Assembly (NCBI RefSeq): GCF_001659685.2
Contig: NZ_LXYE02000038.1
Span: 62,001-126,000 of the forward strand
Length of the DNA stretch: 64,000 bases
DNA from: Labilibacter marinus
GTDB lineage: Bacteria > Bacteroidota > Bacteroidia > Bacteroidales > Marinilabiliaceae
Direction: 5' to 3'
Made by a program: the position numbers and the translations under genes. Below, piece after piece: positions 1-64,000 of the stretch. The notes beneath the pieces were generated by a model. It ran no database searches. It was given only the letters and a program-made list of their open reading frames with translations, and was not told the origin of the DNA. Position 1 is the first letter of the stretch. Every line of letters begins with the position of its first letter.

Positions 1-1458
1 ATAAACTATCTCAGTTTTTCTTTCGTCACCATATTTTTCTCTGATTTCAACTAACTCCTCTGTAATAATTTGCATTCTACGAGGTTCGTTTGCTAAAATA
101 TCTTTAAGATCAGCGATAGTCTTCATTAACTCCTCGTATTCGCCACGTAACTTATCTTGCTCTAGTCCTGTCAACTGGCGTAAACGCATATCAACAATGG
201 CACGAGCCTGAATGTCAGAAAGCTCAAAACGCTCAATTAATTTTTCTCTTGCTTCATCAGGACTCGAAGCTGCTCTAATAATTTTGATAACTTCATCAAT
301 ATTATCACTAGCAATAATTAACCCTTCAAGAATATGAGCTCTTTTTTCGGCTTGCTCTAATTCATATTGCGTACGGCGAGTAACCACATCATGGCGGTGC
401 TCTACAAAGTTGCTAATTAAACCTTTTAGGTTAAGCATTTGTGGACGACCTTTTACCAGTGCAATATTATTAACACTAAAAGAAGACTGAAGCGCTGTTA
501 ATTTATATAAGTTGTTTAATACAACGTTAGCAATAGCATCACGTTTTAAATCAACTACAATACGCATACCATCCCTATCCGACTCATCGTTTACGTTAGA
601 TATACCTTCAATTTTCTTATCGTTAACTAACTCAGCAATTTTAATAATTAACTCAGCCTTGTTTACTAAATAAGGGATTTCGGTAATAACGATTTTATCT
701 CTATTAGCATCTGTTTCAACTTCTGCTTTTGCGCGAACAACAACTCTACCTCTACCTGTTTCAAAGGCATCTTTTACACCTTTATAACCATATATAATAC
801 CTCCTGTTGGAAAATCTGGTGCTTTTACATACTCCAAAAGACCCTCAATATCGATTTCACTATTTTCGATATATGCTACAGTAGCATTAATAATTTCGGT
901 TAAGTTATGAGGTGGCATGTTGGTAGCCATACCTACTGCAATACCTGAAGCTCCATTCACTAATAAGTTAGGTATACGGGTTGGTAAAACCGTTGGCTCT
1001 TGCATCGAATCATCAAAGTTCAGCTGAAAATCAACTGTTCTTTTATCAATATCGATTAAGGTTTCCTCTGCAATTTTATTTAATCGTGCCTCGGTATAAC
1101 GCATTGCTGCAGGACTATCACCATCCACAGAACCAAAGTTTCCTTGGCCATCAACAAGCGGATATCTTAAAGACCAATCCTGTGCCATACGCACCATGGC
1201 AAAATATACAGATGAATCGCCATGTGGGTGATACTTACCTAACACCTCTCCTACAATTCTGGCAGACTTTTTATATGGCTTAGTGGAAGTAACTCCTAAA
1301 TCACTCATTCCATACAGTACACGTCTGTGTACAGGCTTAAAACCGTCTCTAACGTCAGGCAATGCCCTTGAAACAATAACCGACATTGAATAATCAATGT
1401 AGGCCGATTTCATTTCTTCCTCAATATTAATTTTTATTATTTTCTCTCCTTCAGCCAT
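1..1458 (-). CDS. gyrA: DNA gyrase subunit A, N-terminal 486 codons (runs off the window)
   Basis: Type II topoisomerase subunit that cuts and rejoins DNA, working with GyrB to introduce negative supercoils. I translated the minus strand from the ATG at 1458. It opens with the breakage-reunion domain ([22 protein letters not shown]) and has the active-site tyrosine in [10 protein letters not shown], about residue 121. The frame stays open to base 1, so the rest of the breakage domain and the C-terminal pinwheel lie outside the window. The quinolone-determining stretch reads [17 protein letters not shown]: the Ser matching E. coli Ser83 is present (about 82), but a Phe stands where E. coli has Asp87. 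The gene is divergent from clpC. Identity is certain from the sequence. Confidence 0.97.
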
Positions 1459-1800
1459 TTATAATTAAATTATGAATTAGAATATACAAACGAAAACAGG
1501 CCTATAACAGCCTGTTTTTGGACGGCCTAATTTAGTTATTTACTTGGGAATAAGAAAGTGTTTCTTAACACAATTTATAAACAGGTAATAAACATGCTGA
1601 AAAGCGCATAAATATTACGATTTTCATACAAAAACGTATGGTAAAATTAAAAATAATAGTACTTTTAAATTAGTATTACCTTACTTTAATGTTAATCTGG
1701 CAAACAGACAATATTACTTGATAGATAATATTAATATGAAGAAATGTCAGTTTTTGGCATTTAGTATGATTATTGTAATAACTGAGAAAACTTATATCAC
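1459..1800. other. gyrA-clpC divergent intergenic region with a stem-loop
   Basis: No gene is visible in these 342 bases. They must hold the promoters for both divergent genes, but I found no clean TAnnTTTG element for either. The one clear structure is a 9-bp stem at 1493-1501 and 1510-1518 (AAAACAGGC with GCCTGTTTT) around an 8-base loop. T-runs flank it on both strands. It lies about 35 bases upstream of the gyrA start codon, so it would be in the gyrA leader if transcription begins further upstream. Confidence 0.5.
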
Positions 1801-4338
1801 ATGAATTTGAATTTTTCACAAAGGATTAATGATGTAATTGGTTTTTCAAAAGAAGAAGCTGAAAGATTAGGCAACCCTTATATATCACCTGAACATTTAT
1901 TTTTAGGTTTACTAAGAGAAGGTGAAGGAACTGCCATTGAAATACTAGAGCAACTTCAAATTGATTTGAATAAGCTAAAGAGCAACATTGAATCTAAGCT
2001 TAAAACAAATGTTGTATTAGAACACACGGATCATATTCCGTTATTAAAATCATCGGAACGTATTTTGAGACTAATATACTTAGAGGCACGTGCGGTGAAA
2101 AGCGAGAGTATTAATACAGGACATTTGCTTTTAGCTTTATTAAAGGATAACCATGGATTTATACCTGAACTTATGGCAGAAAAAAGAATTAATTACGAGA
2201 AAGTAAAAGGATTAATGACTAATAACGAACCATTAGCTAAAGCTGATTTACCAGAAGATGATGATCAAGATAGCCCTTTTTCATCAGGCGGTGGAGGTTC
2301 TGATGCACCAAGATCTTCTGGTGGATCTAAAGGATCAGACACACCTGTTTTAGATAATTTTGGTATTGACATGACGCAGGCTGCCGAAGAAGGTAAGCTA
2401 GATCCTATTGTTGGGCGCGAAAACGAAATTGAGCGTTTGGCTCAAATATTAAGTCGTCGTAAAAAAAACAACCCTATATTAATTGGTGAACCTGGAGTAG
2501 GTAAATCGGCCATTGCTGAAGGTTTAGCAATTAGGATTCACGAAAAGAAGGTATCTCGTGTACTATTCGGCAAGCGCGTTATCACTTTAGATTTGGCTTC
2601 GATTGTGGCTGGCACAAAATACAGAGGTCAGTTTGAGGAGAGAATGAAAGCTATTTTAAATGAGCTTTCTAAAAACCCTAACATTATCCTATTTATTGAT
2701 GAAATTCACACTATAGTAGGTGCTGGAGGTGCAACAGGATCATTAGATGCAGCTAACATGCTAAAACCTGCACTAGCACGTGGCGAAATTCAATGTATTG
2801 GAGCTACCACTTTAGATGAATATCGTCAGCACATTGAAAAAGATGGTGCGCTAGAGCGTCGTTTCCAAAAGATAATGGTAGAACCTACCAGCATTGACGA
2901 AACGGTTGAGATATTAAACAATATCAAAGAAAAGTATGAAGATCATCATAATGTAGAATTTACAGAAGATGCTATTGAAGCATGTGTAAAACTAACGGAA
3001 AGATATATTACTGATCGTCATTTACCAGATAAAGCAATTGATGCGTTGGATGAAGCAGGTTCTCGTGTTCATATTTCAAACATCGTTGTTCCTGAGACTA
3101 TCCTAAAGCTTGAAGAACAAATAGAAGAAACGAAGGAAAACAAAATAAAGGCTGTAAAGGCACAGAATTTTGAGTTGGCCGCTAGTTTTAGAGATAAGGA
3201 AAAAACTTTTTTAGAGGAGCTTAATAGCGCCAAAGATAAATGGGAAAAAGAGTTACAGCAACATAGAGAAACAGTGGATATTGAAAAAGTAGCCGAAGTG
3301 GTGGCTATGATGACCGGTATTCCTGTGCAAAGGGTTGCTCAGGCTGAAGGGTTCCGTTTACTTAAAATGGGGGAACAATTAAAAGGAAGTGTAATCGGCC
3401 AGGAAGATGCCATCCAAAAGATTGTAAAAGCTATTCAAAGAAACAGAGCTGGACTTAAAGATCCTAACAGACCTATTGGTTCATTTGTATTTTTAGGACC
3501 TACTGGTGTTGGTAAAACGCATTTAGCAAAAGTATTGGCTAAATATCTATTCGATTCTACGGATTCACTTATTCGTATTGATATGAGTGAGTATATGGAG
3601 AAATTCTCTGTTTCAAGATTAGTTGGAGCACCTCCAGGGTATGTAGGTTACGAAGAAGGTGGTCAATTAACTGAGAAAGTTCGTCGCAGACCATATTCAG
3701 TTGTATTATTAGATGAAATTGAAAAAGCACATCCTGATGTATTTAATCTATTATTACAAGTTCTTGACGAAGGTAGATTGACTGATAGCTTAGGTAGAAA
3801 AGTAGATTTTAAAAATACCATTATCATCATGACATCAAACATAGGTAGTCGTGAATTAAAGGACTTTGGTCGTGGTGTTGGTTTCCAACCTGCAAGTCAG
3901 GAGTCTGATTCAGATCATGCTCGTCATGTCATTCAAAAAGCGTTAAAGAAAGCTTTTGCACCAGAGTTTATAAATAGAATTGATGATGTTGTTGTATTTA
4001 ATACATTGAATAAAGAGCATATTCACGGTATCATTGATATTGAATTAAAAGGATTATACTCAAGAGTGGAAGCACTTGGATACAAACTTGAAATAACTGA
4101 CAAAGCTAAAGACTATATTGCTTCTAAAGGTTTTGATAGTAATTTTGGTGCTAGACCACTAAAAAGAGCCATCCAAAAATATCTAGAAGATGAAATGGCA
4201 GAAGTGATTATCCAAGCCTCTGTTTCGGAAGGAGATGTGATTAAAGTAGATTTCAACGAGAAAGATGAGAAAATATTTTCTACCGTTGAAAGCGAAAAAA
4301 AGAAAACTGTTAAAGATTCAGATGCTAGTGAAAACTAA
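1801..4338 (+). CDS. clpC: ClpC-type AAA+ unfoldase, ATP-binding subunit of Clp protease
   Basis: Hexameric class-I Clp ATPase that unfolds proteins for degradation by ClpP in the cytoplasm. The 845 residues show a double Clp N domain (about 1-145) and a Gly/Ser-rich linker (about 155-180). AAA+ D1 has Walker A GEPGVGKS (229-236) and Walker B IILFIDE (295-301). A UVR-like coiled segment follows (about 434-470). AAA+ D2 has Walker A GPTGVGKT (566-573) and Walker B VVLLDE (634-639), then a ClpB D2-small domain. The UVR segment in place of a long ClpB middle domain favours ClpC over ClpB. The length is normal for the family. It is a single gene, convergent with the TPR gene across a shared terminator. 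Confidence 0.95.
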
Positions 4339-4356
4339 CATCGAATATTAGGATAC

Positions 4357-4396
4357 AAAAAAAAAGGATGAATCTAATCGATTCATCCTTTTTTTT
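4357..4396. terminator. Bidirectional intrinsic terminator, clpC / TPR gene
   Basis: Perfect stem GGATGAATC (4366-4374) with GATTCATCC (4380-4388) and a 5-base loop. An A-run lies on the left and a T-run on the right, so it works on both strands. It sits between two convergent genes. Confidence 0.9.
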
Positions 4397-4415
4397 ATAC
4401 GTTTATAATTATGAA

Positions 4416-5072
4416 TTAGCTTTTAAGCAATTCAACAATTTTAGTTTTAATAGTAGTAGCAGTTGAATTCTTAGCGTTATACTCTAAAGCTTTATCCGCT
4501 AAAGCACCTGCCTGATCTAATTCAACTTTTGCTTTTCCTTTAATAGCATCCCATTGATCAGCATTTCCTTCTACACGAGTATTTAAGATATTAATACCTT
4601 TTGTAAAAAACTCATTAGCTTGTTTAACATAGTGCGTACTTAACGCTTTATTCATGTAAGCTACATATTTACTGTTTGGAAATTCCTCAATACCCGCAAG
4701 CATTGTTTTTTCCATTTCATCCATATTACCCATAGTCTTATGAGTAGTACCAATGTAATAAGTTGCTGCATCTTCTTTATAACCTAACTCCTTAGACTGT
4801 GCATAATACTTAAGCGTTTTTTCGTTATCCTTAAGTTTTCTTGCAGAGTTAGCAGCAAGGTATATCATTGCACCATCCATATCTTCAGCTTCGTCCCAAG
4901 CATCAATGGCAGCTTCGAATGAAGCCAATGCAGTTTTGTAATCTTTTGCTTTAAAAGCAGCATTACCTTCATTTTTTAATTCTGCTGCACTTTTCTCCTC
5001 TTGCGCATATGCAGCTCCTAACATTGTGAATAACAATAATGTTACTGTAAGAATGTTCTTCATAATTTTCAA
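4416..5072 (-). CDS. Exported tetratricopeptide-repeat protein
   Basis: 218 residues with an N-terminal signal peptide (ILTVTLLLFTMLGAAYAQ) and TPR-like helical pairs from about residue 27 (AAELKNEGNAAFKAKDYKTA, then a second unit near DEAEDMDGAMIYLAANSARK). TPR arrays act as protein-binding scaffolds, and this one is predicted to be periplasmic or outer-membrane associated. A second in-frame Met at residue 4 is an equally good start. It lies 106 bases downstream of thrC on the same strand but has no obvious functional link to threonine synthesis. No specific function is recognised. Confidence 0.8.
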   Translation of the reverse strand: MKIMKNILTVTLLLFTMLGAAYAQEEKSAAELKNEGNAAFKAKDYKTALASFEAAIDAWDEAEDMDGAMIYLAANSARKLKDNEKTLKYYAQSKELGYKEDAATYYIGTTHKTMGNMDEMEKTMLAGIEEFPNSKYVAYMNKALSTHYVKQANEFFTKGINILNTRVEGNADQWDAIKGKAKVELDQAGALADKALEYNAKNSTATTIKTKIVELLKS

Positions 5073-5178
5073 ATTTTATAATTTTATGTTACGTGTTTAC
5101 AATTTGGAAGCGTAAAAATAACTTTTTTTTTAAAAAACTTAACAATTGTAAAACATTTCACTCAAATTTTAACAATAA

Positions 5179-6480
5179 CTATGCCTCTTTTAAAAGGAAA
5201 GTCTTTAATTCTTCTAATGTAGCCTTAAGCTGAATATTCTTAGGCTCTCCTTTCATGAAGGCTTGTAGCCTTTCCGGTACATCTAATTTCCGTCCAATCA
5301 CGGGCTCTACCACTTCTGGAAATTTTGTTGGATGCGCGGTTTCTAAAAAGATTCCTTTTTCTCCATCCTTAAGCTTATTTTCTAAAGCCATAAAACCTGT
5401 AGCTCCATGCGGATCTAAAACATAGCCTTTGCTTTCATCAACACGCTTCACCCCTTCTCTAATCTGATCATCGGTATACGATATACCTTCCACCTTTTTA
5501 GTGACTACTTCGTGATTAGAATCATACAAATCCATCATACGAACAAAGTTACTAGGGTCACCTACATCCATGGCATTGGCAATGGTAGCTTTTGAAGGAG
5601 CAGGAATATATTCACCGGTTTCCAGATACTTAGGTACTATATCATTAATATTAGTAGCAGCAATGAATTTTTTCACGGGCAATCCCATTACCTGAGCTAC
5701 AAGTCCAGCAGTAATATTTCCAAAGTTTCCACTAGGTACACAATACACTATATCATCTTTAACACCTTGCTTGCGCAATTGAGCATAACCGTGATGATAA
5801 TATATGGACTGTGGTAACAAACGTGCTAAATTGATTGAATTAGCCGAGGTAAGAACCAACTTATCGTTTAACTCTTGATCCATGAAAGCCTCTTTTACCA
5901 TACGCTGGCAATCATCAAAGGTGCCATCAACCTCAATAGAAGTAATGTTTTCTCCTAAAGTGGTAAACTGCTTTTCTTGCACTTCGCTCACTAAACCTTT
6001 TGGATAAAGCACAAATACATTTATACCCGCAACCTTATAAAAACCATTGGCAACAGCACTTCCTGTATCTCCCGATGTAGCTACCAAAATATTGATCTCT
6101 TTATCCTGCCCTTGTACAAAATATGATAGAATACGTGCCATAAAACGTGCTCCTACATCTTTAAATGCCAATGTAGGACCATGAAATAGCTCTAAGGAAA
6201 AAATATCATCCGTCACCTTAACAGCCGGAATATCAAAACTCAAGGCATCATCCACTAAGGTTTTAAATTGATCTTCTGGAATATCTGGACAGAAAAAAGG
6301 TTTTAATACTTCAAAACCAATTTCTTGTAAGGACTTATTCTCAATATCTTCAAAAAACGAAGCATCTAATTGTGGAATTGCCTCAGGCATATATAAGCCT
6401 TTATCTGCAGCAAGTCCTCTTAATACAGCCTCTTTTAGGCTTACTTTTACATCTGGTGAATTAGTACTGTAAAATTGCAT
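5179..6480 (-). CDS. thrC: Threonine synthase
   Basis: PLP enzyme that converts O-phospho-L-homoserine to L-threonine, the last step of the pathway. The 433-residue length fits the longer ThrC class. It begins MQFYSTNSPDVKVSLKEAV and has the PLP-lysine motif TLAFKDVGARF with Lys about 107. The phosphate-binding ATSGDTGSAV segment follows, and PSGNFGNITAG appears later. It is the third gene of a threonine operon, after thrA and the ApgM-like gene, separated from the latter by 69 bases that hold a 10-bp inverted repeat. Regulation is probably shared with thrA through the upstream leader. Confidence 0.95.
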   Translation of the reverse strand: MQFYSTNSPDVKVSLKEAVLRGLAADKGLYMPEAIPQLDASFFEDIENKSLQEIGFEVLKPFFCPDIPEDQFKTLVDDALSFDIPAVKVTDDIFSLELFHGPTLAFKDVGARFMARILSYFVQGQDKEINILVATSGDTGSAVANGFYKVAGINVFVLYPKGLVSEVQEKQFTTLGENITSIEVDGTFDDCQRMVKEAFMDQELNDKLVLTSANSINLARLLPQSIYYHHGYAQLRKQGVKDDIVYCVPSGNFGNITAGLVAQVMGLPVKKFIAATNINDIVPKYLETGEYIPAPSKATIANAMDVGDPSNFVRMMDLYDSNHEVVTKKVEGISYTDDQIREGVKRVDESKGYVLDPHGATGFMALENKLKDGEKGIFLETAHPTKFPEVVEPVIGRKLDVPERLQAFMKGEPKNIQLKATLEELKTFLLKEA

Positions 6481-6495
6481 GTTTCAAGTATCTTA

Positions 6496-6531
6496 AATTG
6501 AGTAGCTCTTACTTATAAAAACTACTCAATT
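6496..6531 (-). other. Intercistronic stem-loop between the ApgM-like gene and thrC
   Basis: Perfect 10-bp inverted repeat AATTGAGTAG (6496-6505) and CTACTCAATT (6522-6531) with a 16-base loop. No U-run follows on the operon strand, so it is not a normal terminator. It may be an mRNA processing or stability element within the threonine operon (inference). Confidence 0.5.
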
Positions 6532-6549
6532 ATTTTATAATCTCTTTTG

Positions 6550-7755
6550 TTATTTAAGTAACTCTTGCATAAACTCAGGACCATAAATCGTTCCGAAAGC
6601 TCCTTCTTTAGCCGCAAACTCATTATATTCTTGAACTGAATCTGGTGCTTGCCCTGGTTTTTTGATAAAAAACGGAACAGCATCACGTGTATGTGTTTTT
6701 AGCGCACAAGGTGTTGGATGATCTGGCAACAATGCAATAGTCACCTCTTCGTCCATTTTCTCTACTTCCTCAATCACATATTTCACTACACGTTCGTCTA
6801 AGTATTCTATGGTTTTAGTTTTTAACACATGGTCACCTTCATGACCTGCTTCATCACTAGCCTCAATATGTAAAAATACGTATTGTTTTTCTTTTAAAGC
6901 CTTAATAGCAGCTTCAGCTTTCCCTTCATAATTGGTATCATACAATCCAGTAGAACCTTCCACGTGAACGCCATCTAAACCAGCGTATGCTCCTAATCCA
7001 TAAATCAGATCAACCGCTGAAATAACCACACCAGATTCAATACCATATAACTCTTTCATGGTTGGCATATCTGGTGTATTACCCGCTGACCAAGGCCATA
7101 TCATATCGGCAGCTGGCTTACCTGCTTCTCTTCTTTTAACATTTACAGGATGATCTTTTAATAACTCCTTAGATTTTAGCATTAAATCCACAACAATATC
7201 AATAGTAGCTTGAGCCGCCTCTTCCTTTGCACTTGGTAATACATCTTTTACTGGAGTTCCTGGAACATCATGAGGAGGTACACAGTTGATTTTATCACTC
7301 CCTCCATTCACTACCATCAAATGACGATAACTCACTCCTGCATGAAAATTTACTTTATCATTACCCAATTTTTCCTGAAGAAACTCCATGATTTCTTTAG
7401 CTTCTTCTGTAGAAATATGTCCCGCTGAGTGATTTAATACTTTCTCATCCTCAACAGATATTAAGTTACATCTAAAAACTAAATCATCTAAAGAGGTTTT
7501 AACGCCCATAGATGCTGCTTCCAGAACACCTCTTCCTCTGTAATACTTAGCGGCATCATAGCCCATTACCATCATATTGGCTACCTCGCTACCTGGATGT
7601 AATGAAGGAGGAACCGTATCTAATAAACCAGAAACACCCTCTGCACATAACTGATCGATGTAAGGTGTTTTGGCTGCCATTAATGGCGTTTTATCTCCTA
7701 ACTCTTTCAATGGCTCATCCGAAGCCCCATCTGCTAATATCACTAAATATTTCAT
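6550..7755 (-). CDS. ApgM-type phosphoglycerate mutase homologue, proposed homoserine kinase
   Basis: Member of the alkaline-phosphatase superfamily related to archaeal cofactor-independent phosphoglycerate mutase. Visible metal and catalytic motifs are LVILADGASDEPL at the N-terminus, HPGSEVANMMVMGYD (phospho-serine region), HIEASDEAGHEGD, and LLPDHPTPCALKTHTRDAVP near the C-terminus. A subfamily of these proteins, found between thrA and thrC in genomes lacking ThrB, has been proposed as the homoserine kinase. That is exactly the position here, and no GHMP-type thrB is seen in the window. I place the start at the ATG at 7755 (MKYLVILADG). The frame is open to a TTG at 7776, but that would leave only 7 bases after thrA. 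Biochemical activity is inferred from context. Confidence 0.85.
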   Translation of the reverse strand: MKYLVILADGASDEPLKELGDKTPLMAAKTPYIDQLCAEGVSGLLDTVPPSLHPGSEVANMMVMGYDAAKYYRGRGVLEAASMGVKTSLDDLVFRCNLISVEDEKVLNHSAGHISTEEAKEIMEFLQEKLGNDKVNFHAGVSYRHLMVVNGGSDKINCVPPHDVPGTPVKDVLPSAKEEAAQATIDIVVDLMLKSKELLKDHPVNVKRREAGKPAADMIWPWSAGNTPDMPTMKELYGIESGVVISAVDLIYGLGAYAGLDGVHVEGSTGLYDTNYEGKAEAAIKALKEKQYVFLHIEASDEAGHEGDHVLKTKTIEYLDERVVKYVIEEVEKMDEEVTIALLPDHPTPCALKTHTRDAVPFFIKKPGQAPDSVQEYNEFAAKEGAFGTIYGPEFMQELLK

Positions 7756-7783
7756 ATGCTTATATTTTGATGTCAAATGACCA

Positions 7784-10219
7784 TTATTTATTTGCTACTT
7801 TAATAATATCGGCAAACACACCAGCTGCAGTAACTTCAGCTCCTGCGCCATATCCTTTAATTTGCATTGGATGCTCTTTGTAGTGCTCCGAAGTAATTAA
7901 AATAATATTATTGCTTCCTTCTAATTCAAAGAAAGGATGTTTGCTATCTACTTCGATAAAACCTACTTCGGCTTTACCATTTTCTAGTTTCGCTCCGTAT
8001 CTTAACTTTTTACCTTGTGCAACAAGCTCTTTACGTTGCTGTTCGAATACATCATCATGCTGTTTTATTTCCTCCATAAAGGTTTCTAAGCTATCTGCAT
8101 CCATATATTTTTGAGGTACAAACGGAACTACTTGAATATCGCTTTGCTCCATTGGATAACCTGATTCTCTAGCCAAAATTAAGATTTTACGAACTACATC
8201 TGTTCCACTTAAATCAAGTCTTGGATCTGGCTCACTGTATCCCATTTCTTTGGCTTCCTGAATAACTGCCGATAAAGGCTTGTCCGCATCCACTGTATTT
8301 ACGATATAGTTAAGTGTTCCAGAAAGAACAGCTTCCAACTTCAGAATCTTATCACCGCTCATCACCAAATTATTCAAGGGTGCAATAATTGGTAATCCTG
8401 CACCCACATTGGTTTCAAACAAAAATTTAACACCTTTGTTTAAAGCCGTTAATTTTAGTTTTTGATATAATTCATATGCTGATGAACTTGCAATTTTATT
8501 AGCTGTAACTACAGAAATATTAGACTCTAAAACACCTTGATAAATAGAAGCAATAGATTCGTTAGCAGTACAATCAACCATCACACTATTGGCTAAATTG
8601 TAATCCACAATACGCTCCTTAAAAGCTTGTAAATTGGCCGTTTCGCCTTTCTCCATTAAATCACCAATAATATTTTTACTATCCAAGCCTTGTGCATCGA
8701 GCAACATTTTACGGCTATTGGTAATTCCTGCAATTCTAATTTTTAGCTTATTTTCAGAAAATAATTTTTCTGACTGAGCATTAATTTTTTCAATTAACAT
8801 CTTTCCTACAGTACCAGTTCCTACTAAAAATAAATTAAGAACTGAAAATTGAGATAAGAAAAATGCCTCGTGTGCAGTATTCAGACCTTTTTTAAGATCT
8901 TTTTCTTTTACTACAAAAGAAATATTTAGCTCAGAAGCTCCTTGCGCTATAGCATAAATATTAATTCCGTTTTTACCCATGCTATTAAATAGCTTACCCG
9001 AAATACCCGTGGTATGCTTCATATTCTCACCCACAATGGCAATAACAGCCATATTTCTTTCAAGCGAAATATTGTTGATTTGATTCAGAGCAATCTCAGT
9101 TTCAAATTCGGCTTTCACTAGGTCTACCGCTTCTTCAGATACAGGAGAATCAATCACTAAACTAATTGAGTTCTCCGAAGATGCCTGAGAAATTAGAATT
9201 ACATTGATGTTTTTTTGTGCCATGGACTTAAACAATCTCATCGCAATACCTGTAGCTCCAATCATACCTAGCCCTTGAACGGTCAATAATGACACATTCT
9301 TAATGGACGAAATACCTTTAATCTTCTTACCAGTTATAGCTTCTTTCTGGTTATTAATTAAAGTTCCTTTAGCCTCAGGATTAAATGTATTCTTAATTAA
9401 AATAGGAATATTCTTTTTGTATACAGGTAAAATAGTTGGAGGGAATATTACTTTAGCACCAAAATGCGAAAGCTCCATAGCCTCAGAATAACTTAAACTA
9501 TCAATACAATAAGCTCTACTGATAATCCTTGGATCAGCAGTCATGAAACCATTTACATCAGTCCAAATTTCTAGCACCGACGCATCGTAAGTTGCTGCTA
9601 AAATAGCTGCGGTATAATCAGAACCTCCCCTACCTAAAGTTGTTACTTCGCCTTGTTTGTTAGAGGCAATAAATCCTGGAAACACAGAAACCTTACCTAA
9701 ATCACCTTTAATGGCATTTAGTTTCGATTCTGTCATTTCAAAATCAACAGAGTCACGACCAAACACTTCGTCTGTAGAAATAAAGTCTTTGGAGTCGTAC
9801 AACTTTGCATCATTAATATATTCCGCAATCATAAAAGATGAAATACGCTCTCCAAAACTGGAAATGATAGCATGACTTTTTACGGTCATTTCTTTTAGCA
9901 TATATACTCCTTTAATGATGGTACTTACCTCTTCAAAAAGTTGATCTACTTTAAATTTTATGGTTTGAGCTACATCCAAAGGAAATAACTCACTTATTAT
10001 TTTATAATGCTTTTCTTTTACTTCACTAGAAACATCAAAGCACTCTTGGTTTCCAACTTCGGCCAAATGTGCAGCTTTAATTAGCTCATCCGTAATTCCT
10101 CCTACAGCAGAAACCACCACTAAAACTTGTTCCTGTTGCGATTCAACAATCTTTTTAACCAATAATATGCTATCTGAGGAGCCTACTGATGTTCCTCCAA
10201 ATTTTAAAACCTTCATCAA
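7784..10219 (-). CDS. thrA: Bifunctional aspartokinase / homoserine dehydrogenase
   Basis: Fusion enzyme catalysing the first and third steps from aspartate to homoserine. The N-terminal aspartokinase (about 1-290) begins with KVLKFGGTSVGSSDS and carries TTLGRGGSDYTAAI. A central pair of ACT regulatory domains (about 300-450) is expected to bind threonine. The C-terminal homoserine dehydrogenase starts near residue 463 with the nucleotide-binding LVGTGTVGKMLIEKI and ends with GYGAGAEVTAAGVFADI. The 811 residues match E. coli ThrA-type length. It is the first structural gene of the operon, with about 190 bases between it and the Thr-rich leader ORF. Two adjacent Met codons (10219 and 10216) are alternative starts. 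Confidence 0.96.
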   Translation of the reverse strand: MMKVLKFGGTSVGSSDSILLVKKIVESQQEQVLVVVSAVGGITDELIKAAHLAEVGNQECFDVSSEVKEKHYKIISELFPLDVAQTIKFKVDQLFEEVSTIIKGVYMLKEMTVKSHAIISSFGERISSFMIAEYINDAKLYDSKDFISTDEVFGRDSVDFEMTESKLNAIKGDLGKVSVFPGFIASNKQGEVTTLGRGGSDYTAAILAATYDASVLEIWTDVNGFMTADPRIISRAYCIDSLSYSEAMELSHFGAKVIFPPTILPVYKKNIPILIKNTFNPEAKGTLINNQKEAITGKKIKGISSIKNVSLLTVQGLGMIGATGIAMRLFKSMAQKNINVILISQASSENSISLVIDSPVSEEAVDLVKAEFETEIALNQINNISLERNMAVIAIVGENMKHTTGISGKLFNSMGKNGINIYAIAQGASELNISFVVKEKDLKKGLNTAHEAFFLSQFSVLNLFLVGTGTVGKMLIEKINAQSEKLFSENKLKIRIAGITNSRKMLLDAQGLDSKNIIGDLMEKGETANLQAFKERIVDYNLANSVMVDCTANESIASIYQGVLESNISVVTANKIASSSAYELYQKLKLTALNKGVKFLFETNVGAGLPIIAPLNNLVMSGDKILKLEAVLSGTLNYIVNTVDADKPLSAVIQEAKEMGYSEPDPRLDLSGTDVVRKILILARESGYPMEQSDIQVVPFVPQKYMDADSLETFMEEIKQHDDVFEQQRKELVAQGKKLRYGAKLENGKAEVGFIEVDSKHPFFELEGSNNIILITSEHYKEHPMQIKGYGAGAEVTAAGVFADIIKVANK

Positions 10220-10362
10220 TACTTATTTTTGGATTTATTCACCGTTCTTCAACAGTGTCATCTGATTGAATTATTCTTTTCACTAATTGCTTACTTGTGA
10301 TCTTACAACCAAGCTTTGGATCAATACAAATTTCTAATAATAAAGTTTTAGAAAAAATCTCA

Positions 10363-10403
10363 GAAGGTGTTTATTATTATAAATAAAACCTCCCAATGGT
10401 AGG
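10363..10403 (-). promoter_or_regulatory. Candidate threonine attenuator: overlapping antiterminator and terminator hairpins
   Basis: In transcript sense, hairpin A (10403 down to 10389) pairs CCUACC with GGGAGG around AUU, with one mismatch. Hairpin B (10392 down to 10363) pairs GAGGU with ACCUUC, one U bulged, and continues into an A/U-rich stem (UUUAU with AUAAA). After B comes UGAGA and then six U residues at 10357-10352. A and B both need the GAGG at about 10392-10389, so they exclude each other. A ribosome finishing at the leader stop codon (10414) would cover the 5' arm of A and let B form; one stalled at Thr codons further upstream would not. The structures are drawn by eye and the regulatory logic is inference. 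Confidence 0.55.
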
Positions 10404-10413
10404 TATATAACAG

Positions 10414-10482
10414 CTAGACCCCCCTAGGGGTGAACGTAGAAGTAGTTGTTGTAATAATTGTATGGAGTAAATTACAAACCAT
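10414..10482 (-). CDS. thrL: thr operon leader peptide, 22 residues, Thr/Ile-rich
   Basis: Short ORF from an ATG at 10482 to a TAG at 10414. It starts MVCNLLH and continues TIITTTTSTFTPRGV, giving 7 Thr and 2 Ile in 22 codons. That composition matches the Thr/Ile-rich control peptide of the enterobacterial thrABC leader, although the sequence is otherwise unrelated. It lies between a good promoter match and thrA, about 35 bases after the predicted transcription start, and is followed by competing hairpins. The expected role is sensing charged tRNA-Thr and tRNA-Ile through ribosome stalling. Composition and position make chance unlikely. Translation has not been shown. Confidence 0.85.
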   Translation of the reverse strand: MVCNLLHTIITTTTSTFTPRGV

Positions 10483-10517
10483 AAGCTGTATATGCGTTTC
10501 TCTTATAAATTATAATG

Positions 10518-10548
10518 CAAAAATAGACATTTATTTTAAATCCCAAAA
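10518..10548 (-). promoter_or_regulatory. Promoter of the threonine operon
   Basis: On the minus strand there is a perfect Bacteroidota -7 element TATTTTTG (10525-10518, pattern TAnnTTTG). A TTTTG at 10548-10544 lies 18 bases upstream as the -33 element. The predicted start, near 10512, gives a leader of about 30 bases before the thrL-like ATG. Confidence 0.65.
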
Positions 10549-10615
10549 CAAAAGCATGACTTTTGCTACCTTTTTGTTGTTTTCGAAAATGTAGAAGGAT
10601 AAATTAACCTAAATC

Positions 10616-11506
10616 TTAAATTTTAGTGGCTTTCTCAAAGTTATACTTTGAGATACTTCGGTAGTAAGTAGGAGATTCTTGCACAAAATAATATAGCCCT
10701 CCCCAATTATGCTTAACTCTATAAAAGGCTTTCTGATAGTTATCATTTTTCATGATAATACGCGTGATCACTTTACCTTTTCTTTTATACGACTCAATAG
10801 ACTTACCATTGGGATACAATGCTTTTAATGGAGGTAAACCAAATGGATTACTTTCATTATTCGAAGCATCTTTCTCTGGCCTGCTTACAGCTGTTTTAAC
10901 AGGAACTATTTTTTTCTTTTGGCTAGTTTCTACTCTCTTTTGATACCTTAAAGCAGCCACTTCTTGATTTTTTACCACAATTTCTTTTGCAGGAACTGGT
11001 TTTGAAATGTTTTGCTTTAAAAAACTTTGATAATCTTTTTTTAGTTTCTGCACCTTCTCTTTTACCACCAGTTGATAATTGAGATCGTAATCAAAATCAT
11101 TATTGATATCTGAATATTTTATTTTTGCTACGGGATTTCTAAAAAACGCGGTATCTGCATGCGGAAACATTGGAAACAACTCGACTAATAATTGATAGGG
11201 ATATAATCTGGATTCATTTATGTTAGTTGGCACAATAGTAGAAAAATCTATTTTTTTACTGATATAACCAGGTTTCGAAAAATAAAACTGATAATTATTA
11301 TTCCAATCCAACTGAGTAGTGAAGTCTCCATCAATATCCACAGGAATTCTTTTCTCCCTATCAGAGGAAAATACGCTAAGGTTTACTCTATCCGCTTTCC
11401 CATCTTTAATGTACACAGTACCCCGTACTGCATACATTTCTTGACAATATAGCGCACCTTGAGCAAGCCCAAAAATGACAATAAACAATAAAATATATTT
11501 CCCCAT
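10616..11506 (-). CDS. Exported protein of unknown function with N-terminal beta-sandwich-like domain
   Basis: 296 residues beginning with a signal peptide (MGKYILLFIVIFGLAQGALY, cleaved near CQE). Residues about 25-95 read like a carboxypeptidase-regulatory-type beta-sandwich (VRGTVYIKDGKADRVNLSVF, then DGDFTTQLDWNNNYQFYFSKPGY). A Lys-rich middle follows (about 130-210), then a compact C-terminal segment rich in aromatic residues (HNWGGLYYFVQESPTYYR). Predicted location is periplasm or outer membrane. It is followed on the same strand by the threonine operon promoter, so it is probably not cotranscribed with thrA. No named family is recognised. Confidence 0.65.
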   Translation of the reverse strand: MGKYILLFIVIFGLAQGALYCQEMYAVRGTVYIKDGKADRVNLSVFSSDREKRIPVDIDGDFTTQLDWNNNYQFYFSKPGYISKKIDFSTIVPTNINESRLYPYQLLVELFPMFPHADTAFFRNPVAKIKYSDINNDFDYDLNYQLVVKEKVQKLKKDYQSFLKQNISKPVPAKEIVVKNQEVAALRYQKRVETSQKKKIVPVKTAVSRPEKDASNNESNPFGLPPLKALYPNGKSIESYKRKGKVITRIIMKNDNYQKAFYRVKHNWGGLYYFVQESPTYYRSISKYNFEKATKI

Positions 11507-11545
11507 GGAGATAACAAGTATCTATTCAGGCTTAAAATTAAATAA

Positions 11546-12661
11546 TTAAGCATGAAAAACCAACAAAGGAGTAGTTGAATGAAATAACATTTTTTTAGCA
11601 ACCGATGGATTCAGTAATCTTGAGATTAAATTTCTTTTAAATGTGGTAAACGACAATACATCAATATTATCAAGTTGAATAAAACCTTCAATACCTACCC
11701 AAAAATCTTCATTATTAACCAATTTAAAGTCTAATGGCAAATCTACACGCTTATTACTAAAGTGTTCAATCAATCCATCCATCTTTACTTTATCCTGTTC
11801 AGACTCTTTATCTGTAGTGATATGAACACACTTTACTTTAACATCTAAAGCACGTATTATGCTTGCTAATTTTTCTATGGCGATATAATCACTTTCTCCA
11901 AATACCGACAGATAACCAATGTTTTTTATTTGTTCAATACTTTTATAATTGAAGCTCTCTGGAACTGCTAAAACAGGCACTTTAGCACCTTCAATAATTT
12001 CGGCTGTTACGCTTCCAATTAAATCTACTACCTTTTTGTCCGCACCTCGCGTACCCATAACAATAAGCGAAGGTTTATATAGTTCGCTATAAGTAATTAT
12101 TTCGTGTTCGGCTATTCCTCTTCTTAATTCGGTTGCTACCGTTACATCATCTATATTTTCCTGGGAAATACGTTCATCGAGTCCCTCTTTTAAAAGGCTA
12201 AGTTTTTTTTCAGCTTCCTCTTTTAGCTCGTAACTAACTTCTTCCGAGTTAATGTCATAAGCAAAGGAATCTCCAAAACCAACACCTGTACCTACAGGTG
12301 AATAATAGGCATTAAATAAAATAATCTCGCCTTTTGTTTGAACTACCCAGTCAAAGGCTATATCAACTGCTTTTTGGGAGTATTCTGAAAAATCGACAGG
12401 AACTAAGATTTTAATGGTTTCTGGTGGTGAAGTCTGTTTATGTTTTAATTCAAAATCTGTTTCTCGGATTGCATCAAATATCTTAATAGCTTTTTCAAAA
12501 TCTAACTCATTAATCTGCACTTTTACTCCAGCAGCAACCGCTCCCTGAAGCAAATTAATATGTTCGAGAAAACATTCTACACCCTCATTAATCAATAAGG
12601 TTTTTACTATTTGAGCTTTTTCAAACGAAAGCGTTGCTAAGGTGATTATTTTATCGTCCAT
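11546..12661 (-). CDS. Fusion of a DUF2007-like domain with tandem universal stress protein domains
   Basis: 371-residue cytoplasmic protein. Residues 1-70 resemble DUF2007 signal-transducing modules (ATLSFEKAQIVKTLLINEGV, then VKVQINELDFEKAIKIF). A UspA domain follows at about 84-238 with the ATP-binding signature G-x2-G-x9-GS (GTRGADKKVVDLIGS, 203-217), so this copy should bind nucleotide. The second Usp-like domain (about 245-371) lacks that signature and ends LISRLLNPSVAKKMLFHST, so it is probably a non-binding partner. Tandem Usp proteins dimerise internally. The gene is 39 bases upstream of the next gene on the same strand. A stress or nutrient-response role is inferred only from family. 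Confidence 0.85.
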   Translation of the reverse strand: MDDKIITLATLSFEKAQIVKTLLINEGVECFLEHINLLQGAVAAGVKVQINELDFEKAIKIFDAIRETDFELKHKQTSPPETIKILVPVDFSEYSQKAVDIAFDWVVQTKGEIILFNAYYSPVGTGVGFGDSFAYDINSEEVSYELKEEAEKKLSLLKEGLDERISQENIDDVTVATELRRGIAEHEIITYSELYKPSLIVMGTRGADKKVVDLIGSVTAEIIEGAKVPVLAVPESFNYKSIEQIKNIGYLSVFGESDYIAIEKLASIIRALDVKVKCVHITTDKESEQDKVKMDGLIEHFSNKRVDLPLDFKLVNNEDFWVGIEGFIQLDNIDVLSFTTFKRNLISRLLNPSVAKKMLFHSTTPLLVFHA

Positions 12662-12769
12662 GGTCTTGATTGTTTAGATTAGTTCTTGGACTATTAATTT
12701 AATAATAAATCCAGTAAAAGTCCACTAATCAAACATCAAAAACATATAATTTATTAGAAGGAAGAATTC

Positions 12770-13906
12770 CTATGGGCGTTTAAAGCTATTCCAAAAATCA
12801 GCATCTTTTTTAGTATTGTTGAAATATTGACGACTAGTAATACTTTTATCCAATGGCAATATGTCAACTACTTTAAGCCAAGCCGCTTCTTTTACACCTT
12901 TATATTCTTGATTTAATTTAATAGAATGAATGATATATTTTCCTTCATTAAGTTTATAACTAGTCTCTATATCATATTTTAATTCTTCTTTAGTTTCCTC
13001 TGGATTTGAGAAATTTACTCCATGTCGAAACTTACCTTGACGTACCACTTTGATAGTATTCTTAATAATGGCATTATTATCTTGAGCAATAAATATAGTG
13101 CCACTATAAGCTATACATTCAGCATCTCCAGTATTTTGAATGCTAGGGTTTTTACACTTATAAGAAATAACCCAAACTTTTTCTCCATCTATCACTTCAT
13201 CATCTTCTTCATTCACGTCAAACTCATTGATGGTTTCAATAGATAATATATTACCTGGCGACCTAACAATATCCGCATTAATTAATTCTTCCGTTAATGT
13301 TAAGCCATCCTTTAATAATAGAGCTTCTTTGGTTACGTTATTCTGTACAATTTTAAAATTTCTATTCTGAAATGATTCCGTGAAAGAACGCTCACCATAT
13401 CCTTTATTGTCTGATATTTTCACCAAGGCTTCCTTTTTTACACCAGACTTACTATTTAAAAAGTATGCACTTAACGTAAATGGCTTTGATGTGTAATTTT
13501 CAGAAATTAAATTCGATGCTGTTTTAATGATACCATAACCCACTTTGGATTTTGCGGCCACATTAACCTCAGAAATACCATAATTAGTAGGTGCCAACTG
13601 AATGATTAGCCCTTCTTGCCCTTCCCAATCTTTTACACTAAATCTCTTTGCTTTATACCCAACTGCCGATACGCTAACAAATTTGTCAATTATAGCTTGT
13701 GATAAAATGATTTCAAAATTACCATTTAAGTCAGAAGCTGTACCAAGATAGGTCCCTTCTACACCAATATTAGCAAACTCCACTGCAGCTCCAGTCTCGG
13801 CATTAATAACAGTGCCTGTAACACTAAAATTTTGAGCTTTTATTGGGGTTAATCCTAAAATAATTAGCGATAAACAAAACAATATATGTCGCATGTACTT
13901 TTTCAT
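12770..13906 (-). CDS. Exported carboxypeptidase-regulatory-like domain protein
   Basis: 378 residues with signal peptide (HILFCLSLIILGLTPIKAQ) followed by a CarboxypepD_reg-like beta-sandwich (about 26-110: FSVTGTVINAETGAAVEFAN, then GTYLGTASDLNGNFEI). That module is usually found at the N-terminus of TonB-dependent receptors. Here no receptor plug or barrel follows. Instead there is a mixed beta region of about 250 residues, a pattern seen in many Bacteroidota proteins of unknown function. Predicted periplasmic or outer-membrane protein. It stands at the head of the minus-strand run towards the Usp protein. Confidence 0.75.
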   Translation of the reverse strand: MKKYMRHILFCLSLIILGLTPIKAQNFSVTGTVINAETGAAVEFANIGVEGTYLGTASDLNGNFEIILSQAIIDKFVSVSAVGYKAKRFSVKDWEGQEGLIIQLAPTNYGISEVNVAAKSKVGYGIIKTASNLISENYTSKPFTLSAYFLNSKSGVKKEALVKISDNKGYGERSFTESFQNRNFKIVQNNVTKEALLLKDGLTLTEELINADIVRSPGNILSIETINEFDVNEEDDEVIDGEKVWVISYKCKNPSIQNTGDAECIAYSGTIFIAQDNNAIIKNTIKVVRQGKFRHGVNFSNPEETKEELKYDIETSYKLNEGKYIIHSIKLNQEYKGVKEAAWLKVVDILPLDKSITSRQYFNNTKKDADFWNSFKRP

Positions 13907-13988
13907 TTCTTATAATTTTAAACGATAAATGTAAGAATTATTTTGAGCTTGTTTATATTAAATTCCCATCTTCGTTTACAAACTTTAA

Positions 13989-14023
13989 TTTTGATGGAAA
14001 GATTAAAAACTTTGTTACTTTTG
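13989..14023 (+). promoter_or_regulatory. Promoter of the coiled-coil lipoprotein gene
   Basis: Perfect -7 match TACTTTTG (14016-14023) with TTTTG at 13989-13993, 22 bases upstream, about 30 bases before the ATG at 14053. Confidence 0.5.
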
Positions 14024-14052
14024 ACATTGATATAATCATAAATAAAAAACTT

Positions 14053-14769
14053 ATGAAACTGACTATATTACTTGTTTCAAGCATTATCTTATTAAACGGA
14101 TGTATTGTTTCAAAAAAGAAATACGAAGCCTGTTTGGCCGATAAAGCTAAGCTGAGTAAAAAGCTATCTGCTGCAAATAAAGAAAATAAAGCATTAAACA
14201 GTAGAATAGAAACCAATATATCTGATTTTGAAAAAATGAAGAATGAGCTTCATTTAAGTAATGCCGTTAAATCGGATGAAATGAGTGATTTATTGGTAAA
14301 AGTTACTCAGTTATCAGATGATAATACAGCATTAGAGAATAAGCTTAACGAAACGATAAAGCTTTATAAATCTTCAAAACAAAGCTCAGCATCGGCAACT
14401 GAGGAACTTAAAAATTTAAGAACGGATAATATTAAGCTAAAGAGAGATACAGCGAGTATTAAGTATGCTTTAAGTCTTTCTAAAGAAAGGTTTACTCAGT
14501 TAGAAGGCGAATTAGAAACGCAAAAAAGCAAATATAATAAGTTAAGTGCTGATAAAACAAAATTAAGCAAGGCGGCTGATATTAATAAGCAGAAGCTAGC
14601 CAGTTTTGAGCAACAGTTAGTCAGAAATAAAGAAAAGATGGAAACTATTTCGTCATCTTTAATTGAGCTGAGAAAAGAAATGCTTTCTGCAAAGTCTACT
14701 AAAAAAGTAATAGACCCTAATAAAAATAAGCATATTGATAAAATGGCGCGCGAGTTAGGTCATTATTAG
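14053..14769 (+). CDS. Coiled-coil lipoprotein
   Basis: 238 residues with a lipoprotein signal (LLVSSIILLNGC; lipidated Cys about 17). The remainder is almost entirely Lys/Glu/Leu/Ser-rich heptad sequence (AKLSKKLSAANKENKALNSR and similar) up to a basic tail. The layout resembles the N-terminal stalk of Bacteroidota OmpA-family lipoproteins, but the C-terminal OmpA/MotB peptidoglycan-binding domain is absent and the frame closes cleanly. So it is either a stand-alone stalk protein or a truncated relative. Expected in the outer membrane, facing the periplasm. It has its own promoter and precedes an MFS gene by about 119 bases. Confidence 0.75.
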   Translation: MKLTILLVSSIILLNGCIVSKKKYEACLADKAKLSKKLSAANKENKALNSRIETNISDFEKMKNELHLSNAVKSDEMSDLLVKVTQLSDDNTALENKLNETIKLYKSSKQSSASATEELKNLRTDNIKLKRDTASIKYALSLSKERFTQLEGELETQKSKYNKLSADKTKLSKAADINKQKLASFEQQLVRNKEKMETISSSLIELRKEMLSAKSTKKVIDPNKNKHIDKMARELGHY

Positions 14770-14888
14770 TGGTCACTTTTAATGAGTGAAAAGATGTAAG
14801 TTAATGGCCAACTTAAACATTCTAATTATTTATAGTGTTGAAATAGGGCATTACTAAAAAATTATAAAATCATTTTTCGATAGGATTG

Positions 14889-16076
14889 GTGCGAACAGGG
14901 TTTGAGTCGAATATCGGCAAATTATACATTATTAAAATAGCCAAATGGTTTATGCTAACCATGCCTATTTTAATGTTATTCTACAAAGACATGGGATTCT
15001 CGGATAGGGAATCCTTTCAGTTAAAGGCGTTTTACTCCATTGCCATTGTTATCTTCGAAATACCTTCGGGCTATGTGGCTGATGTATTAGGGAGGCGAAA
15101 AACACTCATCATTGGTTCAATACTCGGAACGCTAGGCTTTTTAGTTTATGCCACTACATCTGGATTTTATTGGTTTTTAATTGCTGAAGTAATTTTAGGT
15201 ATCGGACAAAGCTTTGTTTCGGGAGCTGACTCGGCAATTATGTATGACTCTTTAAAACAGGCGGGGCGTGAAAAGGAATATGTAAAATACGAAGGTAGAA
15301 ATTTTACGGTAGGTAATTATTCCGAAGCGTTGGCAGGAATTATTGGAGGAACACTCGCTGCCATTAATATGCGATATCCATTTATATTTCAAACCGCCAT
15401 CGCTTTTATGGCTGTACCTGCTTCATTCATGCTTATTGAACCCATTAGAACTGGCGTAAGGAAAAAACCAGGTATCAAGGATATACTAAGTGTGGTTTGG
15501 TATGCCACCGTAAAAAATGCTAAACTGCGCTATAATTTATTGTATTCGAGCATTCTCGGTACGGCTACGTTAACGATGGCCTGGATATATCAATTATATC
15601 TCAATGATTTAGGTTTTTCGGAGTACGCTATTGGTACCACCCATACCGTATTAAATTTAATTGTGGGTACCACTACCCTATTCGCTTATAAAATTGAAGC
15701 CAAATTAAAACCTAAAATGACCATTTGGTTAACTTCCATCATAATTACTGGTAGTTATGTTCTTTCTGGTTTCATGGAATCTGCTTGGATATTAGTAATA
15801 CTGGCAGTATTTTATTTTAGTAGAGGAATTGCCACTCCGGTACTTAAAGATTATATCAATAGGATAACATCGAGTGATATTAGAGCTACAGTACTTTCTA
15901 TACGAAGCTTAATCATCAGAGGATTTTTTGCCATTATAGCACCTTTTATTGGGTACTTATCTGATGCTTATACACGGGCATTTTCCATGAAAGTGATGGG
16001 AATTGTTTTTACAATTTTAGTGGGTTCCTCTATCTTTTTATTCCTTCGTTCTATCGACCAGAACGAGGAGGCTTAA
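14889..16076 (+). CDS. MFS transporter
   Basis: Major facilitator superfamily permease with about 11-12 hydrophobic segments. The family signature lies in the TM2-TM3 loop, EIPSGYVADVLGRRKTLIIG. FESNIGKLYIIKIAKWFMLT at the very N-terminus is the usual TM1 lead-in for this subgroup, so the start must be non-ATG: GTG at 14889 (or TTG at 14886), because the first internal Met would remove half of TM1. Substrate is unknown; drug or metabolite efflux is typical. Its TAA stop overlaps the stop of the convergent MBL gene in a shared TTAA (16073-16076). Confidence 0.85.
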   Translation: MRTGFESNIGKLYIIKIAKWFMLTMPILMLFYKDMGFSDRESFQLKAFYSIAIVIFEIPSGYVADVLGRRKTLIIGSILGTLGFLVYATTSGFYWFLIAEVILGIGQSFVSGADSAIMYDSLKQAGREKEYVKYEGRNFTVGNYSEALAGIIGGTLAAINMRYPFIFQTAIAFMAVPASFMLIEPIRTGVRKKPGIKDILSVVWYATVKNAKLRYNLLYSSILGTATLTMAWIYQLYLNDLGFSEYAIGTTHTVLNLIVGTTTLFAYKIEAKLKPKMTIWLTSIIITGSYVLSGFMESAWILVILAVFYFSRGIATPVLKDYINRITSSDIRATVLSIRSLIIRGFFAIIAPFIGYLSDAYTRAFSMKVMGIVFTILVGSSIFLFLRSIDQNEEA

Positions 16077-16834
16077 ATATCTATGATTAAATTATCATAG
16101 GCAAATTCGATTCCATGAGGGAGCAATTTATTTTCCTTTTGATACATCCCCATTTGGTGCGAAACATGTGTAATATAACCTTGTTCTGCTCCTGATTTTT
16201 GTATGACTTCAATAGCTTCGCTCAAACAATAATGAGAAACATGCGGCTCCTTACGAACTGCGTTTACTACAACTACTTTAGAGCCTTTTACATTTTCTAG
16301 TGATTCTTCAGAGATATAATTAAAATCGCTTAAATAGGTAAAATCTTTAATTCGATAACCCAAAACAGGCAGGTGCATATGTTTACCTCTTATAGGAGTT
16401 ATTTCTGTATTCTGAATATAAAAAGGCTGTTCATCGATAATATTTAAATTAATTTTCGGAACACCAGGGTATGGTTTTTCTGCAAAAGCATAAGCAAATT
16501 CTACTTGCAATGCTTTTGATACACGATGCTCTGCATAAACCTCGGCAGGCACTTTGTTTACCCAGTTAAACGCTCTCACGTCATCTAAACCAGCAATATG
16601 ATCTTTGTGCTCATGTGTAAATAGTATGCCGTCCAATTTTCTTACATCATGCCGCAACATCTGTTGGCGAAAGTCTGGCCCAGAATCTATTACAAGATGT
16701 AATCCATCCACTTCAATTAATACTGAAGAGCGAAGCCTTTTATCTTTTGAGTCGGCAGACTTACAAACTTCACACTGACATCCAATAACGGGTATTCCTT
16801 GGGAGGTTCCTGTTCCTAAAAATGTAATCCTCAC
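16073..16834 (-). CDS. MBL-fold metallo-hydrolase (PhnP / RNase Z-like group)
   Basis: 253-residue metallo-beta-lactamase fold hydrolase. Visible metal-binding motifs are THEHKDHIAGLDD (HxHxDH), the N-terminal strand ITFLGTGTSQGIPVIGCQC, YLSDFNY, and ITHVSHQMG near the end. The substrate is probably a phosphodiester or cyclic nucleotide-like ester, as in the PhnP-type group, but it is not assignable here. The frame is open to 16903, but the GTG at 16834 (giving MRITFLGTGTSQ) matches the family N-terminus. A longer start would sit directly on the terminator of the preceding gene. The CGCQCEVCK-like Cys cluster after strand 1 is typical of this group. Confidence 0.85.
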   Translation of the reverse strand: MRITFLGTGTSQGIPVIGCQCEVCKSADSKDKRLRSSVLIEVDGLHLVIDSGPDFRQQMLRHDVRKLDGILFTHEHKDHIAGLDDVRAFNWVNKVPAEVYAEHRVSKALQVEFAYAFAEKPYPGVPKINLNIIDEQPFYIQNTEITPIRGKHMHLPVLGYRIKDFTYLSDFNYISEESLENVKGSKVVVVNAVRKEPHVSHYCLSEAIEVIQKSGAEQGYITHVSHQMGMYQKENKLLPHGIEFAYDNLIIDI

Positions 16835-16903
16835 TAATCTTATTTTTATAAAGTGTTCAAATATAACAATAAGAATGTAGCAATTGTTGGAACATACAAG
16901 CAT

Positions 16904-16939
16904 AAAAAAAGGAACTCCTAATGAAAGAAGTTCCTTTTT
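16904..16939 (-). terminator. Intrinsic terminator after the propeller enzyme gene
   Basis: Stem GGAACT (16911-16916) with AGTTCC (16929-16934), with A- and T-runs outside, 20 bases past the stop at 16959. It is perfectly paired, so it could also act on the plus strand. Confidence 0.8.
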
Positions 16940-16958
16940 ACATCATTATAGATTTATC

Positions 16959-19856
16959 TTACAATTCTTCTTGTAATTCAATCTCGATAAATCGGAATAG
17001 TCCGCAAGGCACCTCTACTTTAACATTTGATTTATTGCTAATATCATAGTTAGTTTTATCTAAAATGTCATTCATTTTAACTGGTGTAACAGAGTTAAAA
17101 GTAATTATAGCTTCTCTGTCGTTTGGGTTTAAATACCCACCATCTATAACCGTTAATCGAAGTTTTTTAGGACCAGTTTGGGCTACCACCCAAGCAACGT
17201 CACCTTCTACCGTTAAGGGTAAATTATTAGATAATTGTTTTATATCATTGGCAATAACATCACTATACTCGTTTGCATTAAAGGTTTGTGTACCATCTGC
17301 CGAGTAATAAAAACGCCCATCGGTGATGTATTCCCTCATAATATCCTTGTATATAGGATGTAAATGATCCGTTAATTTACCACGACTAACACCTGCGCGC
17401 GCATATACACCATCTTGAGGAGGTGTAATGAGCACTAAACCACTGGGGTATGAAGGCAGGTAGTTTTGACGTCTATCTTTTACTCCTCCTGCGTAATTAG
17501 AAAAATCCCACTCATTAACTTTAGCGGCAGGCCAAGTTCCATTCTGACGACTAAAAACAAAAGGGTTATTATTCTCAAATTCTTCATCATAAAAAACTGA
17601 CCATTTTACATTACTCGATTCTGTCATATAATGCTCGTCAGGATCTTTCATCGAAAGGTGAACCGGAGAATAACTTACAATTTCATTTGATTCAGGAACA
17701 TAAAGCGCACCCTTGGCAATTAAATCCCAAAGAATGCTCATATAGTCCTGATCTACACTAAAGTTGTTAATATATGTGGCTCCACAAGCCATGTGATAAA
17801 CTATATGACGCAGAAAGTGACTTGGCAAACGTTGGTGCGAAAATTGTCTTGAACGGTCAAAACTTGGGTTATCAGGCACTGCTCTAGTTCCCCAATCCGT
17901 AAAGGCACCCGAAGCCCATACTCCGGAACGAGCAGCAATACTAATATCCATGGCCTTATCGGTAGTTTCTTCCATAGCTGGCACAAATACATTTGCATAA
18001 TCGCCATCCATTACTTTTTCCCACATTGGCAAATAGATATTGCCTTGCCAAAAATTGTGTTTAGTACGCACAAATATGTTGGCGTTTTTATCTTTAGCAT
18101 AGTTGGCCAATGGATAAAACAAATCTTCCATCACCCAAGCAAAATCATCACTATGGTCCTCCAATTCTGGGTAAATCAATACAGTTTTCTTGCCGTCTGC
18201 ATAATCTAATACCTGTTTGGTAGTTTCTATGTGGAACATGTATGGATCGTTACCATGACCACCCCAATAGGCTATTCCAGGCTCGTTATTGTACCATGGT
18301 TGTAAGAGGTCGAGGCATTGCTGGCGAGAATATACGTATTGCCTTCTTCCATCACGTTTATTTTTATATTTTTCATTCGCCATTGCAGAGCGATCCCAGT
18401 CTTCGGCTTTATTGGTATGCGACCCACCTAAAAATATAGGACTTTGGTAGTTTGATCGTATATTATCGGCCACAGCTTTAGCGATTCCATCATCCGTATT
18501 TTCTGTCATTAAATACACTTTACGAGGATTTCGTTCATCTGCAGGTTTTGAGTAACCTTCCAAGGCCACACGATAAGCCTCATGGTTATCTTTCATTTTT
18601 TGTAGCTTACCTGTGGGTGATATTGCTTTAAAAGACTTTTTCCAATCGGCATGTTGCGTATCTAAAATATGTATGTTGCTTCCCCCGCTCTGAACACTGG
18701 CTAAAATTATCTTGTTGCCATCTTTCCACATATCGTTAAAAGCATAATTACATGCTATTTTTTCTTCACCTGAACTTAAGTCAGTATTGATTAGTACAAT
18801 ATGATTTCCAACTCTTACTAGGTACTTATCCTCGCTTCCATCTTTAATTAATTCCGGTTGAGCCACAGTATACCCAAAGCCAAGTCCAGTAATTTCATAT
18901 TTCAGCCAATCGTCTTTGGTTGTTCCCGTAGCTAAATCTAAACGTGATATGCTAGCACTTTTTTGATGACTTGAAACTCCTAATAAAATTTCGGCAGTAC
19001 CATCATTATTGTAATCAGAAACTCGAAACTCACCAATTGGTGAAGTGGCATCCACCTTTGTGACTTGATAAGGTTCGTCTGCCAACACTTCGAATAAGTA
19101 TATAGAGCCCTTGGCTTGCATATGATTGTCGCTGGCATGCATGGCTAAAACTTGCGTTCCATCAGCCTTTGTTATCGGACGAAGGAAATTAGCATAGTGC
19201 AGGTAATCATATTTTTTATCTATACCCCACGTTTTTTCTTCACTATAAGTGGATGAAGCAATCGTTTTTACCAGTGCTCCTTGCGCTGATAAGTAATACA
19301 TATTTAAATCTAAACCGCCACAAACCACATATGGAGTATTGCCTTTTTTTACCACACATGTTGCATACATGGGCACCTCACTATCCTGAAACTTCCATAA
19401 AGTTTTTCCTTGCGCATCAATAGCAATTATACAACCATCAGCTGTGGCAACAATAATTTCATCGGTATTATCACCGGTTATATCGGCACACCAAATATCA
19501 TGTACCATATAACCTGTCAGATTATTCTTCCACAACACATTTCCACCATAAGAAACGCCCATTAATACACCTTCGTAACTACTGGCTACTATGTAATTAT
19601 TGTCATTCTCTTTAGCTACACGAACCTTTTGTATGGTATGTCCAGTTTCAATGCTTACAAGACCTTTGTCCTGTAGCACTGAATTTTCGTTAACCAAATA
19701 ATTTAAACTCTTTGAACCTTTGGCCGCCTCATTACTTGAAATGCTCCAATTCGCATTGGTGTTCCACTTAGCTTCATCTTCAAAGTCGTAACTGACTTGA
19801 GCATTTGTAATTGAAAAAGTTAGAAATACGAATAATAGAAAATTATAATATCGCAT
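16959..19856 (-). CDS. Secreted beta-propeller glycosidase-like enzyme, possibly lambda-carrageenase type (GH150)
   Basis: 965 residues with signal peptide (FLLFVFLTFSITNAQ). A short beta-sandwich start is followed by a propeller-like half (about 70-430). Its PQQ/FG-GAP-type strands include ADITGDNTDEIIVATADGCI and DYNNDGTAEILLGVS. The C-terminal half (about 440-960) reads as a separate catalytic module with conserved-looking acidic and Trp-rich stretches (GIAYWGGHGNDPYMFHIE, VLIYPELEDHSDDFAWVMED, IFVRTKHNFWQGNIYLPMW). Characterised lambda-carrageenases are about 940 residues with an N-terminal propeller and unrelated C-terminal module, which this architecture and length fit. That assignment is from memory of architecture and may be wrong; another TIM-barrel endo-galactanase (GH98-like) is the main alternative. 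It has no T9SS tail. It lies 23 bases after the CBM-like gene, so the two are probably one operon. Confidence 0.5.
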   Translation of the reverse strand: MRYYNFLLFVFLTFSITNAQVSYDFEDEAKWNTNANWSISSNEAAKGSKSLNYLVNENSVLQDKGLVSIETGHTIQKVRVAKENDNNYIVASSYEGVLMGVSYGGNVLWKNNLTGYMVHDIWCADITGDNTDEIIVATADGCIIAIDAQGKTLWKFQDSEVPMYATCVVKKGNTPYVVCGGLDLNMYYLSAQGALVKTIASSTYSEEKTWGIDKKYDYLHYANFLRPITKADGTQVLAMHASDNHMQAKGSIYLFEVLADEPYQVTKVDATSPIGEFRVSDYNNDGTAEILLGVSSHQKSASISRLDLATGTTKDDWLKYEITGLGFGYTVAQPELIKDGSEDKYLVRVGNHIVLINTDLSSGEEKIACNYAFNDMWKDGNKIILASVQSGGSNIHILDTQHADWKKSFKAISPTGKLQKMKDNHEAYRVALEGYSKPADERNPRKVYLMTENTDDGIAKAVADNIRSNYQSPIFLGGSHTNKAEDWDRSAMANEKYKNKRDGRRQYVYSRQQCLDLLQPWYNNEPGIAYWGGHGNDPYMFHIETTKQVLDYADGKKTVLIYPELEDHSDDFAWVMEDLFYPLANYAKDKNANIFVRTKHNFWQGNIYLPMWEKVMDGDYANVFVPAMEETTDKAMDISIAARSGVWASGAFTDWGTRAVPDNPSFDRSRQFSHQRLPSHFLRHIVYHMACGATYINNFSVDQDYMSILWDLIAKGALYVPESNEIVSYSPVHLSMKDPDEHYMTESSNVKWSVFYDEEFENNNPFVFSRQNGTWPAAKVNEWDFSNYAGGVKDRRQNYLPSYPSGLVLITPPQDGVYARAGVSRGKLTDHLHPIYKDIMREYITDGRFYYSADGTQTFNANEYSDVIANDIKQLSNNLPLTVEGDVAWVVAQTGPKKLRLTVIDGGYLNPNDREAIITFNSVTPVKMNDILDKTNYDISNKSNVKVEVPCGLFRFIEIELQEEL

Positions 19857-19879
19857 AATATGATGTTTTGTATGATTGA

Positions 19880-21019
19880 CTAATTAATTTTTATTTTTTC
19901 CACAACACGCTGATTGCCTACCTTCAACTGCAACAAGTAAATTCCGCTTGGTAAATCGGATACATAAATGGTAAAATGACTGGATGGGTTGGAAGATGAT
20001 TTCATTACTTTTCCAAGCATATTACAAAGAATATATGTACAAGGCTCAGGAGTTTTTATTTGAAGAATTTCTGAACTTGGGTTAGGAAATACTTCATAGC
20101 TAAATATTGGAGTATTACCTAAAGCTACATCACTTGACACAAACTCAAATTTGAAGTCATCGATGTAAATAGAACCTTTACCTCCTCCATAAGCTGGGTT
20201 ATTATTCACTTGAATAATAAATTCTGATTGTTCTACTTTTTTAGGTATGATAAGTTGTTGTGTTAATTCAACCCACTCATCTTTAGCAAGCGATTCCATA
20301 TCCCAATCCAAGGCCAACCAAGGCTCATTGATAAAGGTGTAGAATTTAGAAATACTTGTACCATCTTCTATAAACACTTTGGTTTTAACATCATAGGTTC
20401 CTGGTTCCAAATCTATTAATCCACCTGCTTTGGAGTTAACATTGGATGTGTACGGCAGTTCTTCAATTTCTGCAGGAGCATCATCCCAAATGGCTATTTC
20501 ATCAATATAAAATGTTCCTTTTCCACCATAGGTTTGATCCATGGTTATTATACTAGCAGAGCCATTAATGGCTTGAGAAAATGATACTTCTTGGGTAAGC
20601 ATCACCCATTTTTCTCGTTCAACACCTTCAATATCCCATTTAATATTTGTCCATACAGGATCTTTTATTATCGTGTTAAAGGCGGTTAGTTCAGTACCAT
20701 TGACAATCCAAACTTTTAATGTCATGGTATATGTGCCTGCATCTAGCACTATGGGATATTCTACTAAATTACTACCATGTGCTTTTTTCGAACCATCGGT
20801 AATTATCGTTTCATTGGAGTATTTTAAACTATAGGAACCATGCGAGGCTATTTCATCGGATAATTGCCAATATTCATCGTGCTGCAACCACCAACCATTT
20901 CCACCTGATTCAAAACCGAATAAATACGGGGCAAGTATGTTGACTTTATCTCCTTCAGCTTTTCCCAAATGAAATATGCTTAAAAATAGCACATAGAATA
21001 AATAGTGTTGTATTTTCAT
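19880..21019 (-). CDS. T9SS-sorted protein with two carbohydrate-binding-like modules
   Basis: 379 residues: signal peptide (HYLFYVLFLSIFHLGKAEG), two related beta-sandwich units, and a type IX secretion C-terminal sorting domain. Unit 1 (about 30-185) starts FGFESGGNGWWLQHDEYWQL and ends GGKGTFYIDEIAIWDD. Unit 2 (about 190-300) ends GGGKGSIYIDDFKFEF, showing internal duplication. The sorting domain (about 305-379) has the usual FPNPSSEILQIK start and ends in a basic tail. CBM4/9/22-like folds have these FE..G and YIDD(I/F) signatures, so glycan binding at the cell surface is likely. It is the first gene of the unit with the propeller enzyme, perhaps tethering substrate. Confidence 0.75.
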   Translation of the reverse strand: MKIQHYLFYVLFLSIFHLGKAEGDKVNILAPYLFGFESGGNGWWLQHDEYWQLSDEIASHGSYSLKYSNETIITDGSKKAHGSNLVEYPIVLDAGTYTMTLKVWIVNGTELTAFNTIIKDPVWTNIKWDIEGVEREKWVMLTQEVSFSQAINGSASIITMDQTYGGKGTFYIDEIAIWDDAPAEIEELPYTSNVNSKAGGLIDLEPGTYDVKTKVFIEDGTSISKFYTFINEPWLALDWDMESLAKDEWVELTQQLIIPKKVEQSEFIIQVNNNPAYGGGKGSIYIDDFKFEFVSSDVALGNTPIFSYEVFPNPSSEILQIKTPEPCTYILCNMLGKVMKSSSNPSSHFTIYVSDLPSGIYLLQLKVGNQRVVEKIKIN

Positions 21020-21187
21020 GTGTAATTAATTGTAAGATTTCAATTCCATAAAAAAATGGTTTTCTTAATTGAGGTTAAGAAAAATATTTATACAAATAAA
21101 GCATTAAGCTATTCAAAGAATTGTCCTCGTAATTTATCCTTTGTGCTTTAGCGTAAATATCTATTTATGGAGTTTGAAGAAAGAAAA

Positions 21188-21217
21188 AAGCCCCTATTTC
21201 AGTTGAAATAAGGGCTT
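21188..21217 (-). terminator. Intrinsic terminator after the small exported protein gene
   Basis: Minus-sense stem AAGCCC-U-UAUUUCA with UGAAAUA-G-GGGCUU, then a U-run, 8 bases past the stop at 21225. One internal U-G wobble makes the plus strand a poorer terminator. Confidence 0.85.
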
Positions 21218-21224
21218 CATATTT

Positions 21225-21584
21225 TTATGAAATACTTTGTTTTTTGCTTTTTTTATGTGCGGACCAAAGCTTCATTTGTTCCTTGGTAGATAAGGCTTTT
21301 AACTTAGTATGAAACGTGGTTTGAATTTCTTTTTTAGCAGCTTTGTAGTCATCAGATCCTTTTTCGTATTTTTTATTTACTGCTTGTGCTTCTAAAGCAC
21401 TTTCCTTTTTATACTCAAGAACTTTCGCTTTTTGGGCATCATCTAAACCCATTACCGTTGCAATCTCTTCTACTTGAGTTTCAATTTTCTCAAGGTGCTT
21501 TTTACCAATCGCCTGAGCGCTAATGTTCGTTACACCAGCTACAATCATCAATAACATTATAAACCCTATAAATCTTTTCATCAT
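21225..21584 (-). CDS. Small exported helical protein
   Basis: 119 residues with a signal peptide (RFIGFIMLLMIVAGVTNISAQ). The charged helical mature part contains GLDDAQKAKVLEYKKESALE and TFHTKLKALSTKEQMKLW, a pattern like periplasmic Spy/CpxP-type or LTxxQ proteins of Bacteroidota. Those act as periplasmic chaperones or stress factors, but the match here is only by general layout. Single gene with its own terminator. Function not assigned. Confidence 0.65.
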   Translation of the reverse strand: MMKRFIGFIMLLMIVAGVTNISAQAIGKKHLEKIETQVEEIATVMGLDDAQKAKVLEYKKESALEAQAVNKKYEKGSDDYKAAKKEIQTTFHTKLKALSTKEQMKLWSAHKKSKKQSIS

Positions 21585-21699
21585 TCAACTTTAATTAGTG
21601 ACTACAAAAATCTTTGATACAAAGCTATAGTACTACATGTATATACTTGTACTTGGGAGTTTATTCAATGTGTTTATAGAGTAAACGTTATTTCTTTCA

Positions 21700-22389
21700 T
21701 TACGAAATTTCGATTGGCGATGATCTTTTTACTGAGGAGTCTATATTTCGAATACGTAAGTAATTAAAGGTATCCTCTTCAAACATTTCTGCCTCCATAA
21801 TTATTAAATCATATTTAAAATATGGAGCAGATAATACCATTGTGTGATATTCACCATTTTCGCCACAAGCGTCAATCTTACCTTCGTTTTCCATTTGCAA
21901 CAACTCCGCTACAAAAGCAGGATTTAACATGCGACCGGTTATGGTTTCTTCAAAATACTTTTTGTAAGATAATGAGCAAACCACTTTAAATTGATCTTCA
22001 TCAATACGTTTCATTAAGCTTTTGCGCTCTAATTCCCATAAAGGCATATCTACATCTATAATGCCCGAAGCACACTCCGTTATCCAATTAGGATGTCCGT
22101 CTACCGTTGATATATCACCCGTGATCAATACCTCTATATTGGATTTTTTAATTTGGTGCATCGCAGCGACATAACCCTCTTTAAAAGGTTCTTTCACCTC
22201 AATTAATTCATGAGGCAAGCCAATACTATAGGCTTGCGCTTTCATTACCTCAATGGAATGAGCAAAAAATTCTTCGTGATTCTCAGGTACAAAGGTAATT
22301 AGTTTTACAATGTTATATTTTCCAATGGAATCCATTAAGGCAAAAGCACAATCTTTGCCCCCGGTCCATAATACTGCGGCTTTCTTCAT
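21700..22389 (-). CDS. Adenine nucleotide alpha hydrolase / Dph6-like ATP-pyrophosphatase
   Basis: 229-residue ATP-PPase with the PP-loop near the start (AAVLWTGGKDCAFAL; SGGKDS-like) and the family segments EVLITGDISTVDGHPNWI and ITGRMLNPAFVAELLQMENE. Eukaryotic and archaeal relatives (Dph6) amidate diphthine on elongation factor 2. Bacteria lack diphthamide, so the bacterial substrate is unknown. The family activates a carbonyl or carboxyl group by adenylation. It lies 86 bases downstream of the large sensor gene on the same strand, possibly cotranscribed, with no clear functional link. Confidence 0.8.
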   Translation of the reverse strand: MKKAAVLWTGGKDCAFALMDSIGKYNIVKLITFVPENHEEFFAHSIEVMKAQAYSIGLPHELIEVKEPFKEGYVAAMHQIKKSNIEVLITGDISTVDGHPNWITECASGIIDVDMPLWELERKSLMKRIDEDQFKVVCSLSYKKYFEETITGRMLNPAFVAELLQMENEGKIDACGENGEYHTMVLSAPYFKYDLIIMEAEMFEEDTFNYLRIRNIDSSVKRSSPIEIS

Positions 22390-22475
22390 CTAAATCTTTT
22401 TTATTAACCGCAATATAAGCCTTTAAAACGGAAGCATAACATCTAATTATAATCTTAAGTTGTTTTACTTATAAG

Positions 22476-25400
22476 CTATTCATCATCTACGGATAAAGCG
22501 TTAATGGCACTATCTAATTTTTCTGCTAATTGATTCGTACTATTGATGTATGTTGTTATTTGTTGAATCGCGGAATTAATATTATTCGTTTCGTACGATT
22601 GCGTTTGACTCGATTCTCTAATTTTAGCAATAAAACCAATTACATTTCCAATCACAGTTTGTAGTTCCACTATTTTAGTATTCGCCTCATGCGACTGCAA
22701 TAAACCAGCCTCACTCAAACCTTTTATTTTATCTGCTACCTCCTGCGAATTATCTGCTAGCTTTTTAATTTCACCCGCTACTACCGCAAAGGTTCGCCCA
22801 TGTTCTCCTGCTTTTGCTGCCTCAATGGTGGCATTTAATGATAATAGGTTCGTAGTTCGTGCAAAATCCGAAATAAAACTAATTTCTTTAGTAATATTTT
22901 CCATGGAATCCACGGTCTGCGAAACAATCTTCACACTCAACTCGGCATCCTCTTCGATGCTCTTTGAATCCTGATGCATTGTTAGGGCATTGTTGGCATC
23001 TTCTTTAATATTGGCAGTCATCTGCTCTACCGAAGATGAAATTTCTTCAATGGTAGAAGCTTGGCTATTTGTCGCATTTAATAATTCCTCAGAGGCCTTA
23101 CCTAACTCATTTTTTACATCCTGCATTATTTTGGCTATTTTATCTTTAGCCTCCTCTAGTTTAGCATTTCTACTTTCTACTTGGGCAGTAGCCTGATCTA
23201 CTTTTTCCTTTAGTAGTTTCTGATCTTCTTTCAGTTTTTGAGTACGCCATTTAAAAAGAAAATATAAACCTACAATTACTGATAGAATGCAAAAAACTAT
23301 AAAAAAAGTTGTTTTCCAGAATGGAGGTTTAACTGTTATCATCAAACTTGTTACTTCACCCCAAACTCCATCGCCATTGGCAGCTTTTACTTTAAAAGTG
23401 TACTCTCCACCACGTAAATCAGTATAAGTCACAAATCGTTTTTCCGAAGTAGTACTTATCCATTCATCATCTAATGGTTCTAATTTATATTGAAATTTAT
23501 TTTTTTCAGGGTTCGCATAATGGTCACTACTTAGCTCAAGTTCTATTACTCTTTCTTTATAGCTAATTTCCATTTCACTTAGTAAGCTGATTGATTGCGG
23601 AAGAACCACGTTTTTATGATATTCCTGTCCAATAATGCCAGGTTTGTTATTTATCTTTATATTCACAATTTTAGCCTTAGGCTGATAAGGATTATCCTTA
23701 ATACTATCTGGATAGAAATAGTTGAAGCCATTTACTCCACCCAGTAATATTTGACCATTTTTACGCTTGATTCCTGATAAATCGAAAAAATCATTATCCT
23801 GCAGACCATCTGCTTTTGTGTAATTTCTGAATTTCTCAGTTTTTGGATTAAATTTAGATAGTCCAAATGCCGTTGTTATCCACAAATTTCCATTATCATC
23901 TTCTAAAATACATTTTACAATATTACTAGAAAGTCCATTCTCTTCTGTATACGCTTTAAATCGATCTGGTTCTCCGTTAACTCCTGGTACAAATTTATTT
24001 AAACCACCTCCGTATGTACCTATCCATAAAACTCCATTTTGAGTTTCGAATAAACAAATTGCATAATCATTACTTATCGAGTTCGAATCTTTTTCATTGG
24101 TGTAAAAAGTCTCAAACTTTAAATCAATGTCATCTTTATTATAATTTTTAATACGTGCCAAGCCTTTTGCTGTAGCTACCCATAGCGTATTGTCTGAACT
24201 GTGCACCACATCGCGAACCGTATTGTTGGGTATGGAATAATCATCATTAGCATCAAACATGAACACCTGGCTTGAATCAATGTGGCCATCCTCTGTTAAT
24301 TTTACCCTAGCTACTCCACCATTAAAATGAGTATACCATAAGTCATTATTTTTATCTGCATAGTTCTGAATGCAAATTCCCTTTCCAATGGTTTCTTTGT
24401 CATCTTCTAGAAAGTGATATTTTTTACCTCTATTTAATTTTGGATCTAAATAAACAATCTTCTTTTTCCAAGTAAAAAAGTATAACGAGTTAAATTTATT
24501 AGTAGAAACCACACCAATACTATAGTTAGGTCCAGGAGGGCGTTTTCCAGAAAATACTTCATCCGTTTTGCTGATAAAATTATTATATAAACCATTATCA
24601 TCAGTTTTCGGAAGCACTACCAAACCAGCCCCTTGCTCTCCAATCCAAAGGTTATCTTCTCCATCTTCAACAATTTTCCGAACACCTTTAAAAGGAAGAT
24701 GACCCGGTTGGTTACTAACCTTTATATGTCCAAACTGTTTTTGATCTGCATCGTATTTATTAATACCGCCTCCTGACAATGCAAGCCATACAATATTATT
24801 TTTATCTACATAAATTCTTCGCACCGTATTAGAACTAATGCCATCCGCATTATATAAGTCGTATGAAGAATGTGTTTTAAGGTCTGTACGCTTTAATTCG
24901 GTATTAATCGTTGCAGTATAAACCCCTCTACTCCCTGTTCCTAACCACATGGTTTCATTTTTATCAATTACCAATGAACTCACATCGTATAGCCAGAACT
25001 TTTTATTACTAACACTATTATAACAATCGTATTTTTCTATCGAATATTTATTTTTGGCTTCGTAAAATACCTTATTTACCATTCCATTCGCAAAAAACCA
25101 TAAATCATCATGGTCATCCTTAAATATATTTGAAGTACCCGAGGTTTCAATAAGTTCAACCTTATATTTCCCATTCGCATTGAACGAAACTACTGCCATA
25201 TATTCTTTTCCAATCACCCATATTTTACCTGTTTTATCTTCCTTAATATCAGTAGCGGTTAATGGATTATTGGTTTCATTATTATTGATAGGCTGAAAAT
25301 TTAATGTTGAATCTTTATAAAACTCTTCTAATGAAGCCATATAAACCTCTTCATCTTTTGTAATGGACCATATTCTTTTTTTTGAATCAATAAATACCTT

Positions 25401-25817
25401 GCTTGAACTATTAGCTTTAGAATCCTGCTGAATTTTAGATAGGTTTTTAAATCGCTCCGTATGTATATCATAAAATTCTATACCCGAATTAATAGAAGAA
25501 AACCAAATATTATTATTGTAATCTTGAGCAAAACTACCCACTACATTGGTTGATATAGCATGCGGATTCTTTTTGTCCGTGACATATTTACGCAGGTTGT
25601 AACCATCATATCGATCTGTTCCACCATTAGAGCCAATCCACAAAAAACCTTGATTATCTTGCTTTATGAATAAGGATTGATTACTAGATAAACCATGGTC
25701 AGTATTTAATTTTTCAAACTTAAGGGCAGGTAGTTCTTGTGCTAGTACATTTGTGTTAATACCAATGCTTGCAATAAGAACAATACATAGAATAATTATA
25801 AACTGGTAGATTTTCAT
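22476..25817 (-). CDS. Two-component-type propeller sensor fused to a methyl-accepting chemoreceptor signalling domain
   Basis: 1113 residues. A signal peptide is followed by a long series of Reg_prop repeats (about 35-745; [42 protein letters not shown] and others) that should form two seven-bladed propellers. A Y_Y_Y domain (about 750-835; [20 protein letters not shown]) and one transmembrane helix (about 840-862) follow. This front half is the sensor of Bacteroidota hybrid two-component systems. Instead of a histidine kinase the C-terminal 230 residues are a coiled-coil chemoreceptor domain with the hairpin tip [28 protein letters not shown] (about 995-1025). No HAMP domain is visible, and no cheA, cheW, cheB or cheR is in the window. 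The ligand is unknown; glycan fragments are the usual ligands of such propellers. Confidence 0.9.
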
Positions 25818-26190
25818 AAAGCCAAATTTAGTCCTTCGGACATAATTATGATAAAATAAAACAACTAAATAGAGGGGGTAAATCTCATTACGTGGCAGTT
25901 AAAGATAAGTTACAAAGACAATAGATGATTACCCTATTGAATTCAAATCATTAAAATAACGCTCAATGTACTAGTTTTCTTTCTTTACTAGAATGACTTT
26001 TACCTGTATATCCTCAAAGGTTTGAAAATAGTATTAACATATAATTTGAGAATCAAATGTAAGTGTTACTATAACCAAATTACTTCAATATGATCCATTT
26101 TACACAGATATACTCCCATAGCTAAATCGTATCCATAAAAAAAGGCGCCCTTCATAGGACGCCTTCAATATCATAATTCTAAAAGTTTAC
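25818..26190. other. Intergenic region between ald and the propeller-MCP gene
   Basis: About 370 bases, AT-rich, with no ORF that looks real. The right end (26142-26165) is the ald terminator. A CAAATTTA at 25823-25830 (TAAATTTG on the minus strand) matches the -7 pattern, but it is only 5 bases from the sensor start codon, so I do not rely on it. Nothing else is recognised. Confidence 0.5.
26142..26165 (-). terminator. Intrinsic terminator after ald
   Basis: Minus-sense stem AAGGCG-U-CCU with AGG-G-CGCCUU, loop AUGA, then seven U residues. It lies 25 bases past the ald stop. Confidence 0.88.
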
Positions 26191-27303
26191 TTACAATACT
26201 TTTTCTACAGGAACATAAGGTAAATCGAAAGCTTCAGATACGCCTTTATAAACAACATCTCCTTTAACGATATTTAAACCTAATTTCAATGCAGAATTCT
26301 CTTTACATGCTGTTTCCCATCCTTTATTAGCTAATTGAATAGCATAAGGCAAAGTGGCATTAGTTAATGCCATAGTAGAAGTAAATGGTACTGCACCTGG
26401 CATATTTGCTACGGTATAATGAATCACATCATCAATAATATATGTTGGATCTTGGTGTGTTGTTGGTTTGGAGGTTTCAAAACAACCACCTTGATCAATA
26501 GCAACATCTACCAATACTGTACCTTGTTGTAACGTAGGTAACATTTCCCGTGTAATTAATTTAGGTGCTTTAGCTCCAGGTATTAAAACCGCTCCAATGA
26601 TTAAATCCATTTTTTGAATTTCCTCACGCATTCTCATTTCATTAGGAACTAATGTTTTCACGTTAGCAGGCATAATGTCATCTAACTGTCGCAAACGATC
26701 AATATTTAAGTCCATCATGGTAACATCTGCACCTAAACCTGCCGCCATTTTAGCCGCCTGCGTACCTACAACACCACCTCCAATAACCAATACTTTAGCT
26801 GGGTTAACTCCAGGAACTCCTCCTAGTAAAACACCACGTCCGTTATATGTTCGTTCTAGGTATTTAGCACCTTCTTGCGTTGCCATTCTTCCTGCTACTT
26901 CCGACATAGGAATTAATAAAGGAAGCTTTCTATCTGGTGTTTCAACTGTTTCGTATGCTAAACAAATTGCCTTTTGCTCAATCATAGCATTAGTTAAAGG
27001 CTCACATGATGCAAAGTGGAAATAAGTAAATAACAGTTGATTCTCTTTAATCAATTTGTACTCGGGCTCAATAGGTTCTTTTACCTTTACAATCATTTCA
27101 GCGATTGCATAAACCTCTTCAATAGTGGCTAAAACTTTAGCTCCTGCATTCTCATAATCTTCATCATAAAAATCCGTACCTAGTCCAGCTGTAGATTGAA
27201 CATATACAGTATGACCAGCTTTGGTCATTTCTAAGACTCCCGCAGGAGTCATCCCTACCCTGTTTTCAGCAGGCTTAATTTCTTTAGGAACACCTATAAT
27301 CAT
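26191..27303 (-). CDS. ald: Alanine dehydrogenase
   Basis: NAD-dependent enzyme for the reversible oxidative deamination of L-alanine to pyruvate and ammonia. The 370 residues show MIIGVPKEIKPAENRVGMTP at the N-terminus, the catalytic region KVKEPIEPEYKLI and LFTYFHFA, and the Rossmann motif VIGGGVVGTQAAKMAAGLGA at about 170-190, then MPGAVPFTSTMALTN. Length and motifs are standard, and they separate it from transhydrogenase PntA. It is a single gene with its own terminator, and it supports use of alanine as carbon and nitrogen source. Confidence 0.95.
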   Translation of the reverse strand: MIIGVPKEIKPAENRVGMTPAGVLEMTKAGHTVYVQSTAGLGTDFYDEDYENAGAKVLATIEEVYAIAEMIVKVKEPIEPEYKLIKENQLLFTYFHFASCEPLTNAMIEQKAICLAYETVETPDRKLPLLIPMSEVAGRMATQEGAKYLERTYNGRGVLLGGVPGVNPAKVLVIGGGVVGTQAAKMAAGLGADVTMMDLNIDRLRQLDDIMPANVKTLVPNEMRMREEIQKMDLIIGAVLIPGAKAPKLITREMLPTLQQGTVLVDVAIDQGGCFETSKPTTHQDPTYIIDDVIHYTVANMPGAVPFTSTMALTNATLPYAIQLANKGWETACKENSALKLGLNIVKGDVVYKGVSEAFDLPYVPVEKVL

Positions 27304-27497
27304 GGCTCAAAAGTTAAAATATTACTAATCGTTTTCTCATGTTTTGTACTTTCAAAATAACAGATTAGTTTGTTTTTGCACTATGAATATTATCAGGCAA
27401 AAAGCCTGTTTTTAGTCATATTAAATGCTGCCAGAAAAGATAAAATAGGTGTAGTCACTCATTCGCACCAAAGGCTTTTCAATAAAGGATAATACCT

Positions 27498-27505
27498 TAT
27501 CTTTG
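27498..27505 (+). promoter_or_regulatory. -7 promoter element of the ATP-grasp-like gene
   Basis: TATCTTTG is a perfect TAnnTTTG match 23 bases before the ATG at 27529. A clear -33 TTTG at the right distance was not found. Confidence 0.4.
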
Positions 27506-27528
27506 TGCCCTAGTTTATTTAATGATTC

Positions 27529-28734
27529 ATGAGCGATATATATTACTTTAATCCTACTGGCGAAATGGCAATAGCTAATGGTTTTGCCAGTTATATGCCA
27601 CCCAAAGCCTTGCGACAGTTTGAGTGCGATTTAGCGTTGATGCCATCCTATTTTGCGCAAGAAGGCGATGTTGTTCTAGTTCAGGATAAACCCAACGAAT
27701 CCTTTTTAAATATTTGGCAAAATATTGGATTACCAATATGTAATTATATAACTCTTAAAGAAGCAGAGCAACAAAAGAATATAAACTTTATCAGACCTTG
27801 GAGTTGGAGTCCTGCCTGTCATCATCAATTAAAGAATTTAAAAGCTAATAGCAGCTCACATTTCAAATCTAGCCCTAACTATTCATGGCAAGAGGATGAT
27901 AAGATGTTTTTTAGTAGAGCATCCTGCAATAAAGTACAAACTTACCTCCAGCACAACTGCAAACATTCGGAGGTACGAATTCAAAAAGCAGCAATAAATG
28001 TATATAGCATTGATAAAGTAGAGCAATGGATAGAGCGAAATGGTAAAGCTGTTATTAAAATGCCATGGAGCTCAAGTGGAAGAGGTGTACATACGGTAGA
28101 TACGGAGAACAACAGACCTTTGAATAAGGAATGGCTTAGAGGAGCCATTAACGCTCAGAGTTTTGTAACTGTAGAGCCTTTGCTTCAAAAAGCAAAGGAC
28201 TTTTCGTATCAACTTAAGTTGGATAGAAATGGAGAAATTATTTTTTTAGGAATCTCACATTTCACCAACGATAATAAAGGGCATTTTACTGGAGGAATAA
28301 TCCATTGGCCACATCAAACAAATGCTATCAGCGAGTTTTTTAATGAGGATTTAATTCAATCATCTGCCCAGTTATTAATTGAAGCCATTAAAAGTTTACA
28401 GCCTCATTTGAAATACGAAGGCTATTTAGGTGTTGACGGAATAGTTTATGTTGATGAACTGGGGCAATTAAAAATTCATCCATGTTTGGATATCAATTGG
28501 AGATATAACATGGGCAATGTAAATATTCAACTGCCTCGTTTTATACACTCGAATAGTAAGGGAGTATGGAAAGTGGTCTCCGTTAAAAAAGGGTTATGGA
28601 ATGATTTTACGGAAGCTGAAAGCAAAAAAAAGCCACTCATTATAAGTGGCTCTAAAATTATTTCTGGTTTTATTCCGCTAACACCGCCTTCTTCTCATGC
28701 ACAATTTGGTGCATATATAGAGGTGTTTCAGTAA
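27529..28734 (+). CDS. Hypothetical protein with an ATP-grasp-like core
   Basis: 401 residues, no signal peptide, predicted cytoplasmic. The N-terminus (YYFNPTGEMAIANGF) is followed by a central stretch with ATP-grasp character: AVIKMPWSSSGRGVHTV (glycine-rich loop after a lysine strand), FVTVEPLLQKAKDFSYQLKL, GYLGVDGIVYVDELGQLKIH and PCLDINWRYNMGNV, where the Asp/Asn pair would be Mg-binding. That suggests ATP-dependent carboxylate-amine ligation, but no substrate can be named. The gene ends only 3 bases from the convergent barrel gene. A conserved hypothetical of Bacteroidota in my judgement. Confidence 0.65.
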   Translation: MSDIYYFNPTGEMAIANGFASYMPPKALRQFECDLALMPSYFAQEGDVVLVQDKPNESFLNIWQNIGLPICNYITLKEAEQQKNINFIRPWSWSPACHHQLKNLKANSSSHFKSSPNYSWQEDDKMFFSRASCNKVQTYLQHNCKHSEVRIQKAAINVYSIDKVEQWIERNGKAVIKMPWSSSGRGVHTVDTENNRPLNKEWLRGAINAQSFVTVEPLLQKAKDFSYQLKLDRNGEIIFLGISHFTNDNKGHFTGGIIHWPHQTNAISEFFNEDLIQSSAQLLIEAIKSLQPHLKYEGYLGVDGIVYVDELGQLKIHPCLDINWRYNMGNVNIQLPRFIHSNSKGVWKVVSVKKGLWNDFTEAESKKKPLIISGSKIISGFIPLTPPSSHAQFGAYIEVFQ

Positions 28735-28737
28735 GCT

Positions 28738-29436
28738 TTATCGCTTAGCATGAAATTCATAGCCTTCTCCTTCAAATACTTTTTTAAAGTCTCTTGACCT
28801 AAAACGGTATGACACGGATACATAAAATACTTGTGTCTTTTTATAATTACTTTGGTCTACCACTCCTCTTTTATAATCATGATTTAAAAAATCATCTAAA
28901 TAATATTTAAACTGAATATTGGCTCGGTGTGGAAGTTGAACACCCACAAAAACAGAAGGTATAAAGCGTTTTGTTCTATCACTAAACCACTGAGAAGTTT
29001 TGTATTTCTGACCATCTTGCCAAAACTTTTCTTTGTAGTGGAATAATAATTCATACTCTGCTCCTCCGTATATGTATGCACCTTTATCAAAGGCCCCTAA
29101 TTTAACGGCCAAAGGCAATCCTAGATTATACGAACGATGCACATGTTTTTCTAAATTATATTCACTATCATTAGTGATAAAACCCACGTTACGCAAAGCT
29201 AAGCCAGTGTATAATCCAATATTATTGGTAAAATCAAAATTTACATATTGTGCAGCATGGTACCATGCAGTAAAACGCATAGGAGAATTTACTTTAATAT
29301 CCTCATTTCCGACATTCATTTCAACATCAGCAAATGAAAATATCATTTCCCAGCTAGTTTCCGTATACACATCGGTTTGTGCTTTTACTACAAATGGTGC
29401 TATAACCAATACAAAAGCTACAATTAATTTTCTCAT
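28738..29436 (-). CDS. Outer-membrane beta-barrel protein
   Basis: 232 residues with signal peptide (LIVAFVLVIAPFVVKAQ). Alternating amphipathic strands contain many aromatic residues (NIGLYTGLALRNVGF, NLGLPLAVKLGAF, YIYGGAEYELLFHY, FIPSVFVGVQLPHRANIQFK). The strand count fits an eight- to ten-strand barrel. The segment TQVFYVSVSYRFRSR near the end looks like a closing strand, but 15 more residues follow it. Function unknown; similar proteins are annotated as porin-family or hypothetical. Confidence 0.7.
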   Translation of the reverse strand: MRKLIVAFVLVIAPFVVKAQTDVYTETSWEMIFSFADVEMNVGNEDIKVNSPMRFTAWYHAAQYVNFDFTNNIGLYTGLALRNVGFITNDSEYNLEKHVHRSYNLGLPLAVKLGAFDKGAYIYGGAEYELLFHYKEKFWQDGQKYKTSQWFSDRTKRFIPSVFVGVQLPHRANIQFKYYLDDFLNHDYKRGVVDQSNYKKTQVFYVSVSYRFRSRDFKKVFEGEGYEFHAKR

Positions 29437-29580
29437 GATTTTATGTTTTAGGTATTAATTTATGCACAAAATTATAAAAACATTAGTATTTATCTTCCCA
29501 TATTATCTAAACAGTAACATTTATCTAATGTTTAATTTATAAGAGCATTGTAATCTTGTGTTTATTTCATAATACCACCT

Positions 29581-30975
29581 ATGCTTAAAAAGAATCAATT
29601 TGGGAGTGATTTTGTTTGGGGAACTACAATTAGTTCCTTCCAAAATGAAGGTTGGCCAAAGGCTGAAGGGAAAGGGGCCTCCATTTGGGATAGGTTTACT
29701 TCTAATTACAACAACATTAAAAATAGCGACAAAATAGAGAATGCATCCAACTTTTATAAGGACTTTGAAAGAGATATTCAGATAGCCTCGGAATTAAACT
29801 TACGAGTATTTCGTTTTTCACTTTCGTGGACACGCATATTTCCTCAAGGCATGGGTGATGTAAACCTTGAAGGTGTATATTTTTACCATCGAGTGATTGA
29901 CTGCTGTTTAAAGCATGGTTTGCAACCCTGGGTTACTTTGTACCATTGGGATTTACCTCAAAAACTAGAGGATTTAGGAGGCTGGACGTCACGGTCTATT
30001 GTACATTGGTTTTCAAAATATACAGATTTTTGCACCAAAGAATATGGCCATAAGGTAAAACATTGGTTGGTATTAAATGAGCCTATGAGCTTTGTAGGTT
30101 TAGGATATTTTATGGGTTATCATGCACCCGGAAAAACAGGCTTAAGTAATTTTTTAAAGGCTGCCCATCATGCATGCCTATGCAATGCCGAAGGAGGCAG
30201 AATAGTAAGAAGAAATGTAGAAGGTGCACAAGTAGGTACAGCCTTTAGTTGTTCTGTTATTAAGCCTATTAACAAATGGTTTATGAATCGTAGAGCCGCC
30301 AGTCGTATGGAAGCACTACTTAATCGTTTTTTTATAGAACCATCCTTGGGCTTAGGTTACCCAACGGATATAATGCCTGGTTTAAATATGATACAACGTT
30401 ACTTTAACGAGGGTGATGAAGAGCGTTTAAAGTTTGATTTTGATTTTATAGGTATCCAGTACTATTTTAGGGTGGTTACAAAGTTTAGCCTATTTCCACC
30501 CGTATTATTTGCCACCGAAATTGAAGCTAAAAAAAGAAATGCTAAAGTAAATACCATGGGATTAGAAGTTTATCCCAAAGGCATGTATAAAATCTTGAAC
30601 TTTTACCATCAATATAAGGGCATCAAAAAAATTATTGTAAGCGAAAGTGGTGTTTGTTACCCAGACCATGTAAGCAACGGAAAAGTATACGATATAAAAC
30701 GCACCCAATATCATCGAAAAATATTGAAGCAAATATTAAGAGCTCAGAAGAAAGGTATTCCAGTTAAAGGCTATTTAATATGGACTTTAATAGATAATTT
30801 TGAATGGAAAGAAGGTTTTGAACCTCGTTTTGGTTTAGTATATAACAATTTTAAAACACAAGAACGAATCATCAAGTATTCAGGTTTGTGGTTTCAATCC
30901 TTTTTAAAAAGCAAAAAGAATTCTATTAAAAAATTAGAAAGCCAACAGGAATTAAGCACCAACGTTCACGGATGA
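29581..30975 (+). CDS. Glycoside hydrolase family 1 beta-glycosidase with altered motifs
   Basis: 464-residue cytoplasmic GH1 TIM barrel (no signal peptide), retaining beta-glucosidase or beta-galactosidase type. The acid/base Glu is in HWLVLNEPMS (Glu167) and the nucleophile in IIVSESGVCY (Glu355), so both catalytic residues are present. Two normally strong signatures are changed: the aglycone and substrate loop SYQxEGA reads SFQNEGW, and the ITENG nucleophile box reads VSESG. A changed substrate is likely. The gene is convergent with the LacI regulator, overlapping it by 24 bases, and probably hydrolyses oligosaccharides imported by the nearby SSS symporter or SusCD system. Confidence 0.88.
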   Translation: MLKKNQFGSDFVWGTTISSFQNEGWPKAEGKGASIWDRFTSNYNNIKNSDKIENASNFYKDFERDIQIASELNLRVFRFSLSWTRIFPQGMGDVNLEGVYFYHRVIDCCLKHGLQPWVTLYHWDLPQKLEDLGGWTSRSIVHWFSKYTDFCTKEYGHKVKHWLVLNEPMSFVGLGYFMGYHAPGKTGLSNFLKAAHHACLCNAEGGRIVRRNVEGAQVGTAFSCSVIKPINKWFMNRRAASRMEALLNRFFIEPSLGLGYPTDIMPGLNMIQRYFNEGDEERLKFDFDFIGIQYYFRVVTKFSLFPPVLFATEIEAKKRNAKVNTMGLEVYPKGMYKILNFYHQYKGIKKIIVSESGVCYPDHVSNGKVYDIKRTQYHRKILKQILRAQKKGIPVKGYLIWTLIDNFEWKEGFEPRFGLVYNNFKTQERIIKYSGLWFQSFLKSKKNSIKKLESQQELSTNVHG

Positions 30976-31965
30976 TTCTCTAATATTGAGTTTTCCATTT
31001 AAAACGATGGTTTGCGGAACAAATTTACCTGTGTTTTGTATTTGCTCTATTAGCAATTCGGCAGCTGTACGTCCCATTTCATAAGTGGGCTGTTTTACTG
31101 AGGTTAAAGGCGGATACACATTTTCAGCCAATCTTGATTCCGAAAAACCAACAATAGCTGTATCTTCTGGTATTCTAATGCCATTATTTTTCAGCGTCTT
31201 CATAAAACCAATAGCACTGAGGTCACTGGCAGAAAAAATAGCCTTGGGCAATTCATCGTTATCAATCATCTTTTGAGCCATTCCCTCCCCGTCCTTCATG
31301 GTAAAACCACAGGTTACCTTTTTACCTGGCGCTATTTTGTATTTTTTATGTGCATCATCAAAACCTTTGATACGCTCTTTTGTAAGTAGCAATTCTTCCG
31401 GACCAGTAATATGTACTATGTTTCTGTGCCCCTGAACAATTAAATGCTCTGTAGCAAAAAACGCCCATTTATAATCATCAAACAATACTCTGGAAACGTT
31501 CAAGCCTTCTAACACACGATTAAAAAATACCAAAGGCATTCCTCTATTTATCAGCTTTGCATAATACTCATTGTCTGTAACTTCTGATGTAAGTGAAATA
31601 AGAATGCCATCTACCATATTATCGACAAGAGTCTCTACATTCTTATATTCTATGTCCTTCGATTCATTGGATTGCATAATAAGCACCTGATAACCCTTTT
31701 CATGAAGCACATCCTGAGCACCAATAATTACTTCTGGAAAAAAGCTATTGACAAACTCAGGCACCACTATCCCAATATTTAATGAGCGCTGCTTAATTAA
31801 CTTTCGGGCGATTGGATTGGGACGATAACCCATTTCCTCTGCCGTTTTCAGTATTAAACTACGCGTTTCGGGACGAATATCATATTTGTCATTAAAAGCC
31901 CTAGAAACGGTAGATACCGAGCAATTTAATTTAGAAGCTACATCTTTTATAGTTACGTGTTTCAT
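30952..31965 (-). CDS. LacI-family transcriptional regulator
   Basis: 337 residues: N-terminal lambda-type helix-turn-helix (VTIKDVASKLNCSVSTVSRAFN, first 55 residues) and a periplasmic-binding-like sensor domain (about 60-337, LNIGIVVPEFVNSFFPEVII through SLSAIGFMKTLKNNGIRIPE). The start is the ATG at 31965 (MKHVTIKDVA); the frame extends further upstream but the HTH fixes the start. It is divergent from the SSS symporter operon. Two perfect palindromic operators lie between them, so it very likely represses that operon and itself until an imported sugar binds. The inducer is unknown. Confidence 0.92.
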   Translation of the reverse strand: MKHVTIKDVASKLNCSVSTVSRAFNDKYDIRPETRSLILKTAEEMGYRPNPIARKLIKQRSLNIGIVVPEFVNSFFPEVIIGAQDVLHEKGYQVLIMQSNESKDIEYKNVETLVDNMVDGILISLTSEVTDNEYYAKLINRGMPLVFFNRVLEGLNVSRVLFDDYKWAFFATEHLIVQGHRNIVHITGPEELLLTKERIKGFDDAHKKYKIAPGKKVTCGFTMKDGEGMAQKMIDNDELPKAIFSASDLSAIGFMKTLKNNGIRIPEDTAIVGFSESRLAENVYPPLTSVKQPTYEMGRTAAELLIEQIQNTGKFVPQTIVLNGKLNIRESSVNVGA

Positions 31966-32031
31966 TGCAATCCTTTTATTAACTTTAAGAAATCGATTCA
32001 ACAATGATACTAATTTCGGAAACAAAAACAA

Positions 32032-32053
32032 TTTTCGGAAACGTTTCCGAAAA
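32032..32053. promoter_or_regulatory. LacI operator O1 (22-bp perfect palindrome)
   Basis: Core TTTCGGAAACGTTTCCGAAA with one extra matched T/A on each side, centred at 32042.5. It shows the CG-centred dyad typical of LacI-family sites and lies in the lacI-symporter intergenic region. A left half-site copy (TTTCGGAAAC, 32014-32023) stands beside it over the lacI promoter area. Confidence 0.88.
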
Positions 32054-32061
32054 TAAAAACG

Positions 32062-32083
32062 CTTTCGGAAACGTTTCCGAAAG
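32062..32083. promoter_or_regulatory. LacI operator O2 (22-bp perfect palindrome)
   Basis: Same 20-bp core TTTCGGAAACGTTTCCGAAA with a C/G outer pair, centred at 32072.5. That is exactly 30 bp from O1, close to three helical turns, so two dimers would sit on the same face of the DNA. Confidence 0.88.
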
Positions 32084-32113
32084 TCATTTTCACAAACTGA
32101 TTGACTTAAGCAT

Positions 32114-32121
32114 TAGTTTTG
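32114..32121 (+). promoter_or_regulatory. -7 promoter element of the SSS symporter operon
   Basis: TAGTTTTG, a perfect TAnnTTTG match 20 bases before the ATG at 32141. It is just downstream of the twin operators. No convincing -33 TTTG is seen, so repression from O2 would act on the upstream promoter part. Confidence 0.5.
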
Positions 32122-32140
32122 GTTTCATAAAATATATTCA

Positions 32141-33784
32141 ATGGGTTCAATAGACATTACAGTAATTTTAGTTTTTACAGCGCTAGTTTTTATTAGTGGC
32201 GTGAGTTTTTCTCGTTCTGGAAAAAACATGAAGTCATTCTTTGCAGCAGGTGGAGCATTACCTTGGTGGATGAGTGGACTTTCCTTATTTATGAGTTTCT
32301 TCTCTGCAGGAACATTTGTGGTTTGGGGCTCAATCGCCTATCAAAGTGGCTGGGTAGCCATTGCTATTCAATGGACCATGTGTATCGCAGGATTAATTAT
32401 CGGTTTTTTCATTGCTCCTAAATGGCAAAAAACAAGAGCATTAACTGCAGCAGAATTCATCACCGATAGGCTCGGTTTAAAAACGCAAAAGATTTACACC
32501 TATCTATTTCTATTTATATCGGTGTTTACCACAGGTGCATTTCTATATCCTGTAGCTAAAATAGTTGAAGTATCTACAGGTATTCCTATTTATGCCAGCA
32601 TTATATTTTTAGGTGTTTTAATTTTAATATATACAGCTGTTGGTGGCTTATGGGCAGTGATTGTTACCGATGTTTTACAGTTTGTAGTTTTAACAGCAGC
32701 CGTACTTATTGTTGTTCCATTATCTTTCGATAAAATCGGAGGCATTAATAATTTCATTCAACAAGCACCCGATAATTTTTTCAATTTTGTAAATGATGAA
32801 TACTCCCCCATGTTCCTGGTGGCATTTGGTTTGTATAATCTCTTTTTTATCGCAGGAAACTGGGCCTACGTACAGCGTTACACAAGTGTAGCAACGCCTA
32901 AAGATGCCAAAAAAGTAGGTTGGTTATTCGGAGGTTTATACACTATAAGTCCATTAATTTGGATGTTACCTCCAATGATTTACAGAGTATTAAATCCTGA
33001 CTTAACAGGTTTAGCAGATGAAGGCGCTTATTTATTAATGTGTAAAGAAGTACTTCCTGTTGGAATGTTAGGTTTAATGTTGGGAGGAATGATATTTGCC
33101 ACTTCAAGCTCGGTTAATACAACTTTAAATATTTCTGCTGGCGTTTTGGCGAATGATGTATATAAACATTTCAAACCCGAAACAAGCGATCAGCAATTGG
33201 TGAAAGTTGGAAAGCTTTCTACGGTTATTTTAGGTGTGATTACCATATTGGTTGCCTTACTGGTTCCAATGTTAGGTGGAATTGTAGAAGTAGTCATGAG
33301 TTTAGCCGCCTTAACAGGAGGAGCTATGTTCTTACCTCCTATATGGTCTTTATTTTCAAAACGTCAAAATGGTCAAACAGCTTTAACAGTTACCATCATT
33401 ACATTACTCATTAATGGTTTCTTTAAATTTTTAGCTCCATCATTTTTGGACATCACTTTAAGCCGCACGGCAGAAATGATGCTTGGCGTTGGTCTTCCTG
33501 TTGTATTAATGGTGATTTACGAAATCATATTAATTGCTAAAGCACAAGAAACTACGCAATACAACCAATACATTGAGACTATAGCCAATAAAGTAAAAGA
33601 TGAGACGGATGAAACCAGTGGAAACAAAAAAGGCGGACGTGTTATCGGTATTGGAGTAGCTTCCACAGGAGCGTTAATATTAATTCTATCCTTTTTAGCC
33701 GATAACGGCGCCCTTTTAGTAGGCGGTATGGGAACTGTAGTATTGGCTTTGGGTGCTATCATCATATATAGAAATAAGGAGTAG
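32141..33784 (+). CDS. Sodium:solute symporter (SSS family), probable sugar importer
   Basis: 547 residues with about 14 hydrophobic segments and the SSS fold. Signature parts include SFFAAGGALPWWMSGLSLFM, VGGLWAVIVTDVLQFVV, ATPKDAKKVGWLFGG, and the helix GMIFATSSSVNTTLNISAGV. Imports a sugar or similar solute with Na+ across the inner membrane. First gene of a LacI-controlled operon with an FAD oxidoreductase, two GH2 enzymes and a sulfatase, so the substrate is likely a mono- or disaccharide released by them. The C-terminal extension with two extra hydrophobic helices is common in this family. Confidence 0.93.
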   Translation: MGSIDITVILVFTALVFISGVSFSRSGKNMKSFFAAGGALPWWMSGLSLFMSFFSAGTFVVWGSIAYQSGWVAIAIQWTMCIAGLIIGFFIAPKWQKTRALTAAEFITDRLGLKTQKIYTYLFLFISVFTTGAFLYPVAKIVEVSTGIPIYASIIFLGVLILIYTAVGGLWAVIVTDVLQFVVLTAAVLIVVPLSFDKIGGINNFIQQAPDNFFNFVNDEYSPMFLVAFGLYNLFFIAGNWAYVQRYTSVATPKDAKKVGWLFGGLYTISPLIWMLPPMIYRVLNPDLTGLADEGAYLLMCKEVLPVGMLGLMLGGMIFATSSSVNTTLNISAGVLANDVYKHFKPETSDQQLVKVGKLSTVILGVITILVALLVPMLGGIVEVVMSLAALTGGAMFLPPIWSLFSKRQNGQTALTVTIITLLINGFFKFLAPSFLDITLSRTAEMMLGVGLPVVLMVIYEIILIAKAQETTQYNQYIETIANKVKDETDETSGNKKGGRVIGIGVASTGALILILSFLADNGALLVGGMGTVVLALGAIIIYRNKE

Positions 33785-33831
33785 TTACTAATGAAAAATG
33801 AGTGATTGCTCATATCAGAAAAAGTAAAACA

Positions 33832-36111
33832 ATGATTCAAGAAGATTTTTCAAGCGTAAAGCGTAATAATAAAGTAGAGCAACTACAAGCAGACTTTGTA
33901 GTAGTTGGAGGTGGATTGTCAGGTGTTTGTGCAGCTATTACAGCAGCTCGTAAAGGAACCAAGACTATTCTTATTCAAGATAGACCTGTGTTAGGGGGAA
34001 ATGCATCATCTGAAGTCCGTTTATGGGCTTTAGGCGCCACTTCTCATATGGGTAATAATAACCGTTGGAGTCGCGAAGGTGGAGTGATTGATGAAATCAT
34101 GGTAGAAAACATGTATCGCAACAAAGGAGGTAATCCTATCATATTTGATACAGTTTTATTAGAAAAGGTAGTAGAGGAAAAGAATATTACTTTGCTATTA
34201 AATACAGGTGTATCCAAGGTTGAAAAAGCCAATGATAGAAACCTAAAGAGTGTAGTGGCCTTCAATAGCCAAAACTCTACTGAATACGTTATCTCAGCAC
34301 CATTGTTTTGTGATGCTTCCGGAGATGGTATTGTTGCTTTTCAGGCCGGTGCAAGTTTTCGTATTGGTGCCGAATCTAAAGAGGAGTTTGGAGAATTATT
34401 TGCTCCAGAAGAGTCTTATGGTCAGTTATTAGGGCACTCCATGTTTTTTTACAGTAAACCATCGGATAAACCCGTAAAATATGTAGCTCCCTCCTATGCT
34501 TTAAAGGATATTAGTAAAATACCTCGTCATAAAATTATCCGTAAAGACCAAACAGGTTGTAACTTTTGGTGGTTCGAATATGGTGGACGTTTAGATACGA
34601 TTCATGATACCGAGGAAATCAAGTGGGAATTATCGAAAGTAATTTACGGTGTTTGGGATTACATCAAAAACTCAGGTGAATTTGAAGGGGTTGAAAACCT
34701 AGATTTAGAATGGGTTGGAAATATTCCAGGAAAACGTGAAAGCCGCCGTTTTGAAGGTTTATATATGATGAAGCAGCAAGATGTGCTTGGTCAGGCTAAG
34801 TTTGATGATGCGATTGCTTTTGGCGGTTGGGCCTTGGATTTACACCCTGCAGATGGTGTATATAGCGAGTTATCGAGCTGCACTCAATGGCATTCTAAAG
34901 GCGTGTACGATATACCTTACCGTAGTTTTGTAAGTAAAGATATTGATAACTTATTTTTAGCTGGTAGAATTATTAGTGCATCACACGTGGCTTTTGGTTC
35001 TACCCGTGTAATGATTACTTGTGGTTTTGGTGCACAGGCCGTAGGAATGGCTGCCTCTATTTGTAAAGAGGATAAATTACTTCCTGCGCAGATACTTGAA
35101 AATGGCAAGATTAAGAAACTACAAAACGAACTGAATAAAGCTGGGCAAAGTATCCTAGATGTGCCTATTGAAGCTTGTTCAAATACAATTAATGAAGCTA
35201 ACCTAACAGCATCGTCAACATTAAAGCTTTCTGAGATTCCTGCCAATGGCGACTGGTTAAATCTTTCTGTTTCTGCAGCTCAAGTTCTACCGTTTAAAGC
35301 AGGTAAAAAACATGCATTTAAGGTTGCCATTAATGCCAAAGAAGATACTCAACTAGAAGTCCAATTACGAAGATCTGACAGAGCATCGAATTATACTCCT
35401 GAGCTTATTCTAGAATCAAAATATATTGAAATAAGCAAAGGAGAGCAAAGTGTTGAATTTAGTTTTGACACAACGGTTACCGAGGATTTATATGCCTTTG
35501 TGACGTTTATGAAAAATGATTTAGTCAGCATTCGAGAAAGCCAAGAATTAATAACGGGTGTGATGACTGTTTTTAATGGGGTGAACGAAAAGGTTTCCAA
35601 CGATGGAAGTCAAAGACCACCTGAAGGAATAGGCGTAGATGCATTTGAGTTTTGGATTCCAAATCGTCGTCCAGAAGGTAAAAATATAGCTATGGAGATA
35701 AGTCCAGCCATTGAAGCTTTTGAGGTTAGTAACATAGGTAACGGACTTATTCGCCCATGGCTTGGTGCCAATGCATGGGTAGCCGATTTAAGTGATAAAA
35801 CACCTTCATTAAAGGTAGAGTGGGAAGCTGAAAAGGAAATTTCAGAAATAACGCTATTCTTTGATACAGATTATGACCATGCCATGGAAACTGTTCAATT
35901 TGGACACCCTGAGGATGTCATACCTTTCTGTGTGCAGAATTACAAAATTACTAGTTTAGAGGGAGATGTAATTAAGGAGGTAGAAGGAAATTATCAAACC
36001 ATCAATAAAATTAAGCTAGATTCTTCTGTTAATACTAAAGGTTTAATTATTGAAGTCGAACATCCATCAAAAAATGTTCCCGCTTCTGTTTTTGAGTTGC
36101 TTGTTGAATAA
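33832..36111 (+). CDS. FAD-dependent oxidoreductase with C-terminal beta domain
   Basis: 759 residues. Residues about 20-60 form the Rossmann FAD motif (DFVVVGGGLSGVCAAITAARKG) followed by QDRPVLGGNASSEVRL, typical of the FAD_oxidored family found in glycan-degradation loci. NLFLAGRIISASHVAFGSTRV near residue 380 closes the FAD site. From about 470 the sequence changes to beta-rich modules without Rossmann features, perhaps carbohydrate binding. No signal peptide, so cytoplasmic. The frame also offers a GTG at 33802, but the ATG at 33832 is preferred because MIQEDF begins close to the motif. It probably oxidises a sugar or sugar acid in the operon; reaction not known. Confidence 0.85.
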   Translation: MIQEDFSSVKRNNKVEQLQADFVVVGGGLSGVCAAITAARKGTKTILIQDRPVLGGNASSEVRLWALGATSHMGNNNRWSREGGVIDEIMVENMYRNKGGNPIIFDTVLLEKVVEEKNITLLLNTGVSKVEKANDRNLKSVVAFNSQNSTEYVISAPLFCDASGDGIVAFQAGASFRIGAESKEEFGELFAPEESYGQLLGHSMFFYSKPSDKPVKYVAPSYALKDISKIPRHKIIRKDQTGCNFWWFEYGGRLDTIHDTEEIKWELSKVIYGVWDYIKNSGEFEGVENLDLEWVGNIPGKRESRRFEGLYMMKQQDVLGQAKFDDAIAFGGWALDLHPADGVYSELSSCTQWHSKGVYDIPYRSFVSKDIDNLFLAGRIISASHVAFGSTRVMITCGFGAQAVGMAASICKEDKLLPAQILENGKIKKLQNELNKAGQSILDVPIEACSNTINEANLTASSTLKLSEIPANGDWLNLSVSAAQVLPFKAGKKHAFKVAINAKEDTQLEVQLRRSDRASNYTPELILESKYIEISKGEQSVEFSFDTTVTEDLYAFVTFMKNDLVSIRESQELITGVMTVFNGVNEKVSNDGSQRPPEGIGVDAFEFWIPNRRPEGKNIAMEISPAIEAFEVSNIGNGLIRPWLGANAWVADLSDKTPSLKVEWEAEKEISEITLFFDTDYDHAMETVQFGHPEDVIPFCVQNYKITSLEGDVIKEVEGNYQTINKIKLDSSVNTKGLIIEVEHPSKNVPASVFELLVE

Positions 36112-36158
36112 TCTTTGCATACAAAACTTAAAATAAACCCATCGGGGTTAAATATTAA

Positions 36159-36201
36159 TCCGACGCAAAGTTCGCTATTAGCAAATGAACTTTGCGTCGG
36201 A
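36159..36201 (+). other. Long intercistronic hairpin, FAD oxidoreductase / GH2
   Basis: Perfect 15-bp stem TCCGACGCAAAGTTC (36159-36173) with GAACTTTGCGTCGGA (36187-36201) and a 13-base loop. No U-run follows on either strand, so it is not an ordinary terminator. Likely an mRNA processing or stability element that sets different expression of the two halves of the operon (inference). Confidence 0.7.
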
Positions 36202-36228
36202 AACTTATCTAATTAATAGATATATACT

Positions 36229-37941
36229 ATGAAATTCATCTACATATTAATCGTTGCATTAGGAATTGGATTTATTGGAAATGCCCAAACTCAACAGACT
36301 TCTTTAAATGGAGCATGGGACTTCTTTGCTTCCAATAATAAAACGGAGTACGAAGTATTAGCCAATTACAACATCGAATGGGACAAAATAACAGTTCCAG
36401 GAAACTGGGATACGCAAGATGCCTATGCTGAGTATATTGGTAAAGGCTATTATCAAAAAGAATTCAAAGTTTCTTCTTCCTGGAAAGGAAAACAAATACG
36501 CATTAAGTTTGGTGCCGTTTATCAAACATCAAAGGTTTGGGTTAATGGAAAACAACTCGGAGTTCACTTCGGTGGTTATACTCCTTTTGAGTATAATATT
36601 ACCGACGTGATTAATTTCGGCAAACCTAATACAGTGTTGGTAATGGCCGATAATTCATATAAAAGAGGAGCTTGGTGGGCCTGGGGAGGTATTAGTCGCG
36701 ATGTTACATTAACAGCAAATGATGATGTTCATTTGATTTACCAACATATTAGTGCAATTCCAGATTTTAACTCAAATAAGGTTCGATTTGTATTAAAATA
36801 TAAAGTTGAAAACAATGCTTGCAATACCTACAAAGCAAAAATATCTTCAATCATAAATGGACATGGTTTTGAGAAGGAATTATCTTCAAAAATTTCCATC
36901 ACAGGAAAATCAATACAAACCAAAGAAATTACATTTGAAGAGGACTTGTCTCATTTTCAATTATGGGATTTTAATCATCCCCACCTTTATGCACTTACTA
37001 GTGAGTTAAAAGCAAAAGGTCATATGGACAGTAAGACTGACAAATTTGGAATTCGAAAATTAGAAGTGCGCGGAGAGCAAATGTTTTTAAATAATGCGCC
37101 GGTCAGAATGAATGGCTTAAATCGCGTGCACGACCATCCCAAATATGGAAATACAGAGCCTGACCAATTGGTTAAGCAAGATATGTTGGACATAAAATCG
37201 TTGGGTTGCAATTTTGCACGTTTAATGCATGCTCCTCTATCTGAAAATTTACTTGAGTTTTGTGATAGCATTGGCTTTTTACTAATTGAAGAAATTCCTG
37301 TTTGGGGTAATGACGACCCACAATCGTTCCCAGATAATCCACTTACTAAAAAATGGTTGAAGGATATGATAGAGCGCGACTTTAACCATCCAAGTGTTGT
37401 TGGTTGGAGTGTGGGTAACGAATTAAGAGACTCGGTTCCGAATTGGGGTAAAAAACTATTGACAGCTCGTCAGCACGACTATGTGGCTAGTATGCTAGAT
37501 TATATTGATGAGTTAGATACTACCCGCTTAAAAACTTTTGTGAGTTTAACAGCCTACAGTGAAGGTGCAAACCCATCTAACGAACCGGTAGATAAAGTCG
37601 ATTTCATTTGCATTAACTCCTATGGTAATTCTGCAAAAGCAGTTCGTGATACACACAAAAAATTCCCAGGAATACCTATCTTTTTATCAGAGGTGGGTCG
37701 TAGCCAAATAGGTCCTGCGCCTGATGCTAAGTTTAAGGAGGATTTGGTAACCTATATGAGGGAAATGAAAGATTATCCTTACTTGATAGGTATTTCTTAC
37801 TGGTGTTATAACGATTATCGCAGCAACTACAAAGGAACGCCTGAATCAGGTTTTAGAGAATGGGGAGTTGTGGATGAAAACAGAAAGCCCAAAGCGGCCT
37901 ACCAGCAATTGAAAGAAATCTACGAAAACTGGAATAAATAA
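36229..37941 (+). CDS. Exported GH2 glycoside hydrolase
   Basis: 570 residues: signal peptide (IYILIVALGIGFIGNAQ), GH2 sugar-binding jelly-roll (about 25-175, SLNGAWDFFASN then ITVPGNWDTQDAYAEYIGKG), Ig-like domain (about 180-280), then the TIM barrel. Acid/base Glu398 lies in GWSVGNELRD and the nucleophile Glu488 in FLSEVGRSQ. That is a complete catalytic pair for a retaining exo-enzyme of the beta-galactosidase, beta-glucuronidase or beta-mannosidase type. It is shorter than E. coli LacZ because it lacks the domain-5 C-terminal region. It overlaps the sulfatase by one base (TAATG), so the two are translationally coupled. Periplasmic. Confidence 0.92.
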   Translation: MKFIYILIVALGIGFIGNAQTQQTSLNGAWDFFASNNKTEYEVLANYNIEWDKITVPGNWDTQDAYAEYIGKGYYQKEFKVSSSWKGKQIRIKFGAVYQTSKVWVNGKQLGVHFGGYTPFEYNITDVINFGKPNTVLVMADNSYKRGAWWAWGGISRDVTLTANDDVHLIYQHISAIPDFNSNKVRFVLKYKVENNACNTYKAKISSIINGHGFEKELSSKISITGKSIQTKEITFEEDLSHFQLWDFNHPHLYALTSELKAKGHMDSKTDKFGIRKLEVRGEQMFLNNAPVRMNGLNRVHDHPKYGNTEPDQLVKQDMLDIKSLGCNFARLMHAPLSENLLEFCDSIGFLLIEEIPVWGNDDPQSFPDNPLTKKWLKDMIERDFNHPSVVGWSVGNELRDSVPNWGKKLLTARQHDYVASMLDYIDELDTTRLKTFVSLTAYSEGANPSNEPVDKVDFICINSYGNSAKAVRDTHKKFPGIPIFLSEVGRSQIGPAPDAKFKEDLVTYMREMKDYPYLIGISYWCYNDYRSNYKGTPESGFREWGVVDENRKPKAAYQQLKEIYENWNK

Positions 37942-39569
37942 TGACTCGAATCTCTTACCAAATAAGAACAAGTGGCATATTTTTGCTTTTGATATTATTG
38001 GTATTTTCTGCTTGTAAAAAAAAGGAAACACCGCCCAATATTCTATATATCATGTCCGATGACCACACAACACAAGCCATCGGAATTTATGGAAGTCGTT
38101 TAGCGCCTTTAAACCCAACGCCCAATATCGACGCTTTGGCAAAAGACGGAATCATCTTTAATAATGTTTTTTGCAACAACGCCATATGTACGCCAAGTCG
38201 AGCAAGCATTTTAACGGGACAATATCCGCAAACCAATGGAGTGCTCGACTTGCATCAATATCTACCTAAAGAAAAGCAATATCTACCACAAGAAATGAAA
38301 AAGCTGGGGTATGAAACCGCAGTAATTGGTAAATGGCATTTAAAAGAAGCACCTGAAAGTTTTGATTATTATGAGGTTCTTCCCTTACAAGGTAAATATC
38401 ATAACCCCGATTTAATTTCAAGAGATGGTAAAAACTCAATGGAGCTAAACTTTGGTAGATATGGTAAAAAGGAAGTGCTCGTTGATAGTTACCAAGGGCA
38501 TTCATCTGATATAATTACGGATAGATCCATTAATTGGCTAAAAAACAAACGTGATAAATCCAAGCCCTTTATGTTGATGCATCACTTTAAGGCTCCTCAC
38601 GATTTATTTGAATTTGCCGATAGATATAAAGATTATCTGGAAGACACATACATTCCTGAACCAGCTAGTTTATATCAAATGGGTAATCATGGTTCGGAAG
38701 CTACGCGTGGTAAAAACGATAGTTTAATCCACGATATTGGTTCTTCCATTGGCATGCGAAATACCATTCGTGGCATGGGACGAGCGCTAAAAATGGAATT
38801 AGACCCAAATAATCCAGATTACAAACACAAGGTTTATCAAGAGTATTTAAAAAGATATTTACGCTGTGTAAAAGGCGTGGATGATAATATACAGCGTTTG
38901 TTAGATTATCTAAAATCAGAAAACCTGTTGGAGAACACCATTATTGTTTACACGGCCGACCAGGGTTTCTTTTTGGGCGAGCACGATTATCAGGATAAAC
39001 GTTGGATGTATGAAGAAGCTATGCGCATGCCATTTATTGTGCATTACCCTAAAGGTTTTAAGTCTGGTATTAAAACCGATGCTTTGATAAACAATACTGA
39101 CTTTACTCCTACTTTGATTGAATTAGCGGGTGGAACGGTACCTGATTACATGCAAGGGCATAGTTTTAAATCCTTGCTTAAAACAGGCCATGAACCTGAA
39201 AATTGGAGACAATCTACCTATTATCGTTATTGGATGCATATGGGAAGTCGTCATGGTAATCCCGCTCACTTTGGTATTAGAACAAAGGATTATAAACTGA
39301 TTTTTTATTATGGAAGATATTATAAAACGAAGGATAAGATAAAACAAGACGGTTGGGGACGTTATGATTTTGATACGCCTGTTGCCTGGGAGTTTTATGA
39401 TTTAAAACGCGACCCTAAAGAAATGCAGAATGAGTATAACAATCCGAACTATTCAAGTATTGTGGACAAACTGAAGGTTGAATTGGCCAATAAAAGAACA
39501 GAACTGAACGAAGAAGACAATCATTATCCGCATATTCAAGAAGTAATTAATAACCATTGGAACGACTAA
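37941..39569 (+). CDS. Formylglycine sulfatase lipoprotein (S1 family)
   Basis: 542 residues. Lipoprotein signal ends VFSACKKK (Cys about 25), so it is anchored in a membrane and faces the periplasm or the surface. The alkaline-phosphatase fold starts ILYIMSDDHTTQAIG with two metal-binding Asp. The activation motif CTPSRASILTG has Cys83, to be oxidised to formylglycine, followed by GKWHLKE. ADQGFFLGEHD gives the second metal site. It removes sulfate esters from a glycan, presumably before GH2 can act. The maturation enzyme is not in the window. It is linked by TAATG overlap to the GH2 upstream, and the second GH2 follows after 14 bases. Confidence 0.94.
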   Translation: MTRISYQIRTSGIFLLLILLVFSACKKKETPPNILYIMSDDHTTQAIGIYGSRLAPLNPTPNIDALAKDGIIFNNVFCNNAICTPSRASILTGQYPQTNGVLDLHQYLPKEKQYLPQEMKKLGYETAVIGKWHLKEAPESFDYYEVLPLQGKYHNPDLISRDGKNSMELNFGRYGKKEVLVDSYQGHSSDIITDRSINWLKNKRDKSKPFMLMHHFKAPHDLFEFADRYKDYLEDTYIPEPASLYQMGNHGSEATRGKNDSLIHDIGSSIGMRNTIRGMGRALKMELDPNNPDYKHKVYQEYLKRYLRCVKGVDDNIQRLLDYLKSENLLENTIIVYTADQGFFLGEHDYQDKRWMYEEAMRMPFIVHYPKGFKSGIKTDALINNTDFTPTLIELAGGTVPDYMQGHSFKSLLKTGHEPENWRQSTYYRYWMHMGSRHGNPAHFGIRTKDYKLIFYYGRYYKTKDKIKQDGWGRYDFDTPVAWEFYDLKRDPKEMQNEYNNPNYSSIVDKLKVELANKRTELNEEDNHYPHIQEVINNHWND

Positions 39570-39583
39570 AATTTATAAACTAA

Positions 39584-42500
39584 ATGAAAAATCTACATTT
39601 AACATTTATATTATTAACGACTTTATTTTTTACGGCTTGTATACCCAATGAGCAAGTAAACATTATCGCTCAGCAAGGTCAAGAAACAATGAGTCTTAAT
39701 GGCTATTGGAAGTTTTACTCCATTTATGGCGAAGGTTCTAATTATATGAATATTCAGGTTTCAGAAGGAGACATTGTAATGGACAATAAGCATCCTAATA
39801 TAGAGATGAAAGGAAACTGGAAAACGTCAAAGAAAGCTGGCAGAGATTCAAAATTTTATAAAGAAGATTATCAACTTCATTATTTTTCCTTAACCGATTT
39901 AAATGGCGATGATAAATCAGATAGTTCTTATTTCAGATTCTATCCTAAATTCAAAAAATCGGGATACTACGAAGCTTTCACTTACTACCCTTTTTCCTCA
40001 CATCTTACTGCCCAGTATAATATAAAACATGCGGATGGCGTAAGTACAAAATTTGTGAGCCAAAGAGTTTTTTGTAATGAATGGAACAGCCTAGGTATTT
40101 ACAAATTCAACAGTGAGGTTGAAAATTATGTGGAATTAACCGCTATTGTTAGTGGTCAGGTGGCTGCAGATGCTGTAATGTTCAGAGAGATTTCGAAAGA
40201 GAAATACTTACAAGCAAAAGAGGAACCTAAGCGCGTTTATTTAAGCGATTTTGATGATTCAAAATGGAGCGATTTAAAAGTACCGGGTCATTGGGGCATG
40301 CTTAACGAATATTCTAACTACACAGGTATTGGTTGGTATCGTAAAACATTGGAGTTGCCGCAAACATGGACGAAGAATGCAGATGAAAGGTTCTATTTGA
40401 AGTTTGAAGGGATTTATCATCTTTCAAAGATTTATTTAAACGGTAAGTTTATAGGGAAAAACAGAGGTGGTTTTACGCCTTTTGAGTTTGATGTAACAGA
40501 TGCATTAAACTTTAATGGAAAAAATGTAATTGCTGTTCAAGCAGATAATAGTGCCATTGTTGGTGCCACCTGGAATTGGGGAGGAATTATCCGAGATGTT
40601 ACCTTAAGTAAAAACAAAGATATTAGAATAGATTATCAATATATTCATGCTGAACCTGATTTAAAAACAGGGATAGCTAAGCTAAAATTAAAGGTTAGGA
40701 TAGAGAATAATTCTAATGAAAAAAGAACCGTTAATGTTGATTCGAAGATTCTGGATAAGTCCAAAATTGGTGCATTAAAAGGTTCAATTGAAATTGCAGC
40801 CAATACCATAAAAGACATTCATCTGGAAACAGAATTAAAAGCGAAGGATGTTGAACTTTGGCACTTTGATAATCCTAAACTATATCAAATTAAAACAAGC
40901 ATTTCGGAAGGAAAAAATGTATTGAATGAGCGGTTGGATAATTTTGGAATTCGCAAAGTTGAGTTGACCGACTCTCAGATGTTACTGAATGGCGAAGCAG
41001 TGCGTTTAGCTGGTTTTAATAGAGTAAGCGAACACCGTTTTTGGGGCTCTTCGGAACCGTTAGAAGTGTTAGAAAGAGATGTGGATTTAATGAAGGAAGC
41101 TGGTGCCAACTTTATGAGAATTATGCACGGAACCCAAAATGAAAAGCTAATAGATTTATGCGATAAAAAAGGAATTCTACTTTTTGAAGAAATCAATGTA
41201 CGCGACTTGGATAATGATGAATTCCGCGCTAACTACTACCCTGTAGCTAAGCTTGAAAAAGAGAAAGGAATTAAGCTTAAGCTTGAAGACGAAGAAGTTT
41301 TAATGTTAGATGAGCCTTATGTAATGCTTACTGATAAGCATGGTATAGATGTTACAGACAAGAACTATTTTCTAGCCAAATATTGGCTTAAAGGAATGAT
41401 TGAGCGCGACATTAACCACCCAAGTATTATTGGGTGGAGTGTAGGTAACGAGCTGAATAATCATTATGAATATGGAAAAGCGTCTATCGATTACGTTAAA
41501 AATGAAATGGACCCATACAGATTAGTTACTTGTGTCAGTAACTCGGGACAAAAAAAGGAATATACACCTGAAACGGATGCCAACACCCATGTAGATTTAA
41601 TTATGCATAATATGTATCGTTGGCAAGGAGACCCTCAGGAAATACTCACTACATTAAGAACTAAATGGCCTGATAAACCAGTGTTTATTTCTGAATTTGG
41701 TTTCGACCCCTTCCCTTCTACCGCTTTAGATTCGGATAAAGAAATATTTTCGGAATGGACCAATAATTTTAGACATAAAAATGAATTTGTGATTGGAACT
41801 TCCATGTGGACTTTCAACGATTATAGAAGTGGTTATGCAGGAACAACAGCTGAAGAAAACAGAGTTTGGGGTGTAATTACATCTTGGAGACAAAAAAGAA
41901 GGTTATTTCCACGTATAAAACGAGAGCATGCGCCTGTATTAGATATTGAAGTCAGCAACATTGATTTTAAGAAAAATACGGCTGATGTAAAAATGCCAAT
42001 CCGAAGTGCAAGTGATTACCCTAGTCATAGCATGCGCAATTATAAGTTGGTGTATCAATTCAAAAATACAAAAGGCGAAATTATTTCAAATAACTCTATC
42101 GGTTTACCTACGCTACAACCTGATGATAAAGAATGGAATGGTTCTATTTCTTGGAAAGCTTTAGCTGATGATGTGTTGGATTTAACTGTGAGTCTAGTAA
42201 CGCCTACGAACTACTCTAGATTAGATAAAACCATATCTTTTCAAAAAGCAATTACACCACAAATTACAGAGGTAATTAAAGGTAAAGATGCAGTTAGAAT
42301 CCTTTTTGAACATGTACCTAATGCATCTGAGTATTTCGTAGAGTATTCAGCTGATGGACTGGATAATCAAGAATCGTACAAAACGGTAAGTAACTATATT
42401 GATGTGGATAGTTTGGAACAAGGTAAAAACTATAAGCTTCAGTTATATGCCATTAACGACAAAGGAAATAGTGAAGCCTCAAAGGAGGTGTTAGTAGCTA

Positions 42501-42766
42501 CCAATCAGAAAGCATTACCTCCAATTATCTGGGATTCATTTATTGTAGACAATAAGTTGGTAATTGGTTATTCCAGCGATTTTAACGATGGTATTTACAC
42601 CATCAAATACGGTACATCAAAAGATAGTTTAAAAAAGGAATTCACCTCTAATGTAAGAGGCATGGTATCTATTGATTTAAATGGTGAAACAGAGCTTTAT
42701 TTTAAGATAAAGAGAGTAATTAATGGTAAAGAAAGTAATTGGTCGAATATCATAAAAGTAGAATAA
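39584..42766 (+). CDS. GH2 lipoprotein with golvesin-like insert and C-terminal FN3 domain
   Basis: 1060 residues. Lipoprotein signal (FTAC, Cys19). GH2 N-terminal sugar-binding strand MSLNGYWKFYSI is interrupted by an insert (about 70-203) whose LTAQYNIKHADGVSTKFVSQ, NEWNSLGIYKF and VAADAVMFREI match golvesin C-terminal-like modules. The sugar-binding domain then resumes at DDSKWSDLKVPGHWG. The TIM barrel has acid/base Glu623 (GWSVGNELNN) and nucleophile Glu704 (VFISEFGFDP). A fibronectin-III-like unit (about 890-970) and a further beta region follow. The size and lipid anchor suggest action on large substrate at the outer membrane. Last complete gene of the operon. Confidence 0.9.
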   Translation: MKNLHLTFILLTTLFFTACIPNEQVNIIAQQGQETMSLNGYWKFYSIYGEGSNYMNIQVSEGDIVMDNKHPNIEMKGNWKTSKKAGRDSKFYKEDYQLHYFSLTDLNGDDKSDSSYFRFYPKFKKSGYYEAFTYYPFSSHLTAQYNIKHADGVSTKFVSQRVFCNEWNSLGIYKFNSEVENYVELTAIVSGQVAADAVMFREISKEKYLQAKEEPKRVYLSDFDDSKWSDLKVPGHWGMLNEYSNYTGIGWYRKTLELPQTWTKNADERFYLKFEGIYHLSKIYLNGKFIGKNRGGFTPFEFDVTDALNFNGKNVIAVQADNSAIVGATWNWGGIIRDVTLSKNKDIRIDYQYIHAEPDLKTGIAKLKLKVRIENNSNEKRTVNVDSKILDKSKIGALKGSIEIAANTIKDIHLETELKAKDVELWHFDNPKLYQIKTSISEGKNVLNERLDNFGIRKVELTDSQMLLNGEAVRLAGFNRVSEHRFWGSSEPLEVLERDVDLMKEAGANFMRIMHGTQNEKLIDLCDKKGILLFEEINVRDLDNDEFRANYYPVAKLEKEKGIKLKLEDEEVLMLDEPYVMLTDKHGIDVTDKNYFLAKYWLKGMIERDINHPSIIGWSVGNELNNHYEYGKASIDYVKNEMDPYRLVTCVSNSGQKKEYTPETDANTHVDLIMHNMYRWQGDPQEILTTLRTKWPDKPVFISEFGFDPFPSTALDSDKEIFSEWTNNFRHKNEFVIGTSMWTFNDYRSGYAGTTAEENRVWGVITSWRQKRRLFPRIKREHAPVLDIEVSNIDFKKNTADVKMPIRSASDYPSHSMRNYKLVYQFKNTKGEIISNNSIGLPTLQPDDKEWNGSISWKALADDVLDLTVSLVTPTNYSRLDKTISFQKAITPQITEVIKGKDAVRILFEHVPNASEYFVEYSADGLDNQESYKTVSNYIDVDSLEQGKNYKLQLYAINDKGNSEASKEVLVATNQKALPPIIWDSFIVDNKLVIGYSSDFNDGIYTIKYGTSKDSLKKEFTSNVRGMVSIDLNGETELYFKIKRVINGKESNWSNIIKVE

Positions 42767-42781
42767 TTTAAATCTTATTCA

Positions 42782-42946
42782 ATGCATGAAGATACAACCA
42801 TATTATTATATCTTTTAAACATTAGCTTGAGTATTGTTGCTCACAACTCTCAACAGTTACCTAATGGTATGGGAATTAACTTCGATTATTTTAGATACTA
42901 CCAACATAAAAGCGTCGAGAGTTTAAATTGGCTTTGGAAGAAATAA
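42782..42946 (+). pseudogene. Possible 5' remnant of an exported protein gene
   Basis: A 54-codon frame directly after the GH2 operon reads LLNISLSIVAHNSQQLPNG and then GMGINFDYFRYYQHK before a stop. Another frame starting 5 bases downstream reads MKIQPYYYIF before its stop. Together they look like a signal peptide split by one indel, followed by a short mature start. No product is recognised. It could equally be a chance ORF. Confidence 0.35.
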
Positions 42947-42989
42947 CTTACTTTATAAGTCAAATAATAGGTCTTGATGTATAACAAAT

Positions 42990-43038
42990 AATTAAAGCAG
43001 TAACTAGTAGGATTATCCTTCTTGTAACTGCTTTAATT
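42990..43038 (-). terminator. Large hairpin, candidate terminator of the decayed gene
   Basis: AATTAAAGCAGT (42990-43001) pairs with ACTGCTTTAATT (43027-43038), a 12-bp stem with a further nested pairing. On the minus strand it is followed by a T-rich stretch (ATTTGTTAT), fitting a terminator for the DUF4249-like remnant. Confidence 0.45.
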
Positions 43039-43413
43039 GACTTACAACACTCCATCCTAGGCATTTATGCTCTTCTGAACTTCTATTCGCGTTAATTTTA
43101 ATAATTAATAGGACAGTTTCTTCGTCTTGGAAAAAATCCGATGAAATATAGTTACCATGATTCTCATAATTGAATAGCTACTCCTCACCATATTCATCAA
43201 ATATGGATACCTCTGCATTCTCTACATAATTATTTATTGATAATAAAATAGGTGATGTATGTCTTAAAATAACTTTATACGACCCTTCAAGGTTGGTTAT
43301 TTATCCATCCCAACAAAAAGGTTAACTTCCTCCCTATTTTCTACATCAAATGGTTTTATACGCGAAGAAAAACAAATTAAACTCAGTTAGGAATATAGGG
43401 TTGGTATTTTCAG
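43013..43413 (-). pseudogene. Decayed DUF4249-like lipoprotein gene
   Basis: The minus strand carries protein-like text broken by several lesions. The start codon is now CTG (43413; CTG AAA ATA). A TAA falls in the signal peptide (KIPTLYS*LSLICFSSRI). One missing A after VNLFVGMDK shifts the frame to TNLEGSYKVILRHTSP. A TAG follows IFDEYGEE, and the frame then reads LFNYENHGNYISSDFF through to WSVVSQLKQLQEG and stop. The pattern of a beta-rich opening, then a VENAEVSIFDE strand and an HGNYIS segment, is that of DUF4249 lipoproteins, which normally pair with TonB receptors. It is probably only the N-terminal third. Family name is by eye; decay is clear. Confidence 0.7.
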
Positions 43414-44237
43414 TATCCTTTTAGTTAAAGATTTATTGGGTATTTGAATTTATAAAATATTTCCGAACTAAACACCATCAACATACAGGTAATATGTTTA
43501 CCTAACTCACATTAATATTAATATACTTCCTTTCAAAACGAGCATAAATCACACCTAGCATAAATTGGTAGTATAATATACAAAATAAAAATACGAATAC
43601 TTATACAATACCAAATATGGATATATATTCGCAATTAACACAAAGACCTATACAATAACGTATTAAACTCATAAATCACAAACTATACCAAACAAAACCC
43701 TACCATTACATTAACCAGAAATTGCAATATTTTGATAATCACATTCTATTTATTTTAAAAACACTATAACTTTTTCATAAAAACATCGTAGCGCCAGCGT
43801 AAATCGCACGACAACATATACCCAATATAGGATTGTATTTTCTGAATAAACAATCTAACAATACATATAAAATACATAGACAATAGTATTTTTTTAATCT
43901 TAAAATATACAAATTACATCCATTAATAACTAACACTCTAAATACTAATAGTGTGTTAGTTAAGAAACTTTACAAAAACTAAATACCAGAGACTTTCAAT
44001 AACAAACACACTAACACATCCATAAAATAACCTATACAAACAGCGATTTTAAAAGCTTAAATATATTATAATATTTATGGAAAAAAATTAACGTTTTATT
44101 TCTTCTTTCTCAGGGTGTTTTTTAGAACATTCAGAAAATTCCACCTATCAAGATATTACACGCAACCATAGTTAACAATAATCAAAATCATCTTGATATA
44201 ATTACCTAATCAAAACACACTAAATAATTACAAAAAA
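43414..44237. other. Gene-free AT-rich stretch between the two halves of the locus
   Basis: About 820 bases with no credible ORF. The plus strand looks poor in G and rich in A and C, unlike the coding sequence around it. Short protein-like fragments upstream of the DUF4249 remnant (around 43420-43470, minus strand) suggest further decayed coding material but cannot be assigned. A 7-bp inverted repeat CTAACAC/GTGTTAG (43930-43959) is the only other structure seen. Confidence 0.5.
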
Positions 44238-44627
44238 TTACTCAGTAATTTCAATATAATTGCCTTCTGGATCAAGAATTACACTTTCGTAATAGCCATC
44301 TCCTGTAACTCTAGGCTTACCTATTATCTTGTAGTTTTCGCTTTCAAGTTTCTGTGTTAGTTCATTTACTTTTGCCATGCTCCCAACTGAGATGGCAATG
44401 TGAGTTAGACCAAAATATGTTATACCATTTTCCGCTAATTCGAGTAATTCTGGTTGATGCATAATTTCGATCCTTGCACGGCCTTCCGGAAAGGTCAAAA
44501 AATAGGAAGAGAAATTCTTGTTTGGGTTATGGTACCTTTTATTACTAGTCATGCCGAAGTATTCACAGTAAAAGGCCCTCATAAGCTCAAGGTCTTTAAC
44601 CCAAAATGCAATATGCTCTAATCTCAT
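44238..44627 (-). CDS. VOC-superfamily protein (glyoxalase / bleomycin resistance type)
   Basis: 129-residue single-module VOC protein. It opens MRLEHIAFWVKDLELMRAFY (His5 as metal ligand), has ARIEIMHQ (Glu), GLTHIAISVGS (His) and ends GNYIEITE (Glu): the usual His-Glu-His-Glu metal set for a dimeric glyoxalase or dioxygenase-like fold. Substrate not assigned. It begins 8 bases after the stop of the RibD-like gene and is likely cotranscribed with it, a common pairing of small detoxification-type proteins. Confidence 0.88.
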   Translation of the reverse strand: MRLEHIAFWVKDLELMRAFYCEYFGMTSNKRYHNPNKNFSSYFLTFPEGRARIEIMHQPELLELAENGITYFGLTHIAISVGSMAKVNELTQKLESENYKIIGKPRVTGDGYYESVILDPEGNYIEITE

Positions 44628-44635
44628 TGTAACAA

Positions 44636-45172
44636 TTACCTTTTACGCTTATAATGACTTTGTACAATCTGATTGAGGTAGGTTTTTGATTCTACTAACT
44701 CCAGCTCTTTTGCTTGGCCTAAATCACCAAATAAAGGCACTCCTCCTCCCAATAGAATTGGAATAGTTGTAATAATTAACTCATCTATTAAATCTTCTTT
44801 CAAAAAGCTTTGAATAGTAGCTCCTCCATCAATATATAGCTGAGTATAACCTTTATTATTTAAATGCGCTAAAACATCCTTAAGAGCCCCTTGAACCAAC
44901 TCCACTTTCCCTTCATATTCTTTCGGTATTTTCTTTAGAGTATTACTCAGCACAAAAACAGGCTTAGTATATGGCCATTCAACATCAAAACTACATACCG
45001 TTTCAAACGTATTTCGCCCCATAATTAGTCCATCAATCCGAGCCATAAGAGATTCATAACCCATATCAACCTGATCTGGATTAGGAATTATATTTAGCCA
45101 ATCTAAACCTCCTTTTGAATCTGCAATATATCCATCTAGACTAGTTGCTATAAATACAATATTACTTTTCAT
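44636..45172 (-). CDS. Dihydrofolate-reductase-fold protein (RibD C-terminal family)
   Basis: 178-residue stand-alone RibD_C/DHFR-like reductase. It shows NIVFIATSLDGYIADSKGGL at the N-terminus, DGLIMGRNTFETV, QLYIDGGATIQSFLKEDLID and TTIPILLGGGVPLFGD. Members of this family bind NADPH, but most, including YwjB/YyaP-type proteins, have no proven substrate. It is followed by the VOC gene. No riboflavin genes are nearby, so a role in riboflavin synthesis is unlikely. Confidence 0.88.
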   Translation of the reverse strand: MKSNIVFIATSLDGYIADSKGGLDWLNIIPNPDQVDMGYESLMARIDGLIMGRNTFETVCSFDVEWPYTKPVFVLSNTLKKIPKEYEGKVELVQGALKDVLAHLNNKGYTQLYIDGGATIQSFLKEDLIDELIITTIPILLGGGVPLFGDLGQAKELELVESKTYLNQIVQSHYKRKR

Positions 45173-45242
45173 ACCTATTAATTTGTTTTACATTCTAGTG
45201 CATTAATGTACCCAATAATTAAGTTGTTTTGAGAATTTAGTT

Positions 45243-48200
45243 CTATTTATTTCTCATTTGGCTAGCATATTTTCCAGGAGGCAGCTCATACACTTCTTTA
45301 AAAAGCTTATTAAAGTGAGCACGACTTTTAAAACCTGTCATTAAAAAAACATCATTTACTGGCAGTCGTTTATCAACTAATAATTCAGCTGCTTTTTTAA
45401 TTCTGTAGCTTTTTATTAATTCGTACGGTGTGTGACTGGTTATCGCTTTAACCTTCTGAAAGAAGTGTGTTCTATTGAGATATAACTCTTTGGCAAAGGT
45501 GGCTAAATCAATATCTGAATTATCTAGATTTTTTTCAATTAGCTCGTAAAACTTCTCTAAAAAAGCTTTGTTATGTGCATTTTCCTCTTCATCTAAATTA
45601 GATAAATCCAACGGTAAATTATTCTTAAATCGTTCTCGTAATTGCTTACGCGATCGTAAAAGGGCTTCACAAGTTGAGATAAGATACTGAATATTAAAAG
45701 GTTTTTTTACGTATGCATCTGCCCCAAACTCTAAACCTTTAATTTCGTCTTCAATAGAGGTGCACGCCGTTAACAGCAGCACAGGTATATGGCTCGTTTT
45801 TATATCGGTTTTAATGGCTTTACACAGATCAAAACCATTTAACTCGGGCATCAGAATATCACTAACTAATAAATCGGGCCACTCTTTTTCCATAGCGCTC
45901 AAACAATCCATGCCATTAACAAATGACTTAATCTCAAAAAACTGTGACAACACGCCTTCTACAAACTGTCGCATTTCGGTATTATCTTCGGCATAAAATA
46001 GAGTTGCGTTAGATAATGCTGGATCGACCTTAATTTTAGAAACATCCATCTTATCCGATAAAACATCATTCCTTTGATTATCCGATTCCTTGACTAAAGC
46101 ATTAGTTTTAACTTCTTCCTGTTGCTCATTGCTTATCTTAACCACAATAGGTAATTGAAGAATAAATGAAGATCCCTTATTGACAACGCTTTCAACTTTA
46201 ATATCTCCATAATGCATTTTAGCTAAACGTAATGAAAAGGCTAAACCTATACCTGAGCCGCCAGTATACTCTGCATGTTTATTTTTTGACTGATAGAAGC
46301 GATCAAATACATATGGTAAATCACTCTTTTCTATACCCCTACCCGTGTCTTTAACTATTAAGAACAATCCATTTTTAACTATATTTAATTCAATGGTTAT
46401 ACCATCACCTTCCTGCGTATACTTAAAGGCATTATTCAGTAGGTTATTGATGATTTTACCTACTTTATCCTTATCGGCAGAAACATACACATCTTGCTCT
46501 GTTCCCACTAACGTTAATTGCTTTTTATCATTCTTTGCTAAAAAATGGAAATCTTCAATTAACTCAAATAAATAATCCTTGAAATTAAACTGAGCATAGT
46601 GCATTTCTAACATATTAGCATCCGAACGCTGAAAATCATGAACCTGATCAATCAGTTGAGATATCTTTTTAGATTGTCGTTGAACTATTCTAAGCTGTCC
46701 CATTACGTCTGCAATTCCTTTAAAGCGATCGCTCAAGATATTAATGGGCCCAGATATTAAAGTAATAGGTGTTTTAATTTCGTGTGAAATATTAGAAAAG
46801 AAACGCAATTTAGCTGCATTTACCTCTTTTACTTTATCATATTCAAGATGTTCCAATTCTAACTTATGTTGAAGCTTCTGTATTCTTGTAATTACCTTAA
46901 TTACTATATAAATAATCGCAAGAATGCACAAAAGGTATATTAACATTGCAGGAATTGTTTTCCAGAAAGGCGGCTTAACTACGATGTTTAATTCCTTAAT
47001 CTGCGTCCATTCATTTAATGAGTTGGAAGCTTTAACTCTAAATTGATAATTCCCTGGATTTAAATCATTGTATGAAATACTTCTTTGATCCGACGAAACT
47101 TTTATCCATTGTTCGTTAATGGGTAATAATTGATATTGTAAATAATGATTTTCGGGAGCAGAAAAATGTAGTACATTAGCCATAAATGATATACTATTTT
47201 CATTATGAGCTAATATAATTTCGTTGGTATCATTTAATCGGTTCTTCAATAAAACCCTATTATTTAGGGTATCTCCTGGCGCTATTTCTTCATTGAAGAT
47301 GCTAAAATTTTCGAGTTCTAATTTTGGCAATGATTCTTGGGCACTTATATTCAATGGCGAAAAATAGCAGAAACCTTCAACGCCCGAAAATACAAAATTA
47401 CCATTCTTCAGCTTTGTATTTATATACCAAAAATCCTCAAAAGGTAATCCATCTTCCTTTTTAAAATTCCTGAACTGATAATCTTTGGTATTAAACTTAT
47501 TCAATCCAATATTAGTGGCTATCCAAAGGCTATATTCATCATCATACTGAATAGATTTAATAACATTATTAGATAAACCTTGCTTCTCTGTAAATGGAAT
47601 AAATTCGGGTGAACTATTAGAGTTTACTACTTTACAAATGCCACCACCTTCAGTACCAATCCATAATTCGCCATTGGGAGTGCGAACAATGGCACTCACA
47701 AAATTACTAGAAATAGAGTTGAGTTTATTCTTAACTCTTAAAAACTGGTGGATATTTAAATGTTCAACCGATCTATCTTCTTGTGGTTCGATTCTTACCA
47801 AACCGTTGGAACCTGTACCAACCCATATGTAATTATATTGAGGATCTAAATACAATGCTCGAACCTGATCTATGGGTTTATCATTAAAAAGCATATGACT
47901 ATTTAGACTTTCAACTCTCTCTATTTCACCATTATTACCCATACTTAATTTGTACACATCTTTCTCCTCTCCAATCCAAATATTGCTGTATTTATCTTCT
48001 ACAAATATTCTAGGACGCAAGGTTTTCAGCTCAGGGAAGCGCTGAAAATCGATACTATGTCGTTTACCGTTGCTTGTCATTCTAGCTAAACCAGCATCCT
48101 CATTTGCTCTATACCATATGTGCTTTTTTGAATCTATATAAAAAATAGCAAAACTTTTACGCTCCTTTTCAGACAATTTTAAAGGTAAGGGTTCATATTG

Positions 48201-49367
48201 ATGAGACTCTGTATTAAATATAGCTACCCCTCCTCTATTAGCACTTAAAATAACTCTCTTATCATCTAATGGATGAATATTTGAAATACTGTTTGATTGC
48301 AATCCATTGGGAGTATTTACAACATGATCTATCGTTTTAAAAACATTACCATTGTTTGAAAAGCGATAAATACCTTTATTAAAGGTACCTACCCAACAAC
48401 CCGATGTTTCTGAACAATAAATGCTACTTATCCTTAGTAAGCCTGATTCTCCTTTAAACACAGCCGTTTCAACCGCTTCGTGATTTAATAGTTTAGGTAC
48501 ATTGTTTATTTTTCGAATGCCATTAAAGCTGGTACCTAGCCATAAATTTCTTTTTGCATCCACATTAATACAATTATATTGATGCTGAGTTATTTGATTT
48601 GGTAATATTTTAAAAGAAAAATCATTATTGACTAAAGAGTACTTCATATAGCTGACCCCAGATCTAAGCGGTATGGCTATTATGCTATCCGAAATTAACC
48701 GAATGTTGGAATTACCTCTCGTATCTTGCTCAAGTACACTTTTAAATGTCTGATGTTGAATATTGTATAAACTAATTCCTCTTGAAGTGCAGAAAACAAA
48801 GTTTAAAGAATCCAATTCGATACAATTATATACAGTGATTTTATTTCGTGGATCCTGCTCTTGTGGAATAATCTGTTGTTGAAATTGATAATTTTTCGAA
48901 AAGGTGATAATTCCATCACCTTCGGTACTACAAATTATCAGGTTCTTATTTTTATTTTCATAGATAGAACGTACAATTATATTCTTTGAGGACTTTTGAC
49001 TTACCCCACTATCCATATCAATAAACTTGTCCGTTTGGTAGTGGTAAAGAGATATTCCATTATCTGTTCCTACCCAAATATTACCTCGATGATCTTCACA
49101 AAGGGTTCTAACACGGTTGCTTTTTAATATTTCGTTATCGTAGCTATTTTTGTAAGTTACAAAGCTATAACCATCATATTTATTGATTCCATCATAGGTG
49201 CCAATCCAAATATAACCTTTAGAATCTTCCATGATAGAGGTGACACCATTGTGTGCTAAACCATTGGAAATATTATAATTATACGTAGGCAATAACTTTG
49301 ACTCCTGCGCCTGTAAAAAAACACATTGTAGAAAAAGTAATATGGAGTTGAAGAAGAGAGTTTTCAC
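45243..49367 (-). CDS. Hybrid two-component system regulator (propeller, kinase, receiver, AraC)
   Basis: 1374 residues. Signal peptide and Reg_prop propeller repeats (about 25-730; IWIGTYDGINKYDGY, IWVGTDNGISLYHY, LWIGTEGGGICKV), Y_Y_Y domain (about 735-800), transmembrane helix (near 812), histidine kinase with H-box NISHEIKTPIT (His near 860) and ATPase box GSGIGLAFSL. The receiver domain has phospho-acceptor Asp in LLVSDILMPELNG (about 1166), followed by a C-terminal AraC helix-turn-helix (about 1275-1374). Such proteins sense periplasmic oligosaccharides and activate adjacent susCD genes. It lies beside susD/susC and very likely controls them. Confidence 0.95.
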   Translation of the reverse strand: MKTLFFNSILLFLQCVFLQAQESKLLPTYNYNISNGLAHNGVTSIMEDSKGYIWIGTYDGINKYDGYSFVTYKNSYDNEILKSNRVRTLCEDHRGNIWVGTDNGISLYHYQTDKFIDMDSGVSQKSSKNIIVRSIYENKNKNLIICSTEGDGIITFSKNYQFQQQIIPQEQDPRNKITVYNCIELDSLNFVFCTSRGISLYNIQHQTFKSVLEQDTRGNSNIRLISDSIIAIPLRSGVSYMKYSLVNNDFSFKILPNQITQHQYNCINVDAKRNLWLGTSFNGIRKINNVPKLLNHEAVETAVFKGESGLLRISSIYCSETSGCWVGTFNKGIYRFSNNGNVFKTIDHVVNTPNGLQSNSISNIHPLDDKRVILSANRGGVAIFNTESHQYEPLPLKLSEKERKSFAIFYIDSKKHIWYRANEDAGLARMTSNGKRHSIDFQRFPELKTLRPRIFVEDKYSNIWIGEEKDVYKLSMGNNGEIERVESLNSHMLFNDKPIDQVRALYLDPQYNYIWVGTGSNGLVRIEPQEDRSVEHLNIHQFLRVKNKLNSISSNFVSAIVRTPNGELWIGTEGGGICKVVNSNSSPEFIPFTEKQGLSNNVIKSIQYDDEYSLWIATNIGLNKFNTKDYQFRNFKKEDGLPFEDFWYINTKLKNGNFVFSGVEGFCYFSPLNISAQESLPKLELENFSIFNEEIAPGDTLNNRVLLKNRLNDTNEIILAHNENSISFMANVLHFSAPENHYLQYQLLPINEQWIKVSSDQRSISYNDLNPGNYQFRVKASNSLNEWTQIKELNIVVKPPFWKTIPAMLIYLLCILAIIYIVIKVITRIQKLQHKLELEHLEYDKVKEVNAAKLRFFSNISHEIKTPITLISGPINILSDRFKGIADVMGQLRIVQRQSKKISQLIDQVHDFQRSDANMLEMHYAQFNFKDYLFELIEDFHFLAKNDKKQLTLVGTEQDVYVSADKDKVGKIINNLLNNAFKYTQEGDGITIELNIVKNGLFLIVKDTGRGIEKSDLPYVFDRFYQSKNKHAEYTGGSGIGLAFSLRLAKMHYGDIKVESVVNKGSSFILQLPIVVKISNEQQEEVKTNALVKESDNQRNDVLSDKMDVSKIKVDPALSNATLFYAEDNTEMRQFVEGVLSQFFEIKSFVNGMDCLSAMEKEWPDLLVSDILMPELNGFDLCKAIKTDIKTSHIPVLLLTACTSIEDEIKGLEFGADAYVKKPFNIQYLISTCEALLRSRKQLRERFKNNLPLDLSNLDEEENAHNKAFLEKFYELIEKNLDNSDIDLATFAKELYLNRTHFFQKVKAITSHTPYELIKSYRIKKAAELLVDKRLPVNDVFLMTGFKSRAHFNKLFKEVYELPPGKYASQMRNK

Positions 49368-49402
49368 TATAAAATATAATTATAAAAAGATCGATAAACG
49401 AT

Positions 49403-49410
49403 CAAAAATA
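49403..49410 (-). promoter_or_regulatory. -7 promoter element of the hybrid regulator gene
   Basis: Minus-strand TATTTTTG, a perfect TAnnTTTG match about 36 bases before the start codon. A 5-bp inverted repeat (GATCG/CGATC, 49389-49403) follows it. Confidence 0.45.
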
Positions 49411-49459
49411 AGGAATACAAATTACAATGACGAGTGATTAAAAACTCATTTTCATCAAA

Positions 49460-49491
49460 AAAGGTTGCCTCCATTTATTGAGACAACCTTT
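49460..49491 (-). terminator. Intrinsic terminator after susD
   Basis: Minus-sense stem AAAGGUUG-U-CUC with GAG-G-CAACCUUU and following U-run, 58 bases past the susD stop. Confidence 0.85.
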
Positions 49492-49548
49492 CCGCAATAC
49501 AAAAGTATTGAGCTAAAGCCTATTTTAGCCTATAATTACACATTTAAA

Positions 49549-51363
49549 TTAACCACCATATCCAGGATTCTGATCCCCTTCTAATGAAGGGTTTTTATCG
49601 ATCGCATTTTGAGGAATTGGCATTAAGTAATTTCTGTCTTGCCAGATATACGGATTACGGCTGGTTACAGGATCTTTCCATATTTTTTCTCCAGGTTTTA
49701 ATACATCATCAATCGTTTCTGGCGTACAATACAATACTGACCCATCGGCCTGACGTAAAGGGTAACAACACATCATACGACCTCCTTTTGAAGGATCGGC
49801 AGCATCTTCAGGAATTGTACCATTACAAATCTCCATTCCAATTTCCCAACGGCGAATATCCCAAAAACGTTGACCTTCAAAGCATAATTCTACTTTACGC
49901 TCATGTTTAATACGCTCAAACATTCCCTCCTTATCTAATCCAGGGTAATTTACCTCTACGGCTGGCATGCTCGAACGCTCACGAACATCATTAATTGCTT
50001 GATATACCGAAGCATCAGGTCCTGCTACTTCGTTTTGAGCTTCTGCATAGTTCAACATAACCTCTGCCAAACGCAATACTATCCAACTTTGTTCCGACAT
50101 ACCAAAATCACCAACAGGGGCGCTTTCATCCATAAACTTTCTTAAGTAATATCCCGTAATGGTAGCCAATCCTTGTGCATGAGCCGCATTACCATTCACT
50201 TGAGCTTTTAAATCATCATCTTTAGGTTTAGATGTCCAAGTATCCCCTTCCAGAACCCATGCAAAATCCATTGTTTTGCCATAAAACATAGATCCATGAT
50301 GTAGTACTGTTTGAGATAAACGAGGATCACGATTAGTATATGGATTATTTGGATCATAACCATTAATAACTGTAGCTTCAGATCCATCGGCCATTTCGTA
50401 GGCACGCACTAAATCCTCTGTTGGGTTGTGCTGTCCACCCCAAGAACCTCTATCACTTGGAGGACGAGAGAAGTTATCAACCGTACCACCTTTTTCGTTT
50501 CCGTTAAAGATGATTTCAAATAGTACTTCCTCATTTCCTCCTTTTGAGATAAATAGTTTTTCGTAATCCTCAGCTAATTTTCTGTCCGAAGTACCATCAG
50601 CTACTGCATCCAATACTTTTTTAGATTCTGCAGCCGATTGTGCATAACGCTTAGCGTGCAACATCGCTCTTCCATTAAAACCCCAAATAGCTTCGCGAGA
50701 AATACGTCCAACATCAGACCCAACTGTTTTTAAATCTTTTGCTAAAGGAATTAAAGGAGCTACTTCATTAAACTCGGAGTAAATAAAGTCATAAATAACA
50801 TCCGTGTCTTCTCTAGGCTCATAAGTAGATTCTATATCATCCGTGTTAGATACTTCAGTAATAAATGGCACTCGACCATAACGACGCACCAAATCAAAAT
50901 AATAGAATGCTCTTAAGAAACGAACCTCTGCAAGCATTAACTTTACATATTCGTCATTTTTTAAGCTAGATGTAGCCACCCCCTCTAATAAAGTATTACA
51001 TCTAAAAATTACTTGATAATTTTCGCTATAGTTACTGAACTGTTGTCCATTGGTTGGACTTTGCCCTTGATTTACATACTTCCACCCTTCTACATATCCA
51101 CTTTTATTCGCGATAAGATCTGTAGTACAATCTAAAAAGCTACGTCGTCCATAACCACGGGCTTTGTGTCCTGTGCTCTCCCAACCAAATCCATTGGGCA
51201 TAAAACTATAGATATCCATCAAGGTAGCTTGAATATATCCGACATCTTCAAATACTGCCGCACTGGAAACTTTATCCAGTGGTTGTCTTTCAAGGTAATC
51301 CTCACAGCTGTTAAAAGCTATTAAGGCCATGAAACAAACTATTATGATATTTATTTTTTTCAT
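49549..51363 (-). CDS. SusD/RagB-family glycan-binding lipoprotein
   Basis: 604 residues. Lipoprotein signal MKKINIIIVCFMALIAFNSC (Cys20), then the SusD fold: EDYLERQPLDKVSSAAVFED at the N-terminus, TPR-like helices (EVRFLRAFYYFDLVRRYGRV), and the C-terminal signature KHERKVELCFEGQRFWDIRR. Surface lipoprotein that closes over its SusC partner and delivers glycan. The frame extends upstream to 51456, but the lipobox fixes the start at the ATG at 51363. It is 141 bases downstream of susC, followed by a terminator. Confidence 0.95.
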   Translation of the reverse strand: MKKINIIIVCFMALIAFNSCEDYLERQPLDKVSSAAVFEDVGYIQATLMDIYSFMPNGFGWESTGHKARGYGRRSFLDCTTDLIANKSGYVEGWKYVNQGQSPTNGQQFSNYSENYQVIFRCNTLLEGVATSSLKNDEYVKLMLAEVRFLRAFYYFDLVRRYGRVPFITEVSNTDDIESTYEPREDTDVIYDFIYSEFNEVAPLIPLAKDLKTVGSDVGRISREAIWGFNGRAMLHAKRYAQSAAESKKVLDAVADGTSDRKLAEDYEKLFISKGGNEEVLFEIIFNGNEKGGTVDNFSRPPSDRGSWGGQHNPTEDLVRAYEMADGSEATVINGYDPNNPYTNRDPRLSQTVLHHGSMFYGKTMDFAWVLEGDTWTSKPKDDDLKAQVNGNAAHAQGLATITGYYLRKFMDESAPVGDFGMSEQSWIVLRLAEVMLNYAEAQNEVAGPDASVYQAINDVRERSSMPAVEVNYPGLDKEGMFERIKHERKVELCFEGQRFWDIRRWEIGMEICNGTIPEDAADPSKGGRMMCCYPLRQADGSVLYCTPETIDDVLKPGEKIWKDPVTSRNPYIWQDRNYLMPIPQNAIDKNPSLEGDQNPGYGG

Positions 51364-51504
51364 TTCGTTACTATTTATAAAATTCAGATGCTTTGAATGA
51401 AACTTGTCTTTTATCCTTGTTCTAGTATTAAAATACTGATTAACGACTAGTTTCATTTTTTAAAATTTTACTTTCAATTGCGTTATTCTGCTATAATGTA
51501 ATGA

Positions 51505-54500
51505 CTAGAAGGTAACTTGTACACCACAATTATAAGTTCTCATTGGCATATAATACATTGGGTGCGTACCTAAATCAGCTGATTCAGGATCCCATAGGTC
51601 AATATTACTTACAGAAAACAAGTTGCTTCCTGACACATAAACCCTTAATGCTTTTACCCCTAATTTATCCATCACATTAACTTGAGGTACGTTATAAGCA
51701 AATTCTGCTGTTCTTAACTTTACAAACCAACCATCAGTTAACCAATAGTCTGATTGTGCATCATTAATTTCATCCCATCCTAAAGAAGTACGTGGTAACC
51801 AAGAGTTCGGATTATCTGGAGTCCAAGAATCAGTAAAAGCTTGTAGACCATTTCCTGAATTTACAAATGGCGCTGGCATATATCTATGTGTATAACCTGT
51901 TTTACCATTAAAGAATGCAGTTAATTCAAAGCCTTTATATCCAAAAAATAAGTTTAAACCAAAATCCCACTCTGGCATACCACCTTTACCTATGTAGGTA
52001 CGATCATATCCATCAATTACATCATCAGGCGTTCCATCGGGGCCCGAAATATCCTTGTACTTTATATCACCAGGTTTTGCTGATCCAAAATAACTAGCAT
52101 GATCTGGAGAATTTGAAATATCTGTATCATCCACAAATTTACCTAGACTTATTAAGCCATAACGCGAACCAAAAGGACGGCCGGTCTTCTTTAAACCATC
52201 AGGTACATTAGCCGCTTCAGTCATTTCAATAATTTTACTTTTGGCATAAGTAATGGTACCTGTAATATTCATTTTTAAGCTACCAAAGGTGTTTTTGTAG
52301 CGTAGATTAGAATCAAAACCTGTATTCTCTGTAATACCAGCATTGGTATGAGCTACTCCAGAACCAACCTCAACAGGAATATTTGCTGGAGGTAATAAAA
52401 GGTCTTCTGTACGTTTTTTATACACTTCAAAATCTCCAGAAATTTTATTATTAAACAAACCAAAATCTACACCTATATTTAAATTTTTGGCCGTTTCCCA
52501 TGTTACATTAGGATTAGGAATATTACTTGGCTGAATTCCTTGATAAAAGTCTCCACCATAAATAGTTCCCGATGGATTTCCTCTAGTACTACTAAACCCA
52601 AATGTTGATAGATATTGGAAAGCAGCAATACGATCGTTTCCATAAATACCATAACCTACACGTAATTTTAAGTTAGATAACCAAGACACATCTTGTAAAA
52701 AGCCTTCGTTAGATAATCTCCAAGCTCCAGAAAATGCTGGAAAATAACCACCTGCATTATCTTTAGGGAAGTTAAATGATTTATCGTAGCGAACATTCGC
52801 TTGTAATAAGTACTTATCTTTATAGTTGTAGTTCAAACGTCCTGCATAACCTACACGAGCATTTTCGTTAGCTTTTCCATCATTGGCCCAACGTGCGGAT
52901 GATCCTGCAAATATTTGATCAATAGCATCAGAGATAAATCCATCTCTATAAGCCTCAATCCATTCGTTATAATAATCCCTGTGTTCAAATACAAAGGTTG
53001 CTCCAAAAGAATGATCTCCTGCTTTTTTATTATAATCGATAACTAGATTACCCGTTTTGTTAGTCCATTCTCTCATTAAATGGGTTAAATCAATAGATGC
53101 AATGGATGTTTTTTTATCTTCTATCGGATCTGGTCCTGTATAAAAAGTATAAGGTGTTCTAAAAGTCTTTCTCTGATGATTTGTTCTGTCAAAAGAAAAG
53201 GTGTATTTAGCTGTTAATCCAGGCAAGAATTTAGCATCATATTGTAGTCCAATCGAACTTTCAAAAGTCCCATATCTGCGATTATCGCTACCACTCTTAG
53301 ATTCCCCAATGGGCGTATTATTAAAACCATTCCAATGTAGCTCCTGCTTACCATCAATCTCAATATAAGCTGGCTCATCAGGATGACTTACCGTAGTGCT
53401 CTGAAACATACCACTTTCTTCTGGGGCTTCATTTCTATCCTCTAAACGATAAGATATATTCAAATTCATTTTTAAAGATTCAGTAATCTTAGTATCTAAA
53501 TTTGAACGAAAATTATAACGTTTATAATTAGACTCATCATACAACCCTTTTTGATCTAATATTTCAAATGAAGTTCTGGTTTTAATTTTTTCATTACCAT
53601 TAGAAACCACAATATTATGGGTATGAATTGGTGCACTTTTATCCATGGTTTCATCCCACCAATTGGTGTTTGGGCCTTCAGTTCTTAACTTCTCAATATC
53701 TTCGTCACTGTACAAAGGATCTTGATCACTATTCATCATTGCTCTATTCAAATGAGTAGCATATTCCACTGAATTCATTCGATCTGGCAAAAACATAGGA
53801 CTTTGAATACCTAAGTTATACGAGTAGCTAATTTCAGCTTTTCCTTCCTTCGCTCTTTTGGTAGTAATTAAAATTACACCATTTGCACCTTTTACTCCAT
53901 AAATGGCTGCAGAAGCGGCATCTTTCAACACCACCATACTTTCCACATCCTGTGGGTTGATACGACTCATACTACGCTCAACTCCATCGACTAATACCAG
54001 TGGAGAGTTATTTCCAAAAGTACTCTGACCACGAATTAAAAAGTCTACATCCTCCGCTCCTGGTTTACTGCTTCTATTCATAGCTGTTACACCACTTATT
54101 TTACCACCTAAACTATTGGCTAAGTTAGGAGTAGCTGCTTTTACTAATTCCTCACCTTCCAACGAAGAAACGGCACCAGTTAAATCCGCTTTACGTTGAG
54201 TACCATAACCCACAGCTACCACTTCCTCTAAACCAATCATATCGCCTTGCAGCGTAATGTCAATTTTAGTTTGATCGGTAACTGTAATTTCTTGCGATAT
54301 CATACCAATAAATGAGTATTGAAGTACGCTGTTGGCTGGGGCATTAATAGTATAATCACCATCGATACCTGTAATTAAACCATTAGAGGTTCCTTTAACC
54401 ACCACGGTTACGCCAGGCAATAAATTACCTTGGGTATCGGTTACAACACCCGAAATTTGTTTTGTTTCTTGTGCCATCAGACTGAAACTAAGCAACAAGC

Positions 54501-54555
54501 AGAGTATACTTGTAAGCCCTATTTTCATTCCGCGACCTGTAAATTTAGTTTTCAT
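51505..54555 (-). CDS. SusC/RagA-family TonB-dependent outer-membrane transporter
   Basis: 1016 residues. Signal peptide (SILCLLLSFSLMAQ), CarboxypepD_reg-like N-terminal extension (about 33-110, QISGVVTDTQGNLLPGVTVV), TonB box DMIGLEEVVAVGYGTQRK, plug domain (SLGGKISGVTAMNRSSKPGA, then MVVLKDAASAAIYGVKGANG), and a 22-strand barrel ending YNCGVQVTF with terminal Phe. Imports large oligosaccharides across the outer membrane using TonB energy. Partner of the adjacent SusD. No predicted start motif was seen nearby; the sequence upstream is long, so a long leader is possible. Complete and intact. Confidence 0.95.
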   Translation of the reverse strand: MKTKFTGRGMKIGLTSILCLLLSFSLMAQETKQISGVVTDTQGNLLPGVTVVVKGTSNGLITGIDGDYTINAPANSVLQYSFIGMISQEITVTDQTKIDITLQGDMIGLEEVVAVGYGTQRKADLTGAVSSLEGEELVKAATPNLANSLGGKISGVTAMNRSSKPGAEDVDFLIRGQSTFGNNSPLVLVDGVERSMSRINPQDVESMVVLKDAASAAIYGVKGANGVILITTKRAKEGKAEISYSYNLGIQSPMFLPDRMNSVEYATHLNRAMMNSDQDPLYSDEDIEKLRTEGPNTNWWDETMDKSAPIHTHNIVVSNGNEKIKTRTSFEILDQKGLYDESNYKRYNFRSNLDTKITESLKMNLNISYRLEDRNEAPEESGMFQSTTVSHPDEPAYIEIDGKQELHWNGFNNTPIGESKSGSDNRRYGTFESSIGLQYDAKFLPGLTAKYTFSFDRTNHQRKTFRTPYTFYTGPDPIEDKKTSIASIDLTHLMREWTNKTGNLVIDYNKKAGDHSFGATFVFEHRDYYNEWIEAYRDGFISDAIDQIFAGSSARWANDGKANENARVGYAGRLNYNYKDKYLLQANVRYDKSFNFPKDNAGGYFPAFSGAWRLSNEGFLQDVSWLSNLKLRVGYGIYGNDRIAAFQYLSTFGFSSTRGNPSGTIYGGDFYQGIQPSNIPNPNVTWETAKNLNIGVDFGLFNNKISGDFEVYKKRTEDLLLPPANIPVEVGSGVAHTNAGITENTGFDSNLRYKNTFGSLKMNITGTITYAKSKIIEMTEAANVPDGLKKTGRPFGSRYGLISLGKFVDDTDISNSPDHASYFGSAKPGDIKYKDISGPDGTPDDVIDGYDRTYIGKGGMPEWDFGLNLFFGYKGFELTAFFNGKTGYTHRYMPAPFVNSGNGLQAFTDSWTPDNPNSWLPRTSLGWDEINDAQSDYWLTDGWFVKLRTAEFAYNVPQVNVMDKLGVKALRVYVSGSNLFSVSNIDLWDPESADLGTHPMYYMPMRTYNCGVQVTF

Positions 54556-55172
54556 ACGAATTGTAAGATTTAATGAGTAATAGATTTATTTAGATTTCGT
54601 TTTATTTATACAATCGTTTGCACAGCATCTTAAAAAAATACCTGTATTATATAATTACTTGTCTTACTTTTGAATAGATTGTTTTTACACGATACTATTT
54701 TGAATTTTGTATTCGAAACAATGTTATCGTTTTCTCGTATTACTCAGTGGTTAATTTTATGCAGAATTGTGGATCAGGCTGTACAAGCAAATTTGATGTA
54801 CATACATAAATTGGAAGATAGAGGGTGCAGAATCCTGCTAATTATTCTTGACTCAACTTGTATAATTTTACCCCCTCATATCAAATTTAGATGAAAAGAA
54901 TAAATAGACTTACCCTACTCAATAATATTAAAATAATGCTCTAAACCCATTACTACACTTAAAGAGTTACAACTCCAATTTAAGGATAATACAATACAGA
55001 ATATTGACTTATTAAATTCAAAGTCAAAAATCATACATTCGTAAAATATGGGTGCCCTAATAGTACATTTTTAGTTCTAAAATACACATTCCTATATGCC
55101 TGACATTTAGATTTAGGCACAAAAAAAGGCCACAGTAAACTGTGACCTCCTTGTACAAAATGATACTATATC
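54556..55172. other. susC upstream region
   Basis: 617 bases between susC and the DUF1080 gene. A 74-codon plus-strand frame (54670-54894) begins with TTG and has no coding look, so I do not call it. A minus-strand TAAATTTG (54889-54882) fits the -7 pattern about 320 bases before susC but lacks a -33 partner. The right end holds the terminator of the upstream genes. No operator copy like those at lacI is present. Confidence 0.45.
55127..55147 (-). terminator. Intrinsic terminator after the DUF1080 genes
   Basis: Minus-sense stem AGG-U-CACAGU with ACUGUG-G-CCU then seven U residues, 25 bases past the stop at 55173. Confidence 0.85.
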
Positions 55173-55976
55173 TTATTGAATAAATTCCTCCATAGGAACT
55201 AGCTCTTCAAATTCAGCAATCTCAATATTTCTATAATATACTTCAGCTGTTTCTGACTGGAAACCAATTTTACCACCTTTCAACTTTAGGTTAGTGGCAA
55301 TGTTTACAATTTCACCATTAAGTTTCTGTATAGAATACTTATCCTCCATTACAATTACTTCGCATTTGTTCCATTGTCCATCTAAAGCATGATAGTTATT
55401 CGTTGGTTTGGCTAGCACCTCACCTTTTTTGTTTTCTATCAGCAAACCTCCTTCGTTAGGATGTAAAAATACCGAACTATCTTTTTGAGCGTACCAATCT
55501 AAAGGTACAGAGGCCCAATAATCGCCACTATGGTTTTTGTTGGCTTTATGGTTGTACCTTATTTGATACTCCAACCCTACAGGCCATATTTTATCATCTA
55601 CCACATGATAATAACATCCTGCGTCATAATGCCAATGCTTAAAATTATTGGCAATTTTGGCCCCCCATTTATATTCAAATCGTAATATAAACCTACGATA
55701 CTTTTTATGGGTATAAAACAAACCGTGGGTATCATTTTCGCCATCTAAGTCAATCGTATCGGGAAATTGATCATTATAAACATGAACCATTCCATCTTCA
55801 ATACTGAATACTTTTTTAGCTAAAGCTTCATCACCATTCCGTAATTTAAAATACCAACCATCCCAATTTTCACCATTAAACAAGGGTGTAAATTTAAGCT
55901 CGTTATTATTGGTACATGCCCCCATAAAAAGCAACAACATTCCGAAACAGCATACTTTAATTAAGTTTTTAATCAT
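55173..55976 (-). CDS. DUF1080 lipoprotein (3-keto-disaccharide hydrolase / lyase type)
   Basis: 267 residues: lipoprotein signal (LLLFMGACTNN, Cys about 21), then a concanavalin-like beta-sandwich: FTPLFNGENWDGWYFKLRNG, FILRFEYKWG, VGLEYQIRY, GGLLIENKKG and GGKIGFQSETAEVYYRNIEI. This is the classical DUF1080 pattern, where the last motif ends the domain. Characterised members act on 3-keto-glycosides, cleaving the glycosidic bond by elimination or hydrolysis. It lies 9 bases after a second DUF1080 gene and downstream of a ThuA-like gene, forming one operon. Envelope-located; substrate unknown. Confidence 0.88.
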   Translation of the reverse strand: MIKNLIKVCCFGMLLLFMGACTNNNELKFTPLFNGENWDGWYFKLRNGDEALAKKVFSIEDGMVHVYNDQFPDTIDLDGENDTHGLFYTHKKYRRFILRFEYKWGAKIANNFKHWHYDAGCYYHVVDDKIWPVGLEYQIRYNHKANKNHSGDYWASVPLDWYAQKDSSVFLHPNEGGLLIENKKGEVLAKPTNNYHALDGQWNKCEVIVMEDKYSIQKLNGEIVNIATNLKLKGGKIGFQSETAEVYYRNIEIAEFEELVPMEEFIQ

Positions 55977-55985
55977 TACCGTATA

Positions 55986-56861
55986 TTAAAGGTTAGCTGC
56001 TTTTAATATCTTTTTAGGAAACTTAGTGATTGGTCGGATACATATATCTTTAGCGTAAGCTTCTGCTCCCTCCGACTGAATTTGAATTTGACCTTCAGTT
56101 AAAGCATTCCCTTTATCGTCTTTAGCATCTGTTAAGGCTAAAGAAACCACTCCGTTAGTTACATGGATTGCCTTATCGCCTATTACGTATAGGTCAACAC
56201 GCGTCCATTCGCCATGAGGACTTTCAGCATCAATGCCTCTTTTTGCTTTTTTCTTAATTACTTCAGAATTGGCATCAAAACGGCCATTCTCATTTACTCT
56301 TACTTGAGCACTAGTTCCAGCTAAAGTAAATAAATCTCCAAAATCACCTTCCTGAATTTGTGATTCTAAACATGATTTCCAAACATCCCAAAACGCACCG
56401 TGTTCGCCATAACAATGGTAAAGTAAACCGTTGTCTCTTAATTTATCTAAACGTGGCTCGTACTTTTTTTCGCCCCACTTAAAAAGTAATGTCATATGGT
56501 AATTAGAGTAAGTTTTTAAAGAAGTTAACCCAGCATATACTTTACCAGAAATATTCAAAACTAATTCACCATTCTTATCTTCAGTTACTTTATACATGCC
56601 TAAGGGATCACCTAGTCCAATGGGTGCTGTATTTTCTCCATTTGCATCCTTTTTATAATCGGCAGGTAAATTTTTAACTGATTTATGCGGAACACCAGTC
56701 CATACTTCCCAATGAGATAATTCTTTATCCAATAAATCGGTCCATTCTTTAGATTTTGTCTTTTTAGACGGATATTTTTTAGGCGTTTGCTTTTGAGCTA
56801 TACTTGAACTACTTAGTAATACGAATACAGCTACTAAAATTGTTGTAAGATTTTTTTTCAT
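55986..56861 (-). CDS. DUF1080 exported protein (second copy)
   Basis: 291 residues with signal peptide (ILVAVFVLLSSSSIAQ) and a Lys-rich spacer. The DUF1080 fold shows WTDLLDKELSHWEVWTGVPH, MYKVTEDKNGELVLNISGKV, YHMTLLFKWGEKKYEPR, RDNGLLYHCYGEHGAFW, ESQIQEGDFGD and GQIQIQSEGAEAYAKDICI. It differs clearly from the first copy, being soluble and periplasmic rather than lipidated, so the two probably act in succession or on different substrates. The QI(Q/R)-centred strand with acidic residues is typical of the active site. Confidence 0.88.
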   Translation of the reverse strand: MKKNLTTILVAVFVLLSSSSIAQKQTPKKYPSKKTKSKEWTDLLDKELSHWEVWTGVPHKSVKNLPADYKKDANGENTAPIGLGDPLGMYKVTEDKNGELVLNISGKVYAGLTSLKTYSNYHMTLLFKWGEKKYEPRLDKLRDNGLLYHCYGEHGAFWDVWKSCLESQIQEGDFGDLFTLAGTSAQVRVNENGRFDANSEVIKKKAKRGIDAESPHGEWTRVDLYVIGDKAIHVTNGVVSLALTDAKDDKGNALTEGQIQIQSEGAEAYAKDICIRPITKFPKKILKAANL

Positions 56862-56944
56862 TATTTAATTAGGATTATTTAATTATCAGCACGAAGAATA
56901 CAATATTTTACTCTTCTATTGATAACGAATTATATTTTCAATAT

Positions 56945-57916
56945 TTATTTTAGATACTCTTGATTTAATTTAAAAGCTCTGCTTTTACCCGTTTCTGCTG
57001 ATGGAAAATCCGCTGGCATTGCTTGGGTTACTTTTCCCGTAGCAGCCCATTCGGTACCACGTAAAAAAGAAACAATAAAGCCAACTCCTTCAAAAGAGTA
57101 ATCGTCATGACCTAAGGTAGTATGAAATATACGCCCTTTGCCATAATCTAAAACCATTAATATTGGCTCGTGACGATCGGTTGGAGCATTGGCATTCTGA
57201 TCTTTTCCTGTAGCTAAAACAATCATATTTTCTGCAGGACCACGAAGTTTTGCATAACATTCATCTTTAGCCGTCAGCCATACTTTTGGCATGCCTTCTG
57301 TTATAGGGTGATCGGTAACTCGTACCGTTATTGGAAACATATGTTTGGGTCCGTGTGCACCACAACTACCTGCAGAATGGTCGTGAATTAGTTCACCTTC
57401 GTTATTATAATACACATAGGGGCCATCTTTTTCATTTCTTCCACCCCAGCCTCCAAGGCCAATCATTTGATTGTATGCTTTCCAATCAGGAAAAGAGTTA
57501 TCGGCAGCATGTACCGAAACAAAACCTCCTCCAGCTTCCATATAGTCTTCTAGCGCTTTTTGTGTACTTTCTGACCAGTCTGCTGCTTTCCATCCAAAAT
57601 TAGAGATTACAACATCGTATTTTTTAAATTTGGGAGCAAAGTCTGGATCATGTTTAGGCTCTTTTAAATCTTCCGACTCACCCGCTTTAGCCATGGGTAA
57701 AAAATCCTTTTCTCTACCTGCTTTCCAAGTGTATTTACTTCTATATACATCCACTTTAAACATACCTGTTTCTTCCAGGTACTGTTTCATCATAATAGTT
57801 GACTTTGGCCATACCGCATGGTTATTTTGTCCGTCAACGATTAACACTTTAATTTTTTTTGCATCTGTTGTTGTTGCTACAAATAGACAAAATGCAATAA
57901 ATAAGATTTTCTTCAT
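56945..57916 (-). CDS. ThuA-like domain protein, exported
   Basis: 323 residues with signal peptide (ILFIAFCLFVATTTDAK), then a ThuA/trehalose-utilisation fold of class-I glutamine amidotransferase type: KVLIVDGQNNHAVWPKSTIM, VVISNFGWKAADW, GGGFVSVHAADNSFPDW, YNQMIGLGGWGG, then HEPILMVLDYGKGRIFHTTL and GHDDYS near the end. ThuA relatives act in keto-sugar metabolism beside DUF1080 and dehydrogenase proteins. First gene of the three-gene operon. No MocA-type dehydrogenase is present here. Confidence 0.88.
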   Translation of the reverse strand: MKKILFIAFCLFVATTTDAKKIKVLIVDGQNNHAVWPKSTIMMKQYLEETGMFKVDVYRSKYTWKAGREKDFLPMAKAGESEDLKEPKHDPDFAPKFKKYDVVISNFGWKAADWSESTQKALEDYMEAGGGFVSVHAADNSFPDWKAYNQMIGLGGWGGRNEKDGPYVYYNNEGELIHDHSAGSCGAHGPKHMFPITVRVTDHPITEGMPKVWLTAKDECYAKLRGPAENMIVLATGKDQNANAPTDRHEPILMVLDYGKGRIFHTTLGHDDYSFEGVGFIVSFLRGTEWAATGKVTQAMPADFPSAETGKSRAFKLNQEYLK

Positions 57917-58352
57917 TTGATTATAAATTTAACTTTTAGGTCAATACTCGTCCATCAAAGCGAGATGGTTTATTTAATATTGCTCACAATATTATATTAG
58001 ATGCATTAATTTGATATTAATATTGCGTATCTCATAAATTAATACCTCCGCCCAACCATAGATACATTACTAAAACACAAAGCATTATTAAATAATAATT
58101 TTATTCTTTGATATTTATTCTAAAATCAGTTGTTAGAAACAATAGTTGCCTGATCATTTAATTTTATCCTTGTTATATATGAAAAATACGGCTTATTATT
58201 CAATCTCTATTTATACGATATATAACAATTAGCATAAAAAAATCCACCAAACAAAAGCATTTAAGCTTTGCTTGATGGATTTATGCATTCATGGTTCTGA
58301 CCGATTTCCTGATGATTTTATATCATACAAAAATGATTGACCAATTTATATT
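57917..58352. other. Intergenic region between ThuA-like gene and sodN-like gene
   Basis: About 435 bases, AT-rich, no ORF with coding character. The right part holds a long terminator for the dismutase gene (58240-58282). No promoter for the ThuA gene was recognised. Confidence 0.5.
58240..58282 (-). terminator. Intrinsic terminator of the Ni superoxide dismutase gene
   Basis: Minus-sense imperfect long stem AAAUCCA-U-CAA-G-CAAAGC with matching 3' arm (wobbles U-G and G-U) and a U7 run. It lies about 70 bases past the stop at 58353. Confidence 0.8.
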
Positions 58353-58826
58353 TTAATGCCCTCCAAAATATGCATGTTCAAAGTCATGAAGCGTTTCTCG
58401 AAGTAATTTAATATACTTTAAGTCGGTTGCTTGTTTTGCCTTCATGGCATAAACCTGAATTTTATGCATTAATGTAAGTTGCTTAATATAAACCGCATAT
58501 CCTTCGGGATCAGATGAGTCCTTTACTTTAATGCGTTGGTGCATAAAATATTGACTAGCGATTTCCTGAATTTTGGTAGCATGTTCTTCTTTATTGATAA
58601 CCCATCTCACCAGTTGATTATGGTCTTTAACTTCACCTTCGGATAGTTTTACAATTTGATTGATCGATTTTTCAATAGTTGCTATGTGCTCATACATTAA
58701 AGTTACACGCGTAGAATCGCCATAAATACCACACGGAATTTCGCAATGTGCTTTGGCATTATTCGACAGGCTAAATAAAGCCAAGGTTAACATTAATGTG
58801 CCTAGAATCTTTGTGATTGATTTCAT
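58353..58826 (-). CDS. sodN: Nickel superoxide dismutase, exported
   Basis: 157 residues. Signal peptide (LGTLMLTLALFSLSNNAKA) is cut at AKA|H, so the mature protein begins HCEIPCGIYG. That is the Ni-hook of SodN, where the amine and side chain of His1, the backbone amide and thiol of Cys2, and the thiol of Cys6 bind nickel, with a proline cis-bend and a Tyr in place. The rest is a four-helix bundle (LMYEHIATIEKSINQIVKLS, IQEIASQYFMHQRI, YIKQLTLMHKIQVYAMKAK), as in the family. Converts superoxide to hydrogen peroxide and oxygen in the periplasm. No sodX peptidase is visible, fitting maturation by signal peptidase. Length matches the family. Confidence 0.92.
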   Translation of the reverse strand: MKSITKILGTLMLTLALFSLSNNAKAHCEIPCGIYGDSTRVTLMYEHIATIEKSINQIVKLSEGEVKDHNQLVRWVINKEEHATKIQEIASQYFMHQRIKVKDSSDPEGYAVYIKQLTLMHKIQVYAMKAKQATDLKYIKLLRETLHDFEHAYFGGH

Positions 58827-59023
58827 TATTCATTTTTTTATAAGTTTGACACTAAGCGTTATACTTTTAACCATGCAGCATCAAACTCTTCTTGTTACAA
58901 TATAATACCTTAAAAACCATTAGGTATTTCTTTTGTTCAAGAAAAGTTTGGTTTTCTCCTACATAAACACCTAATATTAAAATCCGAATATAGCATAAAA
59001 TAAAAATAGCACGTTCACATTTT

Positions 59024-59432
59024 TTATAATATAAAAAGCCACCAAGGAATAAACGAAGTAATCGCACTTACCACAAACAGCATTACGAGCAGAATACTTT
59101 TAATCCAGTTTAAACCTTTTACTTTCTTCGATTACACCCTTACGCCTATGCCCTTTGTTTAATGTCTTTTACAAAAATGGCTCGCTCGTGGCAATTGCTT
59201 ACACATTTAACACATCCAATGCAAGCAGCTGCATTAATAACATTAGATTTTTGATGTCCTTTAATTTTCACCTTATTTTACCCATAAAAGACAAATCATT
59301 CATCGCTTCTTTACTTATCTCCTTGATTTCAAAAACATTCATTGAACAAACATCAACACAAACTCCGCATCCATCGCAAGCATTAAAGTTTACATGCACC
59401 GGTGTCGATATGATTACTTTATTTTTCTTCAT
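59024..59432 (-). pseudogene. Broken two-cluster 4Fe-4S ferredoxin with membrane tail
   Basis: Read on the minus strand from an ATG at 59432: the first frame gives NACDGCGVCVDVCSMNVFEI (cluster 1) and stops at 59268. A shifted frame gives AAACIGCVKCVSNCHERAIF (cluster 2), then stops at 59146. A third reads NKGHRRKGVIEES, and a fourth KVKGLNWIKSILLVMLFVVS with a transmembrane helix, ending at 59024. So at least three indels lie in about 400 bases, more than sequencing error would explain. The intact ancestor would be a dicluster ferredoxin anchored by one C-terminal helix. Its start overlaps the upstream small membrane gene by 14 bases, as in an operon with the sigma factor. Confidence 0.8.
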
Positions 59433-59739
59433 AACTCATCCCTTTTGATGGTTCAACAACATCATTGCATCGCGACCTTTTAAAACGATTCATAAATTGC
59501 TCTTTATGCATCTTAGATTTTTCTCTATTTTGCCAGCTTGGTCTTTGTCCTTTGCCAAATAATATTTTAGATAAAGCCAGTAAACCTAGTGCCTGCCAAA
59601 AGGTAATCACTGTTAATCCAAAAATTGCTGGCATTAACCAATTCCACAATAACATCAATGCAAATGTAAAAGCTGTTCCAGCTAATACTCCAAATGCAAC
59701 CATCTTCCCTATCATTTTTATTCTTGAATACTTTTTCAT
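59419..59739 (-). CDS. Small membrane protein linked to ECF sigma factor
   Basis: 106 residues. Two hydrophobic helices near the N-terminus (MVAFGVLAGTAFTFALMLLW and FWQALGLLALSKILFG) are followed by a charged, basic tail (GKGQRPSWQNREKSKMHKEQ). No DNA-binding or zinc site is visible. It lies 94 bases downstream of the sigma factor and overlaps the broken ferredoxin start, so it was probably one operon. In this position Bacteroidota often carry a small membrane protein linked to the sigma factor, possibly an anti-sigma or accessory factor, but that is inference. Confidence 0.7.
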   Translation of the reverse strand: MKKYSRIKMIGKMVAFGVLAGTAFTFALMLLWNWLMPAIFGLTVITFWQALGLLALSKILFGKGQRPSWQNREKSKMHKEQFMNRFKRSRCNDVVEPSKGMSYEEK

Positions 59740-59833
59740 CTTTTCTAAAATTTATGACTGTGCCTTAATCTGCAACATTCTCTAGCTTCAGACACAATCT
59801 GTTTTATAACTCTTATTTATAACCGCCTCGCAG

Positions 59834-60382
59834 TTATTCATTCATCTGATTAAATAATTCTTCTAAGTGTTCTCGCAAGTACAATACTGCATAACGCTTT
59901 CTGCTGATGAGCGTGTTTACAGGCGTCCCCATAAATTCAGATATCTGCTGAAAGCTATTGCCCTCTAATTCGTGCCATTCAAAAACTTCTCGCTGTTCCT
60001 GAGGCAATTCATTTAATCGTTCCTGTATCTCTTCCCAAACCATATCTAGCATCATTTGCTCATCAGGCATCGATTCTAACGACGGCAACAAATCACTTAT
60101 ATTTAAGCTCTCTCCTTCTTCATTCGTTTTATTTTCTTCTAATGAATAAGGGCGCTTTTTTCTGCGAAAATCAACAATTTTATTTTTAGCAACTGAGTAT
60201 AACCAAGAGATGGTTTTGCGCAAATCCGATATATCATCAAACCCTCCCACTAAACTCATAAAAACATCTTGAACAATATCCTCCGCATCCTCTACAGAAC
60301 CGATTCTTCCCTTAACATAGTTTGTTAAGCGATTCTGTTCCTGATGAAAGGTTTCTCCAATATTTTGTTTTTCTGTTGTCAT
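59834..60382 (-). CDS. ECF-type RNA polymerase sigma factor
   Basis: 182 residues, sigma-70 ECF class. Region 2 holds EDAEDIVQDVFMSLVGGFDD, then WLYSVAKNKIVDFRRKKRP (core binding and -10 recognition). Region 4 holds LNELPQEQREVFEWHELEGN, FQQISEFMGTPVNTLISRKR (-35 helix-turn-helix). A linker between them is rich in Glu and Asp. Directs transcription of an envelope or stress regulon. No classical FecR or ZAS anti-sigma is encoded next to it; the small membrane protein downstream is the nearest candidate. Own transcription unit. Confidence 0.9.
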   Translation of the reverse strand: MTTEKQNIGETFHQEQNRLTNYVKGRIGSVEDAEDIVQDVFMSLVGGFDDISDLRKTISWLYSVAKNKIVDFRRKKRPYSLEENKTNEEGESLNISDLLPSLESMPDEQMMLDMVWEEIQERLNELPQEQREVFEWHELEGNSFQQISEFMGTPVNTLISRKRYAVLYLREHLEELFNQMNE

Positions 60383-60554
60383 AATTACTGTATCTACTTA
60401 TTAAGTCGAATAACAAGAGATTATATTTTAAGAAAATGTGATTTTATTTTAAAAAAGTTTCAGACCAAACATATAAATAAACAATAAACATCTGGTTTAC
60501 AACAAATATAACAACCTTATCTACATTAAAATATTTTAGATAAAGGACAAAAAA

Positions 60555-60581
60555 AGGCCGTTTGATAATTTCAAACGACCT
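60555..60581 (-). terminator. Intrinsic terminator after msrA
   Basis: Minus-sense stem AGG-U-CGUUUGA with UCAAACG-G-CCU then seven U residues, 29 bases past the msrA stop. Confidence 0.85.
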
Positions 60582-60609
60582 CATTTATTACTGAAACAAA
60601 TTGCTTCTT

Positions 60610-61206
60610 CTATTTCTTTAATTGATCTTTAAATAGCTTTTCAAACTTCTCTACTTTTGGTCCAACCACCATTCGGCAGTATTGATTTTCTGGATTATTA
60701 GCAAAATATTCCTGATGGTAATCTTCTGCTTGGTAAAACTTATCAAAAGCCGTTACTTCAGTTACAATAGGATCTTCGTATAGTTTTTCATCGCCAACCA
60801 ACTTAATCTGTGCTTCGGCAATTCTTTTTTGCTCTTGGTTATGATAATAAACTACCGAACGATATTGGGTACCGACATCAGCACCTTGACGATTTAAAGT
60901 TGTTGGGTCGTGAACCGACCAAAATACGGCAAGAATTTCTCCAAAAGAAATCACCTCAGGGTCAAAAGTAATCTGACACACTTCTGCATGCCCAGTTGTT
61001 CCTTCACACACTTCCTTATACGTTGGCTTATCTGTCTGTCCTCCCGAGTAACCTGATTCTACAGAAATAACTCCTTCTAATTGGTCGTATATAGCTTCAA
61101 CACACCAAAAGCATCCTGCTCCTAATGTGGCTACTTCTTTGTTTTTTGCTTCTGAACTCATAAAAAATAATGCTGCTGTAAATAATATAAACACTCCCTT
61201 CATCAC
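60610..61206 (-). CDS. msrA: Peptide-methionine (S)-S-oxide reductase, exported
   Basis: 198 residues. Signal peptide (VFILFTAALFFMSSEA) followed by MsrA: catalytic GAGCFWCVEAIYDQ (Cys32 nucleophile, with a second Cys35), SGYSGGQTDKPTY, GHAEVCQITFDP and HDPTTLNRQGADVGTQYRS. Repairs oxidised methionine in periplasmic proteins, complementing the superoxide dismutase just upstream in the window. A single-domain form, with no MsrB fused. Single gene with its own terminator. Confidence 0.95.
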   Translation of the reverse strand: MMKGVFILFTAALFFMSSEAKNKEVATLGAGCFWCVEAIYDQLEGVISVESGYSGGQTDKPTYKEVCEGTTGHAEVCQITFDPEVISFGEILAVFWSVHDPTTLNRQGADVGTQYRSVVYYHNQEQKRIAEAQIKLVGDEKLYEDPIVTEVTAFDKFYQAEDYHQEYFANNPENQYCRMVVGPKVEKFEKLFKDQLKK

Positions 61207-61449
61207 CTATCTTTTTACGCCACTATCCCACTGTCATTATAAAAATGAACCATGCAATAGTAAGCTTTAGTTTGGTATTATAAAACAACAAATGTCAGTT
61301 TCGGTTCATCGTTATTTTACAGGTAGTTGTATCAGCAAAAAATTGTGATCTTATTTTAATACTCACTCTGATAAATTAAAAGTAAGGAATTAACCAAAGT
61401 GCATAGAATATTAAATCAACATTTCATCTCGCGATTAACGCAAGATTAT

Positions 61450-61457
61450 TAATTTTG
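61450..61457 (+). promoter_or_regulatory. -7 promoter element of rarA
   Basis: TAATTTTG, a perfect TAnnTTTG match, 19 bases before the ATG at 61477. Only a poor -33 candidate (TTTC, 61422-61425) is seen. Confidence 0.45.
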
Positions 61458-61476
61458 CCTCACTAATTAAACAAAT

Positions 61477-62751
61477 ATGAACGGTTATCCCCCATTAGCA
61501 GAAAGACAACGCCCTACAGCGCTAGATCAATACATAGGACAGCACCACTTGGTTGGTAAAGATGCTGTACTTCGTAAAATGATTGATTCAGGGGTAATAT
61601 CTTCTATTATATTATGGGGACCTCCAGGGGTTGGAAAAACTACTTTAGCAAAGATAATATCGCAACAGCTTAATCGTCCTTTTTATATCCTTTCTGCTAT
61701 TAATTCTGGCGTTAAAGATGTGCGAGAGGTGATTGAGAAGGCTAAAAAAACTAAGTTTTTCAATAGTCCCAATCCCATTTTGTTTATTGATGAGATTCAT
61801 CGTTTTAGTAAATCTCAGCAAGATTCTTTATTGGGAGCCGTGGAACAAGGTGTAGTTACTTTAATTGGTGCAACTACCGAAAATCCTTCTTTTGAAGTCA
61901 TTTCGCCTTTGCTTTCGCGATGCCAGGTGTATGTACTTAAATCGCTTGAAGTAGCAGATTTACGAGAGCTGGTAAAGAAAGCAACCACTACAGACGAGAT
62001 TCTGAAGAAAAAGACCATTGACCTGAAGGAAGAAGAAGCTTTATTTCGTTTTTCGGGTGGTGATGCGCGTAAATTACTAAACATACTTGAATTGGTGATA
62101 AATGCCAACGAGGGTGAAAAGGTAACTATTACCAACGATAATGTAACCAAGTGTTTGCAATCAAACCCAGCTGCATACGATAAAAATGGAGAGATGCATT
62201 ATGATATCATCTCGGCTTTTATTAAGTCTATTAGAGGCAGCGACCCCGATGCTGCTGTTTATTGGCTGGCTCGGATGGTGGAAGGTGGCGAAGATCCTAA
62301 ATTTATAGCACGTAGACTAGTTATCTCTGCTTCTGAAGATATTGGTATGGCTAATCCTAACGCCTTATTATTGGCCAATCAGTGTTTTGAAGCGGTTAAA
62401 ATGGTGGGTTGGCCCGAGGGTAGAATTATACTTTCGCAAACCACTATTTATTTAGCAACCAGCCCCAAAAGTAATGCTTCGTATATGGCTATTAAAAACG
62501 CGCAGGCATTGGTAAAACAAACAGGTAACTTACCAGTGCCTTTACACCTTCGTAATGCTCCTACCAAGCTAATGAAAGAGTTGGGTTATGGCGAAGAATA
62601 TAAGTACTCACACGATTACCCTGAGAACTTTGTAGAGCAAGAATTTATGCCCAAAGAGGTTAAGAACAAACGCTTATATACCCCACAAAATAATGCTCAG
62701 GAAAATAAGATTTTGGAACGCTTAAAACGCCTTTGGAAAGGAAGGTATTAG
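61477..62751 (+). CDS. rarA: Replication-associated recombination protein A, AAA+ ATPase
   Basis: 424 residues (MgsA/RarA/WHIP family). N-terminal AAA+ with PLAERQRPTALDQYIGQHHL, Walker A GPPGVGKT (48-55), Walker B ILFIDE (101-106), sensor 1 GATTENPSFEV, then the clamp-loader-like helical lid and C-terminal tetramerisation region (DIISAFIKSIRGSDPDAAVY, VISASEDIGMANPNALLLAN, YLATSPKSNASYMAIKNAQ). Acts at stalled replication forks with SSB. Length and motifs are standard. Confidence 0.95.
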   Translation: MNGYPPLAERQRPTALDQYIGQHHLVGKDAVLRKMIDSGVISSIILWGPPGVGKTTLAKIISQQLNRPFYILSAINSGVKDVREVIEKAKKTKFFNSPNPILFIDEIHRFSKSQQDSLLGAVEQGVVTLIGATTENPSFEVISPLLSRCQVYVLKSLEVADLRELVKKATTTDEILKKKTIDLKEEEALFRFSGGDARKLLNILELVINANEGEKVTITNDNVTKCLQSNPAAYDKNGEMHYDIISAFIKSIRGSDPDAAVYWLARMVEGGEDPKFIARRLVISASEDIGMANPNALLLANQCFEAVKMVGWPEGRIILSQTTIYLATSPKSNASYMAIKNAQALVKQTGNLPVPLHLRNAPTKLMKELGYGEEYKYSHDYPENFVEQEFMPKEVKNKRLYTPQNNAQENKILERLKRLWKGRY

Positions 62752-62820
62752 GAATTTCTTGGTTCTTGATATAATTTTTTGATTTTAACGACACAAAGCG
62801 ATTTTAGGGCATTACAATCA

Positions 62821-62956
62821 AAACCAGTCAACCCGTCATGCAAACCAAACAACCCGTCATGTAAACCATCTCACCCGCATATTAAACCAGACAACCCGTC
62901 AGTTAAACCGAACTAATTGTCAGTTAAACCAACATACCCGTACATTAAACCAACAA
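62821..62956. repeat. 21-bp degenerate tandem repeat, about 6.5 copies
   Basis: Six full 21-bp units (62821, 62842, 62863, 62884, 62905, 62926) and a partial seventh start AAACC. Most continue with an ACCCGT or CCCGT core, giving a pattern like AAACCANNCAACCCGTCA with variable ends. The period equals two DNA helical turns and also seven codons. In the reading frame of the units the repeated peptide is KPxNPSx, with one unit carrying a TAA. The surrounding 62752-63107 holds no gene. Function unknown; it could be a minisatellite, a binding array, or the remnant of a repeat protein. Confidence 0.85.
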
Positions 62957-63107
62957 AATGCTTATATACTTTACTTCAGCGTTTATGCAAACAAGCTTTA
63001 AGCAAGTACAGGCATGGTTTTAAACCAGTTTCACCTATGGAATAAATCATAAAGCACTACTCCTATCTAATTAATGGCTTGTTAGAAGCGCCAATAAACG
63101 CATCCCA

Positions 63108-64000
63108 TTAATCGAAAGTTCGTTTTTTAAACCACGATTCTACCATCGACATACTGACGCTAATACCGTAGTAATTTTCTGTAATCAACGCATTGTTATT
63201 GGTTCCTCGACTACCATAATTAAAGCTCACGTTTAAGTACGAGCTTTGACCTCGCAAAGGTATTCCTACCCCAGCAGTGATGCCTCTATCCATAATGGTT
63301 TTTCCTTTTACTTGAATGTACGAATCCTCATAATATCCGCCTAAGCGCCATAAGTAGGGGTTTAACTTGCGACTTTTTCTTCTTCTATATTCCACTCCTC
63401 CATTGAATTTATGGCTGTCCTTATATTCGGCTATAGGGCTGCTATAATTTATATTACTCCAACTCTGATAGCGATAATCTAAAGCTATTTTAATGCCATG
63501 ATTATTCATCCAAGCTACGCCTCCTCCTAGGTTGGCGGGAATTTTATAATCATCCTCCTCCATTTCTTCAATAATACCAGCCCCACTGCTACTGGATGTT
63601 TGTACTTCGCGCTCGGTATTGAAATTTACAGCAGGGTTATATGTTGCCCCAAATAGCAAATTGCTCTTTTTAAGCGGAAGCTTATATTGGATACCAGCAC
63701 CAACAGTCATTTGCTGCAAAAAGTCGCCGTAATCTACCGTTAAATCACCACCAATGACCGATGAAGAATAGCTTTCTTGTTTATTTAATTTTCCGAATAC
63801 ATAGGATAACGTTAAACCCAAGGATAGATTGCTATTTACCGCGTAAGCATTGGACACCGACACCTCACTTAACCCACCGCTTCCTTCATAATTCTTATCT
63901 ATAAGCGTTGTAGAACCATCAATATAAGTCTCTGAGTTTATTTTATAAGCCAACGACGAAAACTGCGACACATTAAATGAGGTCACCCATTTTTCTCCTG
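63108..64000 (-). CDS. Outer-membrane beta-barrel transport protein, C-terminal part
   Basis: The frame is open to the window edge (reads GEKWVTSFNVSQFSS there), so the start is missing. About 297 residues remain, composed of beta strands with many aromatic residues: AYAVNSNLSLGLTLSYVFGK, MTVGAGIQYKLPLKK, NLLFGATYNPAVNFNT, IKIALDYRYQSWSNI, FNGGVEYRRRK, GITAGVGIPLRG, SYLNVSFNYGSRG, ENYYGISVSMSMVESWF. The layout fits FadL/OmpP1-type Bacteroidota barrels, which move hydrophobic molecules. An acidic loop (EEMEEDDYK) would sit outside. The minus-strand neighbour is beyond the window. Confidence 0.75.
   Translation of the reverse strand, partial: GEKWVTSFNVSQFSSLAYKINSETYIDGSTTLIDKNYEGSGGLSEVSVSNAYAVNSNLSLGLTLSYVFGKLNKQESYSSSVIGGDLTVDYGDFLQQMTVGAGIQYKLPLKKSNLLFGATYNPAVNFNTEREVQTSSSSGAGIIEEMEEDDYKIPANLGGGVAWMNNHGIKIALDYRYQSWSNINYSSPIAEYKDSHKFNGGVEYRRRKSRKLNPYLWRLGGYYEDSYIQVKGKTIMDRGITAGVGIPLRGQSSYLNVSFNYGSRGTNNNALITENYYGISVSMSMVESWFKKRTFD

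Follow-up and report, generated by a model that had tools for sequence, protein, structure and literature searches.

How is the threonine operon of Labilibacter marinus, a member of the Bacteroidota, controlled from the region upstream of thrA? A sequence-only reading of the 64,000-nucleotide stretch analyzed here (the window) had placed a promoter, a 22-codon Thr-rich leader and two mutually exclusive hairpins, the second of them U-tailed, ahead of thrA-apgM-thrC, and had proposed that a ribosome at the leader stop codon decides which hairpin forms. Profile matches confirm all three genes, and a promoter, leader peptide, core hairpin and U-tailed hairpin all lie 5′ of thrA, the proposed homoserine kinase gene and thrC on the minus strand:

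10518..10547 (minus strand), Bacteroidota-type promoter, TTTG at 10547-10544 and TATTTTTG at 10525-10518, recognized by sequence
10414..10482 (minus strand), leader peptide ORF encoding MVCNLLHTIITTTTSTFTPRGV, ATG at 10482 and TAG at 10416-10414
10418..10431 (minus strand), core hairpin ACCCC-UAGG-GGGGU, near-invariant in 61 leaders, in other orders and in another class
10403..10417 (minus strand), stretch behind the core hairpin, aligned with the U-rich tract of relatives by position-wise composition
10388..10404 (minus strand), small hairpin ACCTACC/GGGAGGT, candidate antiterminator (-3.8 kcal/mol)
10352..10396 (minus strand), U-tailed hairpin, candidate intrinsic terminator, stem-loop 10396-10360 and U6 10357-10352
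7784..10216 (minus strand), thrA, bifunctional aspartokinase/homoserine dehydrogenase I (NF006959, E 1e-301)
6550..7755 (minus strand), ApgM-type gene, proposed homoserine kinase (TIGR02535 and NF003242 above cut-off)
5179..6480 (minus strand), thrC, threonine synthase (TIGR00260 above cut-off)

The promoter was found as proposed, with the same arrangement in relatives from the genus, and the predicted transcription start is expected near 10512. The leader also stands as described: it is 22 amino acids long, 7 of its 22 codons encode Thr, and this run of Thr codons is far above chance. The core hairpin (10431-10418), which folds over the end of the leader, was absent from the sequence-only reading; the last Thr codon, ACC, forms the start of its 5′ arm, and its 3′ arm is followed immediately by the stop codon. 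The distance from the leader stop codon to thrA is about 197 nt, with the U-tailed hairpin (-10.7 kcal/mol) in between.

We examined how far this arrangement is conserved upstream of thrA, in 199 distinct regions that come almost entirely from Bacteroidales, plus other orders and another class. In 61 of the 199 regions, the leader's reading frame runs on into the ACCCC hairpin, or into a version differing by one letter, with ACC encoding Thr; the majority of the regions examined do not have a core-hairpin leader. The consensus, ACCCC-UU(A/G)G-GGGGU, is near-invariant and is opened by the last Thr codon, while the stop codon lies inside the hairpin loop in many leaders (for example, ACC CCT TAG GGGGT) and behind the hairpin in others (for example, ACC CCT TGG GGG GTC TAG). 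These leaders share a design to which the window's element conforms: a G+C hairpin of 4-5 bp before aspartokinase, whose 5′ arm includes the last Thr codon and which has the stop codon within it or immediately after it. The promoter, a leader beginning M(V/I)... and the ACCCC hairpin are retained in nine genomes of the genus, eight of which have 4-8 Thr codons. The exception, L005, has a single Thr codon and is the one genus member that retains the region and lacks the Thr run, an outcome that had been named in advance as a refutation of the proposed attenuator. In another class, the exact hairpin and Thr-rich leaders are found before aspartokinase in 12 genomes of one family. Other orders of the same class have the same design with altered hairpins (ACCCGTTAGGGT, ACCCCATAAGGGGT and ACCCTGTAAGGGGT), and family f117 has the hairpin ACGGGGTAACCCGT, whose arms are swapped from ACCCC/GGGGT to ACGGG/CCCGT (counted by hand anchoring). 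In a MAFFT alignment the core hairpin showed no formal covariation, since it hardly varies and the three arm-swapped sequences were misaligned.

Across the phylum, about half of the 25 matches to the exact hairpin pattern are at unrelated places, and a covariance model search was therefore used instead. The model has 46 positions and matches 51 of 392 genomes, nearly all with a single site; the best 30 matches all precede aspartokinase, part of these sites having been in the training set. Within the window's genome, the pattern CCCCTNNGGGG appears at only two other places, and the one inspected is not before an amino-acid operon, so another use of the core hairpin in this genome was rejected on that site. 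We also rejected an extended core-hairpin stem reaching into the U tract, which appears in a few genomes and is overall not more stable than shuffled sequences (mean z 0.06). The core hairpin is the most conserved part of the element.

Downstream of the core hairpin, the feature that persists among relatives is a U-rich stretch (59% U at +11 to +15 by position-wise composition), which then becomes C-rich and is G-poor at +11 to +15. Several groups share a CATAT motif there, present in 28 leaders versus about 7 expected and mostly located at +9 to +11. A hairpin followed by U-rich RNA at such a distance resembles a hairpin-stabilised RNA polymerase pause, and the stretch 10403..10417 is a candidate pause site that may have this function.

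Several related leaders carry further elements. In families f131 (L226, L228-L238) and f113 (L286-L314), ACATATC / ACATATAATCC is strongly conserved behind the core hairpin, and in f113 this conserved stretch seems to base-pair with GGATACAT or GGGTATAT farther downstream, close to thrA. The Bacteroides-like thr leaders of L040, L047, L051-L053, L135, L144 and L157, which end in ..TLRG or ..TP(Q/R)G before the stop codon, have behind them a common second hairpin, GYGTTTCTNCGTGAAYCRC, with a UNCG-like loop. A thr leader was not found upstream of thrA in L014, L017, L029, L030, L034 and L039 (Prolixibacteraceae-type), where the frame just upstream of thrA ends in LGQGRETVR..NPELAQELE..I.EAITG, a conserved tail that resembles the end of RecA. 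Elsewhere in the window's genome, two related stretches (L085 281-620 and 1370-1580) contain words like CACTACCCCAAAGAGGT and GGAGCAAGAGC and are probably a dispersed repeat.

We quantified the leaders' codon content in each reading frame. Thr accounts for 24% of in-frame codons over whole leaders, compared to 3.5-3.8% in the other frames, and over the last 12 codons it makes up 32% in Bacteroidales, 35% in f131 and 50% in f113 (0-3.5% out of frame). The leaders draw on all four Thr codons (ACT 83, ACC 81, ACA 79 and ACG 23), indicating that the amino acid is kept and not a DNA word. The window's leader, a small ORF with many end-product codons directly before the operon, has relatives with frame-specific enrichment, and the proposed check of Thr codons upstream of related thrA genes came out in its favor. 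Because the leader amino acids are conserved while the Thr codons vary, ribosome-mediated threonine control is the best reading, and the earlier proposal of leader-peptide control before thrA is supported to that extent. In the E. coli thrL leader, Ile is enriched beside Thr. Families f131 and f113 share this likeness (Ile is 34% and 18% of the last 12 codons, respectively, and 0-1.5% out of frame in both families), but Bacteroidales do not (10.5%, not enriched).

Judged from comparative sequence evidence, the threonine leader is real and belongs to a type conserved across much of the Bacteroidota. We assign a probability of roughly 0.75 to the reading that the region 10547-10352 works as a threonine leader and governs thrA-hsk-thrC through ribosome-mediated attenuation. 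When threonyl-tRNA is sufficient, the ribosome would reach the stop codon and leave, and RNA polymerase would terminate after passing the second hairpin. Under threonine shortage, the ribosome would instead stall at the Thr codons, either within the core hairpin or right before it, leading to less termination. The core hairpin is the most likely sensing part, as the stalled ribosome would decide its formation, and together with the U-rich stretch it probably also pauses RNA polymerase, letting the ribosome catch up. For the coupling between the stall and the terminator, the small hairpin would be one possibility only.

The same genome contains two other leaders with which this reading can be compared:

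L283 1190-1290 (G000, contig C11), his leader upstream of hisG, peptide MTNITHHHGHHFYLL and stop, then the strong terminator GAGGGCTTACCGTATGGAAAGCCCTCTTTTTTTT
L284 1146-1300 (G000, contig C13), ilv leader upstream of ilvD, peptide MNNIFSLILINVILLVITKRT and stop, antiterminator GTGAGAA/TTCTCAC, terminator GGCCTTTCTCACATGTTGAGAAAGGCCTTTTTTTT

Like the thr leader, both encode peptides rich in the end product. Unlike the thr leader, they have strong U-tailed terminators (-18.2 and -19.5 kcal/mol, respectively) and an antiterminator pairing that depends on the ribosome's position. With such textbook terminators in the same genome, leader-peptide control is not exceptional here. Within the same class, family f110 (L255-L258, L281) has textbook thr attenuators, with a Thr-rich leader before thrA and strong U-tailed terminators. 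These differ from the window's type in that the terminator's 5′ arm, GGAGGAA, is complementary to the leader end CCTTCCTC (by eye) and in that there is no core hairpin at the stop codon; by its anatomy, the f110 leader is a second thr leader type in the phylum. A His leader before hisG in L220 (around 1380-1500; G510, family f111), with the peptide MKPVTHIHHHHSLPKR and the segments GGTAGGCT / AGCTTACC / GGTAGGCT, also resembles a textbook attenuator.

The strong U-tailed terminators of the f110 thr leader and of the his and ilv leaders support attenuation. The conservation of the window's own second hairpin is partial. All nine genus genomes have it, about 20-26 nt downstream of the core hairpin; its sequence differs considerably between them, and its stability exceeds that of dinucleotide shuffles in every one (mean z -3.2). 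It is followed by a strong U-tail in the window, a feature that is not constant within the genus and that outside the genus occurs at chance (13 found versus 9.0 expected, 0 versus 0.6, and 1 versus 2.2), and we rejected the U-tailed terminator as a general feature. Of the proposal that this hairpin is a terminator, the conserved structure stands within the genus; the U-tail is not conserved, and a simple terminator scan of the window does not list the hairpin. Among the relatives compared, neither a conserved antiterminator nor a conserved U-tail was found in this thr leader type. Several leaders are only about 60-75 nt before thrA and have no second hairpin; these close-lying leaders count against attenuation, as do the absence of a leader of this kind from the majority of thrA upstream regions, the unconserved U-tail, the single Thr codon of L005, the lack of an antiterminator above chance, and the lack of a ribosome-position effect at 12 nt. 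The candidate termination step differs from the textbook switch, and termination itself is putative; attenuation is likely.

An alternative that is possible, but that we doubt, is a classical attenuator, in which the small hairpin at 10404-10388 serves as antiterminator, its 5′ arm is covered by a ribosome standing at the stop codon, and transcription then ends at the U-tailed hairpin. The small and U-tailed hairpins share GGGAGGT and therefore exclude each other, as had been claimed; the core and U-tailed hairpins are not mutually exclusive and coexist at most ribosome positions. In five genus members, 10-12 nt separate the first base of the stop codon from the small hairpin's 5′ arm, and half of family f131 has a short, analogous hairpin pair. 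However, compared to shuffled linker sequence, the small hairpin is at chance both in the window (p = 0.49) and across the nine genus members (combined p = 0.33), and its analogue is not above chance in other Bacteroidales. We therefore rejected the mutually exclusive pair as a general feature, as it is at chance in the genus and outside that half of f131.

We next consider the ribosome's effect on these structures. In equilibrium folding, the U-tailed hairpin forms with a probability of about 0.96-0.97 at all ribosome positions. We then took a transcript stopping short of the U-tailed hairpin's 3′ arm and computed how far the shared segment is paired. For a ribosome edge of 12 nt, this pairing is 0.79-0.80 wherever the ribosome stands, and it falls below 0.2 once the edge is at least 14 nt. 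The proposed masking of the 5′ arm by a ribosome at the stop codon thus requires an edge at least about 14 nt beyond the stop codon's first base and does not occur at 12 nt, so that the competing hairpin's response appears only with a wide footprint. In contrast, the same computation on the genome's his and ilv leaders shows the pairing changing from 0.61 to 0.00 and from 0.86 to 0.00, respectively, when a ribosome occupies the stop codon, which indicates that the method is able to detect a classical switch where one is present. As a whole, the two-hairpin switch was not upheld, with a small hairpin at chance, no ribosome-position effect at 12 nt and an unconserved U-tail.

More broadly, we tentatively suggest a phylum-wide threonine leader in which the short hairpin that has the last Thr codon and the stop codon inside it or next to it would itself be the switch, acting via polymerase pausing or Rho and without a classical terminator/antiterminator pair, with nearly the same hairpin sequence in at least two classes. 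A specifically Rho-dependent attenuation, in which the core hairpin and the leader ribosome would gate Rho loading on the poorly structured U/C-rich stretch behind and the window's U-tailed hairpin would be a local addition, is unlikely. The many leaders that lack a downstream hairpin or U-tail are consistent with it, as is the composition of that stretch, but the U-tailed hairpins in the window and in family f110 argue against it. It is quite unlikely that the leader instead acts on the translation or stability of the thrA message and not on transcription termination. The short distance between the core hairpin's end and thrA in several genomes (only 57-75 nt), and a structure that extends toward the gene in family f113, would fit such an action; the U-tailed hairpin within the window's leader-to-thrA gap and the genome's own his and ilv leaders, which are transcriptional by anatomy, do not. 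Finally, the chance that a functionless Thr-rich ORF and hairpins arose in AT-rich DNA is practically nil, as the ordinary folding energies obtained for most of the stretches tested here are outweighed by conservation across genus, order and class, by frame-specific Thr enrichment and by the placement of one site per genome before aspartokinase.

Compared to known systems, the leader type stands apart. Rfam 15 gave no match in the window or its relatives, including RF00506 and RF01692, and the riboswitch and T-box models gave none at the gathering score, with only chance-level matches at E up to 10. Like thrL (RF00506), the window's leader combines a short Thr-rich peptide before thrA, a terminator-like hairpin before the operon and a probable ribosome-stalling signal. 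Unlike thrL, its last Thr codon is in the core hairpin, with the stop codon in or just behind it. Because the anatomy differs from the enterobacterial leader, an independent origin is plausible.

Attenuators in Bacteroidetes were reportedly predicted earlier, by Vitreschak et al. in 2004. In the literature searched, mostly outside subscription journals, we found no description of the stop-codon hairpin leader type. In Flavobacterium psychrophilum, structured 5′ regions have been described and leader-peptide attenuation has been proposed upstream of amino-acid operons (PMC9723704); the conserved elements presented in that article's main text include those of hisG and pheA, but not thrA, and a stop-codon core hairpin is not described there. 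These clues, together with the his and ilv leaders, contradict the notion that leader-peptide control is exceptional outside enterobacteria. Bacteroides thetaiotaomicron has small ORFs reminiscent of leader peptides (PMC7366714). The Bacteroid-trp RNA (RF01692) is, like the thr leader, a proposed cis-regulatory element of the Bacteroidota (PMC2864571), but its model does not match here. A survey of Rfam regulons, limited to four Rfam models, concluded that amino-acid attenuators may originate in gamma-proteobacteria, with few transfers (PMC3766115).

The principle of attenuation is already known; the thr leader type is conserved in Bacteroidota, yet absent from Rfam. Ribosome binding and promoters in this phylum differ from those of E. 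coli, and the presence of thr, his and ilv leaders in one genome suggests that members of the Bacteroidota use leader peptides widely. A hairpin this short and this close to invariant around a stop codon is unusual as a design; it can be tested and could become a new RNA family.
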